Below are positions 1-64,000 of a DNA stretch of 64,000 bases, piece by piece. How positions within the stretch are numbered: position 1 is the stretch's first letter; every line of letters starts with the position of its first letter. Source of the DNA: Candidatus Leucobacter sulfamidivorax (GTDB lineage: Bacteria; Actinomycetota; Actinomycetes; Actinomycetales; Microbacteriaceae); contig QZLF01000003.1 of assembly GCA_016771945.1 (NCBI GenBank), positions 186,001 through 250,000 on the forward strand, written 5' to 3'. A program made the position numbers and the translations under genes. The notes under the pieces are model-generated. The model was not told the DNA's origin. It saw only the letters and a program-made list of their open reading frames with translations, and did not search any database.

Positions 1-1
1 A

Positions 2-709
2 GGCGGCGGCGTGCGCGGGGCTGCACAGGTGCTGCGGCAAGAGATGCACACCCTGGTCGCGGCGATTCGTGCCGCAGACCTGCAGGTTGATGGGTGGCTC
101 ACCCCAGGCGATGTCGCAATGGTGCTGCGCGCAGCCTACGATCCCGCGACCGCTGCCGCGCTCGAACGTCACGGCGAGCTCGGACGCGACCTCGCTACCG
201 CTGGCCCGGTCGCTGTCACAGAACGGTGGGAGTCGATCAGGTCTGACAGTGCGCATCATGCAGTGTTGTGGGTCAGCGAATGGCCCAGGAGCCAGGTCTA
301 CCCAGGCTTCCTCTCACCCCTCGTGCTCTCGTCGGGGATCCTGCGCACTCTCTCGTTGCACTACCTGCCGGTGCGCGCCGATCAAGCGGCGCGTGATCTG
401 CGGCGCAAACGCACCGAACTGATTTCGGATAAGACGCAGCGGCAGAAGATCGGGCAGATCGAAGACGCTGCGACTGCTGCCGAGTACGTCGACGTGATGC
501 AGCAAGAGGCCGACCTCTCTGCCGGGCACGGCCTCGCCCGCGTCACCGGCCTCATCTCGGTCACAGCTTCAACCAGCGAGGAACTCGAGGCAGCGGTCGC
601 CGCGGTCGAACAGGCCGCAATCCAAGCCTCCTGCGAATGCCGTCGTTTGGTCGGGCAGCAGGCCCGCGCGTTCGCCGCCGCAGCCCTCCCGCTCGCCCGC
701 CCCATCTGA
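2..709 (+). CDS. SCO6880-family conjugation protein (C-terminal part)
   Basis: The reading frame is open to the window edge, so the 5' end is missing and about 235 C-terminal residues remain. The sequence contains the segment YPGFLSPLVLSSG, a region of paired basic residues (RDLRRKRTELISDK) and a Glu/Ala-rich helical tail. This resembles the C-terminal half of SCO6880/PrgI-type proteins, which sit in Gram-positive conjugative type IV secretion loci just upstream of the VirB4-like ATPase. That is also its position here. The family is membrane-associated, but the membrane segments lie in the missing part. Assignment rests on sequence feel and on context, so the role in DNA transfer is inferred. 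Confidence 0.65.
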   Translation, partial: GGGVRGAAQVLRQEMHTLVAAIRAADLQVDGWLTPGDVAMVLRAAYDPATAAALERHGELGRDLATAGPVAVTERWESIRSDSAHHAVLWVSEWPRSQVYPGFLSPLVLSSGILRTLSLHYLPVRADQAARDLRRKRTELISDKTQRQKIGQIEDAATAAEYVDVMQQEADLSAGHGLARVTGLISVTASTSEELEAAVAAVEQAAIQASCECRRLVGQQARAFAAAALPLARPI

Positions 710-737
710 ACCCGCCCCGACTGATTGGACACCACTG

Positions 738-1232
738 ATGCCTGAATATGAGACCCCGCGCGAAGCGGCGACCGCCGCCTACGATGCACTCCGTTACCTC
801 GCGCACACCGTTCGTGACACCCCACTCCGCGAACTCTACGATCTGAACCGTGAACTGCTCGGCATCTCTCGGCTGCTGCCCGACGTGTTCAGGAGTTTCG
901 CGTCGCGTGCGATCGCTCGGAACGATGAGGCGATCATCCGAACCGGCGGCACCATCGTCTCTGGTGTCGCGGTGATCGAAGAAGCAGCCCGTGACCTTCT
1001 CCAAGCCGCAGAGTTTGTCGACCGTGCCGAGACCCGCCTGGGTCGCACCTCCGAACACCTCTCGCTCCTTGAATGGCCGACCCCACATCGCCCCGATGCT
1101 CCGCCCGCTGCGAGCGTCACCACGCATCTCAGGCCGGAGCCGCTCGATTCGGGCACCCTTGCGCCCAAAGCCGCGCACGGCCTTTCCCGCACGGCCGCAC
1201 CGCAGAGCCTCGATGCGGGGTTGTCGCGGTGA
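738..1232 (+). CDS. Hypothetical ICE protein between SCO6880-like and VirB4-like genes
   Basis: A 164-residue soluble protein, mostly helical in its first 110 residues, with a Pro/Ala-rich disordered tail. No known domain or catalytic motif can be recognised. Its stop codon overlaps the GTG start of the ATPase gene in a GTGA arrangement, so the two are translationally coupled and probably act together. It may be an accessory component of the conjugation machinery, but no specific function can be supported. Confidence 0.7.
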   Translation: MPEYETPREAATAAYDALRYLAHTVRDTPLRELYDLNRELLGISRLLPDVFRSFASRAIARNDEAIIRTGGTIVSGVAVIEEAARDLLQAAEFVDRAETRLGRTSEHLSLLEWPTPHRPDAPPAASVTTHLRPEPLDSGTLAPKAAHGLSRTAAPQSLDAGLSR

Positions 1233-2698
1233 GTGACGAGGAGCGTCTGCACGCGAGCGTGCTCGTCGCCCCGACCGCCGAGCGTCGACGCTTGAAGAAA
1301 GCCAGACGCCGGGCGGCTGCGCAGCTTCGCTACGAGGCGCGCGCCCGTGAAGATGCCGAACTGCGAGCCAGGCGCGAGGCCGAACGGGAGGAGCGCCGGA
1401 ACACGGTCTATCTCCCCGCAGCGGGCGAGCCGTATCCTGAGTCGCTGCGCACTCCTGGCAGGTTTCGGTTGCCGAAGCATCAAGACACGACGGCGACGCT
1501 CGGGGCGCAGTACCCGTTCCTTGCCGAGGTCGGCCTCGGCTCAGACGGTGCGTTCATCGGGCAGGATCTCTACTCCGGTGCCTCGTTCGTGTATGACCCG
1601 TGGACGCTCTACCAGCGCGGCCTCATCACCGCCCCGAACATTGTGATCGCGGGAATCGTGGGCAGCGGCAAGTCGGCGCTCGTGAAATCGCTCTACACGA
1701 GAGCGCTGCCGTTCGGGCGCAGAGTCTATGTGCCCGGCGATCCGAAAGGCGAGCACTCTCCCGTCGCTGAGCTGGTCGGCGGGCGCGCGATCATTCTTGG
1801 ACGTGGCCTGCCACACCGCCTCAATCCGCTCGATGAGGGTTATCGTGCGGCAGGGATCAGCGATCAAGACTGGGCGGCTCAGGTCACCGCGCGTCGCCGT
1901 GAACTCGTCGGCGCACTTGCAGAAACTATGCTCTCCCGCCCCCTCACCCCACTGGAACACACCAGCATTGACCACGCGCTTGGCGCGGTGATGCGTGAGC
2001 ACGGCACGCCCATCCTGCCGCAAGTGGTCGACCGTATCCTCGAGCCTGGCAGCGACGCTGACGGCAGGCTCAAAGAAGACGGTCGCCAACTCGGGCACGC
2101 GCTCAGGCGACTCGTCGCGGGCGACTTGCAGGGCATCTTCGACGGGCCATCGACCGTCCGCTTCGATCCGTCGCTGCCAATGGTGAGCCTCGACCTGTCG
2201 CGCATGGTCGAAAACTCCGCACTGACCTCAGTGCTCATGACTTGCTCGTCTGCGTGGATGGAGGGTGCGCTGCTCGATCCGGCAGGCGGGCAGCGGTATG
2301 TGATCTACGACGAAGCCTGGCGGCTCATGGCCTACCCCTCACTGCTTCGCCGCATGGACAGCCAGTGGAGACTCGCCCGCCACTACGGAATCGCCAACGT
2401 GCTCGTGTTCCACAAGCTGAGCGACCTCGACAACGTAGGCGATAGCGGCTCAGCTATGCGCGCGCTCGCCTCGTCGCTACTCGCAAACGCCGAGACTCGA
2501 GTGATCTACCGGCAGGAACCCGACCAGCTAGGCGCGACCGCGCAGGCACTCGGCCTGACCCGAACCGAACAGTCGCTGCTGCCCGGTCTCGGCGTCGGAC
2601 AAGGCTTGTGGAAGATCAAAGGCAGGAGCTTCGTTTCGCAGCACCAACTGCATCCTGCCGAACTCGAAGCGTTCGACACCACCACGCGAATGGGCTAA
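1229..2698 (+). CDS. VirB4-like conjugative transfer ATPase
   Basis: A 489-residue ATPase of the VirB4/TraC type that should power the type IV secretion channel at the membrane. Walker A GIVGSGKS lies at about residues 142-149 and Walker B VIYDEAW near residue 360, followed by the family's hydrophobic and Gln-rich C-terminal motifs (LVFHKLSDLDNVG). The N-terminus is a highly charged Arg/Ala/Glu helix. The frame extends upstream to an ATG at 1073, but the GTG at 1229 is preferred because it makes a 4-base GTGA overlap with the upstream stop and avoids low-quality sequence. A strong terminator follows at 2715. It is short compared with full VirB4 proteins because it lacks a long N-terminal domain, as is common in actinobacterial elements. 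Confidence 0.85.
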   Translation: MSDEERLHASVLVAPTAERRRLKKARRRAAAQLRYEARAREDAELRARREAEREERRNTVYLPAAGEPYPESLRTPGRFRLPKHQDTTATLGAQYPFLAEVGLGSDGAFIGQDLYSGASFVYDPWTLYQRGLITAPNIVIAGIVGSGKSALVKSLYTRALPFGRRVYVPGDPKGEHSPVAELVGGRAIILGRGLPHRLNPLDEGYRAAGISDQDWAAQVTARRRELVGALAETMLSRPLTPLEHTSIDHALGAVMREHGTPILPQVVDRILEPGSDADGRLKEDGRQLGHALRRLVAGDLQGIFDGPSTVRFDPSLPMVSLDLSRMVENSALTSVLMTCSSAWMEGALLDPAGGQRYVIYDEAWRLMAYPSLLRRMDSQWRLARHYGIANVLVFHKLSDLDNVGDSGSAMRALASSLLANAETRVIYRQEPDQLGATAQALGLTRTEQSLLPGLGVGQGLWKIKGRSFVSQHQLHPAELEAFDTTTRMG

Positions 2699-2714
2699 AA
2701 AAGCTCATCTCCGC

Positions 2715-2751
2715 AAACGGTCTGAGAAGTGCTGTGCTTCTCAGACCGTTT
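2715..2751 (+). terminator. Rho-independent terminator after VirB4-like gene
   Basis: A perfect 15-bp stem (2715-2729 with 2737-2751) closes a 7-base loop, followed by TCTT. It lies 17 bases after the ATPase stop codon and separates the transfer genes from the surface-protein gene. Confidence 0.85.
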
Positions 2752-2837
2752 CTTCGTGCTCGGGGTTCCTGTCTTACCTCGCTGTCGGGTCACCGCCATA
2801 TTGCGGGGCCTGTCAACACAGGAGTCAGGAGCGATCT

Positions 2838-5822
2838 ATGTCTTACACGTCCACCCGCCCACCGGATGATCGGCCCAGGGTCGATCCCCAGGAGCGAAGA
2901 TTCCGAGTACAGTTCGCCACCTTGCTGCTGGCGCTGCTGATGCTCGTATCGAGCCTCGTCATGATGCCTGCCCCAGCTGCGCAGGCCGCGACCCTGGGCG
3001 TCGGATATGGGAATGAGCAGTTGTGGCTCGGCTCGTTCTCCTCACACGGCCGTCAGGCATACTGCATGGACATCGACGCGCTGCCGCCCTACGGGAACAC
3101 CGAGCATCCCGAACTGAAGACCACCCTCGACAATCTCTCCGAGGGGCAACTCGCGCAGCTGAACTATGTGATGGCCACCTGGGGCGAATCGTCAGACCCG
3201 GCGATCACGGCTGCGGTACAACTGTTCGTGTGGGATGTCGCCGACCACGACACCTATGCCGCGCGCGGCGGCGAGGCACACTTCATCGAGCGTGTACCGG
3301 CTGGTGCGCGGTCGACGGTGCTCGGAAACCTCGCAGCAATGCGACAGGCCGCCGCCGACAACGAGGTGGCGAAGCCATCCGCGTCGATGAGTATCGAGAT
3401 GAGCGACCAGTACCAGGGTCGCCTCACGATCAGCACCACGCCAGGATCACTCACGGGCGCGGTAACGCTCACCAATGCGACGTTTGCGAACGGTGCGACT
3501 ACTGCGACACTCGGTGCGGGCACGCACGCGATCACCGGCACCCCCGCTGAGGGTGCGCCGGAGTACCGTGTGAGTGCGTCGTTCTCGTCACAGGCTGCGG
3601 GTCTGGGTGCCGGGGTGGATATGTTCTACACTCCCGGCGAGCAGCGGATTCTCGCAGCAGCGAGCTTCGAGCCGGTGAAAGCCGCCGCGCAGTCGCCCGT
3701 GATCCCGCTCGATTTCCAGCCCGAGCTGACCACGCAGGTCGCATCGAAGTTCGTACAGGCGGGCGACCAGTTCGTTGACGGCGTGAATGTGACGGTGACG
3801 AAGCACTCGTGGATTCGCATCAACGGTTCCCCGATCCCGGTCGAGGCCGTCGGTACGCTCTACGGCCCGTTCGACGCGCAGCCCGCCGAGGCGAACGCGC
3901 CGCCGAGCGGTGCGCCTGTCGCAGGCACGGAGAAGCTCACCCTGACCGGCCCCGGCAACTACACGTCGCCGGGCACGATCACCGCTCCCGAGTCAGGTTT
4001 TTACACCTGGGTCTGGTCGATCGACAAAGCAGCGCAGGGCGAGAACGCGAAGTACATCACCGAGAGCTTCACCGATCGTTTCGGCCTCGTGCCGGAGACG
4101 TCGGTGGTGCCGTTCCAGCCCGAGGCGGTCTCGCGCGCTGACCAGCGGCTCGTGAACCCCGGCGACACGGTGACCGACACGATCACCGTGTCCTCGAGCA
4201 ACGGGGTCTGGCTCAAGCACAACGGCGAGCACATCCCCGTGATCTTCAAGGGCACCGCCTATCAGGTGCCCGGCACGCTGCCCCCTGCACAGGCCGGCCA
4301 AGTGCCCGCTGACGCGCGAGTAATCGAGACGGTCACAATCACCGCGACCGGCCCCAGCACCTACACCAGCCCTGAGATCGTGCTGCCGAACGCGGGGTTT
4401 GTGACCTGGGTGTGGGAGATGAAGCGCGCTGACCAGCCCGAATGGGTGCGCCCCTACCTCGCCGCCGATTGGGCCGATGACTACGGCATCAGCATCGAGA
4501 CGCACTCGGTGCGCTGGCCGATCAAGATCGTCTCCGAGGTCAAGGAGTACAACGTGCATCTCAAAGGCGGTCGCGCGTTCGACCGGATCGAGGTAAGCGG
4601 GTTCCCCGAGAATCACAGCGAGTTCGAGGGCGACGGCTACTGGGGTGCCGACCATGACGAGGTCGTGCACACCGTGTACGGGCCGTTCAAGACCGAGGAC
4701 GAGCTGACCGATGACCTCGATCTTGAGGATGCTCCGGTGCTCACGTCGATCACGACGCCCGCACGAAACGGCACCTACCATCTCGGGTACACGGATGAGG
4801 ATGCGATCAAGCCGGTGAAGCCCGGCTACTACGTCATCGTGTCGCACTTCGCGGGCGATGACCGGGTGCAGCCGCACACGACTTCGCCGGGCGATATTCG
4901 GGAGCGGTTCTTCGTGCCCGATGATCGGCAGCCGGTCTCGGTGATTACGCAGGCGACACCCGAGGCGCGCGTCGGTGAACCGTTCGAGGATCTCGCGCTC
5001 GTGCAGGGCACCGACATCCCCGAAGGTGCATACCTCGTGTTCCGGGCGCATGGCCCGGTCGATCCCGAGGCTGAGCCGCAGTGCGACGCACCGTTCTTCG
5101 AGAGCGAGCAGATTCCTGTCACCCAGGCGGGCATCTACCGCTCCGGCACCACGAGCGTCGACCAGCCCGGCCATGTCTACTGGGTCGAGACCCTGTACGA
5201 CAAAGACGGTGAAGTGATCGTCGAGGGGCGTTGCGGTGCTCCGGGTGAGACCACCGTGGTCACTGGGCAGCCTGAGGAAGTGAGCGTGGTCACGAACGCG
5301 GTGCCCGAGGTGCTGCTCGGTGATCCCGCTCACGATGTCGCGACCGTCACAGGTAAGGTGCCCGAGGGTTCCACGCTGAAGTTCGAGGCCTACCGGCAGG
5401 ACGGCAGCGAGGCGCTCTGCACCGCAGACGAGCTGGTCTTCACCTCCGAGGCCATCGAGGTCGACGAGCCGGGCGACTACCGCTCGAACGATGTGGTGTT
5501 TGATCGCGTCGGCACCTACTACTGGGTGGAGACCCTGTACGGCCCGGACGGTGACGTGCTGCATCGCGGCCATTGCGGTGCCCCGAACGAGACCACCAAG
5601 GTCGTGACCGAGCCCACCGCTCCGCCTGAGCTGGCGGTGACCGGAGGCGACAACGGCGGCATGTGGGCGCTCGGCATCGGCGCAGGCGTCGCGATCCTCG
5701 CCGCAGCGGGCGTGATGTTGTTCGGGCGTCGCCTCGCTCAGCAGCGCGAACGCGAAGCCGCAGCCGAAGACCCCACTGGTACTGATGGAAAGGAGAACGA
5801 ACTCGACGAACTCATGAACTAA
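2838..5822 (+). CDS. Sortase-anchored thioester-domain surface adhesin
   Basis: A 994-residue secreted, wall-anchored protein. A basic N-terminus and hydrophobic stretch end in AQA near residue 50, a probable signal peptidase site. A thioester domain follows: Cys76 in AYCMDID and Gln128 in AVQLFVWDV match the paired Cys and Gln of TED/TQXA adhesin domains, which form an internal thioester able to bond covalently to host or partner-cell surfaces. Next come two related repeats containing GFYTWVW and GFVTWVW, a longer domain, and two Cys-paired repeats that each begin VSV[IV]T and end with GAP[GN]ETT. The C-terminus has a sortase motif LAVTG (about 932-936), a membrane helix and an unusually long charged tail of about 30 residues. 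RBS AGGAG precedes the ATG. It stands alone between two terminators inside the transfer region, so a role in cell-cell contact during mating is plausible but inferred. Confidence 0.85.
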   Translation: MSYTSTRPPDDRPRVDPQERRFRVQFATLLLALLMLVSSLVMMPAPAAQAATLGVGYGNEQLWLGSFSSHGRQAYCMDIDALPPYGNTEHPELKTTLDNLSEGQLAQLNYVMATWGESSDPAITAAVQLFVWDVADHDTYAARGGEAHFIERVPAGARSTVLGNLAAMRQAAADNEVAKPSASMSIEMSDQYQGRLTISTTPGSLTGAVTLTNATFANGATTATLGAGTHAITGTPAEGAPEYRVSASFSSQAAGLGAGVDMFYTPGEQRILAAASFEPVKAAAQSPVIPLDFQPELTTQVASKFVQAGDQFVDGVNVTVTKHSWIRINGSPIPVEAVGTLYGPFDAQPAEANAPPSGAPVAGTEKLTLTGPGNYTSPGTITAPESGFYTWVWSIDKAAQGENAKYITESFTDRFGLVPETSVVPFQPEAVSRADQRLVNPGDTVTDTITVSSSNGVWLKHNGEHIPVIFKGTAYQVPGTLPPAQAGQVPADARVIETVTITATGPSTYTSPEIVLPNAGFVTWVWEMKRADQPEWVRPYLAADWADDYGISIETHSVRWPIKIVSEVKEYNVHLKGGRAFDRIEVSGFPENHSEFEGDGYWGADHDEVVHTVYGPFKTEDELTDDLDLEDAPVLTSITTPARNGTYHLGYTDEDAIKPVKPGYYVIVSHFAGDDRVQPHTTSPGDIRERFFVPDDRQPVSVITQATPEARVGEPFEDLALVQGTDIPEGAYLVFRAHGPVDPEAEPQCDAPFFESEQIPVTQAGIYRSGTTSVDQPGHVYWVETLYDKDGEVIVEGRCGAPGETTVVTGQPEEVSVVTNAVPEVLLGDPAHDVATVTGKVPEGSTLKFEAYRQDGSEALCTADELVFTSEAIEVDEPGDYRSNDVVFDRVGTYYWVETLYGPDGDVLHRGHCGAPNETTKVVTEPTAPPELAVTGGDNGGMWALGIGAGVAILAAAGVMLFGRRLAQQREREAAAEDPTGTDGKENELDELMN

Positions 5823-5839
5823 GCATCCCCAACCCCCAG

Positions 5840-5874
5840 CGGGAGGCGCAGCCGAAACTCGGTTGCGCCTCCCG
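5840..5874 (+). terminator. Terminator after surface-adhesin gene
   Basis: A perfect 11-bp stem of CGGGAGGCGCA and its complement (5840-5850 with 5864-5874), extended by an inner GCCGA/TCGGT pairing. It is 18 bases after the adhesin stop codon. Confidence 0.8.
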
Positions 5875-5939
5875 TCTGTGTTGCATCGGCACTCCCGCTC
5901 TTCGGGTTCGGGTCTGCCGTCGCACATGCCTGGCATGAG

Positions 5940-6527
5940 ATGTCACAGCCCCCTGTTCTTCCCTGCCCGTCGTGCTTCCGAACGGATGGTGTTCGGGTGA
6001 AGCGGCACAGTGCGAAGCCCACCCCACAAGCCGCCGCTGGTGCTCCGGTTCGGTTGCCGCTCGTGCAGATGAGCGTGCGGCCCGATGGGGCGATGACGGT
6101 GCTGCTCGACGGGCAAGTGTACGAGCCGCCACCGTATGCTCCGGCCTGGCGCAGGGAGGCGTTCTCGGCAGTGCTCGAAGCGATCACCACGAGCCTGGGC
6201 ACAGCGGTCAAGGTCACCGTCACCGAGTACGACGGCGCAACATTCACTGACGTTGTGATGCCGCCGCGCGCCCCTGCGCCGCTTCCGGTCGCTCCCGTGT
6301 CTGCTCCGGTGCCGATAGGGCAGGTGCCTCCGGTGCCGGTGCAAGGGCACGGGTTTCTCGCTGGCGAGGATGTCGCGATCGCGCCGATCATCGGCTACGG
6401 CAGCGCCGCCCCAGACGGGCAGGTCAACGCGGTTGTGGCGCAGGATCAGATACCGGCGAACGTGCAGGAGATGCTGCTGGTTGGGCGAGTCTCGGGCACC
6501 ATGCAACTCGTTCGGGCGACACCATGA
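5940..6527 (+). CDS. Hypothetical ICE protein upstream of coupling protein
   Basis: A 195-residue protein starting with a single CPSC motif (residues about 9-12), then a region of about 80 residues that could form a small alpha/beta domain (VQMSVRPDGAMTVLLDG), a Pro/Val-rich linker and a C-terminal segment ending in MLLVGRVSGTMQLVRATP. Only one Cys pair is present, so a zinc ribbon is doubtful. Its stop overlaps the coupling-protein start (ATGA), implying coupled translation and a likely accessory role in transfer. No family can be named. Confidence 0.7.
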   Translation: MSQPPVLPCPSCFRTDGVRVKRHSAKPTPQAAAGAPVRLPLVQMSVRPDGAMTVLLDGQVYEPPPYAPAWRREAFSAVLEAITTSLGTAVKVTVTEYDGATFTDVVMPPRAPAPLPVAPVSAPVPIGQVPPVPVQGHGFLAGEDVAIAPIIGYGSAAPDGQVNAVVAQDQIPANVQEMLLVGRVSGTMQLVRATP

Positions 6528-8308
6528 ACCGGCAAGTCGGCGGGTACGGGCACGAGCTGACCAACTTCGCGATGGTCGGCCTCGCCGCCCTGTTCGCGCT
6601 TGCACTCGTGCTGCGTGCCGCAGGCACTGTCACCGCGTGGGCGACCGGCCACCCTGCACCGGAGGCTGGGATTGCGGCGGGTGCCGGAGTGCTCTTCACT
6701 CCCGGCGACCCTGGTACGGCGCTCGGCGCGCCAGGGTTGAACCCGGTCGTGTACTGGTTCATCTCCGCCGTCTTTCTGGGTCTCATCTCCGGCATCGCAT
6801 TGTGGGTGTGGACGCTTGTGCGTCGCGGCCAGAAAAGACGAGAGGCCGATCCTCGCAGGATCGTTGGCGTCGCGACCCGCGCAGACATCGAGGCGCAAGC
6901 ATCCGAGAAAGCGCTCATGCGCCGGGCCGCAAACCTGCGCCCCACGCTCGCCATTCCTCGACCCTCTGATGTTGGCTACCGTCTCGGTTCCGCTCACGGC
7001 AAACCTGTGTGGGCGTCGGTCGAAGACTCGATGCTCGTGCTCGGCCCGCCCCGCTCTGGAAAGGGCTTGCATCTCGCGATCAACATGATCCTTGACGCTC
7101 CGGGCGCGGTGGTCACGACGTCGACGCGACCGGATAATGTGACGGCGACGCTCGAGGCGCGCAGGAGAGGCGAACGGCCGGTGGCGGTGTTCGATCCGCA
7201 ACGCCTCGCCGATGGTATTCCTGCGGGAATGAGATGGTCGCCGGTGCGGGGTTGCACCGACCCTCTCACCGCGATGATCCGCGCCACCGGCCTCGCTTCC
7301 GCGACCGGGCTGGCTTCTGGCGATACCGAGAATGGCGGCTTCTGGGAGGCGAAAACTCGGGTGGCGTTGCAGTCGCTGCTGCACGCTGCCGCACTCGACG
7401 AGCGGCCCACATCAGAGTTGTTCAGGTGGACGCTCGATCCTGCCGCTGCCGCTGAGGCCGTCACCATCCTTGAAAGCACGCCTCATGCGGCGTCTGGGTG
7501 GGCTAACGCGCTCGGCGGCGTGATCGACGCTGACCCGAGAACACGCGACAGCATCTGGCAGGGTGTCGCGCTCAGTCTTGCCGCGCTCGCCGACCCGCGC
7601 GTGCTCGATACCGTCTCACCCAGCCCTGGGGAAGAGTTCAATCCGGCGCAGTTCCTCGCTGATCGGGGTACCCTGTATCTGCTTGCGACCGGAGCCGGGG
7701 CTGGCGCGTCAGCCTCCCTGGTGGCGGCGCTTGTGGAAGACATCGTGGAGACCGCCCGCCGTCAGGCGGCGGTCTCTGCTGGTGCCCGGCTCGACCCTCC
7801 GCTGGCGCTGGTGCTCGATGAGATAGCGAACATCGCGCCGCTACCGTCGCTTCCGACGCTGATGGCTGAGGGCGGTGGCACCGGCATTACGACGGTGCCG
7901 ATTCTGCAATCGCTCGCGCAGGCGCGAGAGAAATGGGGTGACAACTCTGCGAACGCGATCTGGGATGCGTCGATCGTGAAAGTGATTCTCGGTGGCGCGT
8001 CGAACACGCGCGACCTGCAAGACCTTTCCGCCCTGTTGGGTGAACGCGATGAGCACACCGATTCGATCACGATGGGCGCGTTCGGTGAGCGTTCCTCGCA
8101 GCGGTCGATCCGCAGGGTGCCGATCATGCCGCCAGAGAAGCTGCGCATGATCCCGTTCGGTACGGGCGTGACGCTGCTGCGTGCCGCACCCCCGATCATT
8201 ACCGATCTGCGACCTTGGACAGCGCGTAACGATGCGGCGCAGCTTCGCTCGGATCGGGCGCGGCTCGAATCCACGTTGAGAGGCGGTGCTTCCGATGGCG
8301 AGGCGTAG
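6524..8308 (+). CDS. VirD4/TraG-like type IV coupling protein
   Basis: A 594-residue membrane-bound coupling ATPase that should dock the relaxosome to the transfer channel. Two N-terminal membrane segments are visible (about residues 12-40 and 75-98). Walker A GPPRSGKG is at 174-181. Walker B VLDEIANIAPLPSL is near residue 430, followed by the TraM-recognition region (GGGTGITTVPILQSLAQ). Length and order match the TraG/VirD4 family. It overlaps the upstream hypothetical gene by 4 bases and the downstream methyltransferase-helicase start by 14 bases. No relaxase is present in the visible part of the element, so its partner must lie to the left of the window or be unconventional. Confidence 0.9.
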   Translation: MNRQVGGYGHELTNFAMVGLAALFALALVLRAAGTVTAWATGHPAPEAGIAAGAGVLFTPGDPGTALGAPGLNPVVYWFISAVFLGLISGIALWVWTLVRRGQKRREADPRRIVGVATRADIEAQASEKALMRRAANLRPTLAIPRPSDVGYRLGSAHGKPVWASVEDSMLVLGPPRSGKGLHLAINMILDAPGAVVTTSTRPDNVTATLEARRRGERPVAVFDPQRLADGIPAGMRWSPVRGCTDPLTAMIRATGLASATGLASGDTENGGFWEAKTRVALQSLLHAAALDERPTSELFRWTLDPAAAAEAVTILESTPHAASGWANALGGVIDADPRTRDSIWQGVALSLAALADPRVLDTVSPSPGEEFNPAQFLADRGTLYLLATGAGAGASASLVAALVEDIVETARRQAAVSAGARLDPPLALVLDEIANIAPLPSLPTLMAEGGGTGITTVPILQSLAQAREKWGDNSANAIWDASIVKVILGGASNTRDLQDLSALLGERDEHTDSITMGAFGERSSQRSIRRVPIMPPEKLRMIPFGTGVTLLRAAPPIITDLRPWTARNDAAQLRSDRARLESTLRGGASDGEA

Positions 8309-11300
8309 ACGGCAGCCGCCACCAGATCAGCTTGAGCTCGACCTCTGGGGTCTGGACGAAACAACCGCTGACGCACAGATTGCTGAAGCTGGCACACGAG
8401 AAGCAGGTGAGCTCAATGACGCACTACGCGCACCGGATCAGGGCACATTGGGAGAGGTACGCCCCGAACCACATGAAGACCTTGGCGGCTTCGAGCGAGG
8501 ATCTGGAGACACGCTTTTCGGAGATTGGAACCGAAGTGCTGGGGGAAGTGAGTTCGCTGAGCGAGGACATGGCGCGCGTGATGCTGGCGGAAATGCCCGA
8601 AGCGAGGGAGGATTATCTCACCCAGGTCGCACTGCTGACCACGGCCCGGAAGATAGCGGAGGAGATCGCCATGACTCATCAACTCGCATGGATGAGCGAT
8701 CCCTCGCTGACTCTGACCGAGGCTCGACAGGAGTGGGAGGACACCCGGCCGATGGACGAGGGGCTGATGATGATCGTCGATCGGATTCAGGACAGCCCGT
8801 ACCCGATCTACTCGACCGAGGAACTGGAAGAGATAGCTCAGGAATGGGCGATCCCGATGTGGTTCTTCGAGGGCCTGATCGGATCGGAGAACCCCTACCG
8901 CTACCTGGAGGAGTATCAGGGGATCATGGAAGAAGCAGCGAATATTCGCTTCCTCCGCGAAGTCCAGTAGCCGAAACCCTCGAGCCAGCAGCGCCCCGTC
9001 TGGCTGCACCCCGGTTTGTGCCGGGCGCAGCAGATGCGCGCCCGCCGAGCGGTGCGAAGAGCCGCTACCACGCAAACATCGCCGCGATCCGGCTATTGCG
9101 GCAGCTTGAAGCGGAGCAACGGCCGGCCACGGAGGCTGAGCAGACGATGCTCGCACGCTGGTCGAGCTGGGGTGCGGTGGCAGACGTGTTCGATACGTCA
9201 AAACCGGAGTGGGAGAAAGAGCGCGCCGAGCTGCGCGAACTGCTCAGTGAAGACGAGTGGCGGGCTGCGGCCCGCACGACGATGAACGCGCACTACACCG
9301 ACCCCGATGTCGTGCGTGAGATATGGCGGGCGCTAGGAGACCTCGGTTTCTCGGGCGGTCGCGTGCTCGAACCGGGTAGCGGATCCGGTACGTTCATCGG
9401 TCTCGCACCCGAAGGTGCCCATGCGACTGGCGTGGAGCTTGACCCGATGACGGCGGCGATCAGTCGCGCACTCTACCCCGACGCAAATATTCGCACCGAG
9501 TCGTTCGCAGACTCCCGATTCCCCGAGGGCACATTCGACGTTGCGGTGGGCAACGTGCCCTACGGGAAGATCCAGTTGCATGACCGGGTGTACAACGCCT
9601 CTGAGTATGCGATCCACAACCACTTCATCATCAAGTCGCTGAGGCTCTTGCGGCCTGGCGGGCTGATGGCGGTACTCACTTCCTTTTACACGCTCGACGC
9701 CAGGAACCCTGGCCCACGCCGGGAGATGAACGCAGTCGCTGACCTCATCGGCGCGGTCAGGATGCCGAGCGGAGCGCACCGCAGGATCGCGGGCACCGAG
9801 ATCGTCACCGACCTCTTACTGTTCCGTCGCCGCGCAGACGGTGAACCACCGCGCGATCTCACTTGGGAGACGGTGACGCAGCTCGACTTCGACGGGAAAC
9901 CGTTGAACCTGAACCGCTACTTTGACGAACACCCGGAGATGGTGCTCGGCGAGATCGGGATGCAGCACGGCCTCTATTCGGCACTCACCCTCGTCGTGAA
10001 AGGCGACCACGAGCACGCCGCCGAGCACCTGCAAAACGCACTCGACCAGCTGACATTCCAAGCACGTCGCGAGGATTTGACACTGACCGAGGCCGCACCG
10101 GAGGTCGAGGCAAGGCGCGCGGCATTCGTGCCGTCGGAGCCTGGCCGATGGGATGGGTCAATCGTGCCGCACGACAATGGCAGCTTCGGCGTGGTCGCCG
10201 TAGGCGCAGTCGTGCCATTCAAGGTCGCGAAGTCAGCGGCGCGAGAGCTACGAGCGCTACTCAGTTTGCGGGATCAAGCGTCGACGCTGCTCACGATGGA
10301 GGCGCACTCCCTCGATGACACCCCTGAACTCGATCAGGCACGCGAACAGCTACGCCGCTCCTACCAGAAGTATGTCGGCGTCTATGGGGCGCTGAATCGC
10401 TACAAGCTGCGCAGTACCGGGCGATTCGATGAGGACGGCAACCCGAAGTACGCGCGCACGGTGCCGACCCCGATCAGACTGCTGCGCAGCGACCCGTTCG
10501 GGCCGCTCGTGCTCGCGCTCGAGAACTTCGAGGAAACCACTCAAGAAGCGACTCCGGCGACATTGCTGAGCGAGCGGGTCGTGGTGCCCAGGCCTGAGAT
10601 TCAAGGAGTGGAGACCCCTGCGGACGCGGTAGCGGTGAGTCTCGACCGTACCGGCGGGATCGACCTGATCCTGATCGCCGATCTGCTCGGCATGAGCGAG
10701 CCGGAGGCTCGCGGCGCACTTGACGGCCTGGTGTTCACCGATCCGGTGACCGATGAACTGATCCACGCCCCGGCGTACCTTTCGGGTGACATCTACGAAA
10801 AGCTCGACGCTGCCCGTCAGCGTGCAGAGCGTGATCCCGAGTTCGCGGTGAACATCACCGCACTGGAACAAGTGAAGCCCGAACCGCTCGGCGCTGAAGA
10901 CATCACGCCGAGGATCGGAGCGGTGTGGATCAGCGCGCAGATTCACCAGCAGTTCCTCACCGAGCTTCTGCAGGCCCGTGATGTCGTGGTCGAGAACCCG
11001 GTGCCAGGCATGTGGCAGGTGAAGGGCGGCAGGCACGGTATCCGATCAACCTCCGAATGGGGCACCGAGCGTCGCTCCGCGCCCGTTCTGCTTGAAGCGC
11101 TCGCTGAGCAGCGACCCATCCTCGTCTACGACACCGAAAAGGACATAGAGGGCAAAGAACGGCAGGTACTCAACCCCACCGAGACAGCAGCCGCACAGGA
11201 AAAGGCGAACCAGCTACAGGAGCGGTTCGCTGAATGGGTGTGGGAAGACCCCGAGCGCGCCCGCACCCTGGTAGACGGCTACAACCGCAGGTTCGCGTGC

Positions 11301-14054
11301 ATCGCGCTCCGCGACTACACGGGCGCTGCCGACTATCTCACATTTCCAGGGCTTGCTGCGAACACGATCACGCTGCGCCCGCACCAGCGCGCAGCGGTAG
11401 CCCGGATGGTCGCAGAACCGTCCGTCGGTCTCTTCCATGAGGTCGGTGCAGGGAAGACCGCTGAGATGGTGTGCGGGGCGATGGAGATGCGACGTATGGG
11501 CCTCATCAACAAGCCCGTTGTCTCGGTGCCGAATCATATGTTGGAGCAGTTCTCGCGTGAGTGGTTGCAGTTGTATCCGAACGCGAAGATTCTCACAGCG
11601 TCGAGCCAGGATGTGACGCGGGATCGGCGGCGAGCGTTCGTCGCGCGGGCAGCGGCGAACGAGTGGGATGCGATCATCATGACGCACTCCGCGTTCGAGC
11701 GCGTGCCACTGCGGGTCGATACCGAACATGAGTATCGTGACCGGCAACTCGACGCTCTCCGCACCGCGCTCGAAGCCGCCGACAAGGAAGATCGCATCAG
11801 TGTGAAGCGGATGCAGCGCGCCCTCACAATGGCCGAGGAACGCCTCAAGAAGCTCGCAGACAAACCCCGCGATCCGGGCATCAACTTCGAGGACACCGGT
11901 ATCGACTACGTCATCGTGGACGAATCGCACCTTTTCAAGAACCTTGCCACACCGTCGAACATTCGAGACGCCTCGATCACCGGGTCAGAGCGCGCTTCCG
12001 ATCTTCACATGAAGCTCGAGTATCTCCGTTCGACGGGGAAGACAAGGATCGTGACCGCTGCGACGGCGACGCCAATCTCGAACTCCATCACCGAAGCGTA
12101 TGTGATGCAGCGCTACCTGCGCCCAGACCTGTTCCATGCTGCCGGAATCGGTGAGAGCTTCGACGCATGGGCGGCGACCTTTGGCGAGACAGTCACGCAG
12201 ATGGAGATGTCTCCCACGGGTGCGTCATTCAGGATGAAGACGCGATTCGCGAAGTTCCAGAACGTACCCGAAATGCTCCGCATGTGGTCGACGTTCGCCG
12301 ACGTGAAAACCGCCGAAGATCTGAAGCTCCCCGTTCCCGACATTCGCATTCGCGACGATGGCAACCGTGCCCCGCTCACCAGAGGCGTAGCCCCATCGTC
12401 CGAACTGGTGGCGTTCGTGAAGACCCTCGGTGAACGTGCCGAGATGATTGCCTCCGGCAGTGTTGACCCGCGCGAGGACAACATGCTCTCGGTCACCAGC
12501 GACGGCAGGAAAGCCGCACTCGATATGCGGCTGACCATCTCTGACGATCCCTCCGGCCCTACCAAGGTCGACGTCGCGGCCGACATGATCTTCCGCACCT
12601 GGGAGAACACCCGAGATACCGAGTACCTCGATACGGTGACCGGCGAGCCATCGCCGATCAAAGGTGCGATGCAGTTGGTGTTCTCCGACCTCTCGACACC
12701 GAACAAGGAGCGGTGGAACGTGTACGAGGAACTGCGCACCCAACTCATCTACCGTGGGATGCCTGCCGAGGGTATCCGGTTCATTCACGAGGCCCGCAAC
12801 GACCTCGAGAAAGGTCGCCTGTTCGCGGCTGCCCGCGCCGGACACATCTCTGTACTTCTCGGTTCCACCGAACGCATGGGCGTCGGCACGAACGTTCAAG
12901 CACGAGCCATCGCGCTCTATCACCTCGACTGCCCTTGGCGACCCTCTGATATTGCGCAACGCGAGGGCCGGATTCTGCGGCAAGGCAACCAGAATGAGGA
13001 AGTCGCAATCGTCAGGCTCGTCACCGAGCGTTCTTTCGACTCGTATATGTGGCAGGGCGTTGAGCGTAAAGCGAAGTTCATTTCACAGGTGATGCGCGGC
13101 AGGCTGGACGTACGCGAGATCGAAGAAATCGACTCAGCCTCGCTCACCGCTGCCGAGGCGAAAGCCATCTCGTCCGGCAACCCACTGTTGCTCGATCAGG
13201 CCAATCTTCAGAGTGAAGTTACCCGGCTGCGACGACTCGACCGGGCGCACCAGAACAACGAGCGGATGCTCGAATACACCCGTTCCCAGGCAGTTCAAGA
13301 CGCTGCCCGTGCTGCCGATGACATCGACGGGATACGGGCAGCGATCCCGAACATGATCGACACCACGGCCGAGAAGTTCCGCATCACGATCCAAGGCCGC
13401 TTCTACGATTCGCGTAGCGATGCCGGCCACGCGCTCATGGGATGGGCAAGGCAAGCGAACATGCAATACGCAGGGCGTCACCAAGCACAGGACTACGGCG
13501 TGATCGGGCGGATCGGCGGCTTCGACATCAGCTGCGAGCTCGTGCCCGAAATGGCCGGAGACGTGCTCGTGCGTACCAGCTTGCACGGAGTACCGAGGGG
13601 ATCGTTTACTGTCACCCGAGACTCGTTCCTGCAAGGCGGTGTCGGTCTGATCCAGCGGATCGAGAATCGTATGGCTGCACTCCCGAAGCTGTTGGCCGAA
13701 GCCGAACAGGATCTAGCGCGAGCCGAACAGACCCGGCAGGATGCCGAGCAGCGTCTCGGGCAACCGTTCAAGCATGCCCTCGCGCTCTCTGCGGCTGAGG
13801 CCGACCTCGAGAAGGTCGAGAAGAAGATCGCCGTTATGCAGCGGCAAACCCCGGAGGAACCCTCCCCAGAGCCTGAGCGGGTCTCGGCTTCGCCGTCTCG
13901 CCCGGAACTCACGGTTGAGGCGGTGCGCGCGTATCAGCCACTGGGCGGGGTGCGCTCCGATCCCGAGCAGCAGCGACCCCATGCTCCGGCTGCTGCTCCC
14001 AGCGCGTTCGCCCCGGTGCCGCCGAGACCGTCTGGGTTGCAGATCGGGCGGTAA
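8295..14054 (+). CDS. DarB-like DNA methyltransferase-helicase fusion
   Basis: A very large protein, 1919 residues from ATG 8295. A Gly/Asp/Arg-rich, low-complexity N-terminus (about residues 40-230) precedes an N6-adenine methyltransferase domain with motif I LEPGSGSGTF (about 357) and motif IV NVPYG (about 420). A superfamily 2 helicase follows, with Walker A EVGAGKT (about 1050), motif II DESH (about 1207) and motif VI QREGRILRQGNQ (about 1555), then a coiled-coil C-terminus. Fusions of this layout resemble phage P1 DarB, which protects incoming DNA from host restriction, so anti-restriction or DNA processing during transfer is likely. The N-terminal start is uncertain: the stretch 8416-8970 is also a protein-like frame in another phase, and an in-frame GTG at 9018 could be an alternative start just before the conserved region. 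Confidence 0.85.
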   Translation: MARRRRQPPPDQLELDLWGLDETTADAQIAEAGTREAGELNDALRAPDQGTLGEVRPEPHEDLGGFERGSGDTLFGDWNRSAGGSEFAERGHGARDAGGNARSEGGLSHPGRTADHGPEDSGGDRHDSSTRMDERSLADSDRGSTGVGGHPADGRGADDDRRSDSGQPVPDLLDRGTGRDSSGMGDPDVVLRGPDRIGEPLPLPGGVSGDHGRSSEYSLPPRSPVAETLEPAAPRLAAPRFVPGAADARPPSGAKSRYHANIAAIRLLRQLEAEQRPATEAEQTMLARWSSWGAVADVFDTSKPEWEKERAELRELLSEDEWRAAARTTMNAHYTDPDVVREIWRALGDLGFSGGRVLEPGSGSGTFIGLAPEGAHATGVELDPMTAAISRALYPDANIRTESFADSRFPEGTFDVAVGNVPYGKIQLHDRVYNASEYAIHNHFIIKSLRLLRPGGLMAVLTSFYTLDARNPGPRREMNAVADLIGAVRMPSGAHRRIAGTEIVTDLLLFRRRADGEPPRDLTWETVTQLDFDGKPLNLNRYFDEHPEMVLGEIGMQHGLYSALTLVVKGDHEHAAEHLQNALDQLTFQARREDLTLTEAAPEVEARRAAFVPSEPGRWDGSIVPHDNGSFGVVAVGAVVPFKVAKSAARELRALLSLRDQASTLLTMEAHSLDDTPELDQAREQLRRSYQKYVGVYGALNRYKLRSTGRFDEDGNPKYARTVPTPIRLLRSDPFGPLVLALENFEETTQEATPATLLSERVVVPRPEIQGVETPADAVAVSLDRTGGIDLILIADLLGMSEPEARGALDGLVFTDPVTDELIHAPAYLSGDIYEKLDAARQRAERDPEFAVNITALEQVKPEPLGAEDITPRIGAVWISAQIHQQFLTELLQARDVVVENPVPGMWQVKGGRHGIRSTSEWGTERRSAPVLLEALAEQRPILVYDTEKDIEGKERQVLNPTETAAAQEKANQLQERFAEWVWEDPERARTLVDGYNRRFACIALRDYTGAADYLTFPGLAANTITLRPHQRAAVARMVAEPSVGLFHEVGAGKTAEMVCGAMEMRRMGLINKPVVSVPNHMLEQFSREWLQLYPNAKILTASSQDVTRDRRRAFVARAAANEWDAIIMTHSAFERVPLRVDTEHEYRDRQLDALRTALEAADKEDRISVKRMQRALTMAEERLKKLADKPRDPGINFEDTGIDYVIVDESHLFKNLATPSNIRDASITGSERASDLHMKLEYLRSTGKTRIVTAATATPISNSITEAYVMQRYLRPDLFHAAGIGESFDAWAATFGETVTQMEMSPTGASFRMKTRFAKFQNVPEMLRMWSTFADVKTAEDLKLPVPDIRIRDDGNRAPLTRGVAPSSELVAFVKTLGERAEMIASGSVDPREDNMLSVTSDGRKAALDMRLTISDDPSGPTKVDVAADMIFRTWENTRDTEYLDTVTGEPSPIKGAMQLVFSDLSTPNKERWNVYEELRTQLIYRGMPAEGIRFIHEARNDLEKGRLFAAARAGHISVLLGSTERMGVGTNVQARAIALYHLDCPWRPSDIAQREGRILRQGNQNEEVAIVRLVTERSFDSYMWQGVERKAKFISQVMRGRLDVREIEEIDSASLTAAEAKAISSGNPLLLDQANLQSEVTRLRRLDRAHQNNERMLEYTRSQAVQDAARAADDIDGIRAAIPNMIDTTAEKFRITIQGRFYDSRSDAGHALMGWARQANMQYAGRHQAQDYGVIGRIGGFDISCELVPEMAGDVLVRTSLHGVPRGSFTVTRDSFLQGGVGLIQRIENRMAALPKLLAEAEQDLARAEQTRQDAEQRLGQPFKHALALSAAEADLEKVEKKIAVMQRQTPEEPSPEPERVSASPSRPELTVEAVRAYQPLGGVRSDPEQQRPHAPAAAPSAFAPVPPRPSGLQIGR
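8416..8970 (+). CDS. Nested out-of-frame gene inside the methyltransferase-helicase ORF
   Basis: A 184-residue acidic, helix-rich protein (begins MTHYAHRIRAHWERYAP) encoded one frame away from the helicase ORF and entirely inside it. ATG 8416 has AGGTGA five bases upstream. Most codons in this frame end in G or C, as expected for a real gene in this genome, while the helicase frame over the same bases reads as Gly/Arg/Asp-rich low complexity, as expected of a shadow. The frame stays open upstream to 8332, but that part is less protein-like. It contains repeated acidic helices (SEDLETRFSEIGTEVLGEV, YSTEELEEIAQEWAIPMWFF). I do not recognise a named family. Either both frames are translated (overprinting) or the helicase starts later. 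See findings. Confidence 0.7.
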   Translation: MTHYAHRIRAHWERYAPNHMKTLAASSEDLETRFSEIGTEVLGEVSSLSEDMARVMLAEMPEAREDYLTQVALLTTARKIAEEIAMTHQLAWMSDPSLTLTEARQEWEDTRPMDEGLMMIVDRIQDSPYPIYSTEELEEIAQEWAIPMWFFEGLIGSENPYRYLEEYQGIMEEAANIRFLREVQ

Positions 14055-14128
14055 TCGCTTCTCGGGGTGGCGACCTCACCTCCTTGTTGCCGCGCGGAGG
14101 CGCGGTGCTACAGGCAAGGAGAACCCCA

Positions 14129-14647
14129 ATGAACGACAGCAGCGAACCGGCCCCCGCATCTGAGCCGATCGAAACCCTCGATGCGATCGTCGGGTTCTTT
14201 GCAACCGACCCGAAGCCCAGCAAGACCCGCGACGGCGCACCCAAAATCTATGCCCGCTACGGCACCGAGCGATTCGTTCACGATCCCGAGACGGGCAGCA
14301 CGATCAAGGAAGAGCCAACCTTTCACGCGCTCACCGCGTACTGGGGTGCTGCCGAGACAATCCTCGCTCAGTACCACAAGGGCGACTCGTTCATCGCGCA
14401 GGGGGTGGTGCGAGTCAGCGAGCAGACGGGCAAGGAACGCTTCGAGATCAAGCAGATCGGCCACAACACCCGACGCACCCGTTACACGGTCGACCGCAGC
14501 CCCCGCACCGAACAGCGTGCGGTAGAGCAGACCGCGATGAGGCAGGCACTCAGCACCGCGCAGGAGCACTCGACGGCAGTTAGCGCGCATCCTGAGCCGC
14601 GCCGCACCACGCACATGAACGCGGCATCAGTCGGCGTGAGTCGATGA
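14129..14647 (+). CDS. SSB-like OB-fold single-stranded DNA binding protein
   Basis: A 172-residue protein with an OB-fold-like core: an initial strand IVGFFATDPKPSK, a central YWGAAETILAQYHKGDSFIAQG, and GKERFEIKQIGHNTRRTRY, matching SSB-type proteins encoded by actinobacterial conjugative elements. A Gln/His/Arg-rich tail follows. It should coat transferred or replicating single-stranded DNA. The frame is open from 14084, but ATG 14129 is preferred because AAGGAG sits eight bases upstream. It follows the methyltransferase-helicase and overlaps the next gene by 4 bases (ATGA). The classical acidic SSB tail is not seen. Confidence 0.75.
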   Translation: MNDSSEPAPASEPIETLDAIVGFFATDPKPSKTRDGAPKIYARYGTERFVHDPETGSTIKEEPTFHALTAYWGAAETILAQYHKGDSFIAQGVVRVSEQTGKERFEIKQIGHNTRRTRYTVDRSPRTEQRAVEQTAMRQALSTAQEHSTAVSAHPEPRRTTHMNAASVGVSR

Positions 14648-15276
14648 GCGAGGACGTCATGGATCCGAGTGAACTTCCTCCCGCCCCGGAGGCAGTCGAA
14701 CCAGATTCATCGGCATCGACATCACGAGAGTTGCCACGTCTCGGTACCCCGGTGAATGCGGGCGGCAGAGTGAGCGCACCTCCGCGACCGATCAACTGGA
14801 ACCTACTCACCAGCGAACAAGCCGAGATCGAGTGGCTCGAACTCAACAGCTGGGTCTCCTGGCTGAAACTCTCCTACGGTCTCACACCGGCAGTGCTGCC
14901 CCCGCTGTGGCACCGACACCCCGAGTTGGTATGGGAACTCTCGGCGCTGCATTGTCACTGGCTCGGTGCCTACGATCCTGAACAGCACGCCAGCGGCCCG
15001 ATCACCTGGCACCGCGACTTCACTGAAGCTCGGATGCGCCTGCGCGAATGGGTGCAGGCCTCCGGCACCCGCATCGACCGTGACCGCCCCACACGGCAAA
15101 CCACTTGGCCGGGCGACACCCCGTACCCTGCGGCGGCGGAGGCCCCCATCGTTGACCGCGACTCCGACTTCGTAGAGTTCGTCAAAGCCGATGTGGCTTC
15201 GCGCCGTGCCGACGAAGATGCTTACTTCAAGCTTCTCGCTGAAGATGAGTCTTCACGTTCCTGCAACCCCGTGTGA
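14644..15276 (+). CDS. DUF4913-like conserved ICE protein
   Basis: A 210-residue protein with a disordered Pro/Ser-rich start, then a Trp-rich domain: a long segment (SWVSWLKLSYGLT), PPLWHRHPELVWELSALHCH and ITWHRDFTEARMRL. This spacing of Trp and of a late 'W-x-x-H' block resembles DUF4913 proteins found in actinobacterial plasmids and integrative elements, whose role is unknown. It is translationally coupled to the SSB-like gene and is the last gene of the rightward operon, ending before a bidirectional terminator. Confidence 0.65.
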   Translation: MSEDVMDPSELPPAPEAVEPDSSASTSRELPRLGTPVNAGGRVSAPPRPINWNLLTSEQAEIEWLELNSWVSWLKLSYGLTPAVLPPLWHRHPELVWELSALHCHWLGAYDPEQHASGPITWHRDFTEARMRLREWVQASGTRIDRDRPTRQTTWPGDTPYPAAAEAPIVDRDSDFVEFVKADVASRRADEDAYFKLLAEDESSRSCNPV

Positions 15277-15309
15277 GCCAAGCGACGCCAACTGAACTGC
15301 AGAAATGGC

Positions 15310-15339
15310 TGAGGCCCCGATGTTTGTCTCGGGGCCTCA
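15310..15339. terminator. Bidirectional terminator between DUF4913-like gene and integrase
   Basis: A perfect 11-bp stem TGAGGCCCCGA with its complement (15310-15320 and 15329-15339), 8-base loop. It sits between convergent genes ending at 15276 (+) and 15357 (-) and can serve both. Confidence 0.8.
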
Positions 15340-15356
15340 ACCATTCCTCCTGAGTT

Positions 15357-16538
15357 CTACTCTGGCTTCGCGAATGCACTCTCAAGAATCTCGGCAGTCT
15401 TCGCATTCACCATCTGGTTGCGGCGAATGTAGTGCTGGATCGTGATTCTTGGATCAGTGTGCCCGAGCAGTTCGGCGGCAAGTTCCACGTCTGCCGCCTC
15501 GCTCACTGCGGTGGCGACGGTTCGGCGGAACATATGCGGAGTGATACCCGAGAGTCCTGCCAGGTTCAAAGCCTGACGAAGTTGACGGCGCACATTCGCC
15601 GGAGAGAGCGGAGTGCCCTCGCGAGAGCAGAACAGCAGTGCCTCTCGCGAGGTATCGGTGAGTTTGCTCAGGCGGCTGCGTACTGCTTCGGCAGTGAACG
15701 AAGGAATCGCTGCCGTGCGCTTCGACTTCGAGGTCTTCGGATGATCCTGGCGTTGCACCGGCTCACCCTTCGGGCAAACGATCGTGCCCGCAACCTCCAT
15801 CGTCGGCACAGCCGAAGCCACATCGACATCCATACGCCGGAAAGCCAGCGCCTCTCCGATACGACTGGAAGTGCCCAGCAGCACCTCAACAATCTGCCCA
15901 AGCTGACCGTCAGGCTTTGGGCCAGACGATGAAAGGCCAGTTTCCCAATGAGCGATTGCGGCACGCACCGCGTTTACCTCAGCCGGGGTCAACGCATCAG
16001 GAGTGTGTTGTGGCTTCCGCAGTTTGGCGATGCCGTCCATCGGGTTACGTGGCAGAACCTCATGCCGCACGGCAAGCCCGAAAGCGAGACGCATGACGTT
16101 GCGCGCCTGCTTCGCGCGATTGTAGCTCTGGCGGGCAAGCTGTTTAATGTGCCGGTCACAGCGAGCAACGCCAATCTCCCGCAGCGTGAAGTCTTTGAAC
16201 GCGGGGAGTACGAGAGTTCGCATGTTCCGCTCGTAGAGCTGCTTGGTGGCCTTGGCAAGATGATCTTCAAGTTCCAGGTCTTCAAGCCAGTAGGTCACGA
16301 GTTCAGTAAACGGGCTGTCTGGCGTGAGGGTCAGGTTTGAAGGCTGGAATTGAGTGCGCTCAGCGAGCTTCACCTTAAGCGCAGCCTCGGCAGCTCTCTT
16401 CGTCGCAGCGGTGGCCTGCACGGGGCGGGTGACTCCATCCCAATCTCGCATATTTGCGCGCGCCTCAACGCGATTGTTCGGCCTAGAGATGAACCAGATG
16501 TCACCGAAGGTACCGATGGGGAGACGTGGCCTGCTCAT
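15357..16538 (-). CDS. int: Tyrosine recombinase, ICE integrase
   Basis: A 393-residue site-specific recombinase that should catalyse integration into and excision from the tRNA-Pro gene. It has an N-terminal arm-binding region, a core-binding SAM-like domain (about 75-170) and a catalytic domain. Visible catalytic residues are Arg226 (SSRIGEAL), Lys in the KTSKSKRT segment (about 268-273), His335 and Arg338 (HMFRRT), His360 (LLGHTDP) and nucleophile Tyr370 (QHYIRR), so the R-K-H-R-H-Y set is complete. ATG at 16538 (MSRPRLPIG) is chosen over a longer open frame because GGGGGTGA lies just upstream. The excisionase gene ends four bases before this start, indicating co-transcription. Confidence 0.95.
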   Translation of the reverse strand: MSRPRLPIGTFGDIWFISRPNNRVEARANMRDWDGVTRPVQATAATKRAAEAALKVKLAERTQFQPSNLTLTPDSPFTELVTYWLEDLELEDHLAKATKQLYERNMRTLVLPAFKDFTLREIGVARCDRHIKQLARQSYNRAKQARNVMRLAFGLAVRHEVLPRNPMDGIAKLRKPQHTPDALTPAEVNAVRAAIAHWETGLSSSGPKPDGQLGQIVEVLLGTSSRIGEALAFRRMDVDVASAVPTMEVAGTIVCPKGEPVQRQDHPKTSKSKRTAAIPSFTAEAVRSRLSKLTDTSREALLFCSREGTPLSPANVRRQLRQALNLAGLSGITPHMFRRTVATAVSEAADVELAAELLGHTDPRITIQHYIRRNQMVNAKTAEILESAFAKPE

Positions 16539-16542
16539 CAGT

Positions 16543-16770
16543 TCACCCCCGATCCGATTCGAGGCTGCCGGGATCGCGCTGCGTCTCCATCCAGTTCTGC
16601 ACATCGGAGAGCGCGAACTTCAGCCGCTTGCCGAAGCGGTAGGCGCGAGGGCCGAGTCCGCGTGCCCTCCAGTCGTAGAGCGTCGAGACCGGAACCCCGA
16701 GATAGTCGGCAAGCTCGGTGATGTCGAACAGCGGTTCGAGGGAGCGGTGAGGGGTGGGCTTCGTATCCAT
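16543..16770 (-). CDS. xis: Excisionase / MerR-like helix-turn-helix protein
   Basis: A 75-residue DNA-binding protein with a winged helix of the AlpA/excisionase type: DITELADYLGVPVSTLYDW forms the helix-turn-helix, followed by RAYRFGKRLKFALSDVQNW. It lies directly upstream of and in the same operon as the integrase. Such small proteins bend att DNA to favour excision and may control int expression. Its own upstream region (16771-16949) carries direct repeats suited to binding by it or by the integrase arm domain. Confidence 0.9.
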   Translation of the reverse strand: MDTKPTPHRSLEPLFDITELADYLGVPVSTLYDWRARGLGPRAYRFGKRLKFALSDVQNWMETQRDPGSLESDRG

Positions 16771-16864
16771 GCCAGCGAGGTGCGCTAGTCAGACAAGAAA
16801 CAGGGTCAACCTGGAGCAACCATTCTCGGTTGGAGAGCCATGCCCCAGGGAGGGTGTCGGGATC

Positions 16865-16884
16865 GGGTTTTACATGGGTTTTAC
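16865..16884. repeat. Tandem direct repeats near att site
   Basis: The 9-base word GGGTTTTAC occurs twice (16865-16873 and 16876-16884), 11 bases apart, which places both on one DNA face, between xis and the tRNA gene. This suits arm-type binding sites for the integrase or excisionase. An inverted CAACC/GGTTG pair lies at 16817-16832. Confidence 0.5.
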
Positions 16885-16913
16885 GTGGACGGTTCAATTT
16901 CAGAAACCTCAAA

Positions 16914-16943
16914 GGCCGCGGAAACCGTTGAGTTTCCGCGGCC
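16914..16943 (-). terminator. Hairpin downstream of tRNA-Pro
   Basis: A perfect 12-bp inverted repeat GGCCGCGGAAAC (16914-16925 with 16932-16943), 6-base loop, seven bases past the tRNA 3' end. On the minus strand it is followed by TTTGAGG, a weak T tract. It probably ends tRNA transcription and may be part of the element junction. Confidence 0.6.
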
Positions 16944-16949
16944 TAGTGG

Positions 16950-17023
16950 TCGGGATGACAGGATTTGAACCTGCGACCCCGTCGTCCCGAACGACGTGCG
17001 CTACCAAGCTGCGCCACATCCCG
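16950..17023 (-). tRNA. tRNA-Pro (anticodon CGG)
   Basis: The 74-nt minus-strand sequence folds as a cloverleaf. The acceptor stem CGGGATG pairs with CATCCCG and is followed by discriminator A. The anticodon stem is CGTCG/CGACG around loop TTCGGGA, giving anticodon CGG, and the T-loop segment GGTTCAAATCC is present. The gene is intact. Its 3' half points toward the integrase, so it is the probable attachment site of the element. CCA is not encoded. Confidence 0.95.
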
Positions 17024-17109
17024 ATCGTGCCGAAGCACGCCCTCCAGCTTAGCGGGTCCGCCGCCGATCGCGAAAACGACGAGGGGCGCCGATGTGGAAG
17101 ACTTGAGGG

Positions 17110-17889
17110 ATGCCCGCGCTCCCCCGCCTCATCGCCTTCGACCTCGACGACACCCTGGCACCCTCGAAGTCCCCGGTCGAGCCGCGCATGCTCGACGTCT
17201 TCGCGAGGCTGCTGGCGCGCACCACCGTCGCCGTGATCTCGGGCGGGAACTTCGAGCAGTTCGAGGCCCAGCTCGTGAACCGACTCGAGGCGTTCGAGCA
17301 CACCGGCGGGGTCGACGAGGAGTCTCTCGAGCGCCTGCACCTGCTGCCGACCTGCGGCACCCGCTACGAGCGCCGCGAGGGCGGGCGGTGGCGCACCGTG
17401 TATCGAGAGAACCTCTCCGCCGAGGAGCGCGATGCGGCGCTGACCGCCCTGCGCGAGGAGGCCGAGCGGCTGGGACTCTGGGAGAGCGAGACGTGGGGCG
17501 AGATCCTCGAGGACCGCGGATCCCAGGTCACCTTCTCCGCCCTGGGCCAGCGGGCCCCGGTCGATGCCAAGCAGGCCTGGGACCCCGACGGCGCGAAGAA
17601 GAACGCGCTGCGGGCCGCCGTCGCCGCCCGGCTGCCGGGCCTCGAGGTGCGCAGCGGTGGATCCACCTCCGTCGACATCACCCGCACCGGCATCGACAAG
17701 GCCTACGGCATGCGCAAGCTCGCCGAGCACACGGGCGTCCCGCTCGACGAGATGCTCTTCGTCGGCGACCGCCTCGACCCCGACGGCAACGACTACCCCG
17801 TGAAGGCGCTCGGCGTGCCGTGCCATGCGGTCGAGGGCTGGGAGGACACCGCGGACCTCCTCGAGCGGCTGCTCGCCGAAGCCCGCTAA
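17110..17889 (+). CDS. HAD-IIB family hydrolase
   Basis: A 259-residue phosphatase-type protein of the haloacid dehalogenase superfamily. Motif I FDLDDT places the nucleophilic Asp at 11 and the general acid at 13. The motif II region is VAVISGG, a conserved Lys lies in the segment DITRTGIDKAYG, and motif IV is VGDRLDPDGND (about residue 218). This order with a mid-protein cap fits subclass IIB, which includes sugar phosphatases and phosphomannomutase-like enzymes. The substrate is unknown. Its last four bases overlap the end of the convergent mqo gene. It is the first chromosomal gene after the element. Confidence 0.85.
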   Translation: MPALPRLIAFDLDDTLAPSKSPVEPRMLDVFARLLARTTVAVISGGNFEQFEAQLVNRLEAFEHTGGVDEESLERLHLLPTCGTRYERREGGRWRTVYRENLSAEERDAALTALREEAERLGLWESETWGEILEDRGSQVTFSALGQRAPVDAKQAWDPDGAKKNALRAAVAARLPGLEVRSGGSTSVDITRTGIDKAYGMRKLAEHTGVPLDEMLFVGDRLDPDGNDYPVKALGVPCHAVEGWEDTADLLERLLAEAR

Positions 17890-19376
17890 GCGACCTTGAC
17901 TGCGTCGAGATCGAGAATCTCGGAGGTCTCGGCGAGCGATGCCGCGGCCGCGGCGGCGTCCTGGTTGAGGCCCGTGCCGAAGGCGGGGATCCGGCGCAGC
18001 ACCTCGGCCCGCCACTTGCCCTCGAACTGCTCCGGGAAGCAGCGCTGCATGACGTCGAGCATCGCGTCGACGGCCGTCGAGGCACCGGGCGAGGCGCCGA
18101 GCAGGCCGGCGATGGTGCCCTCGCCGCCGGTGATGACCTCGGTGCCGAACTGGAGGATGCCGCCCTTCTGCGGATCCTTCTTCATCACCTGCACCCGCTG
18201 GCCGGCGGTGATCATCTCCCAGTCCGCGCTGCGGGCCGAGGGCATGTACTCGCGCAGGGTCTCCATCTGCTTGTCGCGGCTGGCCATCAGCTCGCCGACG
18301 AGGTACTTCTCGAGCGAGAACTCGGTGAGGCCGACCTTCAGCATCGGGCCGAGGTTGTGCGGGCGCACCGAGCCCGGCAGATCCCACCACGAGCTGTGCT
18401 TCAGGAAGTTCGGGCTGAAGCCCGCATAGGGCCCGAAGAGCAGGCTGGTCTTGCCGTCGACGACGCGGGTGTCGAGGTGCGGCACCGACATCGGGGGCGC
18501 GCCCACGGCGGCCTTGCCGTAGACCTTCGCATGATGGTCGCGCACCACCTCGGGCTTGTCGCAGCGCAGGAACTTGCCGCTGATGGGGAAGCCGCCGAAG
18601 CCGCGGATCTCGGGGATTCCCGAAGACTGCAGCAGCCCGAGCGCCCCGCCGCCGGCGCCGACGAAGACGAAGCGGGCGTTGATCGTGGCCGTGGTGCGGC
18701 GCGAACGGTCGAGCACGCGCACGTCCCAGGTGCCGTCCTCGCGGCGGTGGAGCTTCTTCGCCTCGTGGTTCAGGTGCAGTCCGGCGCCATCGGCGACCAG
18801 GTGGTCGAAGAGGCGACGGGTGACCTCTCCGAAGTCGACGTCGGTGCCGCTCACCGAACGCGTCGCGGCGAAGACCTCGTCGCGGGATCGGCGCTCGACC
18901 AGCAGCGGCGCCCACTCGGCGATCTGCATGGCGTCGTCGCTGAACTCCATGTCGGAGAAGAGCGGCTCGCCCTTCAGCAGCTCGAAGCGGCGGCGCAGGT
19001 AGTCGACGTTCGCCTCGCCGCGCACGAAGGTCATATGCGGCACGGTGTTGATGAATCCCGAGGGCTCGCCCAACGTGCCGTCCTGCACCATCGAGGACCA
19101 CCACTGGCGCGACAGCTGGAACTGCTCGTTGATGTCGATGGCCTTGGCGCTCGACAGGCTGCCGTCCGGCCCCTCGGGCATGTAGTTGAGCTCGCACAGC
19201 GCCGCGTGCCCGGTGCCCGCGTTGTTCCACGCGTTGCTCGACTCGGTGGCGACCTCGTCGCGGGACTCCAGAATGTGGATCGACCACTCGGGCTCTACCT
19301 GATGGATCAGGGTGCCGAGGGTGGCGCTCATCACGCCGCCGCCGATGAGGACCACATCTACGGTGTTGTTGCTCAC
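17886..19376 (-). CDS. mqo: Malate:quinone oxidoreductase
   Basis: A 496-residue FAD enzyme that oxidises malate to oxaloacetate and passes electrons to the quinone pool at the membrane, replacing or assisting malate dehydrogenase in the TCA cycle. The N-terminus DVVLIGGGVMSATLG holds the dinucleotide-binding motif. SSNAWNNAGTGHAALCELN and the C-terminal ASPGAST region are characteristic of Mqo. Length matches the family. It is 11 bases downstream of radA on the same strand. No quirks seen. Confidence 0.95.
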   Translation of the reverse strand: MSNNTVDVVLIGGGVMSATLGTLIHQVEPEWSIHILESRDEVATESSNAWNNAGTGHAALCELNYMPEGPDGSLSSAKAIDINEQFQLSRQWWSSMVQDGTLGEPSGFINTVPHMTFVRGEANVDYLRRRFELLKGEPLFSDMEFSDDAMQIAEWAPLLVERRSRDEVFAATRSVSGTDVDFGEVTRRLFDHLVADGAGLHLNHEAKKLHRREDGTWDVRVLDRSRRTTATINARFVFVGAGGGALGLLQSSGIPEIRGFGGFPISGKFLRCDKPEVVRDHHAKVYGKAAVGAPPMSVPHLDTRVVDGKTSLLFGPYAGFSPNFLKHSSWWDLPGSVRPHNLGPMLKVGLTEFSLEKYLVGELMASRDKQMETLREYMPSARSADWEMITAGQRVQVMKKDPQKGGILQFGTEVITGGEGTIAGLLGASPGASTAVDAMLDVMQRCFPEQFEGKWRAEVLRRIPAFGTGLNQDAAAAAASLAETSEILDLDAVKVA

Positions 19377-19387
19377 GGTCTCCTAGT

Positions 19388-20713
19388 CTACCCCTCCATC
19401 GCGACCTCCCTCGCCCGCCGCAGGGTGCCCGCCTCGGAGTCGATCAGCACCCGGTATCCGAGCCTGCGCGCCTCGGAGGCGCGCTGCGCGCCGCCGACGA
19501 CCGGACGGATCTCGCCGGCCAGGCTGAGCTCGCCCACGGCGGCGAGCTCGTGCGGCAGCGGACGATCCGCCACGGCCGAGAGCACCGCGAGCGCGATGGC
19601 GAGATCGGCCGCGGGCTCCACGAGTCGCACGCCGCCCACGGTCGACACGTAGACGTCCTTGTCGTGCAGCCGCGCCCCGGCCCGGCGCTCCAGCACGGCG
19701 AGGATCATGGCCACCCGCGACGAGTCGACCCCGCTCGTGACCCGCCGGGGGTTCGGCGTCGCGCTCGCGGCGACGAGCGCCTGCACCTCGACGGGGAGCG
19801 CCCGCCGGCCCTCCATCGCGATCGTGGCGCAGGTGCCGCTCACGGGCTCGCCGCCGCGACTGAGGAAGAGCCCCGAGGGGTCGGGCACCTCTGCGATGCC
19901 GGTGCCGGTCATCTCGAAGCAGCCGATCTCGTCGGTGGGTCCGAAGCGGTTCTTCAGCGTGCGCAGGAAGCGCAGCGCGGTCTGCCGGTCGCCCTCGAAG
20001 TGGCAGACGACGTCGACCAGGTGCTCGAGCAGCCGCGGGCCCGCGACCGATCCGTCCTTTGTGACGTGGCCGACGAGCACGACCGGCACCCCCCGCTGCT
20101 TGGCCTCGCGGATCAGCGCGCTCGCGACCTCCCTCACCTGCGCGGGCCCGCCCGCACCGCCCTCGACCTGGTCGCTCGCGAGCGTCTGCACCGAGTCGAC
20201 GATCACGAGCTGCGGACGCACCGCCTCGATGTGCCCGAGCACCGTCCCGAGGTCATTCTCGCTCGCGAGGAAGAGCGTGTCGTGCAGCGCACCCGTGCGC
20301 TCGGCCCGCATGCGGATCTGCCCGGTCGACTCCTCGCCGCTCGCGTAGAGCACGCGGCCGCCGGCCGCCGCGACGCGGGCCGCGACGTCGAGCAGCAGCG
20401 TCGACTTGCCGACGCCCGGCTCGCCCGAGAAGAGGATGGCCGCCCCCGGCACCACTCCCCCGCCGAGCACCCGGTCGAGCTCGCCGATGCCCGTGGCGCG
20501 GTGGGCGACGGCGTCGGCCGAGAGCTCGGTGATCGGCCGGGCCTCGCGCCCGGCCTGCGGGGGTGTCGCCCGCACCGTCCTGCCGAGCGTCGCGCCGGGC
20601 GCCTGGGCCTCGACCACGGTGCCCCACTGCTGGCACTCGCCGCAGCGCCCGACCCATTTGGCCGTGCGCCAGCCGCACTCGGTGCAGGTGTACCCGCCGC
20701 TCTTCGTCGCCAT
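19388..20713 (-). CDS. radA: DNA repair protein RadA
   Basis: A 441-residue RecA-like ATPase that promotes branch migration in recombination repair. An N-terminal four-Cys zinc finger (Cys10, 13, 24, 27) is followed by Walker A GEPGVGKS (97-104), the RadA signature KNRFG and a C-terminal Lon-protease-like domain (VGGVRLVEPAADLAIALAV). Length and order are standard. It is upstream of mqo in the same direction. Confidence 0.96.
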   Translation of the reverse strand: MATKSGGYTCTECGWRTAKWVGRCGECQQWGTVVEAQAPGATLGRTVRATPPQAGREARPITELSADAVAHRATGIGELDRVLGGGVVPGAAILFSGEPGVGKSTLLLDVAARVAAAGGRVLYASGEESTGQIRMRAERTGALHDTLFLASENDLGTVLGHIEAVRPQLVIVDSVQTLASDQVEGGAGGPAQVREVASALIREAKQRGVPVVLVGHVTKDGSVAGPRLLEHLVDVVCHFEGDRQTALRFLRTLKNRFGPTDEIGCFEMTGTGIAEVPDPSGLFLSRGGEPVSGTCATIAMEGRRALPVEVQALVAASATPNPRRVTSGVDSSRVAMILAVLERRAGARLHDKDVYVSTVGGVRLVEPAADLAIALAVLSAVADRPLPHELAAVGELSLAGEIRPVVGGAQRASEARRLGYRVLIDSEAGTLRRAREVAMEG

Positions 20714-20852
20714 GCTGCGACCCTATCGGCAGCCTGCGACATTCGCGGCGCCGGGCGATCCTGCTCTCCCCTCCCCTACCTCGCAGCCGTCTCGGGCTCT
20801 TGCGCTCGAGGGGCTGAGCACGAGAAGGAGAGGCAGGCGGGCAGGCAGGGGG

Positions 20853-22817
20853 CTACTTCTTGAAGAGGTTGCGCAGGATCTGGTTGACCACCGTGCGCGC
20901 GCCCGAGGTCACGACCGAGCCCACGCGATCCGCCGCCTTCTTCGTGGCGGCCGCCCGCTCGCGCTCCTTGCGCTCCTGCTCGCGCTCCTTCTTCTTCTCC
21001 GCGGCGAGCGCCTCGCGCTCGGCCTTCTTCGCCTCGGCGGCTGCGGCCTTCTCGGCCTCCTTCGCCGCGGCGACCTCCTCGGCCTCCCGCTGCGCCTCAG
21101 CCTCGGCCTCGGCCTTCGACTCGGCGGCCTCGGCCGCACGCTCCTCGAGCATCTCCGACGCCGAGTGCGGATCGCTCGCCGTGCCGTACTTCGCCTGCAG
21201 CGGAGACACCAGCACCGCGGCCTGCATGTTCACGGCCGGGGTGGGATCCATCGACCCCTGCGGGGCGCGCAGCCGTGTCCAGGCGACCGGCGAGGGAGCG
21301 CCCTTCTCGTTCATCACCGTGACGATCGCCTCGCCGGTGCCGAGGCTCTGCAGCACCTCGCCGAGGTCGTAGCCCGATTTGGGGTAGGTCGACACGGTCG
21401 CCTTGAGCGCCTTGGCGTCGTCGGGCGTGTGCGCCCGCAGCGCGTGCTGCACCCGCGAGCCGAGCTGCGCGAGCACGTCACCCGGCACGTCCTTCGGGGT
21501 CTGCGTCACGAAGAAGATGCCGACGCCCTTCGAGCGGATCAGCCGCACCGTCTGCGTGATCCGCTGCAGGAACGCCTTCGACGCGTCCGCGAAGAGCAGA
21601 TGCGCCTCGTCGAAGAAGAAGACGAGCTTCGGCTTGTCCTGGTCGCCGACCTCGGGCAGCGCCTCGAAGAGCTCGGAGAGCAGGAACATGAGGAAGGTCG
21701 AGAAGAGCGCCGGGCTGTCCTGCACGCCCGGCACCTCGAGCAGGCTCACGACGCCCGCGCCGTCGGGGGCGGTGCGCAGCACGTCGACCGGCGCGAACGA
21801 CGGCTCGCCGAAGAAGACGTCGGCGCCCTGATCCGCGAAGCCGACGACCGCGCGCTGGATCACCCCGGTCGTCTGCTTCGACAGCCCGCCGATCTGCTGG
21901 ATCTCGGCCCGCCCCTCGTCGCTCACGAGGAACGCGAGCAGCGACTGCAGGTCGGCGAGGTCGACGAGCGGCAGCCCCTGCTCCTCGGCGTAGTGGTAGA
22001 TGAGGCCGAGGCTCGACTCCTGGGTCTGGTTCAGGCCCAGCACCTTCGCGAGCATGATCGGGCCGAAGCGCTCGACGGTCGTGCGGATCGGCACGCCGAC
22101 GCCGCGCCCGCCGAGCGAGAAGTACTCGGTCTGCGCCGCGCGCGGCTGCCAGTCCTGGCCGATGCCCTGGGTGCGGGCCAGCAGCTTGTCGTTCGGGGCA
22201 CCCGGCGTCGCGATGCCCGACAGGTCGCCCTTGATGTCGGCGGCGAAGACGGGCACGCCCGCGGCTGCGACCTGCTCGGCGAGCACCTGCAGCGTCTTCG
22301 TCTTGCCCGTGCCCGTCGCGCCGGCGATGAGGCCGTGGCGGTTCAGCATGCCGAGCGGGATCGTGATGCGGACGTCCGGGCGCGCCTCGCCGTTGACGAG
22401 GGCGCCGAGCTCGAGCATCGTCGCACCGCTCTCGCCCGCCTTCGCGTAGCCCGCGCGGATCGCCTCGACCTGCTCCTCACCGAGCGGGCCGGCTGCGGGG
22501 GCCGGGGGCTCGGGAGCGGGAGCGGAGGACTCGGCCGCGACCGGCTCCGCCGAGGCGGGGGCAGGCTCGGACGCCGCCGCAGGCTCGGCCGCCGGAACCG
22601 GATCGGCGGTCGCAGCGGGTTCCGCCGAAGGAGCGGTGTCCTCCGCGGCAGCGGCATCCGCCGCCGCCTTCGCCGCGGCCTCCGCCTTCGCGATCGCCGC
22701 CTGCAGCTCCTCCTGCGCGAGCCGCGCGGCCTCGGCCGCCTCTGCGGCGGAGACGGCCCCGTCCCCGTCGAGGTCGCCGGGAACGGGCTCAGCGCCCGGG
22801 GTCGTCGCGTCGCTCAC
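20853..22817 (-). CDS. HerA-like ATPase (DUF853/YjgR family)
   Basis: A 654-residue protein with a disordered Ala/Glu/Pro-rich N-terminus of about 150 residues, then a HerA/FtsK-type ATPase: Walker A GATGTGKT (in HGLIAGATGTGKTKTLQVL), Walker B LVFFFDEAHLLF and GIFFVTQTPKDVP. A C-terminal coiled coil of Glu/Ala/Lys repeats follows. Members of this family are predicted DNA-handling hexameric ATPases of uncertain role. Two GTG starts compete (22823 and 22817). The second gives a better 7-base spacing to GGAG and is used here. It is a single-gene unit. Confidence 0.85.
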   Translation of the reverse strand: MSDATTPGAEPVPGDLDGDGAVSAAEAAEAARLAQEELQAAIAKAEAAAKAAADAAAAEDTAPSAEPAATADPVPAAEPAAASEPAPASAEPVAAESSAPAPEPPAPAAGPLGEEQVEAIRAGYAKAGESGATMLELGALVNGEARPDVRITIPLGMLNRHGLIAGATGTGKTKTLQVLAEQVAAAGVPVFAADIKGDLSGIATPGAPNDKLLARTQGIGQDWQPRAAQTEYFSLGGRGVGVPIRTTVERFGPIMLAKVLGLNQTQESSLGLIYHYAEEQGLPLVDLADLQSLLAFLVSDEGRAEIQQIGGLSKQTTGVIQRAVVGFADQGADVFFGEPSFAPVDVLRTAPDGAGVVSLLEVPGVQDSPALFSTFLMFLLSELFEALPEVGDQDKPKLVFFFDEAHLLFADASKAFLQRITQTVRLIRSKGVGIFFVTQTPKDVPGDVLAQLGSRVQHALRAHTPDDAKALKATVSTYPKSGYDLGEVLQSLGTGEAIVTVMNEKGAPSPVAWTRLRAPQGSMDPTPAVNMQAAVLVSPLQAKYGTASDPHSASEMLEERAAEAAESKAEAEAEAQREAEEVAAAKEAEKAAAAEAKKAEREALAAEKKKEREQERKERERAAATKKAADRVGSVVTSGARTVVNQILRNLFKK

Positions 22818-22984
22818 GTGCACACTCCGTTCCTCGCGGCGCGCGCAATCCGGCCGCTCACGATCATTCTAGGATCGACGCGCTCGGCCGGCCGAGATGC
22901 GCATCCGCGCTTGCGGGGCCGCGGCCCCGGAACATACGCTGCCACACATCGGATCCGAACGATGGACATGAAAGGCGGCACAGC

Positions 22985-23284
22985 ATGGCAACCCTGCTCG
23001 TATTCGAATTCCCGAGCGACGGCCCCTACGGGGAGGAGGCGGTCGAGGCCTACCGCGAGCTCGCCGAGCACATCTCGGGCGAGCACGGCCTCGTCTGGAA
23101 GGTCTGGACCGAGAACCCCGCCACCGCGGTCGCCGGCGGCGTCTACCTCTTCGACAACGCCGACGACGCGGCGCGCTACACCGCCTTCCACAGCGAGCGG
23201 CTGGCGGGCTTCGGCATCACCGGTATCGACGCGCGCAGCTACGACGTGAACGAGGGGCTCAGCGCCATGACCCGCGGCCTCTGA
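22985..23284 (+). CDS. YdhR-like putative monooxygenase
   Basis: A 99-residue small protein with the ferredoxin-like alpha/beta barrel pattern of YdhR-family proteins (LLVFEFPSDG, LVWKVWTENPATAVAGGVYLFDN, FGITGIDARSYDVNE). These dimers are annotated as putative monooxygenases without cofactors, though few activities are established. RBS AAAGGCGG precedes the ATG. It lies just before the catabolic region and may or may not belong to it. A bidirectional terminator follows at 23391. Confidence 0.75.
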   Translation: MATLLVFEFPSDGPYGEEAVEAYRELAEHISGEHGLVWKVWTENPATAVAGGVYLFDNADDAARYTAFHSERLAGFGITGIDARSYDVNEGLSAMTRGL

Positions 23285-23390
23285 CCCCCGCGCGTACGGC
23301 TCTTCGACGCGCAATGATGCGCGTATCGCTGTTCGACCGGGCGCCAGGCGGCGATACGTGCACTGTCGCGGGCGAGAGTACGGCAGCACG

Positions 23391-23432
23391 GCGAAGGCCC
23401 CGGATCCGCAGCACGGGATCCGGGGCCTTCGC
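23391..23432. terminator. Strong bidirectional terminator
   Basis: A perfect 17-bp stem (23391-23407 with 23416-23432), 8-base loop, between the rightward YdhR-like gene and the leftward cupin gene. Confidence 0.85.
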
Positions 23433-23446
23433 CACGAGCGCGACGA

Positions 23447-23896
23447 TCAGTCGACGTACTCGAGCTCGATGTCGGCCACGTCCTGATCCGTGAGGTTCAC
23501 CACGATGTTGTCGGGGTTGCGCGTGGTCAGCCAGATGAGCTCCTGGGAGCGGCTGACGTTGCCCTCGATGTGCGGCACGAAGGGCGGCACGTAGACGAAG
23601 TCGCCCTCGTTGAAGTACATGACCTCCTCGTAGCGCTCGCCGAAGCGGATGTAGCCGTGGCCCTGCAGCACGAAGCCGCCCGTCTCGGCCTCGCCGTGGT
23701 GGTGCGGATCGGAGTGCTCGCCGACACCGGTGTGCACCCGGCCGAACCAGAGGTCGACGACGTCGGTGTTCTCCTTGGCGACGCCCGAGTAGCGCAGCGC
23801 CTTCGTGGTCTGGCCGGGGGCCAAGGGCAGCTCGTCCTTGCGCTGCACGCTGATGCGCTTGAGGGGGCGGCCCAGGGGGTCAAGATTCTCGGTCAT
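23447..23896 (-). CDS. Cupin-domain protein
   Basis: A 149-residue single-cupin protein. The metal-binding motif 1 reads HSDPHHHGEAETGGFVLQG, and motif 2 is YVPPFVPHIEGN, so the three His and one Glu of a functional metal site appear present. It could be a small dioxygenase, isomerase or sensor of an aromatic intermediate. AAAGGA lies upstream of ATG 23896. It is downstream of an iclR gene on the same strand but separated by a 21-bp inverted repeat. Substrate unknown. Confidence 0.75.
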   Translation of the reverse strand: MTENLDPLGRPLKRISVQRKDELPLAPGQTTKALRYSGVAKENTDVVDLWFGRVHTGVGEHSDPHHHGEAETGGFVLQGHGYIRFGERYEEVMYFNEGDFVYVPPFVPHIEGNVSRSQELIWLTTRNPDNIVVNLTDQDVADIELEYVD

Positions 23897-24035
23897 GGGG
23901 TGAGTCCTTTCTCTCGCCTCTCGCGCCGCCCGGGAAGGTGCGGCGGCTGTGACCGAAATTACCCTCGAATGGAACGCTTGTCAGAAATTTCCGCATAGCG
24001 GGAGATTTGCGGATCGCCGCTCCGCGTCTCTCCCT

Positions 24036-24095
24036 AAACAGTTGGCACTTTGGTGCTCTATTTCGCGGAATAGCGCACCAAAGTGCCAACTGTTT
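24036..24095. repeat. Long perfect inverted repeat between IclR and cupin genes
   Basis: A 21-base arm beginning AAACAGTTGGCACTTTGGTG (24036-24056) is repeated exactly in inverted form at 24075-24095. The 18-base spacer itself pairs CTATT with AATAG. The whole forms a 60-nt hairpin. There is no T tract, so it could be a terminator for iclR, a transcript-processing element or a large operator. Confidence 0.8.
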
Positions 24096-24163
24096 GAGAG
24101 GCGGGTAGGAAGAAGCGGCAGGGAGGAGGGGCGAACGGGGATCCACGCACTCGGCGCACGAGT

Positions 24164-24934
24164 TCAGTACGCGAGCAGCGACTCGATCCGGCCGGCCGCC
24201 TCCCGCAGCGCCTCGAGCAGCGCCAGCTCGTGCGGGGCGGGATCCGCCCCCGGCGCGGGCGAGATCCGCGACAGGGGGGCTGCGATCGTGAGACTCGCGA
24301 TCACCTCTCCGCCCGGCCGCCGCACCGGCACGGCGAGGGCGTACATGTCGGCCTCGGACTCCCCGAGGTTGCGCGCGAAACCCCGGCGCCGCACCTCCTC
24401 GAGCTCGGCGAGGAGCGCCGTCCGCGTCGTGACGGAGCGCTCGGTCACGACCGCGAGATCCTCGCTCGGCAGCAGCTCGCGCAGCCGATCCGCGTCGAGC
24501 GCCGCGAGCAGCACCTTGCCGCCGGCGGCCGTGTGCGCGAGCGGCCCCTGCCCCACGCGGCTCGTCACCCGGATCATGCGGCGCGATTCGTAGGAGGCCG
24601 CGAAGAGGCACGTCGCTCCGCGCAGCACGGAGAGGTGCACAGTCTCCTGGGTGAGCTCTTGCAGCTGCTCCATGACGGCGGCGCTCACCGCGACGCAGTG
24701 CTCGAGCGCCGAGACCCCCGTCGAGAAGAGCATCGCGGATCCCAGCTCGTAGCGCTTGCCGTCCGGCTGCTGGCGCACGAAGCGCTGCTCGCGCAGGGTC
24801 GCGACGAGGCGGTGCGCGGTCGACGTGCCGACACCGATCTCGGCCGCGATCTCGGAGAGGCGCAGCGGCCCGCGCCGACGCAGCAGATGCAGGATCTCGA
24901 GCGCGTTGCCCACGGAGGTCAGGGTCGGTTGCAT
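24164..24934 (-). CDS. IclR family transcriptional regulator
   Basis: A 256-residue regulator with an N-terminal winged helix (LRLSEIAAEIGVGTSTAHRLVATL) and the C-terminal IclR effector domain (GPLAHTAAGGKVLLAAL, ALAVPVRRPGGEVIASLTI). Such proteins typically sense aromatic or keto acids and control adjacent catabolic genes. It lies between the cupin and the AraC gene, all on the minus strand, and may control the cupin or the larger cluster. Confidence 0.92.
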   Translation of the reverse strand: MQPTLTSVGNALEILHLLRRRGPLRLSEIAAEIGVGTSTAHRLVATLREQRFVRQQPDGKRYELGSAMLFSTGVSALEHCVAVSAAVMEQLQELTQETVHLSVLRGATCLFAASYESRRMIRVTSRVGQGPLAHTAAGGKVLLAALDADRLRELLPSEDLAVVTERSVTTRTALLAELEEVRRRGFARNLGESEADMYALAVPVRRPGGEVIASLTIAAPLSRISPAPGADPAPHELALLEALREAAGRIESLLAY

Positions 24935-24960
24935 GGTGCTTCAGAGTACCGCTGGGCGCC

Positions 24961-25977
24961 TCAGCCGCGCAGCGTGCGCGCCGGGGTCTCGCCGAAGCGC
25001 GCGCGGTACTCGGAGGCGAAGCGGCCGAGGTGCCCGAAGCCGCAGCGCTCGGCGATGGCGGTGACGGTGTCCCGCGTGGGGTCGGCGTTCACGAGCAGTT
25101 CGCGCGCCCGGCGCAGGCGCGCCTCGCGCAGCAGCGCCACGGGCGTGCTGCCGGTCGCGCGACGCACGTGCTCCTGCAGGGTGCGCAGCGGCACGCCGAG
25201 CTCGTTCGCGATGTCGAGCACGCCCGATCCGCCCTCGATGCCGGCCTCGACCGCGGCCTCGAAGCGCCGCACGAGCGCGTCGCCGCGGGCCCCGACCCCG
25301 GGCTCGGCCGGCTGCCAGGCGGCGAGCGCGCTGCTGGCCGAGTTCGGCACGGCCTGCAGCAGCCGTGCGACGAGCAGCTCGGCGGTGAGGCGGCGCGTGT
25401 AGGCGCCCTCGGGGCCGCCCGTCTCGAAGGCGTCGTGGTGCTTGATCAGCGCCCGCAGGAAGTCGTGCCCGGCCTGCGTGCCCATCTGCATGTGCAGGCC
25501 GAGGCTCAGCCGTTCCGCGTCGTCGACGCCGTAGAGCGCGCGTGCCGCCTCGCTCAGGCGATCGTGGCGCACGTAGACGATCAGCGTCGGGGTGCGGGCC
25601 CCCCAGTGCATCGTGAAGGCCCGGTCGAGGGGCGGCAGCGTGGCGACGTCCGGCGACGACTGGATGACCGCGTTGCCGACCTCCATCGTGGCGCGGCCCG
25701 AGAGCGGGAGCTGCACCAGGTGGAAGTCCTCGAGGCCCTGGGGCACGGCGATGCGGACCGCCTCTCCGTAGTCGAGCAGTTCGATGCCGACCCCCGTGTC
25801 GTGCGCCGAGCGCAGCCGCATGTCGACCTCGCGGCGCTCGAGCGGGCTCAGGCGGTGCTCGCAGAAGAGCTGGGAGATGGTCTCGTGCGCCTGGTCGACC
25901 CGGTTCGCCGACACGGTGCTTCGCGAGGGCAGGATCTCGTCCGCTCTCGGCAACCGTACCGGCGACCTCGGTGTCAT
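24961..25977 (-). CDS. AraC/XylS-type regulator of the StyA-like operon
   Basis: A 338-residue activator with an N-terminal AraC-binding-like sensor domain (LPLSGRATMEVGNAV, PPLDRAFTMHWG) and a C-terminal pair of helix-turn-helix units (VLDIANELGVPLRTLQEHVRRATG; TVTAIAERCGFGHLGRFASEYRARFG). ATG 25977 is chosen because GGGAGGA lies just upstream. The open frame runs further but is not protein-like. It diverges from the SDR/monooxygenase operon, the same arrangement as the AraC regulator beside iif-type indole oxidation genes. It probably activates that operon in response to its substrate. Confidence 0.88.
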   Translation of the reverse strand: MTPRSPVRLPRADEILPSRSTVSANRVDQAHETISQLFCEHRLSPLERREVDMRLRSAHDTGVGIELLDYGEAVRIAVPQGLEDFHLVQLPLSGRATMEVGNAVIQSSPDVATLPPLDRAFTMHWGARTPTLIVYVRHDRLSEAARALYGVDDAERLSLGLHMQMGTQAGHDFLRALIKHHDAFETGGPEGAYTRRLTAELLVARLLQAVPNSASSALAAWQPAEPGVGARGDALVRRFEAAVEAGIEGGSGVLDIANELGVPLRTLQEHVRRATGSTPVALLREARLRRARELLVNADPTRDTVTAIAERCGFGHLGRFASEYRARFGETPARTLRG

Positions 25978-26053
25978 GGCGTTCCTCCCGCACCCCCGGG
26001 GCTCATGCACCCCCGTCCTGCGCGAAACGGACGAAGGCGGCGTGAATCGGATA

Positions 26054-26075
26054 GCCGCGACTTCCCCGTCGCGGC
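26054..26075. repeat. Hairpin 1 in divergent promoter region
   Basis: An 8-bp perfect stem GCCGCGAC/GTCGCGGC around TTCCCC, between the AraC gene and the SDR gene. It may be an operator or a structure in the leader RNA. Confidence 0.45.
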
Positions 26076-26096
26076 TTGGCTGGAACCAGCATATTC

Positions 26097-26115
26097 GGTC
26101 CCTCTCGGAGGGACC
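26097..26115. repeat. Hairpin 2 in leader of SDR-monooxygenase operon
   Basis: An 8-bp perfect stem GGTCCCTC/GAGGGACC with a 3-base TCG loop, ending 30 bases before the SDR start. It is suited to be an operator or a leader stem-loop close to the ribosome site. Confidence 0.5.
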
Positions 26116-26145
26116 AGAGCGGTTCGACGAGGAACGGAGGACGAC

Positions 26146-26928
26146 ATGGGTTCGCTTGCAGGCAGGGTGGCGCTCGTCACCGGCGGCGCGACGAAGATCG
26201 GACGCGGCGTGATCGACGCGCTGCGCGAGGAGGGTGCGACCGTGGTCGCCGCCGACATCGACGCCGAGGGACTGTCCCTGCTCGCCTCCGATGTCGACGC
26301 GCAGCAGGTCGACGTCTCGGACGACGCGCAGCTCACGGCGCTGATCGGGGGCATCGCGGATCGCCACGGCCGCCTCGACGCGGTCGTCAACCTGGCCGCC
26401 GTCTACATCGACGAGGGCTCCGAGACCTCGCGCGCGGACTGGCTGCGCGCGCTCGACGTGAACGTCGTGAGCCCCATGCGCGTGGTGCAGGAGGCGCGCG
26501 AGCTGCTGCGCGCGAGCGGGCGGGGCGCCGTCGTGAACATCAGCTCCATCTCCTCCTCCGTCGCGCAGACGCAGCGCTGGGTCTACCCCGTGAGCAAGGC
26601 CGCCATCGTGCAGCTCACCCGCGCGCAGGCGCTCGACCTCGCGGCCGACGGCATCCGCGTCAACTCGGCGAGCCCGGGCTGGACCTGGTCGAACGTCATC
26701 GAGGCCATGTCGGGCGGCGATCTCGAGAAGGCGGATCGCGTGGCCGCCGACTACCACATCCTCGGCCGCCTCGGCCGCCCCGAAGAGGTCGGCGGCGTGG
26801 TCGCCTTCCTCGTCTCCGACTCGGCGAGCTTCGTCACGGGCGCCGACTGGGCCGTCGACGGCGGCTACTCGGCGCTCGGCCCCGAGGGCGTCGCACCGGC
26901 CATCCCCCGCCTCTCCGAGAACGCCTGA
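26146..26928 (+). CDS. SDR oxidoreductase, indole-dihydrodiol dehydrogenase candidate (IifB-like)
   Basis: A 260-residue short-chain dehydrogenase. The cofactor motif is VTGGATKIGRG (TGxxxxxG), Asp at the end of strand 2 (VVAADIDAEG) suggests NAD, and NLAAVY, a catalytic Ser in NISSISSS and Tyr/Lys in YPVSKAA are present. ATG 26146 follows GGAGG and corrects a longer frame. It is the first gene of an operon with a StyA-type monooxygenase and a flavin reductase and sits beside a divergent AraC gene. In iif clusters the equivalent SDR oxidises the indole dihydrodiol and prevents indigo formation. Function here is inferred from that context. Confidence 0.85.
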   Translation: MGSLAGRVALVTGGATKIGRGVIDALREEGATVVAADIDAEGLSLLASDVDAQQVDVSDDAQLTALIGGIADRHGRLDAVVNLAAVYIDEGSETSRADWLRALDVNVVSPMRVVQEARELLRASGRGAVVNISSISSSVAQTQRWVYPVSKAAIVQLTRAQALDLAADGIRVNSASPGWTWSNVIEAMSGGDLEKADRVAADYHILGRLGRPEEVGGVVAFLVSDSASFVTGADWAVDGGYSALGPEGVAPAIPRLSENA

Positions 26929-26975
26929 CCGAACGACACCTGCACAGACATCGACGTCTTCAGAAAGGACGCATC

Positions 26976-28229
26976 ATGCCGCAACGCACCATCACCATCG
27001 TCGGCGCCGGCCAGTCCGGCCTGCAGCTCGGCCTCGGCCTGCTGCAGCACGGCTACGCCGTGCGCCTCGTCTCCGACCGCACGGGCGAGGAGATCGCCGC
27101 CGGGCGGGTCGCCTCCAGCCAGTGCATGTTCGGCCGCGCGCTCGCCTACGAACGGGCCGTCGGCGTCGACCTCTGGGACGACGCTCCCGCGGTGCAGGGC
27201 ATCGGCTTCACCGTGCCGAACCCCGAGCAGCCCGGAGAGCAGCTCTTCAGCTGGGCCGGTCGCCTCGACTCCGACGCCTACGCGATCGACCAGCGAGTGA
27301 AGTTCCCCGCGCTGATGAACCTCTTCGCCGAGCGCGGCGGCGAGATCGTCTACGAAGAAGCCGACATCGCCTCCCTCGAGCGCTACGCCGACGAGTCGGA
27401 GCTCGTCATCGTGGCGGCGGGCAAGGGCGAGATCGCCCGCGCCTTCGAGCGCGACGCTGAGCGCAGCACCTACGACGCCCCGCAGCGCGCGCTCGCCCTC
27501 ACATATGTGCACGGTCTGAAGCCGACCCCGGAGTTCTCCCGGGTCAGCTTCAACCTCGTGCCCGGCGTCGGCGAGTTCTTCGTCTTCCCGGCGCTCACGC
27601 TCTCCGGCGACTGCGACATCTTCGTCTTCGAGGGCGTGCCCGGCGGACCGCTCGACCGCTTCCGCGATCTCACCCCCGAAGAGCACCTGGAGGCCTCGCT
27701 CGACTTCCTGCGCACCTTCCTGCCCTGGGAGGCGGAGCGCGCGACCGACGTCACCCTCACCGACGACCTCGGCGTGCTGCAGGGCCGCTTCCCGCCGACC
27801 GTCCGCAAGCCCGTGATGCAGCTGCCCTCGGGCCGGACCGTGCTCGGCATGGCGGACGTCGTCGTGCTGAACGACCCGATCACCGGCCAGGGCTCGAACA
27901 ACGCCTCGAAGTGCGCGCAGCACTACCTGGAGGCGATCCTCGACCACGAGAACCTGCCCTACGATCGCGCGTTCCAGCAGAACGCCTTCGAGCGCTACTG
28001 GGCGCGGATCAAGCCGGTCGCCGACTGGACCAACGCCCTGCTGCAGCCGCCGCCCCCGCACGTGCTGCAGATGCTCGGCGCGGCGTCCCAGTTCCCGGAG
28101 ATCGCGCATCGCTTCGCCAACGGCTTCAACGATCCGACCGACTTCGGCGACTACTTCCTGAACCCCGAGGGCGCCGAGCGCTACCTCGCCGAGGTCGCCG
28201 CGCGGGCCGGAACCGGGGTGGCGGCGTGA
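26976..28229 (+). CDS. StyA-type FAD-dependent monooxygenase (indole/styrene type)
   Basis: A 417-residue oxygenase component of a two-component flavoprotein monooxygenase. It has an N-terminal FAD motif VGAGQSGLQLGLGLL (Gly10, 12, 15), the StyA-like segment ASSQCMFGRALAYE and a C-terminal LNDPITGQGSNNASKCAQHY motif. Length is typical of styrene monooxygenase. It needs reduced FAD from the reductase encoded next, whose GTG start overlaps its stop. Styrene and indole oxygenases cannot be told apart by eye. The neighbouring AraC, SDR, cyclase and 2-aminobenzoyl-CoA enzyme favour indole. Confidence 0.88.
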   Translation: MPQRTITIVGAGQSGLQLGLGLLQHGYAVRLVSDRTGEEIAAGRVASSQCMFGRALAYERAVGVDLWDDAPAVQGIGFTVPNPEQPGEQLFSWAGRLDSDAYAIDQRVKFPALMNLFAERGGEIVYEEADIASLERYADESELVIVAAGKGEIARAFERDAERSTYDAPQRALALTYVHGLKPTPEFSRVSFNLVPGVGEFFVFPALTLSGDCDIFVFEGVPGGPLDRFRDLTPEEHLEASLDFLRTFLPWEAERATDVTLTDDLGVLQGRFPPTVRKPVMQLPSGRTVLGMADVVVLNDPITGQGSNNASKCAQHYLEAILDHENLPYDRAFQQNAFERYWARIKPVADWTNALLQPPPPHVLQMLGAASQFPEIAHRFANGFNDPTDFGDYFLNPEGAERYLAEVAARAGTGVAA

Positions 28230-28819
28230 CCACCGCGATCATCGACCCCGCGAGCGCGGACGTGGACACGGGCGAGACCCTCGGCGCGGAGACTGGCGCC
28301 GGCGCGGACGCGGGAGTGGAGACCGGCTCGCCGGACTTCGATCCCCGCGAGCTGCGCGACGCGCTCGGGCAGTTCGCCACCGGGGTGGTGGTGATCACGA
28401 CGGTCACCCCGGAGGGTGAGTTCGTCGGGGTGACGGCCAACTCCTTCACCTCGGTGTCGCTCGATCCGCCGCTCGTGCTGTGGTGCCCGGGCCGGCATCT
28501 GCGGAGCCTCCCCCACTTCGAGCGGGCCGAGCGCTTCGCGATCAACGTGCTCGCGAGCGAGCAGCACGAGCTCTCGCGGCGCTTCGCCACCCCCGACGGC
28601 GACAAGTTCTCGGGCGTCCCGGTGCGCGTCGGCCTGGGCGGCGTGCCCGTGCTCGAGGGCGCCCTCGCCACCTTCGAGTGCCGGACGACGGCTCTGCACG
28701 AGGCGGGCGATCACGTCATCCACCTCGGGCACGTGGAGCGCTTCCGGCACGATCCGGCGAAGCCGCTCGTGTTCCACGGCGGCCGCTACCACGAGGCGGC
28801 CCGGCACGACGCCGGATAG
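28226..28819 (+). CDS. Flavin reductase partner of StyA-like oxygenase
   Basis: A 197-residue NAD(P)H:flavin reductase of the HpaC/StyB type: FATGVVVITTVTPEG, GVTANSFTSVSLDPPLVLW and FAINVLASEQHELSRRFA. It supplies reduced flavin to the upstream oxygenase. GTG 28226 overlaps the oxygenase stop (GTGA). The start gives an unusual acidic Gly/Ala-rich extension of about 35 residues before the conserved fold. A terminator at 28839 ends the operon. Confidence 0.9.
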   Translation: MTTAIIDPASADVDTGETLGAETGAGADAGVETGSPDFDPRELRDALGQFATGVVVITTVTPEGEFVGVTANSFTSVSLDPPLVLWCPGRHLRSLPHFERAERFAINVLASEQHELSRRFATPDGDKFSGVPVRVGLGGVPVLEGALATFECRTTALHEAGDHVIHLGHVERFRHDPAKPLVFHGGRYHEAARHDAG

Positions 28820-28838
28820 GATCCGGACCATCCCCGCA

Positions 28839-28890
28839 GATCGGGTCGTTCCCCGCAGCGCCGCACGGCGTCGCGAGGAACGACCCGATC
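28839..28890 (+). terminator. Terminator after flavin reductase gene
   Basis: A 14-bp perfect stem (28839-28852 with 28877-28890) with a 24-base loop, 19 bases after the stop. No T tract follows. Confidence 0.65.
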
Positions 28891-28894
28891 GCGG

Positions 28895-28931
28895 TATGTC
28901 ATATGTTCATGACGACCGTTAAGATAACAGC
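28895..28931 (+). promoter_or_regulatory. Candidate promoter/operator upstream of FAD oxidoreductase
   Basis: AT-rich segment starting TATGTCATATG, then TCATGACGACCGTTA and AGATAACA. It closely resembles the segment at 35875 (TATGTCA, TCATCACGAACGTCA, AGATAG) and part of 37870. A shared regulator such as the PaaX-type protein is a reasonable guess. Confidence 0.45.
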
Positions 28932-28955
28932 ACAGATCGGCACGCGGAGGTTCGC

Positions 28956-30539
28956 ATGGCAACGGTGATCATCGGCAGCGGCATCAACGGCCTCGTGGCC
29001 GCGGCGGAGCTCGCTCGGGCGGGCCGACAGGTGATCCTGCTCGAGCGGAACGAGCGGATCGGCGGCTTCGTCGCCGCCGACGACCTCACGCTCCCCGGCT
29101 TCGCGCACGACACCTTCTCGTCGTGGCACCCGCTCTTCGTGTCGAGCGCGGCCTACGGCGAGCTCGGCCCCGAGCTCGCGGCCCGCGGCCTCGAGTACGC
29201 GAACGACGAGACGGTGGTCACCGCGAGCACCGCCGACGTCGCGGGCGAGCGCCGCACCGCGATCGCCTATCGCGACCCCGAGCGCACCGCGGCGGGCTTC
29301 GCGAGCCAGGCCGACCGCGACGCCTACCTCGGCATGCTCGAGCGCTTCGGGGCGCACGCCCCCTTCGTCTTCGGGGCGCTGGGCGCCGAGCTCGGCTCGA
29401 ACAAGGTGCTCGGCAGGCTGGCCTGGAAGGCCTTCCGCGGGCTGAAGGCGGACGGCCTCGAGGCGCTCGCGCGCGACGCCGTGTCGGGCGGCCGCGGCTA
29501 TCTGCGCCGCAACTTCGAGGGCTGGGAGGTCGACGCGCTGTGGACCCCCTGGCTGCTGCACTCGGGTCTCGGCCCCGATCACGCGACCGGCGGCATGATG
29601 ATCCCCGTGTTCGCCGGCGCGATGCACCAGTTCGGCCTGCCCGTCGTCAGAGGCGGGGTGCAGGGATTCCTGGACGCCTTCGAGCGCCTGCTCCGCGACA
29701 GCGGCGTCGAGATCCGCCTCGGCGAGGAGGCGGAGGAGATCGTGCTCGCCGGCGGCAAGGTCGCGGGCGTGCGCACCTCCTCGGGGATCATCGCGGCCGA
29801 CACCGTGCTCGCGAGCGTGTCGCCCGGAGTGCTCTACGGCACGCTGCTCGGCGGATCCCCCGCGGTCGCGGCGCATCGCGAGGGCGCGCGCGGCTACCGC
29901 CCGGGCCGGGCCGCGATGCAGCTGCACTTCGCGCTCGACCGCCCCCTGCAGTGGGAGGACGAGGCCCTGCGCGGCGTCCCGCTCGTGCACCTGAGCGACG
30001 GCGCCGGCAGCACCGGCGTCGCCTGCGCCCAGGCCGAGGCCGGCCTGCTGCCGAGCACCCCGACGGTCGTCGTGGGTCAGCAGAGCGTCGTCGACCCGAG
30101 CCGCGCGCCCGAGGGCAGGGCCACGCTGTGGCTGCAGCTGCAGGAGGTGCCGTTTGCGCCCATCGGCGACGCCGCCGAGCGCATCGACGTCTCGGGCGGC
30201 TGGGCCGACGAGTCGCTGCGGCGGCACTACGTCGACCGGGTGCTCGACCGCCTCGAGCGCTTCGCCCCCGGCACGCGGGAGACGGTGCTCGCCGAGCACG
30301 TCATCGCCCCGAACGACCTCGTCGCGGCCAATCCCAACGCGGTCGCGGGCGACCCCTATGCGGGCTCGGCCGAGCTCGACCAGAACCTGCGCTGGCGCCC
30401 CTACCCGGGCGCGGTGGATCACCGCACCCCCGTGCCGGGCGTCTGGCACATCGGCGCGGCGACCCATCCGGGGCCGGGCCTCGGCGCGGGCTCGGGGCAC
30501 CTCGTCGCGCAGCGCCTCATCACCGGCAAGACCCGCTGA
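28956..30539 (+). CDS. Phytoene-desaturase-like FAD oxidoreductase
   Basis: A 527-residue FAD-dependent oxidoreductase. The N-terminal motif VIIGSGINGLVAAAELARAG and LLERNERIGGFV match the CrtI/PYROXD2-like superfamily, and the C-terminal FAD segment reads GVWHIGAATHPGPGLGAGSGH. The exact reaction is unknown. Located between the StyA-like operon and the cyclase gene, it could oxidise an indolinone or related intermediate. RBS GGAGG precedes ATG 28956. It has its own promoter-like region and a terminator shared with the convergent cyclase gene. Confidence 0.85.
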   Translation: MATVIIGSGINGLVAAAELARAGRQVILLERNERIGGFVAADDLTLPGFAHDTFSSWHPLFVSSAAYGELGPELAARGLEYANDETVVTASTADVAGERRTAIAYRDPERTAAGFASQADRDAYLGMLERFGAHAPFVFGALGAELGSNKVLGRLAWKAFRGLKADGLEALARDAVSGGRGYLRRNFEGWEVDALWTPWLLHSGLGPDHATGGMMIPVFAGAMHQFGLPVVRGGVQGFLDAFERLLRDSGVEIRLGEEAEEIVLAGGKVAGVRTSSGIIAADTVLASVSPGVLYGTLLGGSPAVAAHREGARGYRPGRAAMQLHFALDRPLQWEDEALRGVPLVHLSDGAGSTGVACAQAEAGLLPSTPTVVVGQQSVVDPSRAPEGRATLWLQLQEVPFAPIGDAAERIDVSGGWADESLRRHYVDRVLDRLERFAPGTRETVLAEHVIAPNDLVAANPNAVAGDPYAGSAELDQNLRWRPYPGAVDHRTPVPGVWHIGAATHPGPGLGAGSGHLVAQRLITGKTR

Positions 30540-30605
30540 CCTCTCTCCCGGACGAGGTCCTGCGGCTGCGCGCAGGACGACGGGAAGTCGCAGGGCGGAA
30601 AGCAC

Positions 30606-30634
30606 GAGGCCCGCCCCCGGAGGGAGCGGGCCTC
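30606..30634. terminator. Bidirectional terminator between convergent genes
   Basis: A 9-bp perfect stem GAGGCCCGC/GCGGGCCTC (30606-30614 and 30626-30634) between genes ending at 30539 (+) and 30667 (-). Confidence 0.7.
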
Positions 30635-30666
30635 AGCGCTGCGGGACGCGCGGTGCGCGTCGGGCG

Positions 30667-31440
30667 CTACGCGTTGACGAGCGCGTAGACGCGGGTCGGG
30701 CTGCCCGTGCCGCCCACGATGGGCAGCGGGGCGACCACGATCACGGCGCCCGTCGGCGGCAGCTCGGCGAGGTTCTGCAGCGAGGTGATGCCGTACTTGT
30801 CGTTGCCGAGCAGGTGGTAGTGCGCGGCGAAGGGCGGGTCGAGCTCGGCGCCGCGACCGGCGTCGATGCCCACCGTCTCGACCCCGAAGCCCGAGATCTC
30901 GGTCTCCTCGGCGAGCCACTTCGCGGCCTCGGCGGTGATGCCGGGGGTGTGCGAACCGGTCTCGTCGGCGTTCAGGAACGCCTCGCGGTCGTCGGCGAAC
31001 TTGTCCCAGCCGGTGCGCAGCAGCAGCCAGCCGTTCTTCGGCAGCGCGCCGTGCTCGGCCTCCCACGCCTTGATGTCGTCGATCGTGAGCAGGTAGTCGT
31101 TGTCGGCCTCGACCTTCTCGGTGATGTCGAGCACCGCGGCGGGGCCGATGAGGCGCGCCGGCGGGATGCTCGCGACGTCGTGGCCCTCACGACCGCTGAT
31201 CCAGTGCACCGGCGCGTCGATGTGCGTGCCGATGTGCTCGCCGGTGTGGATGTTGTGGTGCTTCCAGAACGGGCCGGGCTCGTTGTAGGCGCTGACCTCC
31301 TCGATGCTAAAGTCGATGAGGTTCGAGAAGGGGTCGGGCAGGCGCAGGGTCGGGGTGTCGGCCGAGAGGGTGTTCGTGAGGTCGACGATGCGGATGCCGC
31401 CGGAGGCGAGCGCCGCGGCGATGTCGGTCGTGGTGGTCAT
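30667..31440 (-). CDS. Cyclase-family metal hydrolase, isatin hydrolase candidate
   Basis: A 257-residue member of the cyclase / kynurenine formamidase superfamily. The metal-binding signature HIGTHIDAPVH places His69, His73, Asp75 and His79 as ligands. Later conserved blocks are GVETVGIDAGRG and HYHLLGNDKYGITSLQNL. The family includes kynurenine formamidase and manganese-dependent isatin hydrolase, which opens isatin to isatinate. Beside a StyA-type oxygenase and a 2-aminobenzoyl-CoA enzyme, an isatin or formylated-amine hydrolase role is attractive but inferred. It is the last gene of a leftward operon, with AGAGGAG before the start. Confidence 0.82.
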   Translation of the reverse strand: MTTTTDIAAALASGGIRIVDLTNTLSADTPTLRLPDPFSNLIDFSIEEVSAYNEPGPFWKHHNIHTGEHIGTHIDAPVHWISGREGHDVASIPPARLIGPAAVLDITEKVEADNDYLLTIDDIKAWEAEHGALPKNGWLLLRTGWDKFADDREAFLNADETGSHTPGITAEAAKWLAEETEISGFGVETVGIDAGRGAELDPPFAAHYHLLGNDKYGITSLQNLAELPPTGAVIVVAPLPIVGGTGSPTRVYALVNA

Positions 31441-31485
31441 GGGTTCTCCTCTTCTTCGCGGATTTCGGTGTGTCTGCGGTTCGGT

Positions 31486-31523
31486 GCCGACCGCCGGTGT
31501 CGGCGGCCCGCACCGCGGTCGGC
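31486..31523 (-). terminator. Intercistronic hairpin before cyclase gene
   Basis: A 9-bp perfect inverted repeat GCCGACCGC/GCGGTCGGC (31486-31494 and 31515-31523) between the monooxygenase/reductase and cyclase genes. No T tract, so partial termination or RNA processing is as likely as true termination. Confidence 0.35.
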
Positions 31524-31557
31524 GGCGACGGCCTGGACCTGCCGCCGCCGATCCGGA

Positions 31558-33969
31558 TCAGACGGCGGCCGGAACGGCCTCCGCCTCCTCGACCGCCACG
31601 GTGCGGCCCCCGACCCAGCGGGTGTGGGTAGCCTCGACCGTATCAGTTCCGGTGAGCAGTTCGAGGCGCGGGCGGACTGCGTCGGTGCGGGCGGTCGGCG
31701 GCTTCCGCCGGCCGGCGCGGTACGGATCGATCCAGCCGGCCGCGGCGCCGCGGTAGTCCTGGTCGGCGGCGGCGTGCAGGGTCCAGTGCGGATCCCACAG
31801 GTGCGTGCGGCCGAGCGCGACGAGGTCGGCGCGACCGGCGAGCAGGATCGAGTTCACGTCGTCGTACGACGAGATGGCACCCACCGCGATCACCGCGACC
31901 CCGGCCTTCTCCGCGACCCGGTTGCGGATCTTGTCGGCGAAGGGGGTCTGGTAGCTGCGGCCGTACTGCGGCTGCTCCTCCTTGGCGACCTGGCCCGAGG
32001 AGACGTCGATGCCGTCGGCGCCGTGCGCGATGAAGGCCGCCGCGATCTCGACCGCGTCGTCGTCGGTGTTGCCGCCGGGGACCCAGTCGTGCGCCGAGAT
32101 GCGGACCATGAGCGGACGATCGGCCGGCCACGCCGCGCGCACCGCGTCGAAGACCTCGAGCGGGTAGCGCAGCCGGTTCTCGAGCGAGCCGCCGTACTCG
32201 TCGCTGCGCTGATTCGAGATCGGCGAGAGGAACGACGAGATCAGGTAGCCGTGCGCGGCGTGCAGCTCGAGCAGGTCGAAGCCGGCGTCGGCGGCGCGAT
32301 GGGTCGCGGCGACGTAGTCGGCGAGGATCCGGTCCATGTCGGCGCGAGTCGCCTCGCGCGGCATGTTGCCGTCCGGGCTGTAGGGGATGGCCGAGGGTCC
32401 GATGACCTCCCAGCCGCCGATCTCCACCGGATCGTCGATGCCCTCCCACATGCGCTTCGTGGAGCCCTTGCGGCCCGAGTGGCCGAGCTGCGCGCCGATC
32501 TTCGCGGTGGTGGTCCCGTGCACGAAGTCGACGATGCGCTTCCAAGCGTCGCGCTGCTCGTCCGTGTAGATCCCGCCGTCGGCCGGCGAGATGCGACCGT
32601 CGGCCGACGGCGCGATCATCTCGGTCATGACGAGGCCCGCCCCGCCGACGGCCCGGCTGCCGAGATGCACGAGGTGGAAGTCGCCCACGACGCCGTCCTC
32701 GGCCATGTACTGGTCCATCGCCGAGACGACGATGCGGTTCTTGAGCTCGAGACCGCCGATGCGGAACGGCTGGAACATCGCGGGCACGTCGGCCGCGCCG
32801 CCCTGATGCTCGGCGAAGTCGGCCTGCACCACCTCGGCGAAGCCCTCGTCGCGGACGGCCAGGTTGTCGAAGGTGATGCGGCGGGAGCGCGTCATGAGGT
32901 TGAAGGCGAACTGCAGCGGCTCCTGATCCGCGTACTGCCCGATGTTCTCGAACCACTCGAGCGAGGCCTGGGCCGCGCGCTGCAGCGAGAGCACGACGGG
33001 GCGGCGCTCGGCCTCGTAGGCCTCGAGCGCCGAGGGGATGTCGGGCTGCTCGTGCAGGTTCGCGACGAGCGCGAGCGCGTCCTCGAGCGCGAGCTTCGTG
33101 CCCGATCCGATGGAGAAGTGCGCGGTGTGCGCGGCGTCGCCGAGCAGGACCACGTTCTCGTGGCTCCACTTCTCGTTGCGCACCGTGTTGAAGGTGATCC
33201 ACTTCGAGTTGTTCGTGAGCAGCGTCGCGCCGTCGAGCTCGTCGGCGAAGATCTCCGCGAGCTTCGCGACCGAGGCGTCGTCGCTGACGCCGGGCGGGAA
33301 GAACTCGCCCTCGCTCGCATCGAAGCCGGCGGCGCGCCAGACGTCCTCGTGCATCTCGATGAGGAAGGTGCTCTCGGTGGCCGAGTAGGGGTAGGCGTGC
33401 ACCTGGATGATGCCCCACGGCGTGTGCTTGACGTGGAAGGTGAAGGCCTCGAGCGCGCGGTCGATGCCGAGCCAGATGAACTTCGAGCGGCGCGGATCGA
33501 GCGAGGGCTTGAAGGACTCGGCGTAGTGGGGCCGGATCTTCGAGTTGATGCCGTCGCAGGCGATCACGAGGTCGTAGTCGCGCGACAGCTCGTCGACGTC
33601 GGGCGCCTCGGTGAGGAAGTGCAGCGCGACGCCGAGCTCGCGGGCGCGCTCCTGCAGCAGCAGGAGCAGGTTCTTGCGGCTCGATGCCGCGAAGCCCTGG
33701 CCGCCGATCGTGAACACCTCGCCGCCGAAGTGGACGTCGATGTCGCTCCAGCGGGCGAAGTGCTCCTCGGTCTTCGCGTAGAACTCGGGATCGGCGTTCT
33801 CGATGCCGGTCAGCGTCTCGTCGCTGAACACCACGCCGAAGCCGAAGGTGTCGTCGGGGGCGTTGCGCTCCCAGACGGTGATGTCGTGGCTCGGGTCGAG
33901 CTGCTTGGCGAGCACCGAGAAGTACAGGCCGGCCGGCCCGCCTCCGATGACTGCGATCTTCTTACCCAT
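31558..33969 (-). CDS. Fused 2-aminobenzoyl-CoA (or salicylyl-CoA) monooxygenase/reductase
   Basis: An 803-residue bifunctional flavoprotein. Residues about 1-390 form a salicylate-hydroxylase-type FAD monooxygenase with AVIGGGPAGLYFSVL and the GDAAHTAHFSIGSGTKLALE motif. Residues about 400-770 form an Old Yellow Enzyme domain, with VVSAMDQYMAEDG, AQLGHSGRKGS, ELHAAHGYLISSFLSPISN and DGIDVSSGQ. This two-domain order matches the aerobic 2-aminobenzoyl-CoA monooxygenase/reductase, which hydroxylates and then reduces the ring of anthraniloyl-CoA. The N-terminal half alone resembles salicylyl-CoA 5-hydroxylase. ATG 33969 has AAAGGA upstream. It is in a leftward operon with thioesterase, FAH and cyclase genes. 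Confidence 0.9.
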   Translation of the reverse strand: MGKKIAVIGGGPAGLYFSVLAKQLDPSHDITVWERNAPDDTFGFGVVFSDETLTGIENADPEFYAKTEEHFARWSDIDVHFGGEVFTIGGQGFAASSRKNLLLLLQERARELGVALHFLTEAPDVDELSRDYDLVIACDGINSKIRPHYAESFKPSLDPRRSKFIWLGIDRALEAFTFHVKHTPWGIIQVHAYPYSATESTFLIEMHEDVWRAAGFDASEGEFFPPGVSDDASVAKLAEIFADELDGATLLTNNSKWITFNTVRNEKWSHENVVLLGDAAHTAHFSIGSGTKLALEDALALVANLHEQPDIPSALEAYEAERRPVVLSLQRAAQASLEWFENIGQYADQEPLQFAFNLMTRSRRITFDNLAVRDEGFAEVVQADFAEHQGGAADVPAMFQPFRIGGLELKNRIVVSAMDQYMAEDGVVGDFHLVHLGSRAVGGAGLVMTEMIAPSADGRISPADGGIYTDEQRDAWKRIVDFVHGTTTAKIGAQLGHSGRKGSTKRMWEGIDDPVEIGGWEVIGPSAIPYSPDGNMPREATRADMDRILADYVAATHRAADAGFDLLELHAAHGYLISSFLSPISNQRSDEYGGSLENRLRYPLEVFDAVRAAWPADRPLMVRISAHDWVPGGNTDDDAVEIAAAFIAHGADGIDVSSGQVAKEEQPQYGRSYQTPFADKIRNRVAEKAGVAVIAVGAISSYDDVNSILLAGRADLVALGRTHLWDPHWTLHAAADQDYRGAAAGWIDPYRAGRRKPPTARTDAVRPRLELLTGTDTVEATHTRWVGGRTVAVEEAEAVPAAV

Positions 33970-34055
33970 GCGTCGGTTCCTTTCTGAGGGTAAAGCCGGG
34001 GTCCGCGCCGCGCGCGGGGTGGTGTGAGTCGGGACGTGGAAGGGATCGGTGGGGG

Positions 34056-34946
34056 TCAGCTCCGCCGGAGCATGCCCTCCTGCGCGACGGTGGCGACGAG
34101 CGCCCCCTCGCGGGTGAAGAAGCGGCCGAGGTTCAGGCCCCGCCCGTTCTGCGCGCCGGCGGCCTCCTGGGCGTAGAGCAGCCACTCGTCCGCGCGGGCG
34201 CGGCCGTGGAACCACATGGCGTGGTCGAGGCTCGCCGTCACGAGACCGGGCGACGACCAGTCGAGCCCGAGCACTCGCAGCGAGGGCTCGAGGATCGTGT
34301 AGTCGCAGACGTAGGAGACCGCGATGCGGTGCGTGTTCTCGTCGTCGGGCAGCGCGTCGAAGGCCTTCACCCAGACGCCCTGGTGGGGCACCCGCTCGCC
34401 CTCGACCCGTACGTAGACGGGGCCGGGCACGTGGCGCATGTCGAAGCTGCGCCCGAGGGACCAGTAGTCGGCGGCCGCGGGATCCGCCCCGTCGTTCGCC
34501 GCGAGGTACTCCGCCGAGCTCGGCAGCTCCTCGGGTCCCGGCACCTCGGGCATCTCGGGCTGGTAGCTCGCGCCGGTCTCGGGCACCTGGAACGAGGCCG
34601 TGGTGATGAAGACGGGCTTCTCGTTCTGGAAGCCGCGCACGTGCCGGGTGGAGTAGCCCCGGCCGTCGCGCAGCAGCTCCACCTCGTAGCGCACGGCGGA
34701 GCCGATCTCGACCGGGCGCAGGAAGCTGCTGTGGAGGGAGTGCAGCTCGCGGTCGTCGCCGACCGTCGCGATCGCCGCGGCGGCGGCCTGGGCCACGGAG
34801 TCGCCGCCGTAGGCCTTCGGCCACGGCACGTACTGGGGGATCACCTCGAAGGCCCGGTCGAAGACGCGGGGCTCGGTCTCGGTGAGCTCGATCGCGGCGA
34901 GGAAGCGCGCGCTCGACGCGATGTTCGCGGTCTCGATGCCGGTCAT
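34056..34946 (-). CDS. Acyl-CoA thioesterase II (TesB-like)
   Basis: A 296-residue double-hotdog thioesterase: WPKAYGGDSVAQAAAAA and LHSLHSSFLRPVEIG in the first hotdog, DHAMWFHGRARADEWLLYAQEA in the second, with the Asp of LDHAMWFH in the catalytic position. It should hydrolyse CoA thioesters and recycle CoA in the neighbouring aromatic-CoA pathway. Its start overlaps the FAH gene stop (ATGA). Confidence 0.9.
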   Translation of the reverse strand: MTGIETANIASSARFLAAIELTETEPRVFDRAFEVIPQYVPWPKAYGGDSVAQAAAAAIATVGDDRELHSLHSSFLRPVEIGSAVRYEVELLRDGRGYSTRHVRGFQNEKPVFITTASFQVPETGASYQPEMPEVPGPEELPSSAEYLAANDGADPAAADYWSLGRSFDMRHVPGPVYVRVEGERVPHQGVWVKAFDALPDDENTHRIAVSYVCDYTILEPSLRVLGLDWSSPGLVTASLDHAMWFHGRARADEWLLYAQEAAGAQNGRGLNLGRFFTREGALVATVAQEGMLRRS

Positions 34947-35794
34947 GCGGCGTCGCCTCCGTTCGAGATGCTCACCCGGTTGACGAGCGTGCCGATGCCC
35001 TCGATGGAGGTGGTCAGCACCTCGCCGTCGCGCAGGAAGCGCTGCGGGCTGCGGCCGAGGCCGACCCCGCCCGGGGTGCCGGTGAGCACGATGTCGCCGG
35101 GGGCGAGCCGGGTGAACTGCGAGACGTAGGCGACGAGGTCGGCGGCGTCGAAGACGAGTTCCCGGGTGTTGCTGAGCTGGACCACCTCGTCGTCCACGAG
35201 GCAGCGGATCTCGAGTCCGTCGCGGGGCGAGATCTCGTCGGCGGTGACGACCACGGGACCGATCGGCGTCGTCGCGTCCCAGGCCTTGCCCTGGAACCAC
35301 TGCAGGGTGCGCGACTGCCAGTCGCGGTACGAGACGTCGTTCGAGACGGTGTAGCCGAGGATCGCCGCCTCGGCCTCGGCGCGGCTCGCGCGGCGCACCG
35401 GGGCGCCGATCACGACGGCCAGCTCGGCCTCCCAGTCGACCTTCTGCGAGTCGCCGCCGACCTCGATGCCGTCGTTCGGGCCCGTGAGCGTATCGGCGAA
35501 CTTCGCGAAGAGGGTGGGGTACTCGGGCACCTCGCGACCGGTCTCCACGATGTGGTCGTGGTAGTTGAGGCCGCAGCAGACGATCTTCCCGGGCCGGAGG
35601 ATCGGGGCGGCCAGCTCCGCTCCCTCGAGCGGCAGACGCTCGGCATCGGCGGCGACGGCCGCGAGTGCCTCCTCCCGCCAGCCGTCGCGGGCGATCAGCT
35701 CGCCCGCGTCCGTGGCCTGCAGCAGCACCCAGGCGCCGTCGTGCTGCAGGGCGGCGCGGGTCCCCGCCGTGGTTCGAACCGTTGCCAATCGCAT
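34943..35794 (-). CDS. Fumarylacetoacetate hydrolase family protein
   Basis: A 283-residue member of the FAH superfamily. The metal-binding block KIVCCGLNYHDHIVETG, PTLFAKFADTLTGPND, and DWEAELAVVIG with the EAELAVVIG signature are present, as are GYTVSNDVSYRDWQ and GTPGGVGLGRSPQRFL. The family includes acylpyruvases, isomerases and decarboxylases acting on ring-cleavage products. ATG 35794 is preceded by GGAGGAG. It is the first gene of a leftward operon (FAH, TesB, monooxygenase/reductase, cyclase) and diverges from ridA across 35795-36005. Confidence 0.9.
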   Translation of the reverse strand: MRLATVRTTAGTRAALQHDGAWVLLQATDAGELIARDGWREEALAAVAADAERLPLEGAELAAPILRPGKIVCCGLNYHDHIVETGREVPEYPTLFAKFADTLTGPNDGIEVGGDSQKVDWEAELAVVIGAPVRRASRAEAEAAILGYTVSNDVSYRDWQSRTLQWFQGKAWDATTPIGPVVVTADEISPRDGLEIRCLVDDEVVQLSNTRELVFDAADLVAYVSQFTRLAPGDIVLTGTPGGVGLGRSPQRFLRDGEVLTTSIEGIGTLVNRVSISNGGDAA

Positions 35795-35874
35795 CCTTGC
35801 TCCTCCGGGTGATGCCGCGGGAAGTCGGGGCCGATTGCTCGGTGCCCCTTCCCTCCGCGGGCGATTCACCCTAG

Positions 35875-35906
35875 TATGTCAGAATCATCACGAACGTCAC
35901 AAGATA
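35875..35906. promoter_or_regulatory. Candidate divergent promoter/operator between FAH and ridA genes
   Basis: An AT-rich island starting TATGTCAGAATCATCACGAA and continuing CGTCACAAGATAG. It sits between two divergent operons and shares TATGTCA, TCAT-x-ACGA-x-CGT and AGATA with the site at 28895. It is probably the binding region for a common regulator. Confidence 0.45.
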
Positions 35907-36005
35907 GTGATGAAAAACTTTTCCGTCCCGCCGGTATCGGCCAGAATCGCAGCAACCGCTCGCTCTCCACTCGAAACCGCACACCCACACAGAAAGGCGG
36001 CGCCC

Positions 36006-36416
36006 ATGTCCCGTCAGCTCGTCAACCCTCCCCACATGCTGAAGCCCATCGGCTTCTCGCACGGCGTCAAGGCCGGCCCCTTCGTCTACCTCGGCGGCCA
36101 GACGGCGCTGAACGCCGACTACCAGATCGTCCCGGGCGGCATCGTCGAGCAGTTCGTGCAGGCGTTCGGCAACGTGCTCGCGACCCTCGAGCACGCCGGC
36201 GGCAAGCCCACCGACCTCGTCGACGTCACGATCTACCTCACCGATGTCGACGACTACCTGAAGCACGGCCGGGAGATCGGCGCGAAGTGGCGCGAGATGG
36301 CCGGCACCGAGTACCCCGCGATGGCCGGCATCGGCATCACGCGCCTCTGGCAGCCCGAGGCGATGATCGAGATCCAGGCCGTCGCCTACATCACTCCCGA
36401 GGAGACGGAGTCATGA
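36006..36416 (+). CDS. RidA family enamine/imine deaminase
   Basis: A 136-residue RidA/YjgF protein: PFVYLGGQTALNADYQIVPG, EQFVQAFGNVLATLEHAGG, DLVDVTIYLTD and the C-terminal EIQAVAYI where the catalytic Glu usually lies. RidA proteins hydrolyse reactive enamines or imines. The product expected from 2-aminobenzoyl-CoA monooxygenase/reductase is an enamine, so this gene may release its ammonia. AAAGGCGG precedes the ATG. It is followed by a thioesterase gene with 4-base overlap. Confidence 0.9.
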   Translation: MSRQLVNPPHMLKPIGFSHGVKAGPFVYLGGQTALNADYQIVPGGIVEQFVQAFGNVLATLEHAGGKPTDLVDVTIYLTDVDDYLKHGREIGAKWREMAGTEYPAMAGIGITRLWQPEAMIEIQAVAYITPEETES

Positions 36417-36805
36417 GCGGCGGGCCGGCGCGCACCGTGTTCGGCGAGCTCGACGAGCGCCTCGGCATCGAGTTCGTGAAGGTGACCGCCGAGAAGGCCG
36501 TCGCCACCATGCCCATCGCGGGCAACCGGCAGATCACGGGATCGATGCACGGCGGCGCGTACTCCGCGCTGGCCGAGACCCTGGCCTCCCTGGCCGCCTG
36601 CGAGCACGCGGGCGCCGATCGCACCGCCTACGGCCTCGACCTCAGCATCACGCACACCGGGCGGGCCACCTCGGGACGCGTCACCGCGACGTGCACCGCG
36701 ATCCACCTCGGCCGCGGCATCGCGGTGCACGAGGTGATCATCGAGGACGAGCAGGGCGCGCGCGTCTCGACCGCCCGGGTCACGAACGTGCTGCGCGACA
36801 AGTGA
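36413..36805 (+). CDS. PaaI-type hotdog thioesterase
   Basis: A 130-residue single-hotdog protein: ITGSMHGGAYSALAETLASLAA carries the HGG motif with the catalytic acid region, and YGLDLSITHTGRATSG follows. PaaI-type thioesterases hydrolyse aromatic or hydroxylated acyl-CoA dead ends. Its start overlaps the ridA stop (ATGA). A 14-bp terminator stem follows. Confidence 0.9.
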   Translation: MSGGPARTVFGELDERLGIEFVKVTAEKAVATMPIAGNRQITGSMHGGAYSALAETLASLAACEHAGADRTAYGLDLSITHTGRATSGRVTATCTAIHLGRGIAVHEVIIEDEQGARVSTARVTNVLRDK

Positions 36806-36809
36806 GCGC

Positions 36810-36850
36810 GGCGGATCCGCGACACGCGTCCAGAGCGTCGCGGATCCGCC
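36810..36850 (+). terminator. Terminator after PaaI-type gene
   Basis: A 14-bp perfect stem (36810-36823 with 36837-36850) and 13-base loop beginning five bases after the stop codon. Confidence 0.75.
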
Positions 36851-36955
36851 CCGCCCGCGTGCGGGTATGTTAGTTCGGGGCGACCGCGACGCGGCACCCT
36901 CCCCGAGCGCGCAGAGGCCGCGGGGCATACCGAGGAAGCGGACAGGGGGCACCAC

Positions 36956-37780
36956 ATGGCGGGTGGAAGCTCTCGCACGCTGCTCGTCACGCTGCTCGGC
37001 GCCTTCGCGCGGCGCACCGACGACTGGATGCCGATCAGCGGCATCGTCGGGCTGCTCGGCGCCCTCGAGGTCGACGAGTCGAGCGTGCGCACCGGCGTCT
37101 CGCGGCTCAAGAAGCGCGACTGGCTCGAGGCCGAGAAGCGCGAGGGCCGCAACGGCTACCGCCTCACCGAGCAGGCGATGCGCACGCTCGCAGCGGGCGA
37201 CCGGGTGATCTGGCACGCCCGCCAGCCCGCGCCGCTCGAGGAGGGCTGGTGCATCGCGAGCTTCTCGGTGCCCGAGAAGGAGCGCGCGAAGCGCCACCTG
37301 CTGAGATCCCGCCTCGCCGCGCTCGGCTTCGGCAACGTCGGCTCGGGCATCTGGATCGCCCCCGCGCGCATGTCGACGGACGCCCGGCAGCTCATCGACT
37401 CGCTCGAGCTGCGCGAGTACACGAACATCTTCTGCGGCCGCCACGAGGGCGGCCAGGACCTCACCCGCATGGTGCACGAGGGCTGGGACCTCGACGAGAT
37501 CGACGGCGGCTACCGCCGGTTCCTCACAGCCCATCGGGGCGACGTCGAGCGGCTGATCGCCCGGCACGGAGCCGGCGCGATCCCGCCGCGCGAGGCCTTC
37601 GTGCACTACATGCGCGCGCTCGACGACTGGCGGGTGCTGCCGATGCGCGACCCCGGCCTGCCGCGGGAGCTGCTGCGGGGCGACTGGGCGGGCGATCCCG
37701 CCGCGAGCCTCATCGAGCGCGTCGTGGCGGAGCTCGACGCGCCGGCCTTCGCGTTCGTGCGCGAGATCGTCTCCGCCTGA
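36956..37780 (+). CDS. PaaX-type transcriptional regulator
   Basis: A 274-residue GntR-like repressor of the PaaX family. An N-terminal winged helix (LVTLLGAFARRTDDWMPISG, VRTGVSRLKKRDWLEAEKR) is followed by a PaaX central domain (WCIASFSVPEKERAKRHLLR, LAALGFGNVGSGIWIAP) and a C-terminal domain with ALDDWRVLPMRDPGLPRELL. PaaX proteins repress aromatic-CoA catabolic genes and are released by the CoA thioester. It is well placed to control both the ridA/FAH divergent operons and the Liv-type transporter. Confidence 0.92.
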   Translation: MAGGSSRTLLVTLLGAFARRTDDWMPISGIVGLLGALEVDESSVRTGVSRLKKRDWLEAEKREGRNGYRLTEQAMRTLAAGDRVIWHARQPAPLEEGWCIASFSVPEKERAKRHLLRSRLAALGFGNVGSGIWIAPARMSTDARQLIDSLELREYTNIFCGRHEGGQDLTRMVHEGWDLDEIDGGYRRFLTAHRGDVERLIARHGAGAIPPREAFVHYMRALDDWRVLPMRDPGLPRELLRGDWAGDPAASLIERVVAELDAPAFAFVREIVSA

Positions 37781-37869
37781 CCCTCTTCCGGACCGCGGGT
37801 CGCGGGCCGTGGTCCGCGGCGACCCTCGAATATCCGAAATGCGAAGCGTTTGAGTCCCGTAGGTAACAA

Positions 37870-37932
37870 ATGAGACATTTTTCTGACGAACGCAACGGAT
37901 CCGATATATAAATTTCCTGTCAAGGATGACAG
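37870..37932 (+). promoter_or_regulatory. Upstream control region of the Liv-type operon
   Basis: An AT-rich segment with TTCTGACGAACG, similar to the sites at 28895 and 35875, then a GATATATAAAT stretch, and then a perfect palindrome CTGTCA-AGGA-TGACAG at 37917-37932. Probably promoter plus operator for the transporter genes. Confidence 0.45.
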
Positions 37933-38065
37933 CGCAACTGCCGCATCGCCCCGAGCACGGAGGGCGGAGCGCAGCCGCCGCGATCGTCCCCGACACGCCA
38001 GGCGGATCGCGACGAGCGATCTGCGCCACGGAACAGGGCTCCGCCCCGTCAGAGAGGCCGATCAT

Positions 38066-39268
38066 ATGAGAACGTCACACCGCATCACCCTCGCGGCGCT
38101 CGCCGCGGGGTCGCTCGCACTCACCGGCTGCGTCTCCTCGAACACCGGCGCCGGCAGCGGCGACGGCGAGGCCGCAGGCGATGGGGAGACCATCGTCATC
38201 GGCGCGGTCGTCGCAGAGACCGGCTTCATGTCGCCGTTCGACACGCCCGCGCTGAACTCCATGCGCATCGCGGTCGACGAGCTGAACGCGGCCGGCGGCA
38301 TCGACGGCACGCCCGTCGAGCTCAAGGTCGTCGACACCGGCACCGACTTCGAGAAGTACGCGCCGGCCGCTCAGCAGCTCATCGACGACGGCGCGAAGGT
38401 GCTCGTCGTCACCTGCGACTACGACGTGTCGAGCCCCGCGGCCCTGGTCGCCGAGCAGCACAACGTGCTGCACATCGCCCCCTGCGTGGGCGACCCGATC
38501 TACGGTCCGCAGGGCGGCCTCGACATCGGCTTCTCGATGGGCAACGGCACTCCCGGCGAGTCGAGCGTCATGGGCGAGTTCGCCTTCGACCAGGGCTGGG
38601 CCTCCGCGGTCTTCCTCACCGACACCTCGATCAAGTACACGCAGAACCAGTGCGAAATCGCGCGCACCCGCTTCACCGAGCTGGGCGGCACCGAGATCGC
38701 GAGCTACGACTACGTGCAGGGCGACAGCATCACCGAGACCGTGTCGAAGATCACCGCGGGCGAGGCGCCCGACGTCGTCTTCAACTGCGGCTACAGCCCG
38801 GGCGGCGCACAGGTCGCGAAGGACCTGCGCGACGGCGGCGTCACCGCGCCCGTCGTCTCGGGCTTCGGCATGGACGGCACCTTCTGGCTCGACTCCATCC
38901 CGGGCCTGTCGGACTACTACGTCGTGACCTACCCCTCGATCTCGGGCGACGACCCCGATCCCGCGGTGAACGAGTTCGCCGACAAGTACGAGGCGGAGTA
39001 CGGCGAGCGCCCCTCCGTGGGCAGCTTCGTCACCGGCCCCTCGACGCTGGAGGCGATCGTCAAGGCCTACGCCGACGCGGGCAGCTGGGACGGCGACAAG
39101 CTCGCCGAGGCCTTCTACGGCTTCGACGGCGTCGAGTTCCTCGTGGGACCCACGAAGTTCAGCCCCGAGCTGCACATCAACGTCGAGCGCCCGCAGCGCG
39201 TCATGCAGGTGAAGGACGGCGGGCTGCACTTCGTCGAGGAACGCGCCCCCGAAAAGGTCGTCCTCTAG
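38066..39268 (+). CDS. Liv-type ABC transporter substrate-binding lipoprotein
   Basis: A 400-residue type I periplasmic-binding-fold protein exported as a lipoprotein: signal peptide with lipobox LTGC, mature Cys about residue 22. TIVIGAVVAETGFMSPFDTP, MRIAVDELNAAGGIDG and VLVVTCDYDVSSPAALVAEQ are typical of branched-chain amino acid, urea and aromatic-acid binders. It heads an operon with two ATPases and two permeases. Beside a PaaX-type gene and CoA-linked aromatic catabolism, an aromatic acid such as anthranilate is a likely ligand. Confidence 0.92.
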   Translation: MRTSHRITLAALAAGSLALTGCVSSNTGAGSGDGEAAGDGETIVIGAVVAETGFMSPFDTPALNSMRIAVDELNAAGGIDGTPVELKVVDTGTDFEKYAPAAQQLIDDGAKVLVVTCDYDVSSPAALVAEQHNVLHIAPCVGDPIYGPQGGLDIGFSMGNGTPGESSVMGEFAFDQGWASAVFLTDTSIKYTQNQCEIARTRFTELGGTEIASYDYVQGDSITETVSKITAGEAPDVVFNCGYSPGGAQVAKDLRDGGVTAPVVSGFGMDGTFWLDSIPGLSDYYVVTYPSISGDDPDPAVNEFADKYEAEYGERPSVGSFVTGPSTLEAIVKAYADAGSWDGDKLAEAFYGFDGVEFLVGPTKFSPELHINVERPQRVMQVKDGGLHFVEERAPEKVVL

Positions 39269-39270
39269 CG

Positions 39271-40107
39271 ATGCAGGACGCGACCACGACTCCCCCTGCG
39301 GCCGGGCTCCGGCTGCAGGGGGAGTCCATCTCCCGCTCCTACCGGGGCGTGCGCGCCCTCGACGGGGTCACGATCTCTGTGCCCCGCGGGCGCGTGACGG
39401 GCCTCATCGGGGCGAACGGCGCGGGCAAGTCGACCCTCGTCAACATCCTGAGCGGCTACGACCGCCCGGACTCCGGCTCGGTCGTCGCTGACGGCGACGA
39501 CATCACCGCCGTGCGGGCGGATCGCCGGGCGCACCGGGGAATCGCGCGCACCTTCCAGCGCGGCAGCCTCTACCGGCGCCTGAGCGTGCTCGAGAACGTG
39601 GAGGTCACGGCCCTCGCCTGCGGGCTGCGCCGCCGCGAGGCGCGCGCCCTCGCGCTCGAGCTGATCGACGAGCTCGCCCTCGGCGAGTGGATCCTCCACG
39701 ACGCCGATCGCATCCCCCACGGCGTGGAGCGCCGCCTCGGCGTCGCGCGGGCGCTCGCCACCCGACCCGACTACGTGCTGCTCGACGAGCCGGCGGCCGG
39801 CCTCAACGACGGCGAGGCCCAGCACCTGCGCGAGACCATGCGCTCGCTGGCCGAGCGCGGCATGGGCGTGCTGCTCATCGACCACAACATGCCCCTCGTC
39901 TTCGGCAGCTGCGATCACATCTTCGTGCTGGGCGCCGGCCGCAACGTGCTGGACGGCGCGCCCGACGAGGTGCGCCACGACGAGCGCCTCGCCACGAGCT
40001 ACCTCGGCACCGCCGCCGAACAGATCGACACCGAGCTGATCAATGCTGCGGACACGCTCGCGCTGCTGGATCAGCGCGACGCGCAGCACCGAGGAGGTGA
40101 CAGATGA
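39271..40107 (+). CDS. Liv-type ABC transporter ATPase (LivG-like)
   Basis: A 278-residue ATPase: Walker A GANGAGKS, the LivG-like FQRGSLYRRLSVLENVEV, an ABC signature replaced by the degenerate PHGVERRLGVARAL, Walker B YVLLDEPAAG and switch His in LIDHNM. The canonical signature LSGGQ is not seen. The family often has SYGxQR at this place, and here it reads PHGVERR. ATG 39271 lies two bases after the lipoprotein stop. Couples with the LivF-like ATPase encoded next. Confidence 0.92.
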   Translation: MQDATTTPPAAGLRLQGESISRSYRGVRALDGVTISVPRGRVTGLIGANGAGKSTLVNILSGYDRPDSGSVVADGDDITAVRADRRAHRGIARTFQRGSLYRRLSVLENVEVTALACGLRRREARALALELIDELALGEWILHDADRIPHGVERRLGVARALATRPDYVLLDEPAAGLNDGEAQHLRETMRSLAERGMGVLLIDHNMPLVFGSCDHIFVLGAGRNVLDGAPDEVRHDERLATSYLGTAAEQIDTELINAADTLALLDQRDAQHRGGDR

Positions 40108-40823
40108 GTGCCGATCACCTGCTCACCGTCAGCGACCTGAACGTCGCCTACCGCGGCATCTCGGCCGTCACCGGCGTCGGCTTCCACGTCGACGCGGGCG
40201 AGCTCGTCGGCATGATCGGGCCGAACGGCGCCGGGAAGTCGTCGACCATGCTCGCCCTCGTGGGTGCGGTGCGCTCGCGCGCGGCGGCGATCGAGTTCGC
40301 GGGCCAGGACATCCGCGGCCTCTCCCCCGAGCGCATCGCCCGCGCGGGGCTCGCACTCGTGCCCGAGGGCCACAACGTCTTCTCCCGCCTCTCCGTGCGC
40401 GAGAACCTGCGCCTCGGCTCCACCGCGCGGGCCGACCGCTCAGGGCTCGAGGACGATCTGGAATGGGTGCACTCGCTGTTCCCGATCCTGCGCGAATTCG
40501 CGGATCGCCCCGCCGGTCTCCTCTCCGGCGGCCAGCAGCAGCAGCTCGCCATCGGGCGCGCCCTGCTCGCCTCGCCGCGGCTGCTCGCGCTCGACGAGCC
40601 CTCGCTCGGCCTCTCCCCCACGGCCGTCGACACGGTGTTCGCCTCGATCGAGAGCATCCGAGCCCGCGGCACCGCCGTGCTCATCGTGGAGCAGCGCGCC
40701 CAGCAGACCGTGGCGGCGGCGGATCGCAGCTACGTGCTCGCCGAGGGGCGCATCACCATGACCCTGACCCCCGACGACGCGCAGGATTCCGCCCTGCTCA
40801 TGAAAGCGTATCTCGGCTCATGA
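40104..40823 (+). CDS. Liv-type ABC transporter ATPase (LivF-like)
   Basis: A 239-residue ATPase with Walker A GPNGAGKS, LVPEGHNVFSRLSVRENL (the LivF family block), signature LSGGQQQQLAIGRAL, Walker B LLALDEPSLGL and switch region VLIVEQRAQQ. Overlaps both neighbours by 4 bases, so the five transporter genes are translated as a unit. Confidence 0.94.
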   Translation: MSADHLLTVSDLNVAYRGISAVTGVGFHVDAGELVGMIGPNGAGKSSTMLALVGAVRSRAAAIEFAGQDIRGLSPERIARAGLALVPEGHNVFSRLSVRENLRLGSTARADRSGLEDDLEWVHSLFPILREFADRPAGLLSGGQQQQLAIGRALLASPRLLALDEPSLGLSPTAVDTVFASIESIRARGTAVLIVEQRAQQTVAAADRSYVLAEGRITMTLTPDDAQDSALLMKAYLGS

Positions 40824-41701
40824 CCTTCATCCAGGCTCTCATCGACGCCACGTCCGCCGGCGCGGTCTACGCCCTCGCGGCGCTCGGCATCGGGCTCGTC
40901 TTCGGCGTCATGCGCCTCGCGAACTTCGCGAACGGCGAGATCATCACCGGCGCCGGCTACACCCTGATCTTCCTGTGGCCCGTCTCCTGGCCGCTGGCGC
41001 TCGTGGCCTCCGTGCTCGTCGCCATCGCGCTCGCGCTGCTGATGGACCTCGCGGTGTTCCGCTGGATCCGCACGCAGCCGCCCGCGACCCTGCTCATCGC
41101 GAGCTTCGGCCTCAGCATCCTGCTGCAGCGGGCCTACGACGGCGTCTTCGGCACGAACGTGCGCACGGCGGCGGTCGCGCCGGAGCTCACGACCACGTTC
41201 ATGGTCGGCGGGCTCAGGGTGAGCCTCATCGCCTTCGTCTCGATCGCGCTCGCGGCCGTGCTGCTCATCGGCACGCACCTCTTCCTCTCCCGCACCCGCA
41301 TGGGGCTCCAGGTGCAGGCGGCCTCCGAGGACTTCCGCGCAGCGCGGATCCTCGGCATCCGCGCCGGCGGGGTGATCGCGGTCACCTTCGCGATCAGCGG
41401 CGTGCTCGCGGCGGCGGTCGCCTTCGTGCTCACCGCGCAGTCCGGAGCGGTGAACCCCACCTTCGGCGTGCAGGTGACGCTCTTCGGCCTCATCGGCGCG
41501 GTGATCGGCGGTCTCGGCCGCCTCGGCGGGACCGTCGTCGGCGGCTTCGCGGTCGGCTTCGCAGTGTCGATGTTCACCACCTGGCTGCCCGACTGGCTCA
41601 ACGACTTCCGCATCGCATTCGTCTACCTGCTCGTGATCGTCGTGCTGGTGTTCGCACCCAACGGCATCTTCGGCGGAAGCCTCTCGAAGGAGCGCTCATG
41701 A
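40820..41701 (+). CDS. Liv-type ABC transporter permease (LivH-like)
   Basis: A 293-residue membrane permease with about eight hydrophobic segments. AGAVYALAALGIGLVFGVM and LANFANGEIITGAGY are the conserved LivH N-terminal blocks, and LGIRAGGVIAVTFAISG the EAA-like loop. The start overlaps the livF-like stop (ATGA), correcting a much longer upstream frame. Confidence 0.93.
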   Translation: MTFIQALIDATSAGAVYALAALGIGLVFGVMRLANFANGEIITGAGYTLIFLWPVSWPLALVASVLVAIALALLMDLAVFRWIRTQPPATLLIASFGLSILLQRAYDGVFGTNVRTAAVAPELTTTFMVGGLRVSLIAFVSIALAAVLLIGTHLFLSRTRMGLQVQAASEDFRAARILGIRAGGVIAVTFAISGVLAAAVAFVLTAQSGAVNPTFGVQVTLFGLIGAVIGGLGRLGGTVVGGFAVGFAVSMFTTWLPDWLNDFRIAFVYLLVIVVLVFAPNGIFGGSLSKERS

Positions 41702-42810
41702 CCGCGCATGGCAAGACCGCCGGAACCGGCGCGGGCGCACCTCGCGGATCCTTCCGCATCGGAGTGCCCGAGCCCGTGGCGAAGCTCTGGACCCTCGTCC
41801 TCCCGCTCGTCGTCGTCTACCTGTTCGCGGTGCTCGCGAGCTCGATGTCGAAGGCCGCCTCGATCGACCTGGGCTACGCGCTCACGAACCTCATCATCGT
41901 CGTCGCGATGTGGACGTTCATCGGCAACAGCGGGGTGCTCTCCTTCGGCCACATCGCCTTCGTGGCGGTGGGGGCCTGGACCATGTCGCTGCTCACGATC
42001 GACCCCGACATGAAGGCGTCGCTCATGCCCGGGCTCTTCCCCTTCCTCAAGGAGGCGACGGCGAACCCCTTCCTGGCGCTCGTCATCGGCGGGGCGATCG
42101 GCGGCGCGCTCGCCTTCGTGAGCGGTCTCGTGCTGATGCGCCTGCACGGCCTCGAGGCGGGCATCGCCACCTTCGCCCTGCTCATGCTCGTCGTGCAGAT
42201 CCTGACCTACTGGAGCAGCATCGGGCCGAAGACGGGGCAGTCCATGGCCGGCATCCCGCGCAGCTTCGACCTGAACATCATGGTGTTCATCGCGCTCGCC
42301 GTCATCGTGCTGGCCTGGTGCTACGGGCAGAGCCGCAGCGCGCGCATGCTGCGCGCCTCGCGCGACGACCGCCAGGCCGCTCCCGCCTCGGGGATCGACG
42401 TGCGCCGGCAGCGCCTCATCGCCTTCGTCGTCTCGGGCGCGCTCGCCGGCATCGGCGGCGCGGTCTGGGCGCAGATGAACGGCGTCGTGCAGGCCTCGCA
42501 GTTCTCGCTGGGGTTCACCTTCACGACGATCGCGATGCTCGTCGTGGGCGGCATGCTCTCGCTCTGGGGCGCGGTCGTCGGCACCCTGGTGATCTCCGCG
42601 CTCGACCACGTGCTGGGCCTCTTCGAGCGCGGCATCCCGCTCGGCGATGTCACGGTCTCGCTGCCCTCGGGCAGCCGCCTGATCGTACTCGGCGCCATCA
42701 TGGTGCTGATCCTCATCTTCCGGCCTTCCGGCATCACCGGCGGGCGGGAGTCGGTGTGGCCGTTCCGGCCCAGAATCACGCCGAGGTCCGCTCCCAGCTC
42801 TCCGCGATGA
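41698..42810 (+). CDS. Liv-type ABC transporter permease (LivM-like)
   Basis: A 370-residue permease with a hydrophilic start of about 28 residues and about eight membrane segments. GVLSFGHIAFVAVGAW and LMRLHGLEAGIATFALLM match LivM, and SGIDVRRQRLIAFVVSGALAG is the coupling loop. GAAGGAG precedes the ATG. Its last 35 bases overlap the end of the convergent CoA-ligase gene. Confidence 0.93.
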   Translation: MTAHGKTAGTGAGAPRGSFRIGVPEPVAKLWTLVLPLVVVYLFAVLASSMSKAASIDLGYALTNLIIVVAMWTFIGNSGVLSFGHIAFVAVGAWTMSLLTIDPDMKASLMPGLFPFLKEATANPFLALVIGGAIGGALAFVSGLVLMRLHGLEAGIATFALLMLVVQILTYWSSIGPKTGQSMAGIPRSFDLNIMVFIALAVIVLAWCYGQSRSARMLRASRDDRQAAPASGIDVRRQRLIAFVVSGALAGIGGAVWAQMNGVVQASQFSLGFTFTTIAMLVVGGMLSLWGAVVGTLVISALDHVLGLFERGIPLGDVTVSLPSGSRLIVLGAIMVLILIFRPSGITGGRESVWPFRPRITPRSAPSSPR

Positions 42811-44353
42811 CGCCTCGTTTGCGCAGTTCGGCCTTGCTCACCTTGCCGCTCGCGGTCTGTGGCAGCTCGCTCTCGAACACCAGGTAGCGGGGCACCGCGA
42901 AATAGGGCAGCTTCGACTCGACGAAGGCGATGAGCTCCTCGGGTCCGGCCTCGCGATCCGCCTTGATCTCGATCGAGACCTGCACCTCCTCCTCTCCCAG
43001 CTCGGAAGGGACGGCGTAGGCGACGGCGGCCGCCACGGCGGGATGCTGCAGAAACGCGCTCTCCACCTCCACCGACGAGATGTTCTCGCCCCGGCGGCGG
43101 ATGATGTCCTTGATGCGGTCGAGAAAGCGGAACCAGCCGTCGGGCTCCCGGACCACCCGGTCCCCCGTGTGGAACCACAGATCGTCCCACGATCTCACCG
43201 TCTCCTCCGGCATGCCGAAGTAGCCGCGAGCGAGGGCGTAGGGCTGATCGCTGCGGATGAGCAGCTCACCGGGCGTTCCGTCGGGCACGGGCTCGCCGCT
43301 GTCCGGATCCGCCACCCGGTTCGTGAACCCCGGCACGGAGACTCCGATGTAGCCGGGCCGGACATCGTCGATCGGAACCGCGATGGCGAGGTTCGTCTCG
43401 GTCGATCCGAAGGCGTCGATGAGGGAGACGTCGAATCGCTCTTTGAACTCGAGCAGCATGGCCGCCGGAGTCGCCGGGGCCAGCGCCGCCCGGATGCGGT
43501 GCGGCGCGAACTCCTCCTGCGGACGATTGAGCAGGATCCCGACCATGGCCCCGAGCAGGAAGGTGAAGGTCGCCCCGCACTCCGCGGCCTCCTTCCAGAA
43601 GCGGCTGGCGGAGAACCGCGGCGCGACGACGAACGATGCGCCCGATATCAGCGCTTGCAGGAACGCGTTGAGCGCGTTGGTGTGGAAGAGCGGCAGCGTG
43701 GTGTAGAGCACGTCGTCGGAGGTGAATCTCATATGCAGCGTCTGGTTCCTGCCCCACCAGTAGAACTGCGCGTGCGGGCAGAGCACACCCTTGGAGGGGC
43801 CGGTCGTGCCCGAGGTATACAGGATCGCTGCGATGTCCGAGGGCGCCAAGTCGGCTGCGTCCACTTCGCCGTCGGCCGGGGGCAGCGGCTGGACCGGCAC
43901 TCCGCTGACGCTGCCGCTCCCCTCCCGAGCCTCGAACGAGATCACCTTCTTGACCTGGCCGGTCGCCCCGAGCCGCTCGAATCCGCGCAGGCCCTCGTGA
44001 TCGACGAACAGCACCCTGGCGCCGCTGTTCGTCAGCACATGCAGCAGCTGGGTCGAGGTCAACGCGGGATTCACGGGCACGGCGATGGCTCCGATCCACG
44101 CGCTGGCCAGGATGACATCGAGCAGTTCGAGCCGATTCCCCGAGAGCATCGCGACGCGATCGCCGGCGGAGACGCCGAGATCGACCAGCGTCGAGCCCAG
44201 TTCTCTGACGATGCGCAATTGCTCGGCAGCCGTGCGCACGGTATTCCCGGAGCTCAGCAGGGGCGCATCCGGCATCTCCACCGCACGGCGCTGCAGCATC
44301 ATGGGAATGGTGCACTCGGAGATCGGTCGATCCAGCTGGGCGATGCGGGTCAT
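42776..44353 (-). CDS. AMP-forming acyl-CoA ligase
   Basis: A 525-residue adenylate-forming enzyme. The P-loop-like motif YTSGTTGPSKG is at about 179-189, IDAFGSTETNLA is the A5 motif, WFHTGDRVVREPDGWFRFLDRIKDIIRRRGENIS spans A7-A8 in two parts, and the catalytic Lys lies in TASGKVSKAELR near the C-terminus. It activates a carboxylic acid to its CoA thioester. It resembles crotonobetaine/long-chain and benzoate-type ligases, and the substrate cannot be read. It ends an operon with DUF35 and thiolase-fold genes and overlaps the DUF35 stop by 4 bases. Candidates are anthranilate or an aryl-keto acid. Confidence 0.9.
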   Translation of the reverse strand: MTRIAQLDRPISECTIPMMLQRRAVEMPDAPLLSSGNTVRTAAEQLRIVRELGSTLVDLGVSAGDRVAMLSGNRLELLDVILASAWIGAIAVPVNPALTSTQLLHVLTNSGARVLFVDHEGLRGFERLGATGQVKKVISFEAREGSGSVSGVPVQPLPPADGEVDAADLAPSDIAAILYTSGTTGPSKGVLCPHAQFYWWGRNQTLHMRFTSDDVLYTTLPLFHTNALNAFLQALISGASFVVAPRFSASRFWKEAAECGATFTFLLGAMVGILLNRPQEEFAPHRIRAALAPATPAAMLLEFKERFDVSLIDAFGSTETNLAIAVPIDDVRPGYIGVSVPGFTNRVADPDSGEPVPDGTPGELLIRSDQPYALARGYFGMPEETVRSWDDLWFHTGDRVVREPDGWFRFLDRIKDIIRRRGENISSVEVESAFLQHPAVAAAVAYAVPSELGEEEVQVSIEIKADREAGPEELIAFVESKLPYFAVPRYLVFESELPQTASGKVSKAELRKRGVIAESWERTSA

Positions 44354-44691
44354 GATGTCCTCTCGTTCTCGATTCCCCGGCTTCCCGGTACGCGAACCCT
44401 CGGGAGATCGCGTCCATCGGCGAGCACGGCGTCGTTGATCGCGACCTCCGTTCCCGCTTCGAGCGCCGCGTCCGCAGCGCAGACGATGCGCACGCCGTGC
44501 ACGCGCACCGAGACGATCTGCGTGCCGTCCGAGAGCTCGGTGCCCTCTTCGACTTCCCCGCTCGCCGGTACGACCTCGGCGAAATCCATCCCGCCGCATC
44601 GACGGCAGACCCACCGACGCGGGAAGAAATACTGCCCGCAGGCCGCGCATCGGCTGAAGACGATCGTCGGAGGTCGATTCACCCGGCTCAC
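44350..44691 (-). CDS. DUF35 OB-fold zinc-ribbon protein
   Basis: A 113-residue protein with a rubredoxin-like zinc ribbon (Cys15, 18, 29, 32 in CAACG and CRRCG) followed by an OB-fold domain. These proteins are obligate partners of thiolase-fold enzymes: they bind CoA substrates and complete the active site. GTG 44691 overlaps the stop of the thiolase-fold gene (GTGA), strongly implying a complex with it. Confidence 0.9.
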   Translation of the reverse strand: MSRVNRPPTIVFSRCAACGQYFFPRRWVCRRCGGMDFAEVVPASGEVEEGTELSDGTQIVSVRVHGVRIVCAADAALEAGTEVAINDAVLADGRDLPRVRVPGSRGIENERTS

Positions 44692-45836
44692 ATCCTCTCC
44701 AGAAGCGCGAGGTTCGCACAGGCGCCGTAGCGGTAGAGCACCATCCCGTACCCGCTCACAAAGCCGAGCCTCGCCCCCTCGATCTGACGGTCGCCGGCCG
44801 TCCCGGAAAGCTGCCGATACACCTCGACGATGCCGTGCATGCCGGCGGCCGCGCCGGCCTGGCCCGCCGAGAGCTGCCCGCCGGAGGTGTTGACGGGCAA
44901 TCGGTGCGTCGCGATCTCCGAGGCGATGTCGCGGGCGATGTTCCCGGGATCGATCAGGCCCGCGTCGACGAGCTGAGCGACGATCATCGCCGGATAGTCG
45001 TCGTAGACGCCGACCGCATCGATGTCGGCAGGGTCGATGCCGGTGGTGTCCCAGGCTCGAGGCGCGGCCTGCGCCAGGCCGGTCACCAGGCCGTCCCCGT
45101 CCTGGTCGTCGATGTTGATCGTCGTCTCGGTGCCGCGCACGCGGACGACCCCGGCGCCCGAGGCCGAGGGGGCAGCCGTCACCACGATCGCGTCCGCGCC
45201 GCTGACCGGCGGTACGCAGTCGAATCTGCCGAGCGGCGGCGCGACGATCGGCGCCTCGAGATACTGCTCCATCGTCAGCGGACCCCGGTACACGGCGCCC
45301 GGATTCAAGCCCGCCCATTCGCGTTGGGACAGGACCAGCCTGCCGTAGTCCTCACGCTCAAGCCCGAACGCCGCCATCTGCCGTTGCGTGAGCATCGCGA
45401 ACAGCGCGTTGGGGCCGGACATGGGAAGCGGAGCCAGATGCTCGGCCGTCGCACTGTTGTACTCGGCGACCAGATCCTGAAACGCACCGCCGTCCATGCG
45501 GTCGCCGGACACGAGCACGATCGTCCTCGCCTGGCCCGATGCGATCGCGTGAGTCGCATGCTGCAGCATGTTCACGCCGCTCGCACCGCCGTTGGTGTCC
45601 TCCATCAGCCAGCCCAGAGGCCCGAGGCCCGCCCTCCATGCGAAGTCCACCGCGTGGTCGGGGCCGAGGGTGAAGCTCGAGACGCCGAGCCCGTCGACAT
45701 CGCGCCACTCGAGCCCGGCATCGGCGACGGCGTCTCGCGCCGCCTGCGCGAGCAGAGAGGGCGTCGTCACCGTGCCAGCGGGATGCCGTGTGTACACCGT
45801 CTCGGCGGCGCCCGAGAGATAGATGCTGTCCGACAT
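44688..45836 (-). CDS. Thiolase-fold enzyme (SCP-x type) lacking the nucleophilic Cys
   Basis: A 382-residue thiolase-superfamily protein. The place where thiolases carry the acylated Cys (CASG) reads NGGASG, with Gly84 instead of Cys. The C-terminal GHP motif reads GQAG, so the catalytic His is also changed. Other family blocks remain (VNTSGGQLSAGQAGAAAG). Such degenerate SCP2-thiolases paired with DUF35 proteins are known as retro-aldolases in steroid side-chain cleavage (Ltp2 type). Here, coupled to a DUF35 gene and a CoA ligase, C-C bond cleavage or formation on an aryl-CoA is inferred. A GTG at 45848 is an alternative start. Confidence 0.85.
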   Translation of the reverse strand: MSDSIYLSGAAETVYTRHPAGTVTTPSLLAQAARDAVADAGLEWRDVDGLGVSSFTLGPDHAVDFAWRAGLGPLGWLMEDTNGGASGVNMLQHATHAIASGQARTIVLVSGDRMDGGAFQDLVAEYNSATAEHLAPLPMSGPNALFAMLTQRQMAAFGLEREDYGRLVLSQREWAGLNPGAVYRGPLTMEQYLEAPIVAPPLGRFDCVPPVSGADAIVVTAAPSASGAGVVRVRGTETTINIDDQDGDGLVTGLAQAAPRAWDTTGIDPADIDAVGVYDDYPAMIVAQLVDAGLIDPGNIARDIASEIATHRLPVNTSGGQLSAGQAGAAAGMHGIVEVYRQLSGTAGDRQIEGARLGFVSGYGMVLYRYGACANLALLERM

Positions 45837-45966
45837 GGCGCGAGGCACCGAGTCCCTTCATGTGCGGCAAGGCTCAAACATGCTGTCGACTCTCAACCTA
45901 TCCAGGCGAACCAGGCCTGGCCAATGCGAAAACGGGGAAGGTATCCGATTCACGCATACTGCACGC

Positions 45967-46917
45967 CTAGCCATGCGCATTCCGCGACAGGCCCTCGAAC
46001 TCCCGGCCGACACTCGCGACGCACGCGATGAAGTCCTCGAGGACGGGGTCGCGGACCTCGCCGCCGCGGATCGTGACTCCGATAGCCCGAGGAACGGTGT
46101 CCGCTTCGACGGGCAGGGCGACGAGATCCGGATCGCCCACCACGAGCGACATCGGCAGCACCGCCATCGCATCGATCCTGCAGAGAATCGGTCGGGTCGC
46201 CGTGATCGTCGAGCTCTCGATCAGGTCTCTCGGCTGACCGAGCCCCTGCGCCAGCAGGAACGCATCGATCTCGTTCCTGAACACCGACGTGTAGGCGGGA
46301 AGAATCCACGGGTACCCCATCAGATCGCGAAGAGGAACGTCCCCCTCCGCCGCGGGATGCCCGGCACGCACGACGAGGACCAGCGGGTCGTCGTACAGCC
46401 GCAGGTACTGGTTCTCCGCGGAACGCTCGCTGGGGATCCGCGCGACGATCATGTCGAGCTCATTGCGTTCGAGCATGCTGCCCAGAGCCCCCTGATACTC
46501 CTCGACCAGCGAGATCGTCACGAGCGGCGAGCGCTCCTTGAACCGCAGGATCGCCTCCGGCAGGAGCGCGTGAACCGTCGCAAGGTTCACGCCGACCCGG
46601 ACGACTCGGGTCGGCGCGCCGGAGGCGTGCTCCTCGAGACGCTCGCCGGCCAGTTTCAGAGTGTTGATCACGGACACGGCGTAGCGGACGAAGATCTCCC
46701 CCTCGGGAGTCAGTCGCACCCCTTTCGAGTGGCGCTCGAACATCGGCGACCCCACGGCCGCCTCGAGCTCCTGCAGCGTCCTCGTGACATGCGGTTGCGT
46801 CACGCTCAACGCCGACGCGGCGCCGCTAAGACTGCCGTGCTCCGCGACGGCCTGCATGAGCAGGAGGTGCCTCATCCGCAGACGCCCGTCGAGCAGTCGG
46901 CCCACGATCGAAGCCAT
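45967..46917 (-). CDS. LysR family transcriptional regulator
   Basis: A 316-residue regulator with an N-terminal winged helix (LLLMQAVAEHGSLSGAASAL, VTQPHVTRTLQELEAAVG) and a two-lobed effector domain (VRVGVNLATVHALLPEAI, ELDMIVARI). It resembles GbpR/CbbR-type LysR proteins. ATG 46917 is chosen because GAGGTGG lies upstream, while the open frame extends to 46995. It lies between the leftward thiolase-fold operon and the rightward TetR operon and could regulate either. Confidence 0.9.
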   Translation of the reverse strand: MASIVGRLLDGRLRMRHLLLMQAVAEHGSLSGAASALSVTQPHVTRTLQELEAAVGSPMFERHSKGVRLTPEGEIFVRYAVSVINTLKLAGERLEEHASGAPTRVVRVGVNLATVHALLPEAILRFKERSPLVTISLVEEYQGALGSMLERNELDMIVARIPSERSAENQYLRLYDDPLVLVVRAGHPAAEGDVPLRDLMGYPWILPAYTSVFRNEIDAFLLAQGLGQPRDLIESSTITATRPILCRIDAMAVLPMSLVVGDPDLVALPVEADTVPRAIGVTIRGGEVRDPVLEDFIACVASVGREFEGLSRNAHG

Positions 46918-47118
46918 GATCCACCTCGCCCACATGTCGGTTCCGCCGAGTGCAGCCGGCCCGCGCGGACCGTCATCGCCGTCACTCGGACGCATGTGCT
47001 CGATACTACCCCGAACCCTAAGGGGCGTTCGAGCCGAGGCATCGCAGCGCCTGCGATGCTTCTACAGGAGAGTTCCGGCCCTTGACACCCACCCGATCCG
47101 ACTGTAACACTACATTTA

Positions 47119-47134
47119 CCTAATGATCGTTAGG
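47119..47134. promoter_or_regulatory. TetR-type operator copy 1
   Basis: Palindrome CCTAATGATCGTTAGG followed by GATAGT, 28 bases before the start of the first gene of the tetR operon. Its core recurs at 60053 and 60255, so it is most likely the autoregulatory site of the TetR protein encoded at 47520. Confidence 0.75.
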
Positions 47135-47161
47135 GATAGTTTCGAGGAATCGCGAGGACGT

Positions 47162-47533
47162 ATGAGCGACACGACGATGAACGACCCCGACAGACTCCGC
47201 GTGCTCTTCTGCTTCGGCACGACTCCGGCGTTCTACGAGGCGGACGATGAGACTCTCGGCCTGATTCGCAGCACGATCATCGACGCATATTCCGATCTGC
47301 AGGGCCGATTCGGCATGCGCGTGCTCGGCACCTTCGACGACGACCAGCTGCAGGTCGGCTCTGCGACGTCGTTCCCCTGGGTCGGCTACGTTCTCGTCGA
47401 GGCGCCCGACCTCGCCTCCGTGCGCAAGGTCACGAATCTGCTGCGAGAGTTCAGGGTCGGCTCCGAACGCCTGTGGCGCTACATGTCGATCGAGGCCAGG
47501 GTCGGCCGGCGGCTATTCTATGGCAATGAATGA
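47162..47533 (+). CDS. Small conserved protein, possibly IacB-like
   Basis: A 123-residue protein beginning a likely ferredoxin-like fold with LRVLFCFGTTPAFYEAD, then GMRVLGTFDDDQLQVGSATSFPW in two parts, and ending LWRYMSIEARVGRRLF. The pattern FDDDQ-x-x-VG-x-x-x-x-x-PW recalls IacB, a small protein of unknown function in indole-acetate degradation clusters. This match is from memory and weak. ATG 47162 has GAGGAC upstream. An in-frame ATG at 47123 lies inside the operator palindrome and is rejected. It overlaps the tetR gene by 14 bases. Confidence 0.65.
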   Translation: MSDTTMNDPDRLRVLFCFGTTPAFYEADDETLGLIRSTIIDAYSDLQGRFGMRVLGTFDDDQLQVGSATSFPWVGYVLVEAPDLASVRKVTNLLREFRVGSERLWRYMSIEARVGRRLFYGNE

Positions 47534-48140
47534 TTCGGACTCCCGCTCCGGCAAGCGCACCCAGGAGAGGATCCTCGATGTCGCACTGCGGCTGTTCTAC
47601 GCGCAGGGCTACAGCAAGACGAGTCTGAGCGCGATCGCCGAGGAAGTCGGCATCTCCGCTCCCTCCCTCTACTGGTACTTCAAATCGAAGAACGATCTCT
47701 GCTACGTCGCATTGCAGCGCGAGCTGCGCCGTTTCGTGGACCAGGTCGAGCTCGGTGCGGCGGGGGGCGACCCCTCGACGCGCCTGGGCGGCTTCGTACG
47801 CTCGTACGTGCTGCTCAAGCTCGAGCAGGGAGAACGGCTCGTGAACCCGGGCGCGGCGATCGGCTATCAGAACCTCAGAGAGGCGCTGAAGCCAGAGCAC
47901 CAGCAGGACATCGACGTGCTGCAGCGCCGCGTGCTCGACCTGCTCCGAGGCATCCTCATCGACGGCCGCGAGCAGGGTGTGTTCAAGTTCGGCAATCTCA
48001 CCACCACCTCGTTCGCGATCATCACGACGTGCGAGTACGTCTTCTCGTGGGTTCAGCCGGGGAGAGCGCTCTCCCCGGCCGAAGTCGCCGATGAATACCG
48101 GACCCTGATGCTGACGATGGTGCGTTCGACCCGCCTCTGA
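47520..48140 (+). CDS. TetR family transcriptional regulator
   Basis: A 206-residue repressor with an N-terminal helix-turn-helix (ILDVALRLFYAQGYSKTSLS, IAEEVGISAPSLYWYFKSK) and a helical ligand domain. Three near-identical palindromes in the window, one in front of its own operon, are probably its operators. Release by a CoA ester or indolic ligand is an inference. It ends six bases from the convergent SDR gene. Confidence 0.9.
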   Translation: MAMNDSDSRSGKRTQERILDVALRLFYAQGYSKTSLSAIAEEVGISAPSLYWYFKSKNDLCYVALQRELRRFVDQVELGAAGGDPSTRLGGFVRSYVLLKLEQGERLVNPGAAIGYQNLREALKPEHQQDIDVLQRRVLDLLRGILIDGREQGVFKFGNLTTTSFAIITTCEYVFSWVQPGRALSPAEVADEYRTLMLTMVRSTRL

Positions 48141-48145
48141 GGCGA

Positions 48146-48889
48146 TCAGCGCATCAGCACCCCGCCGTTGATGTCGTAGGTCGCGCCCGTGGTGAACGAC
48201 GCCTCCTCCGAAATGAGGAACACTACGAGGGCCGCCACCTCCTCCGGCGAGCCGATCCGACCCAGCGGGATGGAGGCGATCAGCCTGTCCCGCACCTCGG
48301 CGGACACGGCCTGCATCATCGGGGTCTCGAGCGTACCCGGGGCGACCGCGTTGACCGTCACCCCGTGGGGCGCCAGTTCGGTCGCGAAGATCCGGGTGAG
48401 CGCGAGTATCCCGGCCTTCGACGCCGCGTAGTGCACCCCGCTCGGCCTGGCCGCCTGAGCCGCGAGCGAGGAGATGTTGACGATCCTGCCGCCCCCCTGC
48501 TCGCGCATGTGCTCGCCGACGGCGCGGGAGAGCAGGAAGGTCGCGCGGAGATTCGTGGCCAGCACGTTCTCCCACTCGTCGACCGTGACGTCCCACAACG
48601 ACGTTCCGTTGGCGACCGCCGCATTGTTGACGAGTACATCGATGCGGCCCAGCCGATCGATCGTCTGCTCCACCACCCGGGCGACCGCGTGCTCGTCCCG
48701 CAAGTCCACGACGACCGGGTCGGCACGACTTCCCGAGGGGTCGATATCCGCGGCCGTGCTCCGATTGCGCTCGTCGGCCGCATCGGCCATGACCACGTGC
48801 AGTCCCTCGGCGTGCAGGCGGCGGGCTATCGCCTCGCCGACCCCCTGCGCGCTTCCGGTCACGAGCGCAACCTTCACCGCATCGTTCAT
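48146..48889 (-). CDS. SDR family oxidoreductase
   Basis: A 247-residue short-chain dehydrogenase: VTGSAQGVGEAIA cofactor motif, Asp in VVMADAADE suggesting NAD preference, NNAAVANG, catalytic Ser in NISSLAAQ and YAASKAG. Strongly similar in layout to 3-oxoacyl/hydroxyacyl dehydrogenases (PGTLETPMM). ATG 48889 has AAAGGA upstream. It is downstream of the hyuB-like genes on the same strand and probably oxidises a hydroxyl intermediate of their pathway. Confidence 0.9.
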   Translation of the reverse strand: MNDAVKVALVTGSAQGVGEAIARRLHAEGLHVVMADAADERNRSTAADIDPSGSRADPVVVDLRDEHAVARVVEQTIDRLGRIDVLVNNAAVANGTSLWDVTVDEWENVLATNLRATFLLSRAVGEHMREQGGGRIVNISSLAAQAARPSGVHYAASKAGILALTRIFATELAPHGVTVNAVAPGTLETPMMQAVSAEVRDRLIASIPLGRIGSPEEVAALVVFLISEEASFTTGATYDINGGVLMR

Positions 48890-48918
48890 GGTTCGATCCT
48901 TTGCCTCTTGGCCGGCCA

Positions 48919-50760
48919 TCAGCCCTGGTTCCGGTAGGCGGCGGAGTTCACGAGCTCGGCGTTTCCCGTGCGCTCGAGCGTGTTCCTCCGCCCTGTGGAG
49001 ATCCATCCGGGATCCGCCGCCCGCTCAGCGACGAGGCGAGCGCGTTCCGCCTCGGTGGCGGCCTGGTCGACCTCGCCGGTGTCCGGATCGAAGCACACGC
49101 CGTAGTCGTAACGCGCCCCTTCCACCGAGACGTATCCGTTGCGCACGTCGTCGACGACGAGGTCGATATCGCGTTCGCAGGGCTCGCCCCAGCCGCCGCC
49201 ACCACCGCTCTGGTAGAAGATGATCTCGTCAGGCTCGCAGGGCTCGAGATTGGTCCAACTCGTGACCACCTTCTCGCGTTCGGTGCCGTAGCGGATCGCG
49301 ATGTAGTTGCCCACCGCATCGCGGCCCCCGCAGAAGCCGTGCAGTGGAGAGCGGAAGCCCTGCATGCGGGTCGTCTGGTGGGTGCCCTCCGAGTTGTAGA
49401 CCTGGCGCTGCGTCACCCACGCGGGCGAGCCGCGCCACTGGCCGGGAGCCGCGCCGTCGGTCGTGTACTCGGACTGCCGGTACAGCACCGGATACTGCAC
49501 CTCGCTCATCTCAATCGAGGGCACCATCGCCGAGGCGAACGTCGCCGGCCAGGCGCCCCAGCCATCGGAGAGATAGACGCCGCCGGCGCCCGTGGGCGTG
49601 CAGAGCAGTTCGTAGTGCAGGTACTGGGTGTCCGTACGCAGATCCGTGCCCCAGATCCACGGGCCGAGCAGGTCGATGCTGCACGTCCCGACGCGTTCCG
49701 GAGCGAAGCCCTCGGCGGCCTTCATGACCACATCGCCGATATCTGCGCCGATCGACACTGTCGCCGCCCGCACCGCCGCCGGCGGATCCGGATTGATCAC
49801 GGAGGCCTTGGGCAGGACCGGCACGAGCGGACGGAAGAACCCGGAGTTGATCGGGATCTCCGGGCAGAGCGCCGAGAACGCGCAGTAGAGGAAGGCCAGG
49901 GTATTGGCCGGCACGCTGTTGACGATGCCGGTCGTCTGCGGATCCGATCCGGTGAAGTCGGCGACGATGCCATCGCCTTCGATCGTGATCGCGACGCGCA
50001 CCTTGATGTCCTCACGGCCGGCGAAGTCGTAGTCGAGCGTCGACTCGGCCTCGTACCTGCCGTCGGGCCAGCGGCGTATCTGATCCCGCAACCGCTTCTC
50101 CGAGTACTGCATGATCCAGTCGGCCGCCTCGCGCACGGTGTCCGAACCGTAGCGGTCGCACAGCTCGCGGATGCGGCGCTCGCCGACCTGGCAGCCGCCG
50201 ATCTGCGCATCGAGGTCGGCTCGCATGTTCACCGGCAGCCTGTTGTTGCGTAGGATCCACTCCCACACGTCCTCCCTCAGCTCGCCGCGCTCGTACAGCT
50301 TCATCGGGCTGAAGCGGAACCCCTCCTGCCAGATGTCGCGCGCGTTCATGTTGCCGCCCGGCGCCGGGCCGCCGTTGTCGGGCATGTGGCCGCGCACCGA
50401 CGGCAGGAAGAGCGGCTCGCCGTCGATGAAGACGGGTGTGACCACCGTGTAGTCCGGCAGGTGCGAGCCCCCGTAATACGGGTCGCACAGGATGATCACG
50501 TCGCCCTCGCTCAGATCCCCGTCGAAGAAATCGAGGGTCTGCTGCACCGAGCTCAGCGCCGCGAAGATGTGCACGGGAGCCGCATCGGCTCGTGCGAGCA
50601 TGGACGCTCCGCCGTTGTCGTAGTAGAAGACTCCCGCGGAGCAGTCGTGAGCCTCGTTGAAGATCGGGCTCACGGCGGTTCGAACCATGGTCCCCACCAT
50701 CTCGGCGGCCACGCTCTCCAAGTAGTTGCGAATGATTTCGCCGGTCACCGGGTCGATCAC
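48919..50760 (-). CDS. Hydantoinase B/oxoprolinase-type subunit 1 (HyuB-like)
   Basis: A 613-residue HyuB-family subunit: DPVTGEIIRNYLESVAAEM at the start, CDPYYGGSHLPDYTVVTP, PDNGGPAPGGNMN and SGGGGGWGEP near the end. In ATP-dependent hydantoinases, oxoprolinases, caprolactamase and ketone carboxylases (acetone, acetophenone) this subunit pairs with a HyuA ATPase. Its start overlaps the preceding hyuB-like stop by 4 bases, so three subunits are made as a unit. Two different HyuB subunits with one HyuA suggest a hetero-oligomer. Confidence 0.9.
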   Translation of the reverse strand: MIDPVTGEIIRNYLESVAAEMVGTMVRTAVSPIFNEAHDCSAGVFYYDNGGASMLARADAAPVHIFAALSSVQQTLDFFDGDLSEGDVIILCDPYYGGSHLPDYTVVTPVFIDGEPLFLPSVRGHMPDNGGPAPGGNMNARDIWQEGFRFSPMKLYERGELREDVWEWILRNNRLPVNMRADLDAQIGGCQVGERRIRELCDRYGSDTVREAADWIMQYSEKRLRDQIRRWPDGRYEAESTLDYDFAGREDIKVRVAITIEGDGIVADFTGSDPQTTGIVNSVPANTLAFLYCAFSALCPEIPINSGFFRPLVPVLPKASVINPDPPAAVRAATVSIGADIGDVVMKAAEGFAPERVGTCSIDLLGPWIWGTDLRTDTQYLHYELLCTPTGAGGVYLSDGWGAWPATFASAMVPSIEMSEVQYPVLYRQSEYTTDGAAPGQWRGSPAWVTQRQVYNSEGTHQTTRMQGFRSPLHGFCGGRDAVGNYIAIRYGTEREKVVTSWTNLEPCEPDEIIFYQSGGGGGWGEPCERDIDLVVDDVRNGYVSVEGARYDYGVCFDPDTGEVDQAATEAERARLVAERAADPGWISTGRRNTLERTGNAELVNSAAYRNQG

Positions 50761-52493
50761 GAGACGCCCCTTCCATCGTCGTTTGCGTGTGCGAGTGCCG
50801 TGGACTCGGCTCGCGTCTGCTCATCCAGTTCGAAGCCGTAATCCCGGGCTGCCGCGTCTGCGCTCAGCAATCCGTCGACCACGTCCTCTCTCAGCGCATC
50901 CCTGTCGCGCAGCTTCGGGTCGCCGTATCCACCGCCGCCGCCGAAACGCAGGGTCGCGCGCACGGGTCCGACCGGCTTCGAGACGCAGACGGATCCCAGA
51001 TCCACCGGCCGTCCCTCGGCGGTCTCCAGCCTCAACGCGCTCGCACTGCCCGCCCGGCCGCCGCGCATGCCGCTCGCAGTATGCGTCTCGCCATCCCTCG
51101 ACACCGTCCAGACGTAGTCGTCGGGTATGTCCATGACCACCTCGAGGCCGGGGCTGCCGCGCCACTGCCCGACGCCGGCGGAATCGCGCAGCATCTCGAT
51201 GCGGCGCACGCTGATCTCCGTCGCGATCTCCCACTCCTCGGCCGAGGGCCGCTCGGGCCGGCTCGCCAGGTGGGCCGGCCCCCAGCCGTCGCGGCCGGCC
51301 GCGCCGCCGCAGCCGGCGATCGCCCAGGCGGAGAGATCCACCGCGTTGCCCTCCCCGGTCTCCGGACGCGCCAGGATGAGCGACCGCGGCGCGCTGACCG
51401 GCCCGACCCCCGAGTCGGCCGAAGCCTCGAAGGCTTCGGCGACCCCCGAGGCGATCTCGCCGCTCAGGTGCACGACTCCGCCGTTGACCGCCGCGGGGAA
51501 GCTCGGGTTCGCCACACGGCCCTCCTCGCAGCTCACGGTGAGCACGCGCAGGGATCCGGTGTTGGCCGGGACACCCGGGCCCAGCACTGCGAAGAGCGCT
51601 CGCGCGACGGCGGCCTCCGTCGCACTCAGCGTGCTGTTGAGAAAGCTCTCCGTCGCCTCGTCGGATTCCGAGAGGTCGACCGCGATGTCGGTCCCCGAGA
51701 CGGTGACCGACATGCGGATCCTCACCGCCGGCCCCCCTGCGCCGTCGTGGTCGGTGGCCCGCTCGGCGCGGAACGTGCCATCGCTCCAGTTCTCGATCCG
51801 GGCACGAGCCCGGCGCTCGGCGTAGTCGAGCGTGTAGGCCATCGAGGCCGCCATCCTCTCGGCGCCGTTCGCCGAGTACAGCTCGTTCAGGCGCCGCTGC
51901 ACGATCTCGACACCGGCCAGCATCGCATCGAGGTTGTCGCGCATCTCCTCGCCCGAACGCGAGTTGAGCAGCACGGATGTCATCACGTCCTTCTGCGGCT
52001 TCCCGAACCTGTAGAGCTTGAGCGGCGGGATCGGCACGCCCTCGGCCCAGATCTCCCTGCCCGTCGGCACATAGCTCCCGGGCGCGTCGCCGCCGATATC
52101 CGGCATGGCCGCCCGCACCACGATGTAGCCGCGAAGGCTGTCGCGGAACGCGTACGGCACCATGATCGTGAAGTCGTGCAGGCGCCCGCCCCCGAGGTAC
52201 GGATCGTTCAGCAGCACCGCGTCTCCATCGCGGAAGTCGAAGGCGAAGCGCTTCAGCACGCCTCGGGCGGCGCCTGCCGCGTTCACGAGTTGCAGCGGAT
52301 CGTCGATCACGACGACGTCGCCCTTGCGGTCGAGTATCGCGACCGAGAGCTCGCGGCCCTCCTTGATGGCCCGCGAATGCGCGAGGTTGGTGACGGTCTT
52401 GGCACCGGCGTAGGCGATCGACTCGAGCTTCCGCCGAATGATCTCCCAGTCGATGATGTCGCCGCCGCTCGTCGGCCTGGTCTCGGTGCTCAT
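50757..52493 (-). CDS. Hydantoinase B/oxoprolinase-type subunit 2 (HyuB-like)
   Basis: A 578-residue paralogue of the neighbouring HyuB-like subunit: DWEIIRRKLESIAYAGAKT, LLNDPYLGGGRLHDFTIMVP, PDIGGDAPGSYVPTGREIWAEG (in two parts) and RFGGGGGYGDPK near the C-terminus. It is more diverged, with shorter loops. Its start overlaps the hyuA-like stop (ATGA). Having two unequal HyuB subunits recalls multi-subunit acetophenone carboxylase, but hydantoinase-like lactam hydrolases also fit. Confidence 0.88.
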   Translation of the reverse strand: MSTETRPTSGGDIIDWEIIRRKLESIAYAGAKTVTNLAHSRAIKEGRELSVAILDRKGDVVVIDDPLQLVNAAGAARGVLKRFAFDFRDGDAVLLNDPYLGGGRLHDFTIMVPYAFRDSLRGYIVVRAAMPDIGGDAPGSYVPTGREIWAEGVPIPPLKLYRFGKPQKDVMTSVLLNSRSGEEMRDNLDAMLAGVEIVQRRLNELYSANGAERMAASMAYTLDYAERRARARIENWSDGTFRAERATDHDGAGGPAVRIRMSVTVSGTDIAVDLSESDEATESFLNSTLSATEAAVARALFAVLGPGVPANTGSLRVLTVSCEEGRVANPSFPAAVNGGVVHLSGEIASGVAEAFEASADSGVGPVSAPRSLILARPETGEGNAVDLSAWAIAGCGGAAGRDGWGPAHLASRPERPSAEEWEIATEISVRRIEMLRDSAGVGQWRGSPGLEVVMDIPDDYVWTVSRDGETHTASGMRGGRAGSASALRLETAEGRPVDLGSVCVSKPVGPVRATLRFGGGGGYGDPKLRDRDALREDVVDGLLSADAAARDYGFELDEQTRAESTALAHANDDGRGVS

Positions 52494-54577
52494 CCGCCGA
52501 CCTCGATCACGTACATGTCCTTCTGGTCGAGCATGGCCTCCTGCTGCCCCGAGACGACGAGCGTCGTGTCGACCTCGTGGATCACCGCGGGACCGGTGAT
52601 GATGTTGCCCGGCTCGATCAGGGCGCCGTCGTAGATCTTCGTCTCCCTGAACCCCTCGTTCTCGAAGTAGACCTCGCGCGTGCCGATGAGCGCGTGGTCG
52701 GCGGTCTCGCGGCCGAAGCGCTTCGGCGGCATCTTGAACGGCTCCCGCCCGGCCCAGAGCTCGACGCGCAGCGAGACGATCTCCGTCGGGTAGTCGGGAC
52801 GCTTGAACGCGTAGAGCTGCTCGTGCAGATCGTGGAAGTCCTTCTGCGCGCGTGCGAAGTTCGCGGCCGTCACGCGGCGCGTGCGCGTGCGAAGCGGCAC
52901 CATGACCTCTTGCACCTGGCCGTGATAGCGCACGTCCATGTACCGCTTGATCAGGAACTCGCCGGGTGCGCCGCTGCTGCGCAGCAGGTGCTCGGCCTCC
53001 TCCTGCATCGCGAGGAACTCCTCGTTCAACTCGTCGAGCGAGACCTCGCTCGTCGGCTTCATCAGCGACCTCACTCGCGAGACCTTGTAGTCGGCGATCA
53101 ACGCGCCCAGGGCGCTCAGCACCGAGGCGTATCGCGGCACGAGCACCGTCGAGATGCCGAGGTCGGAGGCCTGCACCGGGGCGTGGATCGCGCCGGCGCC
53201 GCCGAACGCCATCAGCGCATACTCGCGCGGATCCCGGCCTCGCGAGACCGAGACGTACCGCAGCGCGTTCGACATGTCGCTGTTCGCCACTCGGAAGATG
53301 CCGATCGCGGCCTCCGTGACCGAGATGCCGAGCGGCTTCGCCACATGCTCCTCGACCGCCTTGCGCGCGGCCTCGACGTCGATCTGCATGCCGCCGGAGG
53401 CGAATCGCTCGGCATCGATGTAGCCGAGCAGCAGGTTGGCATCGGTGATCGTCGGCCGCTCACCGCCGCGACCGTAGCACGCGGGACCGGGGTATGCTCG
53501 AGCGCTCTCCGGCCCGACGTGCAGGGCGCCGCCCTCGTCGACGTGCGCGATCGATCCGCCGCCGGCGCCGACGGTGTGGAGGTCGAGCAGCGGCACGGCG
53601 ACACGGTAGCGCCCCACCCACTGATCGACGCCGAGCTCGGGCTCCCCCTCGTGGACCAGGCAGACGTCGTAGCTCGTTCCGCCCATGTCGGCGGTGATGA
53701 TGTTGTTGTACCCGGACTCTCTGGCGGTGTTGAGCGCCGCGACGACGCCTCCCGACGGGCCGGAGAAGACCGCGTCGACACCGCGTTCGCGCGAGAAGCC
53801 GACGTCCATCACGCCGCCGTTCGACTGCATGATCAGCAGGGAGTCCTCGAAGCCCTCCTGCCTCAGCCTCGCATGCAACCGGTCGAGATACTGCTGCAGC
53901 TTGGGGCTCGTGTACGCATTGACCAGCGTCGTGCTGAGCCGCTCGAACTCGCGGATCTGCGGCAGCACCTCGCACGAGAGCGTCACGAAGCAGTCGGGGT
54001 GCACCTCGCGGACGATCTCGGCGACGCGACGCTCATGCGCGGGATTCGCGTAGGAGAAGAGCAGGCAGACGGCGATCGACTCGACGCCCGCGTCTCGCAG
54101 CACGGCGACCTCGCGGCGCACCTCGTCCTCATCGAGCTCCTGGACGACGAGCCCGGTGTAGTCGACGCGACCGGCGACCGTGCGTCGCAGGCGTCGCGGA
54201 ACGATCGGGATGGGGGCGGACAGGCGCAGATCGACCTGGCTTTCCTTGTGCCCTCGTCGCAGCTCGATGACATCGCGGAAACCGGAGTTGGTGATCAGAC
54301 CGGTCACCGCGCCGTCGAACTCGAGCATGGTGTTGAGCACCACCGTCGTGCCGAGCACGATCGACTCCGTGGAGCTGAGCAGTTCGCGGGTCGTGAGGTT
54401 CTCATGGGTGGCGATGTTGGAGAGCGCCTCCATGACCGAGGTCGACTCGTCTCCGGGACGAGAGGGCACTTTCCCCTTCATCAGCTCCGCGCCCTTGCTC
54501 GCGACGTAGTCGGTGAAGGTGCCGCCGACGTCGATGCCGACACGGTAGGGCTTGGTGTTGTTCTCGGCTGTTCCCAT
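52490..54577 (-). CDS. Hydantoinase A-type ATPase subunit (HyuA-like)
   Basis: A 695-residue ASKHA-fold ATPase subunit: phosphate 1 loop VGIDVGGTFTD (16-23 core), MQSNGGVMDVGFSRERG, FSGPSGGVVAALN, DMGGTSYDVCLVHEG, VGAGGGSIAHVDEGG and ARAYPGPACYGRGG. The family uses ATP to phosphorylate a carbonyl or lactam oxygen before hydrolysis or carboxylation. ATG 54577 gives the usual length. It leads an operon with two HyuB-like subunits and an SDR, downstream of peptide-type ABC genes on the same strand. Substrate unknown. An oxindole-type lactam or an aryl ketone would fit the neighbourhood. Confidence 0.92.
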   Translation of the reverse strand: MGTAENNTKPYRVGIDVGGTFTDYVASKGAELMKGKVPSRPGDESTSVMEALSNIATHENLTTRELLSSTESIVLGTTVVLNTMLEFDGAVTGLITNSGFRDVIELRRGHKESQVDLRLSAPIPIVPRRLRRTVAGRVDYTGLVVQELDEDEVRREVAVLRDAGVESIAVCLLFSYANPAHERRVAEIVREVHPDCFVTLSCEVLPQIREFERLSTTLVNAYTSPKLQQYLDRLHARLRQEGFEDSLLIMQSNGGVMDVGFSRERGVDAVFSGPSGGVVAALNTARESGYNNIITADMGGTSYDVCLVHEGEPELGVDQWVGRYRVAVPLLDLHTVGAGGGSIAHVDEGGALHVGPESARAYPGPACYGRGGERPTITDANLLLGYIDAERFASGGMQIDVEAARKAVEEHVAKPLGISVTEAAIGIFRVANSDMSNALRYVSVSRGRDPREYALMAFGGAGAIHAPVQASDLGISTVLVPRYASVLSALGALIADYKVSRVRSLMKPTSEVSLDELNEEFLAMQEEAEHLLRSSGAPGEFLIKRYMDVRYHGQVQEVMVPLRTRTRRVTAANFARAQKDFHDLHEQLYAFKRPDYPTEIVSLRVELWAGREPFKMPPKRFGRETADHALIGTREVYFENEGFRETKIYDGALIEPGNIITGPAVIHEVDTTLVVSGQQEAMLDQKDMYVIEVGG

Positions 54578-54633
54578 AATCGGTGTATTCCTGTTTCTCT
54601 TCGGTGAGTTGTCTGCTGGTCGCGGTCGTACCG

Positions 54634-55455
54634 CTAGGCCAGACGTCTTCGCGGCCGCCATCCGGGCCGGGGGATCGAATCGAGCAGCAGCTGCGTGTAC
54701 GGATCTTTCGGGTGGTCGAGCACGCTCTGCGTCGCTCCCTGCTCGACCACCCGGCCCGTCTTCATCACGATGACCTCTTCCGACACGTGTCTGACGACCG
54801 CCAGGTCATGCGAGATGAACAGATAGGAGACGTTGGTCTCCGCGCGGATCTCGCGCAGCAGGTTGAGCACCTGGGCCTGCACCGACACGTCGAGCGCGGA
54901 GACGGCCTCGTCGAGTATCAGGATCGACGGTTCCGCCGCCAAGGCGCGCGCGATCGCGACGCGCTGACGCTGTCCTCCCGAGAGCGCGGAAGGCAAGGCC
55001 TCGCTCTGCCGTTTGTCCAGGTGCACCTGATCGAGCAGCTCCTGCGTTCGAATGCGGCGCGCCCTCTTGTCCAGCGAGAAGTGCAGCTGCAGCACCTCGT
55101 CGATCGCCTGTCGGGCGCTCTGGCTCGGATCCAAGGAACTGTAGGGGTCCTGGAAGACGATGCTCGTCTCCCTGCCGCGGCGCCGACGCTCGCGTCCGGA
55201 CTGGAAGCCGCCGGTCCTCCGTTCGACGCCCGCCACGAAGATCCGTCCCTCGGTCGGACGCACGAGGCCGATGATCATCTGCGCGACCGTCGTCTTCCCC
55301 GATCCGGATTCGCCGACGATGCCGAGCGATCCGCCGGCGGGCACCGAGAAGCTGATCCCCTGCACCGCGGCGAAGTCGACGAGCCCCTTTCCGGGCTCGC
55401 GCACGCGATACACCTTGCGCAGTCCCTCGACGGCGAGGGCGGCTTTCTCAGGCAT
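54634..55455 (-). CDS. Peptide/nickel-type ABC transporter ATPase (OppF/DppF-like)
   Basis: A 273-residue ATPase: Walker A GESGSGKT, Q-loop FQDPYSSLDP, signature LSGGQRQRVAIARAL, Walker B ILILDEAVSALD and switch FISHDLAV. C-terminal extension is short. Overlaps the OppD-like gene by 8 bases. Last gene of the five-gene importer operon. Confidence 0.93.
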   Translation of the reverse strand: MPEKAALAVEGLRKVYRVREPGKGLVDFAAVQGISFSVPAGGSLGIVGESGSGKTTVAQMIIGLVRPTEGRIFVAGVERRTGGFQSGRERRRRGRETSIVFQDPYSSLDPSQSARQAIDEVLQLHFSLDKRARRIRTQELLDQVHLDKRQSEALPSALSGGQRQRVAIARALAAEPSILILDEAVSALDVSVQAQVLNLLREIRAETNVSYLFISHDLAVVRHVSEEVIVMKTGRVVEQGATQSVLDHPKDPYTQLLLDSIPRPGWRPRRRLA

Positions 55456-56449
55456 CGGGGGCCCCTTCCGGTACGAGCGACCCGTGCAGTTCCTCGACCC
55501 TGAAACAGGCGACCTCGCCCGCTCTCCAGGGGCGCAGGCGCGGCGAGGACGCACGGCAGGCATCCTGCGAGTACACGCATCGGTCGGCGAACGAGCAGCC
55601 CGCGGGTGCCTCGAAGGCCGAGACCGGTCTGCCGGGAATCGTCACCAGCGCCCCGTTGTCTCCGCTCATCTGCGGGCGCGAGCCGAGCAGGGCGGCGGTG
55701 TAGGGGTGCGCCGGCTCGGAGTGGAGCCGCTCCGACCCCTGCGTCTCGACGACCCTTCCCGCGTACATCACGGCGGTCCGATCGCAGACCGCCGCCGCCA
55801 GCTCGAGGTCGTGCGTCACGAAGACCAGCGCGAGCCTCCTCTCGCGCTGCAACTCGGAGAGGATCGCCATGACCTCCGCCTGGGTCGTGACATCGAGCGC
55901 GGTCGTGGGCTCGTCGGCGACGATGATATCGGGATCCGGCGCGAGCGCAGCGGCGATCATCACGCGCTGCAGCAGACCGCCCGAGAGCTCGTGCGGATAC
56001 TGCCGCATCCGACGTCGCGCATGCGGCACGCCGACATCGTCCAGCAGGCCGATCACCCGCTCCTCCGCCGCCTCTCGAGTCCAGCCGAGATTCGTCCTCA
56101 GCGCCTCGGTCAGGAAGTCGCCGATCGTTCGCACCGGGTTGATATGGGCGCGAGGATCTTGGAAGATCATCGTGATCCGCTTCGTCCGGTAGCTCGAGAG
56201 CGCCTTGCGGCTCATCTCGAACACCGACTCGCCATCGACCCGCACCGCACCGCTCTGCTTCGCCCCTCGGGGCAGCATGCCGAGCAGCGCTCGCGCGGTC
56301 ATCGACTTGCCGGCGCCGGATTCGCCGACGAGCGCAAGGGCTTCGCCGTGCGACAGCGTGAAGGACACGTCGCGCACGACGGCCTGCATTCTGCCTTCGA
56401 GCTTCAGATCGATGGACAGGTCTCTCACTTCGAGAAGCGGCGCGCTCAC
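55448..56449 (-). CDS. Peptide/nickel-type ABC transporter ATPase (OppD/DppD-like)
   Basis: A 333-residue ATPase: Walker A GESGAGKS, FQDPRAHINPV, signature LSGGLLQRVMIAAAL (Gly-Leu variant of SGGQ), Walker B IIVADEPTTALD, FVTHDLELAAA, and the oligopeptide C-terminal Cys motif (CSFADRCVYSQDACRASSP). GTG 56449 overlaps the permease stop (GTGA). Confidence 0.93.
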   Translation of the reverse strand: MSAPLLEVRDLSIDLKLEGRMQAVVRDVSFTLSHGEALALVGESGAGKSMTARALLGMLPRGAKQSGAVRVDGESVFEMSRKALSSYRTKRITMIFQDPRAHINPVRTIGDFLTEALRTNLGWTREAAEERVIGLLDDVGVPHARRRMRQYPHELSGGLLQRVMIAAALAPDPDIIVADEPTTALDVTTQAEVMAILSELQRERRLALVFVTHDLELAAAVCDRTAVMYAGRVVETQGSERLHSEPAHPYTAALLGSRPQMSGDNGALVTIPGRPVSAFEAPAGCSFADRCVYSQDACRASSPRLRPWRAGEVACFRVEELHGSLVPEGAPDA

Positions 56450-57345
56450 GATGCACCCCCTGAGAACCGAGCGGTCTCGCTGAGCCTCTGACCGAGCAGG
56501 TTGAAGCTCACCACCGCGATCACGATCATCAGGCCGGCGGATATGGACTCGTACGGATAGCCGGCGATGATGCTGGTCTGCCCGGCCGACACCATCGCCC
56601 CCCACTCGGCCGTCGGCGGCTGAACCCCGAGCCCGAGGAAGGACAGCGCCGCGAGGTCGATCATCGCGGTGCCGAAGAGGATCGTGGCCTGACCCGCGAT
56701 GAACGGGGCGAGGTTGGGCACCATGTGGCGCAGGCTGATCGACAGCGCGGAGAAGCCCTGCACCTCGAGCGCCGCGATGAACGGCATCTGGCGCAGCCGC
56801 AGCGCCGGCGCGCGGGTGAGCCGCGCGACATACGGGGTGAACGCGATGGCCAGGGCGATGCCCGGCGCGACGAGCCCCTTGCCGAAGATGGCCACGGCCA
56901 CGATCGCGAGCAGCAGTGCGGGGAAGGAGAACAGGATATCGGTGACGCGGGAGATGAATGCGTCTACACGGCCTCCCCACCAGACCGAGACGAGGGCGGT
57001 GGAGACTCCGAGGAAGATCGCCAGGGCGACGACGCCGAGCGGGCCGAGGAGACTGATGCGCGCGCCGTAGATCAGACGAGTGAGCAGGTCGCGACCCGTG
57101 CTGTCCGTGCCCAGGAGGTGCTGCGGCGAGGGCCCCTGGTTCGCGGCGCCCAGATCGACGAGATTGGGCGGATACGGCGCGATCAGCTGGGCGAAGACGG
57201 CCATCAGCGCGAGGAGGACGATGACGACGAGGGCCGCGCCGGCGACGGGGCCCAGCCTCCGAGCCCAGGCGACCAGGACGCCGGGCTTCGAGGCCTTCGT
57301 CCTTTTCGCCGCTCCGGCGTTCAACGGCATCTCGACTGCGCTCAT
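56446..57345 (-). CDS. Peptide-type ABC transporter permease (OppC/DppC-like)
   Basis: A 299-residue permease with the Opp/Dpp N-terminal domain (LLGTDSTGRDLLTRLIYGAR) and about six membrane segments. The EAA-like loop reads ALEVQGFSALSISLRHMVPN. The start overlaps the OppB-like stop. Confidence 0.93.
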   Translation of the reverse strand: MSAVEMPLNAGAAKRTKASKPGVLVAWARRLGPVAGAALVVIVLLALMAVFAQLIAPYPPNLVDLGAANQGPSPQHLLGTDSTGRDLLTRLIYGARISLLGPLGVVALAIFLGVSTALVSVWWGGRVDAFISRVTDILFSFPALLLAIVAVAIFGKGLVAPGIALAIAFTPYVARLTRAPALRLRQMPFIAALEVQGFSALSISLRHMVPNLAPFIAGQATILFGTAMIDLAALSFLGLGVQPPTAEWGAMVSAGQTSIIAGYPYESISAGLMIVIAVVSFNLLGQRLSETARFSGGAS

Positions 57346-58334
57346 CGTGCACCTCCTCCGACTCGGATTCGAGGATCGATCAACATGTAGAGGACATCGA
57401 CGACCAGGTTCGCGAGTACGAACATCGTGACGATGATCAGAGAGATGGCCTGCACGATCGCGAAATCGCGCTGCTCCACGGCCCGGACGAGGTAGCTTCC
57501 CAGCCCGTCGATGGCGAATGCCGTCTCGACGACGACGGCCGCCGAGATCTGGGAGGCGATGACGAGGCCGGAGACGGTGATGATGGGGATGAGCCCGTTG
57601 CGGATCACATGGCGCCTGATCACCAGGCCGTCGGGGATGCCGCGGCTGCGCGCGGTCTCGACGTGCTCGCTCCGGTACTCCGCCTGCACCGCGGTTCTCG
57701 TGATGCGGGTGACGATCGCGGTCGTCACGAGCGCCATGGCCACGGCCGGGAGCGTCAGGTGCCAGAGCCGGTCGAGGAATCCCTCTCCGGCTCCCGACAC
57801 CGGGAACCAGCCCAGCCCGACGGAGAAGATCGAGATCAGGATGATCGCCGCGACGAACGAGGGGACGGCCTGCGCCGCGTTGGTGGCGACCATGATCGTC
57901 TGATCGACGGCCCCGCGCTTCAGCCCCGAGACGATACCGAGGATCAGGCCCCCGATCAGGATCAGCAGGGAGCTGTAGAGCACGAGGGAGAGCGAGTTGC
58001 CGATGCGCGGGGCGAGCAGGGTGGTCACATCCTCTCGGAACAGGATCGACTGCCCGAAATCGAGATGCAGCACGCCGACGAGCCAGTCGAAATACCTCAC
58101 CAGGAAGGGCTTGTCGAGCCCGTATTGGGCCCGCACGATCTCGAGATACTCGGGTGAGACCGTCTGGTCTCCGACGAGGAAGGAGGCCGTGTCCCCCGGG
58201 GCGAGATACAGCATCGAGAAGATGAGGAAGCTCACGACCAGGAGGGTGATGACCACCCCGGCCACTCGTGCGCCGATCAGACGCACGAGTGGCCGATCCT
58301 GCAGGAAGCGCAAGGGGCTAGCGTGCTCCGACAT
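57342..58334 (-). CDS. Peptide-type ABC transporter permease (OppB/DppB-like)
   Basis: A 330-residue permease: a first membrane helix (VAGVVITLLVVSFLIFSML), APGD, LDFGQSILFREDVTTLL, and the EAA loop ETARSRGIPDGLVIRRHVIRN in two parts. ATG 58334 (MSEHASPLRF) overlaps the binding-protein stop by 17 bases, an unusually long coupling overlap, and is preferred over a longer frame. Confidence 0.9.
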   Translation of the reverse strand: MSEHASPLRFLQDRPLVRLIGARVAGVVITLLVVSFLIFSMLYLAPGDTASFLVGDQTVSPEYLEIVRAQYGLDKPFLVRYFDWLVGVLHLDFGQSILFREDVTTLLAPRIGNSLSLVLYSSLLILIGGLILGIVSGLKRGAVDQTIMVATNAAQAVPSFVAAIILISIFSVGLGWFPVSGAGEGFLDRLWHLTLPAVAMALVTTAIVTRITRTAVQAEYRSEHVETARSRGIPDGLVIRRHVIRNGLIPIITVSGLVIASQISAAVVVETAFAIDGLGSYLVRAVEQRDFAIVQAISLIIVTMFVLANLVVDVLYMLIDPRIRVGGGAR

Positions 58335-59997
58335 TCCCGGCCCACGGATAATTGATGAAGGAGATGCTCGCGGGGGCACCGGTCAGTCGTTCGCCCTGGA
58401 ACACCGACTGGTAGACGCTGGCGATCGGGATCCACGGCAGGTCCTTCGTGAACTGCTCCTGCGCCTCGACGATCAGGCGGGCGCGCTCCGCATCGTCCGC
58501 GGTGCGGCTCGCGGTCTGGAGCGCTTCGGTGACGGCGGGATTGTCGTACCCCGAGTAGTTGCGCGCGCCGCCCGGAACCGTGACCCGCAGCGTCTGGTCA
58601 AGGGGTTCGGCCAGGGGCACGCTGCTCGCGGTGACGATGATGTCGATGCCCTCGCGGAGCTGCGGGTCTCCGAAGAGGGCGCCGAACTCCGTCACCGACA
58701 CCAGCTTGGTCTCGATGTTGAGCCCGATCTGCTCTCCGAAGCTCTGGATCGCCCGAGCGGTCTCGGCGAACTCCGGCAGCGTCGAGGGTGCGACGACGAC
58801 GATCGGGTCGCTCGGGCTGCCGGCTTCCTCCACGAGGGCGGCCGCGGCCTCGAGGTCGACCACCATCTCCGGGAGCGCGTCGTAGCCCTCCTGGAAGATC
58901 TCGGTCTCGTAGCCCCACATCGCCGGGGAGATGATCGACTTCACCGGCTCAGCGGCTCCGCGATAGATCGTGTCGACGATGGCCTGGCGATCCACCACCA
59001 TGGAGAGCGCCTGCCTGATGCGGAGGTCGCCGAGTGGGCCGTCGGTGTTGGTGATGGCCAGGCTCAGCACCTCCATGCTCGGGCCGAAGGACAGCGTCGC
59101 GCCGGGCACATTGCTCAGCTCGTCGAAGCTGACCGGCGACAGGGCGAACCCGCCGTCGACCTCGCCCGTCTTCAGGCTGTTGGTCAGGGCGGAGGTATCC
59201 GTGAGGAATCTCATCTCGAACTTCCCGACCTTCGGCCGCAGGTCGTCGTTCCAGTAGTTTTCGTTCGCCGTGATCGTGATCTGTTTCCCCGGCTCCCAGG
59301 ATTCGAACTTGTAGGGGCCTGTGCACATCAGACCCACCGAGGGCGATCCGTAGGACTCGCCGGCCTCCTCCACGAACGACGCCTTGTGGACCTGCCCCGG
59401 TCGGAGGGACATCTGCTGGTTCCACATGACGTCCAGCTCGGTCAGCTTGACCGTGACCTCGAGCGGGCCGGTGGCGGTGATGGACTCGACCTTGGCACCC
59501 GCGTTCGCGATGATCGAGTCAGGCGAGTGGATCGCGCGATCGAGGCTGAATGCCACGTCGTCGGCCGTCATCGGCGAGCCGTCGTGGAACTGCACGCCGT
59601 CGCGGAGGTGGTAGATCCAGGTCGTGGGATCGGGATTGTCGACGCTCTCCGCCAAGCCCGGGGTGATGGAGAAGTCGGGTTCCATGCGCATCAGGGATTC
59701 GCACATGGGGACCTGGGGGATCTCGCCGGCGACGGGAGCGTTGCGGATCCAGTCGAGCGTCGCCGGCTCCCCTCGGTTCAGAGCCCAGATCGCGCTGTCG
59801 AGGTCCCCAGTGGGTGCTGCCGTGGTCGGTGAGATCTCGATACTCGATGAAGCATCCTCCGTCTCGCCCCCTTCCGCAGCGCCGTTGCCCGCGCACGCAC
59901 TCAGCACGAGGGCGGACACGGTGGCTCCGACCAGCAGCGCCAGTTGCGAGCCGCTTCTCTGCCGCTTAAGGAGCGACTCCCTCTGAGACTTTCCCAT
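58318..59997 (-). CDS. Peptide-type ABC transporter substrate-binding lipoprotein
   Basis: A 559-residue family 5 solute-binding protein anchored as a lipoprotein (lipobox LSAC, Cys near residue 35). TTWIYHLRDGVQFHDGSPMT, MTADDVAFSLDRAI and LRIRQALSMVVDRQAIVDTI are family hallmarks. ATG 59997 follows GAGGGAG. It heads the importer operon, with a TetR-type palindrome 56 bases upstream, so it belongs to the tetR regulon. The ligand need not be a peptide. Several family members import aromatic or ring compounds. Confidence 0.93.
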   Translation of the reverse strand: MGKSQRESLLKRQRSGSQLALLVGATVSALVLSACAGNGAAEGGETEDASSSIEISPTTAAPTGDLDSAIWALNRGEPATLDWIRNAPVAGEIPQVPMCESLMRMEPDFSITPGLAESVDNPDPTTWIYHLRDGVQFHDGSPMTADDVAFSLDRAIHSPDSIIANAGAKVESITATGPLEVTVKLTELDVMWNQQMSLRPGQVHKASFVEEAGESYGSPSVGLMCTGPYKFESWEPGKQITITANENYWNDDLRPKVGKFEMRFLTDTSALTNSLKTGEVDGGFALSPVSFDELSNVPGATLSFGPSMEVLSLAITNTDGPLGDLRIRQALSMVVDRQAIVDTIYRGAAEPVKSIISPAMWGYETEIFQEGYDALPEMVVDLEAAAALVEEAGSPSDPIVVVAPSTLPEFAETARAIQSFGEQIGLNIETKLVSVTEFGALFGDPQLREGIDIIVTASSVPLAEPLDQTLRVTVPGGARNYSGYDNPAVTEALQTASRTADDAERARLIVEAQEQFTKDLPWIPIASVYQSVFQGERLTGAPASISFINYPWAGNVGAR

Positions 59998-60052
59998 TCT
60001 GATACTCCCTCGTTCAGATATGTTCTGATCTTCACTTTTCGTTTTCGCCTGG

Positions 60053-60074
60053 ATCCCTAACAATCATTAGGGAT
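60053..60074. promoter_or_regulatory. TetR-type operator copy 2
   Basis: Perfect 8-bp arms ATCCCTAA and TTAGGGAT around CAATCA. Read on the minus strand the site contains CCTAATGATTGTTAGGGAT, which differs from the site at 47119 at one base. It lies upstream of the leftward importer operon. Confidence 0.8.
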
Positions 60075-60515
60075 AGTGCGATGCTCCCAGTTCGTCGATA
60101 CCGTGTCAAGGGCCATCGGACAAAAATGCCAAAACTCCAGGAGTCCCCGGCTTTCATGCGAAAAGTGCACCGCGAATCCCCGAACCCGGATGACGAACGC
60201 TCCGAGGTGCAGAATTCGCACTGCACTCGAACTGCAACCGTTTCGAAATAATTGCCTAATGATCATTCGGTAAAATTAAGGTGAACCCGCATGCCCGAGC
60301 CCCGAGCCGGTGACGATGAGCCAGTGCGGCTGTTCCGGCCGCGGATAAGCCCCTCCCTCCCCCTCCCGCGCGGAGGATGAGGGGACCGACTAAAGGTCTC
60401 CACTAGACGGCTCCGTAAATAGAACATTTCGTTTGCGTGACGGTCGACAGAATAGAGATATATCGGGTAGTCTGGTGCGCACACCGGCCGACGATGACGG
60501 AAGAGGGGTAGCGAC
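60075..60515. promoter_or_regulatory. Divergent intergenic region between importer and iorA-like genes
   Basis: About 440 bases with no convincing gene. The stretch 60110-60280 is AT-rich for this genome and carries operator copy 3. A second weak palindrome TCAGA-TATGT-TCTGA lies just outside at 60014-60028 in the importer leader. The part before iorA contains GATATATC (about 60457-60464), a possible promoter element. Short frames here look like noise. Confidence 0.5.
60255..60270. promoter_or_regulatory. TetR-type operator copy 3
   Basis: CCTAATGATCATTCGG, one mismatch from a perfect palindrome and matching the core of copies 1 and 2. It sits about 250 bases from both the importer start and the iorA start, so it could act on either. 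Confidence 0.65.
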
Positions 60516-62702
60516 ATGGCTGAGCGTTCATTCGCCAACGAGGTCAAGGTCCTGCGCGAGGGCGCGGGATCCGTGCTGCACGTCGAGGGCATCCTCGCGG
60601 TCACGAAGGCACTGCTGCAATCGGGGGTGTCCTACGTCGGCGGCTACCAGGGGGCGCCGATCTCGCACCTCATGGACGTGCTGGGCGACGCCAAGGAGAT
60701 CCTCGACGAGCTCGACGTCTACTTCGAGAACTCGGCGAGCGAGGCCACCGCGGCCGCGATGCTCGCCGCCTCGGTGCACTACCCGATGCGCGGCGCGGTC
60801 GCCTTCAAATCGACCGTGGGCCTCAACGTCGCCTCCGACGCGCTCTCGAACCTCGCCTCCGGCGGCGTGACCGGCGGCGCCCTCGTGATCCTCGGCGAGG
60901 ACTACGGCGAGGGATCGAGCATCATGCAGGAGCGCTCGCACGCCTTCGCCATGAAGTCGCAGATGTGGCTGCTCGATCCGCGCCCCAACATCACCGCGAT
61001 CGTCGACGCCGTCGAGCACGGCTTCGGGCTCTCCGAGGCGAGCAACACCCCGGTCATGCTCGACATCCGCCTGCGCTCGAACCACCTCCACGGCGGCTTC
61101 GTCGCGAAGGACAACGTGCGCCCGGCCATGACCGTGACCGAGGCCATCGAGAACCCGAAGCGCGACCTCAGCCGCATCGTGCTGCCCCCGGCGAGCTTCC
61201 TGCACGAGCGCGAGAAGATCGAGCAGCGCTGGCCCGCGGCGGTCGAGTACATCCGCAAGCACAGGATGAACGAGGTCTTCGACGGCTCGGCGACCGAGGG
61301 CAGCGTGGACGACATCGGCATCATCGTGCAGGGCGGCCTCTACAACACGGTCAACCGCGCGCTCGAGCTGCTCGGCTGCTCCGACGCCTTCGGCAACACG
61401 AAGGTGCCGATGTACGTCATGAACGTCACCTACCCCGTCATCGACGAGGAGGTGATCGAGTTCTGCGAGGGCAAGCGCGCGGTGCTGCTCTTCGAAGAGG
61501 GCCAGCCCGACTACATCGAGCAGAACATCAACTCGATCCTGCGCAAGGCCGGATCCGCCACCGCGCTGCACGGCAAGGACGTGCTGCCGATGGCCGGCGA
61601 GTACCAGACCCACGTCGTGACGAAGGGCCTCTCCGCGTTCCTGGGGCAGTACGAGCCCGACCTCATCCTCTCCACCCCCTCGCTGCTGCTCTCGGCCGAC
61701 GACCCCGCGAGCCCCTTCGCGCCCCGCGTCGAGGCCAAGGAGGTGCAGGCCCGCCCGCCCGGGCTCTGCACCGGCTGCCCCGAGCGCCCGATCTTCAGCG
61801 CCATGAAGCTCGCCGAGCGCGAGATCGGCCAGGAGCACCACGTGAGCGCCGACATCGGCTGCCACCTCTTCGCCATCAACGAGCCCTTCAACCTCGGCGC
61901 CACCACGATGGGGTACGGCCTCGGCTCGGCCGGCGCCTCCGCGCTCAACGCCGAGGGCGCCGACCGCTCGACCGTCGCGGTCATGGGCGACGGCGGCTTC
62001 TGGCACAACGGCCTCACGAGCGGCGTCGGCAACGCGGTCTTCAACAAGAACGACCAGGTGCTCGTGGTCGTCGACAACGCCTACGCCGCGGCGACCGGCG
62101 GGCAGGACGTGCTCTCGACCTACACCGGAGCCCCGACCCCCCGATCCATCCAGCACCCCATCGAGCGCGCCGTGCGCGGCATCGGCGTGAAGTGGGCGAA
62201 GACCGTCAGGGACACCTACGAGATCGGCAAGCTGCGCGACCTCTTCGTCAAGGCCTTCACCACCGACGAGCCCGGCCCGAAGGTCATCATCGCGCAGAGC
62301 GAGTGCATGCTGAACAAGCAGCGCCGCGAGAAGCCGATCACTGCGAAGAAGGTCGCCGACGGCAAGCGGGTCGTGCGCCAGCGCTTCGGCGTCGACGCCG
62401 ACACCTGCACGGGCGATCACGCCTGCATCCGCGTCTCGGGCTGCCCCTCGCTGACCATCAAGGAGAACCCGGACCCGATGCGCACCGACCCCGTCGCCAC
62501 CGTCATCGACAGCTGCGTGGGCTGCGGGGTGTGCGGCGCGAACGCGCACGCGGCCTCGCTCTGCCCCTCCTTCTACCGCACCGACGTGGTGATCAACCCG
62601 AATCTGTGGGATCGCGCCTGGGGCGCCGTGCGCAAGGGGTGGATCTCCATGCTCACCGCGCCGGTGGAGCGTCGCGCGTCGAGGTACGAGGTGGCCGCGT
62701 GA
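60516..62702 (+). CDS. Indolepyruvate ferredoxin oxidoreductase alpha-like subunit with ferredoxin domain
   Basis: A 728-residue thiamine-diphosphate enzyme subunit of the IorA type. An N-terminal pyrimidine-binding and transketolase C-like part (GYQGAPISHLMDVLG, AFKSTVGLNVASDALSNL) is followed by a TPP-binding domain (CTGCPERPIF, MGDGGFWHNGLTSG, VVDNAYAAATGGQ) and a C-terminal 4Fe-4S region with CTGDHACIRVSGCP (about 630) and CVGCGVCG (about 668). The enzyme oxidatively decarboxylates aryl pyruvates to aryl-acetyl-CoA, reducing ferredoxin. RBS GAGGGGTAG lies upstream. Coupled to the next gene by a GTGA overlap. In an aerobe its substrate is uncertain. Confidence 0.9.
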   Translation: MAERSFANEVKVLREGAGSVLHVEGILAVTKALLQSGVSYVGGYQGAPISHLMDVLGDAKEILDELDVYFENSASEATAAAMLAASVHYPMRGAVAFKSTVGLNVASDALSNLASGGVTGGALVILGEDYGEGSSIMQERSHAFAMKSQMWLLDPRPNITAIVDAVEHGFGLSEASNTPVMLDIRLRSNHLHGGFVAKDNVRPAMTVTEAIENPKRDLSRIVLPPASFLHEREKIEQRWPAAVEYIRKHRMNEVFDGSATEGSVDDIGIIVQGGLYNTVNRALELLGCSDAFGNTKVPMYVMNVTYPVIDEEVIEFCEGKRAVLLFEEGQPDYIEQNINSILRKAGSATALHGKDVLPMAGEYQTHVVTKGLSAFLGQYEPDLILSTPSLLLSADDPASPFAPRVEAKEVQARPPGLCTGCPERPIFSAMKLAEREIGQEHHVSADIGCHLFAINEPFNLGATTMGYGLGSAGASALNAEGADRSTVAVMGDGGFWHNGLTSGVGNAVFNKNDQVLVVVDNAYAAATGGQDVLSTYTGAPTPRSIQHPIERAVRGIGVKWAKTVRDTYEIGKLRDLFVKAFTTDEPGPKVIIAQSECMLNKQRREKPITAKKVADGKRVVRQRFGVDADTCTGDHACIRVSGCPSLTIKENPDPMRTDPVATVIDSCVGCGVCGANAHAASLCPSFYRTDVVINPNLWDRAWGAVRKGWISMLTAPVERRASRYEVAA

Positions 62703-64000
62703 GCTCGAGTTCCTGGGAGTCGGGCCGGCGGCCCATCACCATCGCGATCCTCGCCATGGGCGGTGAGGGCGGCGGCGTGCTGAGCGACTGGATCGTCTCG
62801 CTCGGCGAGGCCTCGGGCTACACCGCCCAGAGCACCTCGGTCGCGGGCGTCGCCCAGCGCACCGGCGCCACCGTCTACTACGTCGAGCTCTACCCCGACG
62901 CCGACCCCGTCACCGAGGGCAGCGCGCGCACCGAGCCGATCCTGAGCCTGTTCCCCACGCCGGGACAGGTCGACGTGGTCATCGCCTCCGAGCTCATGGA
63001 GGCGGGGCGCGCGCTGCAGCGCGGCTTCTGCACGCCGGACCGCACCACTCTGATCGCCTCGACCAACCGCGTCTACTCGATCACCGAGAAGATGCACCTG
63101 GGCGACGGCCGCGTCGACGACGCGAGCCTGCTCGGCTCGGCCGAGGCCGGCTCGAAGCGGCTCATCGCCGCCGACTTCAACACCCTCGCGCTGCAGGCCG
63201 GCAGCGTGCTCTCGTCGTCGCTGTTCGGCGCGCTCGCCGGATCCGGAGCCCTGCCGATCCCCCGCGAGAACTACGAGGAGGCGATCCGCCGCACGGGCAA
63301 GGGCGTCGATCGCTCGCTGAAGGCCTTCGCCCTCGCCTTCGACGTGGCCGTGGAGGCCGTCGCCGAGGCCGAGGCTGCGGCCGCGAAGCCGAAGCAGCCC
63401 TCGGGGCTCGGCCCCGTGCGCGTGACGATCGGCCGCCGCCCGCCGAAGGATCCCGAGGTCGAGGCGAACGAGGCCGCCGAGAAGCGCCACCACGAGCTCG
63501 CGATCGCGGATCCGCACAGCCTCGTGGGGCCGAAGCTCAAGAGCCGCATGGATCGCGTGCCGGCCTTCCCCGAGGAGGCCCGCTCGATGGTCGTGCACGG
63601 CGTCGTGCGCACCGCCGTCTACCAGAACGAGGCCTACGCCGACCGCTACCTCGCCCGCGCGGAGCGGGTGGTGGACTTCGATCGCGCCCGGGGTGCGGAC
63701 TCCTCCGAGCTCAGCCTCGAGGTCGCGCGCCACACCGCGCTCTGGATGAGCTACCAGGACACGATCAACGTCGCCATGCAGAAGGTGCGCACCCGGCGTC
63801 TCGAGGGGGTGCGCAAGGAGGCGAAGGCCTCGAGCGGCCAACTCACGCAGGTGCGCGAGTTCCTGCACCCCCAGCTCGAGGAGATCGCGGACATGATGCC
63901 GCGGGCGATCGGGCGCTGGATGATGGGCTCGAAGACGCTCGACAAGATCGTCGGCAAGGCCACCCGCAACGGCATGATCATCAACACCACCGGCGTCTAC
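62699..64000 (+). CDS. Indolepyruvate oxidoreductase beta-like subunit with C-terminal extension (partial)
   Basis: The frame is open to the window end, so 434 residues are seen and the stop is missing. The first about 190 residues form the gamma/beta-type domain: IAILAMGGEGGGVLSDWIV, AGVAQRTGATVYYVE and FNTLALQAGSVLSSSLFGAL. A long helical extension follows (IGRWMMGSKTLDKIVGKATR), resembling the DUF6537-type C-terminal domain fused to IorB in many aerobes. GTG 62699 overlaps the iorA stop. It should channel electrons or the acyl group together with IorA. Confidence 0.85.
   Translation, partial: MSSSSWESGRRPITIAILAMGGEGGGVLSDWIVSLGEASGYTAQSTSVAGVAQRTGATVYYVELYPDADPVTEGSARTEPILSLFPTPGQVDVVIASELMEAGRALQRGFCTPDRTTLIASTNRVYSITEKMHLGDGRVDDASLLGSAEAGSKRLIAADFNTLALQAGSVLSSSLFGALAGSGALPIPRENYEEAIRRTGKGVDRSLKAFALAFDVAVEAVAEAEAAAAKPKQPSGLGPVRVTIGRRPPKDPEVEANEAAEKRHHELAIADPHSLVGPKLKSRMDRVPAFPEEARSMVVHGVVRTAVYQNEAYADRYLARAERVVDFDRARGADSSELSLEVARHTALWMSYQDTINVAMQKVRTRRLEGVRKEAKASSGQLTQVREFLHPQLEEIADMMPRAIGRWMMGSKTLDKIVGKATRNGMIINTTGVY

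Follow-up and report, generated by a model that had tools for sequence, protein, structure and literature searches.

A TnpV-like gene nested in the +1 frame of a methylase-helicase gene: a probable overprinted pair in Candidatus Leucobacter sulfamidivorax and related loci

In Candidatus Leucobacter sulfamidivorax, the gene for a TnpV-like protein is inferred, with a probability of about 0.92, to form a genuine overprinted pair with the gene for a large methylase-helicase, inside which it lies out of frame on the same strand (Table 1). The window, i.e., the whole stretch of DNA that was analysed, comprises 64,000 nucleotides. The original prediction had described two open frames over the nested region and had offered a choice between overprinting and a mis-annotated helicase start; the observation of a nested gene is confirmed, and overprinting is the option favored by homologues of the nested protein, by apparent selection in both frames, and by a conserved N-terminus that the helicase frame encodes ahead of the nested ORF. 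Comparison among related loci shows two frames kept open in a fixed register, each apparently under selection, and both proteins are probably made.

Table 1. Features of the nested gene pair and its neighborhood in the window (positions of the window; + and -, strand).
Feature	Position	Strand	Details	Basis
SNF2-type helicase fused to adenine-methylase-like domain (host gene)	8295..14054	+	1919 aa from ATG 8295; alternative start GTG 8286	Pfam matches and homologues
Helicase-only N-terminal segment, MARRRRQPPPDQLELDLWGLDE...	8295..8415	+		Motif patterns across loci, pN/pS
QLELDLW, sliding-clamp-binding-like motif, helicase frame	8328..8348	+		Variant counts in relatives
Shine-Dalgarno-like AGGTGA of nested gene	8405..8410	+	5 bases 5' of ATG	
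Nested gene	8416..8970	+	+1 frame; 184-aa TnpV-like protein	
Helicase-frame spacer, nested stop to domain	8971..9062	+		pN/pS 0.16 (23 disjoint pairs)
Conserved methylase-helicase N-terminal domain	9063..9833	+	Served as search profile A1	
TraG/VirD4-type coupling protein	6524..8308	+		Pfam TraG-D_C 5e-29, T4SS-DNA_transf 2.4e-22
SSB-like protein (downstream context)	14126..14647	+		Pfam SSB 2.4e-4, below cut-off
Tyrosine-type integrase (context of integrative element)	15357..16604	-		Pfam Phage_integrase 1.5e-20

When the ORFs of the window are re-read, both frames are stop-free across the nested region, as had been reported; the helicase ORF is free of stops from GTG 8286 through ATG 8295 up to 14054, and the start proposed at 8295 coincides with a conserved N-terminus (MARRRRQPPPDQLELDLWG) and overlaps the coupling-protein gene, which ends at 8308. 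The predicted AGGTGA was likewise found in place, five bases before the nested ATG, and the helicase frame over the nested region is rich in Gly, Arg, and Asp, as described. Scanning of the neighbors identified the TraG/VirD4 coupling protein on the upstream side and, on the downstream side, SSB-like and DUF4913-like genes. Pfam matches of the window helicase to Eco57I (residues 406-471), SNF2-rel_dom (1034-1296), and Helicase_C (1496-1567) each fall slightly under the curated cut-off. The helicase domain is identical across 258 residues to that of Leucobacter sp. cx-328 (locus L038), and the nested ORFs of the two differ by one base; the script used to score Shine-Dalgarno sequences credits the nested ATG of L038 with only three matching bases. 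The helicase domain of Gulosibacter macacae (L039) is 97% identical to that of the window, which suggests recent transfer between genera.

Under the proposed arrangement, the helicase would start at 8295, overlapping the coupling-protein stop, and the nested gene would have a start of its own, ATG 8416, served by a separate Shine-Dalgarno sequence, and would be read in the +1 frame to a stop at 8970. Ribosomes translating the helicase would decode this stretch as a linker, hydrophilic and probably disordered, by which the conserved, clamp-binding-like N-terminal motif would be connected to the methylase-helicase.

Searches with the nested protein (tblastn), which had been suggested as a check, return relatives on actinobacterial plasmids (27-36% identity) and in a genome of the same genus (67%); the plasmid homologues are several times annotated as a separate hypothetical protein right before the helicase. 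Against the Pfam TnpV model (PF14198), the window protein scores 14.8 bits (E 0.029), which falls short of the curated cut-off of 27 bits; 28 of 49 aligned members of the nested family match TnpV at E ≤0.1 (best 1.7e-6), and profile-profile alignment (hhalign) of the nested family (A3) with four Bacillota TnpV proteins (A4) gives 95.1%, E 3e-8, over 81 columns. Because its Pfam score lies under the cut-off, we regard the nested protein as TnpV-like, i.e., by sequence a distant relative of TnpV, rather than filing it as a member of that family. The AlphaFold2 (AF2) model of the 184-aa protein is all alpha (pLDDT 85, pTM 0.47), in line with the helical protein predicted from its sequence; structure searches with this model found no convincing fold match.

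The relation between the two frames was examined in actinobacterial loci, of which L001-L012 came from searches with the nested protein and L013-L142 from searches with the helicase domain only, so that the nested gene could not bias their sampling. In a six-frame search of all loci with the nested-family profile, 118 of 124 TnpV-like rows sit in the +1 register of the helicase (108 of 112 for helicase-fetched loci only). The six non-nested rows comprise two loci with a broken helicase or helicase frame (L005, L134), two truncated loci (L098, L136), an extra upstream copy (L135), and a short piece (L011); both of the latter loci also carry a +1 nested copy. Of the helicase-fetched loci, 120 have an intact helicase front, and 107 of these contain a TnpV-like gene. 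In the 61 non-redundant loci, the nested stop lies 32 to 209 bases from the domain, with 27 different values that all share a single register. Other +1 ORFs, with no TnpV-like match, lie at the same place in L030 (863-1399), L031 (662-1384), and L032 (1022-1459); by eye these share a WALP motif and possibly form a second nested family. The helicase loci of L091 and L103, contigs labeled Vibrio cholerae strain 35D, look Arthrobacter-like by eye and are most likely assembly contamination.

Over the nested ORF, the helicase frame is open in all 61 non-redundant actinobacterial loci (14.2 expected from shuffles synonymous for the nested frame), with no stops against 89.6 expected, and the third frame is open in none of the 61. 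For the helicase-fetched subset, the helicase frame is open in 52 of 52 loci (12.9 expected; 73.2 stops expected). At the single locus L038, 1.0% of shuffles that are synonymous for the nested frame leave the helicase frame open, and 0.3% of those synonymous for the helicase leave the nested frame open. The constraint is also seen at degenerate third positions of nested codons: T before AA, AG, or GA, which would make a helicase-frame stop, occurs at 0 of 1671 sites, compared with 390 of 4471 other sites, and the helicase domain, as a control, is unbiased (248/2459 vs. 1064/10428 elsewhere). The loci are related, and the counts are therefore non-independent trials whose P values are not literal; the complete absence of such T residues beside a flat control is plain despite this kinship.

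Selection was gauged as pN/pS, given as uncorrected proportions over 23 disjoint pairs, and this per-frame check, which had been proposed with the original prediction, gives 0.34 for the nested frame, so that selection appears not to be confined to the helicase frame; the corresponding values are 0.30 for the helicase N-terminal segment (pN < pS in 22 of 23 disjoint pairs) and 0.13 for the domain. Synonymous divergence is lower in the nested frame than in the domain (120 of 127 pairs; 22 of 23 disjoint pairs). Taken alone across the overlap, the helicase frame has a median pN (0.111) above its pS (0.058), the 'shadow' pattern that would be expected if TnpV is the stricter frame; its residues there are thus loosely held, as a spacer that must remain open and hydrophilic. 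Hydrophobic residues of the helicase frame fall below the synonymous-shuffle expectation in 59 of 61 loci (27 of 61 for the domain control), and in 57 of 61 when stops are forbidden in the shuffles, plus 7 of 7 loci outside Actinomycetes, with a small effect size (11.3% vs. 12.2%). Together, these comparisons indicate that both frames are under selection over the nested ORF.

The helicase frame ahead of the nested ATG encodes a conserved segment of the form MARRxRxPPPGQLEFDLWG. A loose pattern for it and its variants matches in 106 of 117 loci (a few matches being doubtful), and a strict one in 71 of 117; GQLEFDLW is the commonest clamp-like variant (n = 31), and distant helicases have N-terminal forms resembling QLDLF, QPDLF, QMSLF, or QIDLF. 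The bacterial sliding-clamp-binding motif is QL[SD]LF, which the helicase N-terminal motif resembles. The start of this upstream segment has a Shine-Dalgarno-like core of at least four bases in 33 of 52 loci. Two alphaproteobacterial helicases, L144 (2231-2500) and L145 (2111-2500), have a start like the clamp motif (QLNLFD in L144) and no TnpV-like gene, so the clamp-like motif appears to be independent of the nested gene. Because there is no stop between N-terminus and domain, a ribosome making the N-terminus would read through the nested region.

An alternative reading is that only the nested gene codes over its 555 bases, the helicase starting downstream at GTG 9018 or a similar codon and the openness upstream being a by-product of high GC. 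Of 403 windows of matched length taken from helicase bodies, 68 are indeed open in the same-register frame, so that openness at a single high-GC locus is only moderately improbable and the comparative set decides, and public tables often place the helicase start after the TnpV-like gene. Against this, the register is single in 118 of the 124 rows, stops are absent where 89.6 are expected, the upstream N-terminus is conserved in the helicase frame, and the same-register ORF also occurs in plasmid loci of only 27-29% GC. Moreover, no Shine-Dalgarno sequence was found at GTG 9018, and in 35 of 61 loci there is no in-frame ATG, GTG, or TTG from 30 bases before the nested stop to the domain; a start is present in the other 26, with a Shine-Dalgarno-like core (at least four bases) in eight. 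The annotated helicase starts of L003, L012, and L146 fall inside the conserved domain itself. A helicase start near 9018, the second option in the original prediction, is thus very unlikely. The error appears to lie instead with the public tables, which start the helicase late or omit the nested gene. Among the inspected plasmid loci with both genes, the small gene accompanies a late-starting or unlisted helicase in, for example, L003, L008, L009, L010, L143, L153, and L157, and the whole helicase is listed without the small gene in L006, L147, L151, L154, and L155; the PLSDB gene table is incomplete, and a gene unlisted there may be annotated in the original record. For this common mobile-element helicase, public records thus shorten or leave out one member of the pair.

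The converse, that only the helicase frame codes and the 184-aa ORF is open by chance, draws on the tendency of high-GC DNA to yield long ORFs, and has a negligible probability given that 99 distinct nested proteins across 117 loci form one family, start with ATG in 57 of 61 non-redundant loci, follow a Shine-Dalgarno-like core of at least four bases in 55 of 61, and show a pN/pS well below one; the kinship to Pfam TnpV, and the annotation of a stand-alone gene as 'TnpV protein' elsewhere, argue in the same direction. Programmed frameshifting, which would join the frames into a TnpV-helicase fusion instead of two separately started proteins, would be equally well served by a fixed +1 register; the nested ORF, however, has its own Shine-Dalgarno sequence and ATG and ends 32-209 bases before the domain, and the conserved N-terminus lies upstream in the helicase frame, making such a fusion extremely improbable. 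Two separately initiated proteins, from overprinted genes, remain the preferred reading.

The same arrangement recurs outside the Actinomycetota. In Bacillota, TnpV-like genes are nested in the +1 register in Cohnella, Enterococcus, Virgibacillus, Monoglobus, and three Subdoligranulum records; the nested Cohnella protein is a full Pfam TnpV match (106 bits), and that of Enterococcus matches the nested profile at E 0.0012. Helicases of Campylobacter lari, Helicobacter winghamensis, and Pseudomonas fluorescens also contain a +1 nested ORF with a Shine-Dalgarno-like sequence; their nested proteins are mutually related (Pseudomonas E 0.0012), and tblastn with the C. lari nested frame finds relatives in 212 Campylobacter and Helicobacter plasmid records. 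For TnpV kinship of these Campylobacterota and Pseudomonas ORFs, there is no profile match, and hhalign gives 0.2% and 1.6%. Helicase-frame stops in the nested ORF number zero in both C. lari (9.2 expected) and H. winghamensis (6.8 expected), and the probability of an open frame at a single locus is 0.001 for Enterococcus, 0.06 for Virgibacillus, 0.12 for Cohnella, and 0.15 each for Monoglobus and Pseudomonas (the reverse shuffle being uninformative for Pseudomonas, at 1.0). Chance is therefore excluded at single loci in low-GC plasmids. As a natural control, TnpV stands free in L158 and L177, and the frame that would correspond to the host there contains four stops in each gene. Helicases lacking a nested gene occur in Acetobacter, Shinella, Vallitalea, Lactobacillus, and L137.

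Variants on this layout include a Helicobacter suis plasmid (L156, 1287-3353), in which the helicase is fragmented and a 199-codon +1 ORF related to that of Campylobacter is kept inside a 689-codon ORF, and the Monoglobus helicase ORF (L157, 3307-8337), with two Pfam MutS_I matches (E 1.4e-25) 5' of the methylase domain. One genome (L167/L172; open frame of 6550 aa) carries tandem TnpV-like copies, one ending just before the helicase ORF and one nested in it.

Co-occurrence was assessed in the class, with 394 genomes per search (one search for the helicase and one with the nested profile): the nested profile matches 14 genomes, all of them among the 25 with the helicase. Apart from the window genome, 11 of the 13 matching genomes are flagged as nested, and the window genome makes a twelfth; the exceptions are L168 (+1 within its ORF, with the domain position unplaced) and L161 (helicase frame broken). 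A genome from another class of the phylum (L173), found with PF14198 alone, has the nesting in the same register. The poorly understood TnpV family thereby gains a context, in that its nested-profile matches in the class sample occur only in helicase genomes (14/14).

What the nested protein does can be addressed more tentatively. Because its gene is paired with a transfer helicase, the TnpV-like protein may serve that helicase specifically, as a partner or regulator, during DNA transfer, and nesting may keep both genes together. Alternatively, it could be an excision factor without a role for the helicase; similarity to lambda Xis led to a postulated role in excision for TnpV of Tn4451 (in the available portion of PMC3158075). 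In L158, the TnpV gene comes immediately after that of a large serine recombinase, and the window element carries an integrase; on the other side stand the confinement of nested-profile matches to helicase genomes and the many carriers that are plasmids, and a purely excisive function is accordingly unlikely. With respect to origin, TnpV exists free-standing and appears to be the stricter frame; it may thus have come first, the helicase gene later being extended over it. A broader reading, to which we would give somewhat less than even odds, is of an ancient, near-obligate gene-within-gene, always +1, that predates the spread of the element across Actinomycetota, Bacillota, Campylobacterota, and Pseudomonas, and whose products would work as a pair in DNA that has just entered a cell, the helicase being tethered to the replication clamp of the host; on that same reading, the nested gene of Campylobacterota and Pseudomonas would be either the same gene, diverged past recognition, or one invented a second time. 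Recurrence of the pair in at least two phyla makes it testable and a possible yardstick for overlapping-gene detection.

Three known systems invite comparison. The nested family resembles TnpV of Tn4451-type elements, according to the profile-profile alignment and the 28 members matched at E ≤0.1; the window protein is longer (184 aa vs. a 111-position profile), with a C-terminal helical extension, and its gene is nested, whereas those of L158 and L177 are free of a host ORF. TnpV of Tn4451 adjoins the large serine recombinase TnpX; none was found among the window neighbors scanned, where the integrase is of the Phage_integrase type. The host gene resembles the 'dyad' of a DarB-like adenine methylase and a SWI2/SNF2 helicase described among polyvalent proteins of phages and conjugative elements (PMC5512222), with which it shares a methylase-like domain followed by an SNF2-type helicase in one chain, beside conjugation genes; its relatives L154 and L174 pass the Pfam cut-offs for a methylase and an SNF2 model. 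A further trait of such DarB-like dyads is protection of DNA in cis against type I restriction. The window helicase differs in that its linker encodes a second gene; the terms 'TnpV', 'overlapping', and 'out of frame' do not occur in the main text of PMC5512222, as available, and TnpV-in-helicase nesting was not found in titles or abstract openings of the open-licence literature on TnpV, polyvalent proteins, and overlapping genes. Of the long overlapping genes of bacteria, only a few have been fully established (available portion of PMC9927249). Those reported for E. coli, several of them antisense, have expression data (PMC4683798, PMC7103648, and PMC9927249, in the portions available) and are similar in having two proteins per stretch of DNA that are missed by gene callers; the window pair, identified from sequence, differs in being same-strand, in recurring across phyla, and in encoding a recognisable protein family.
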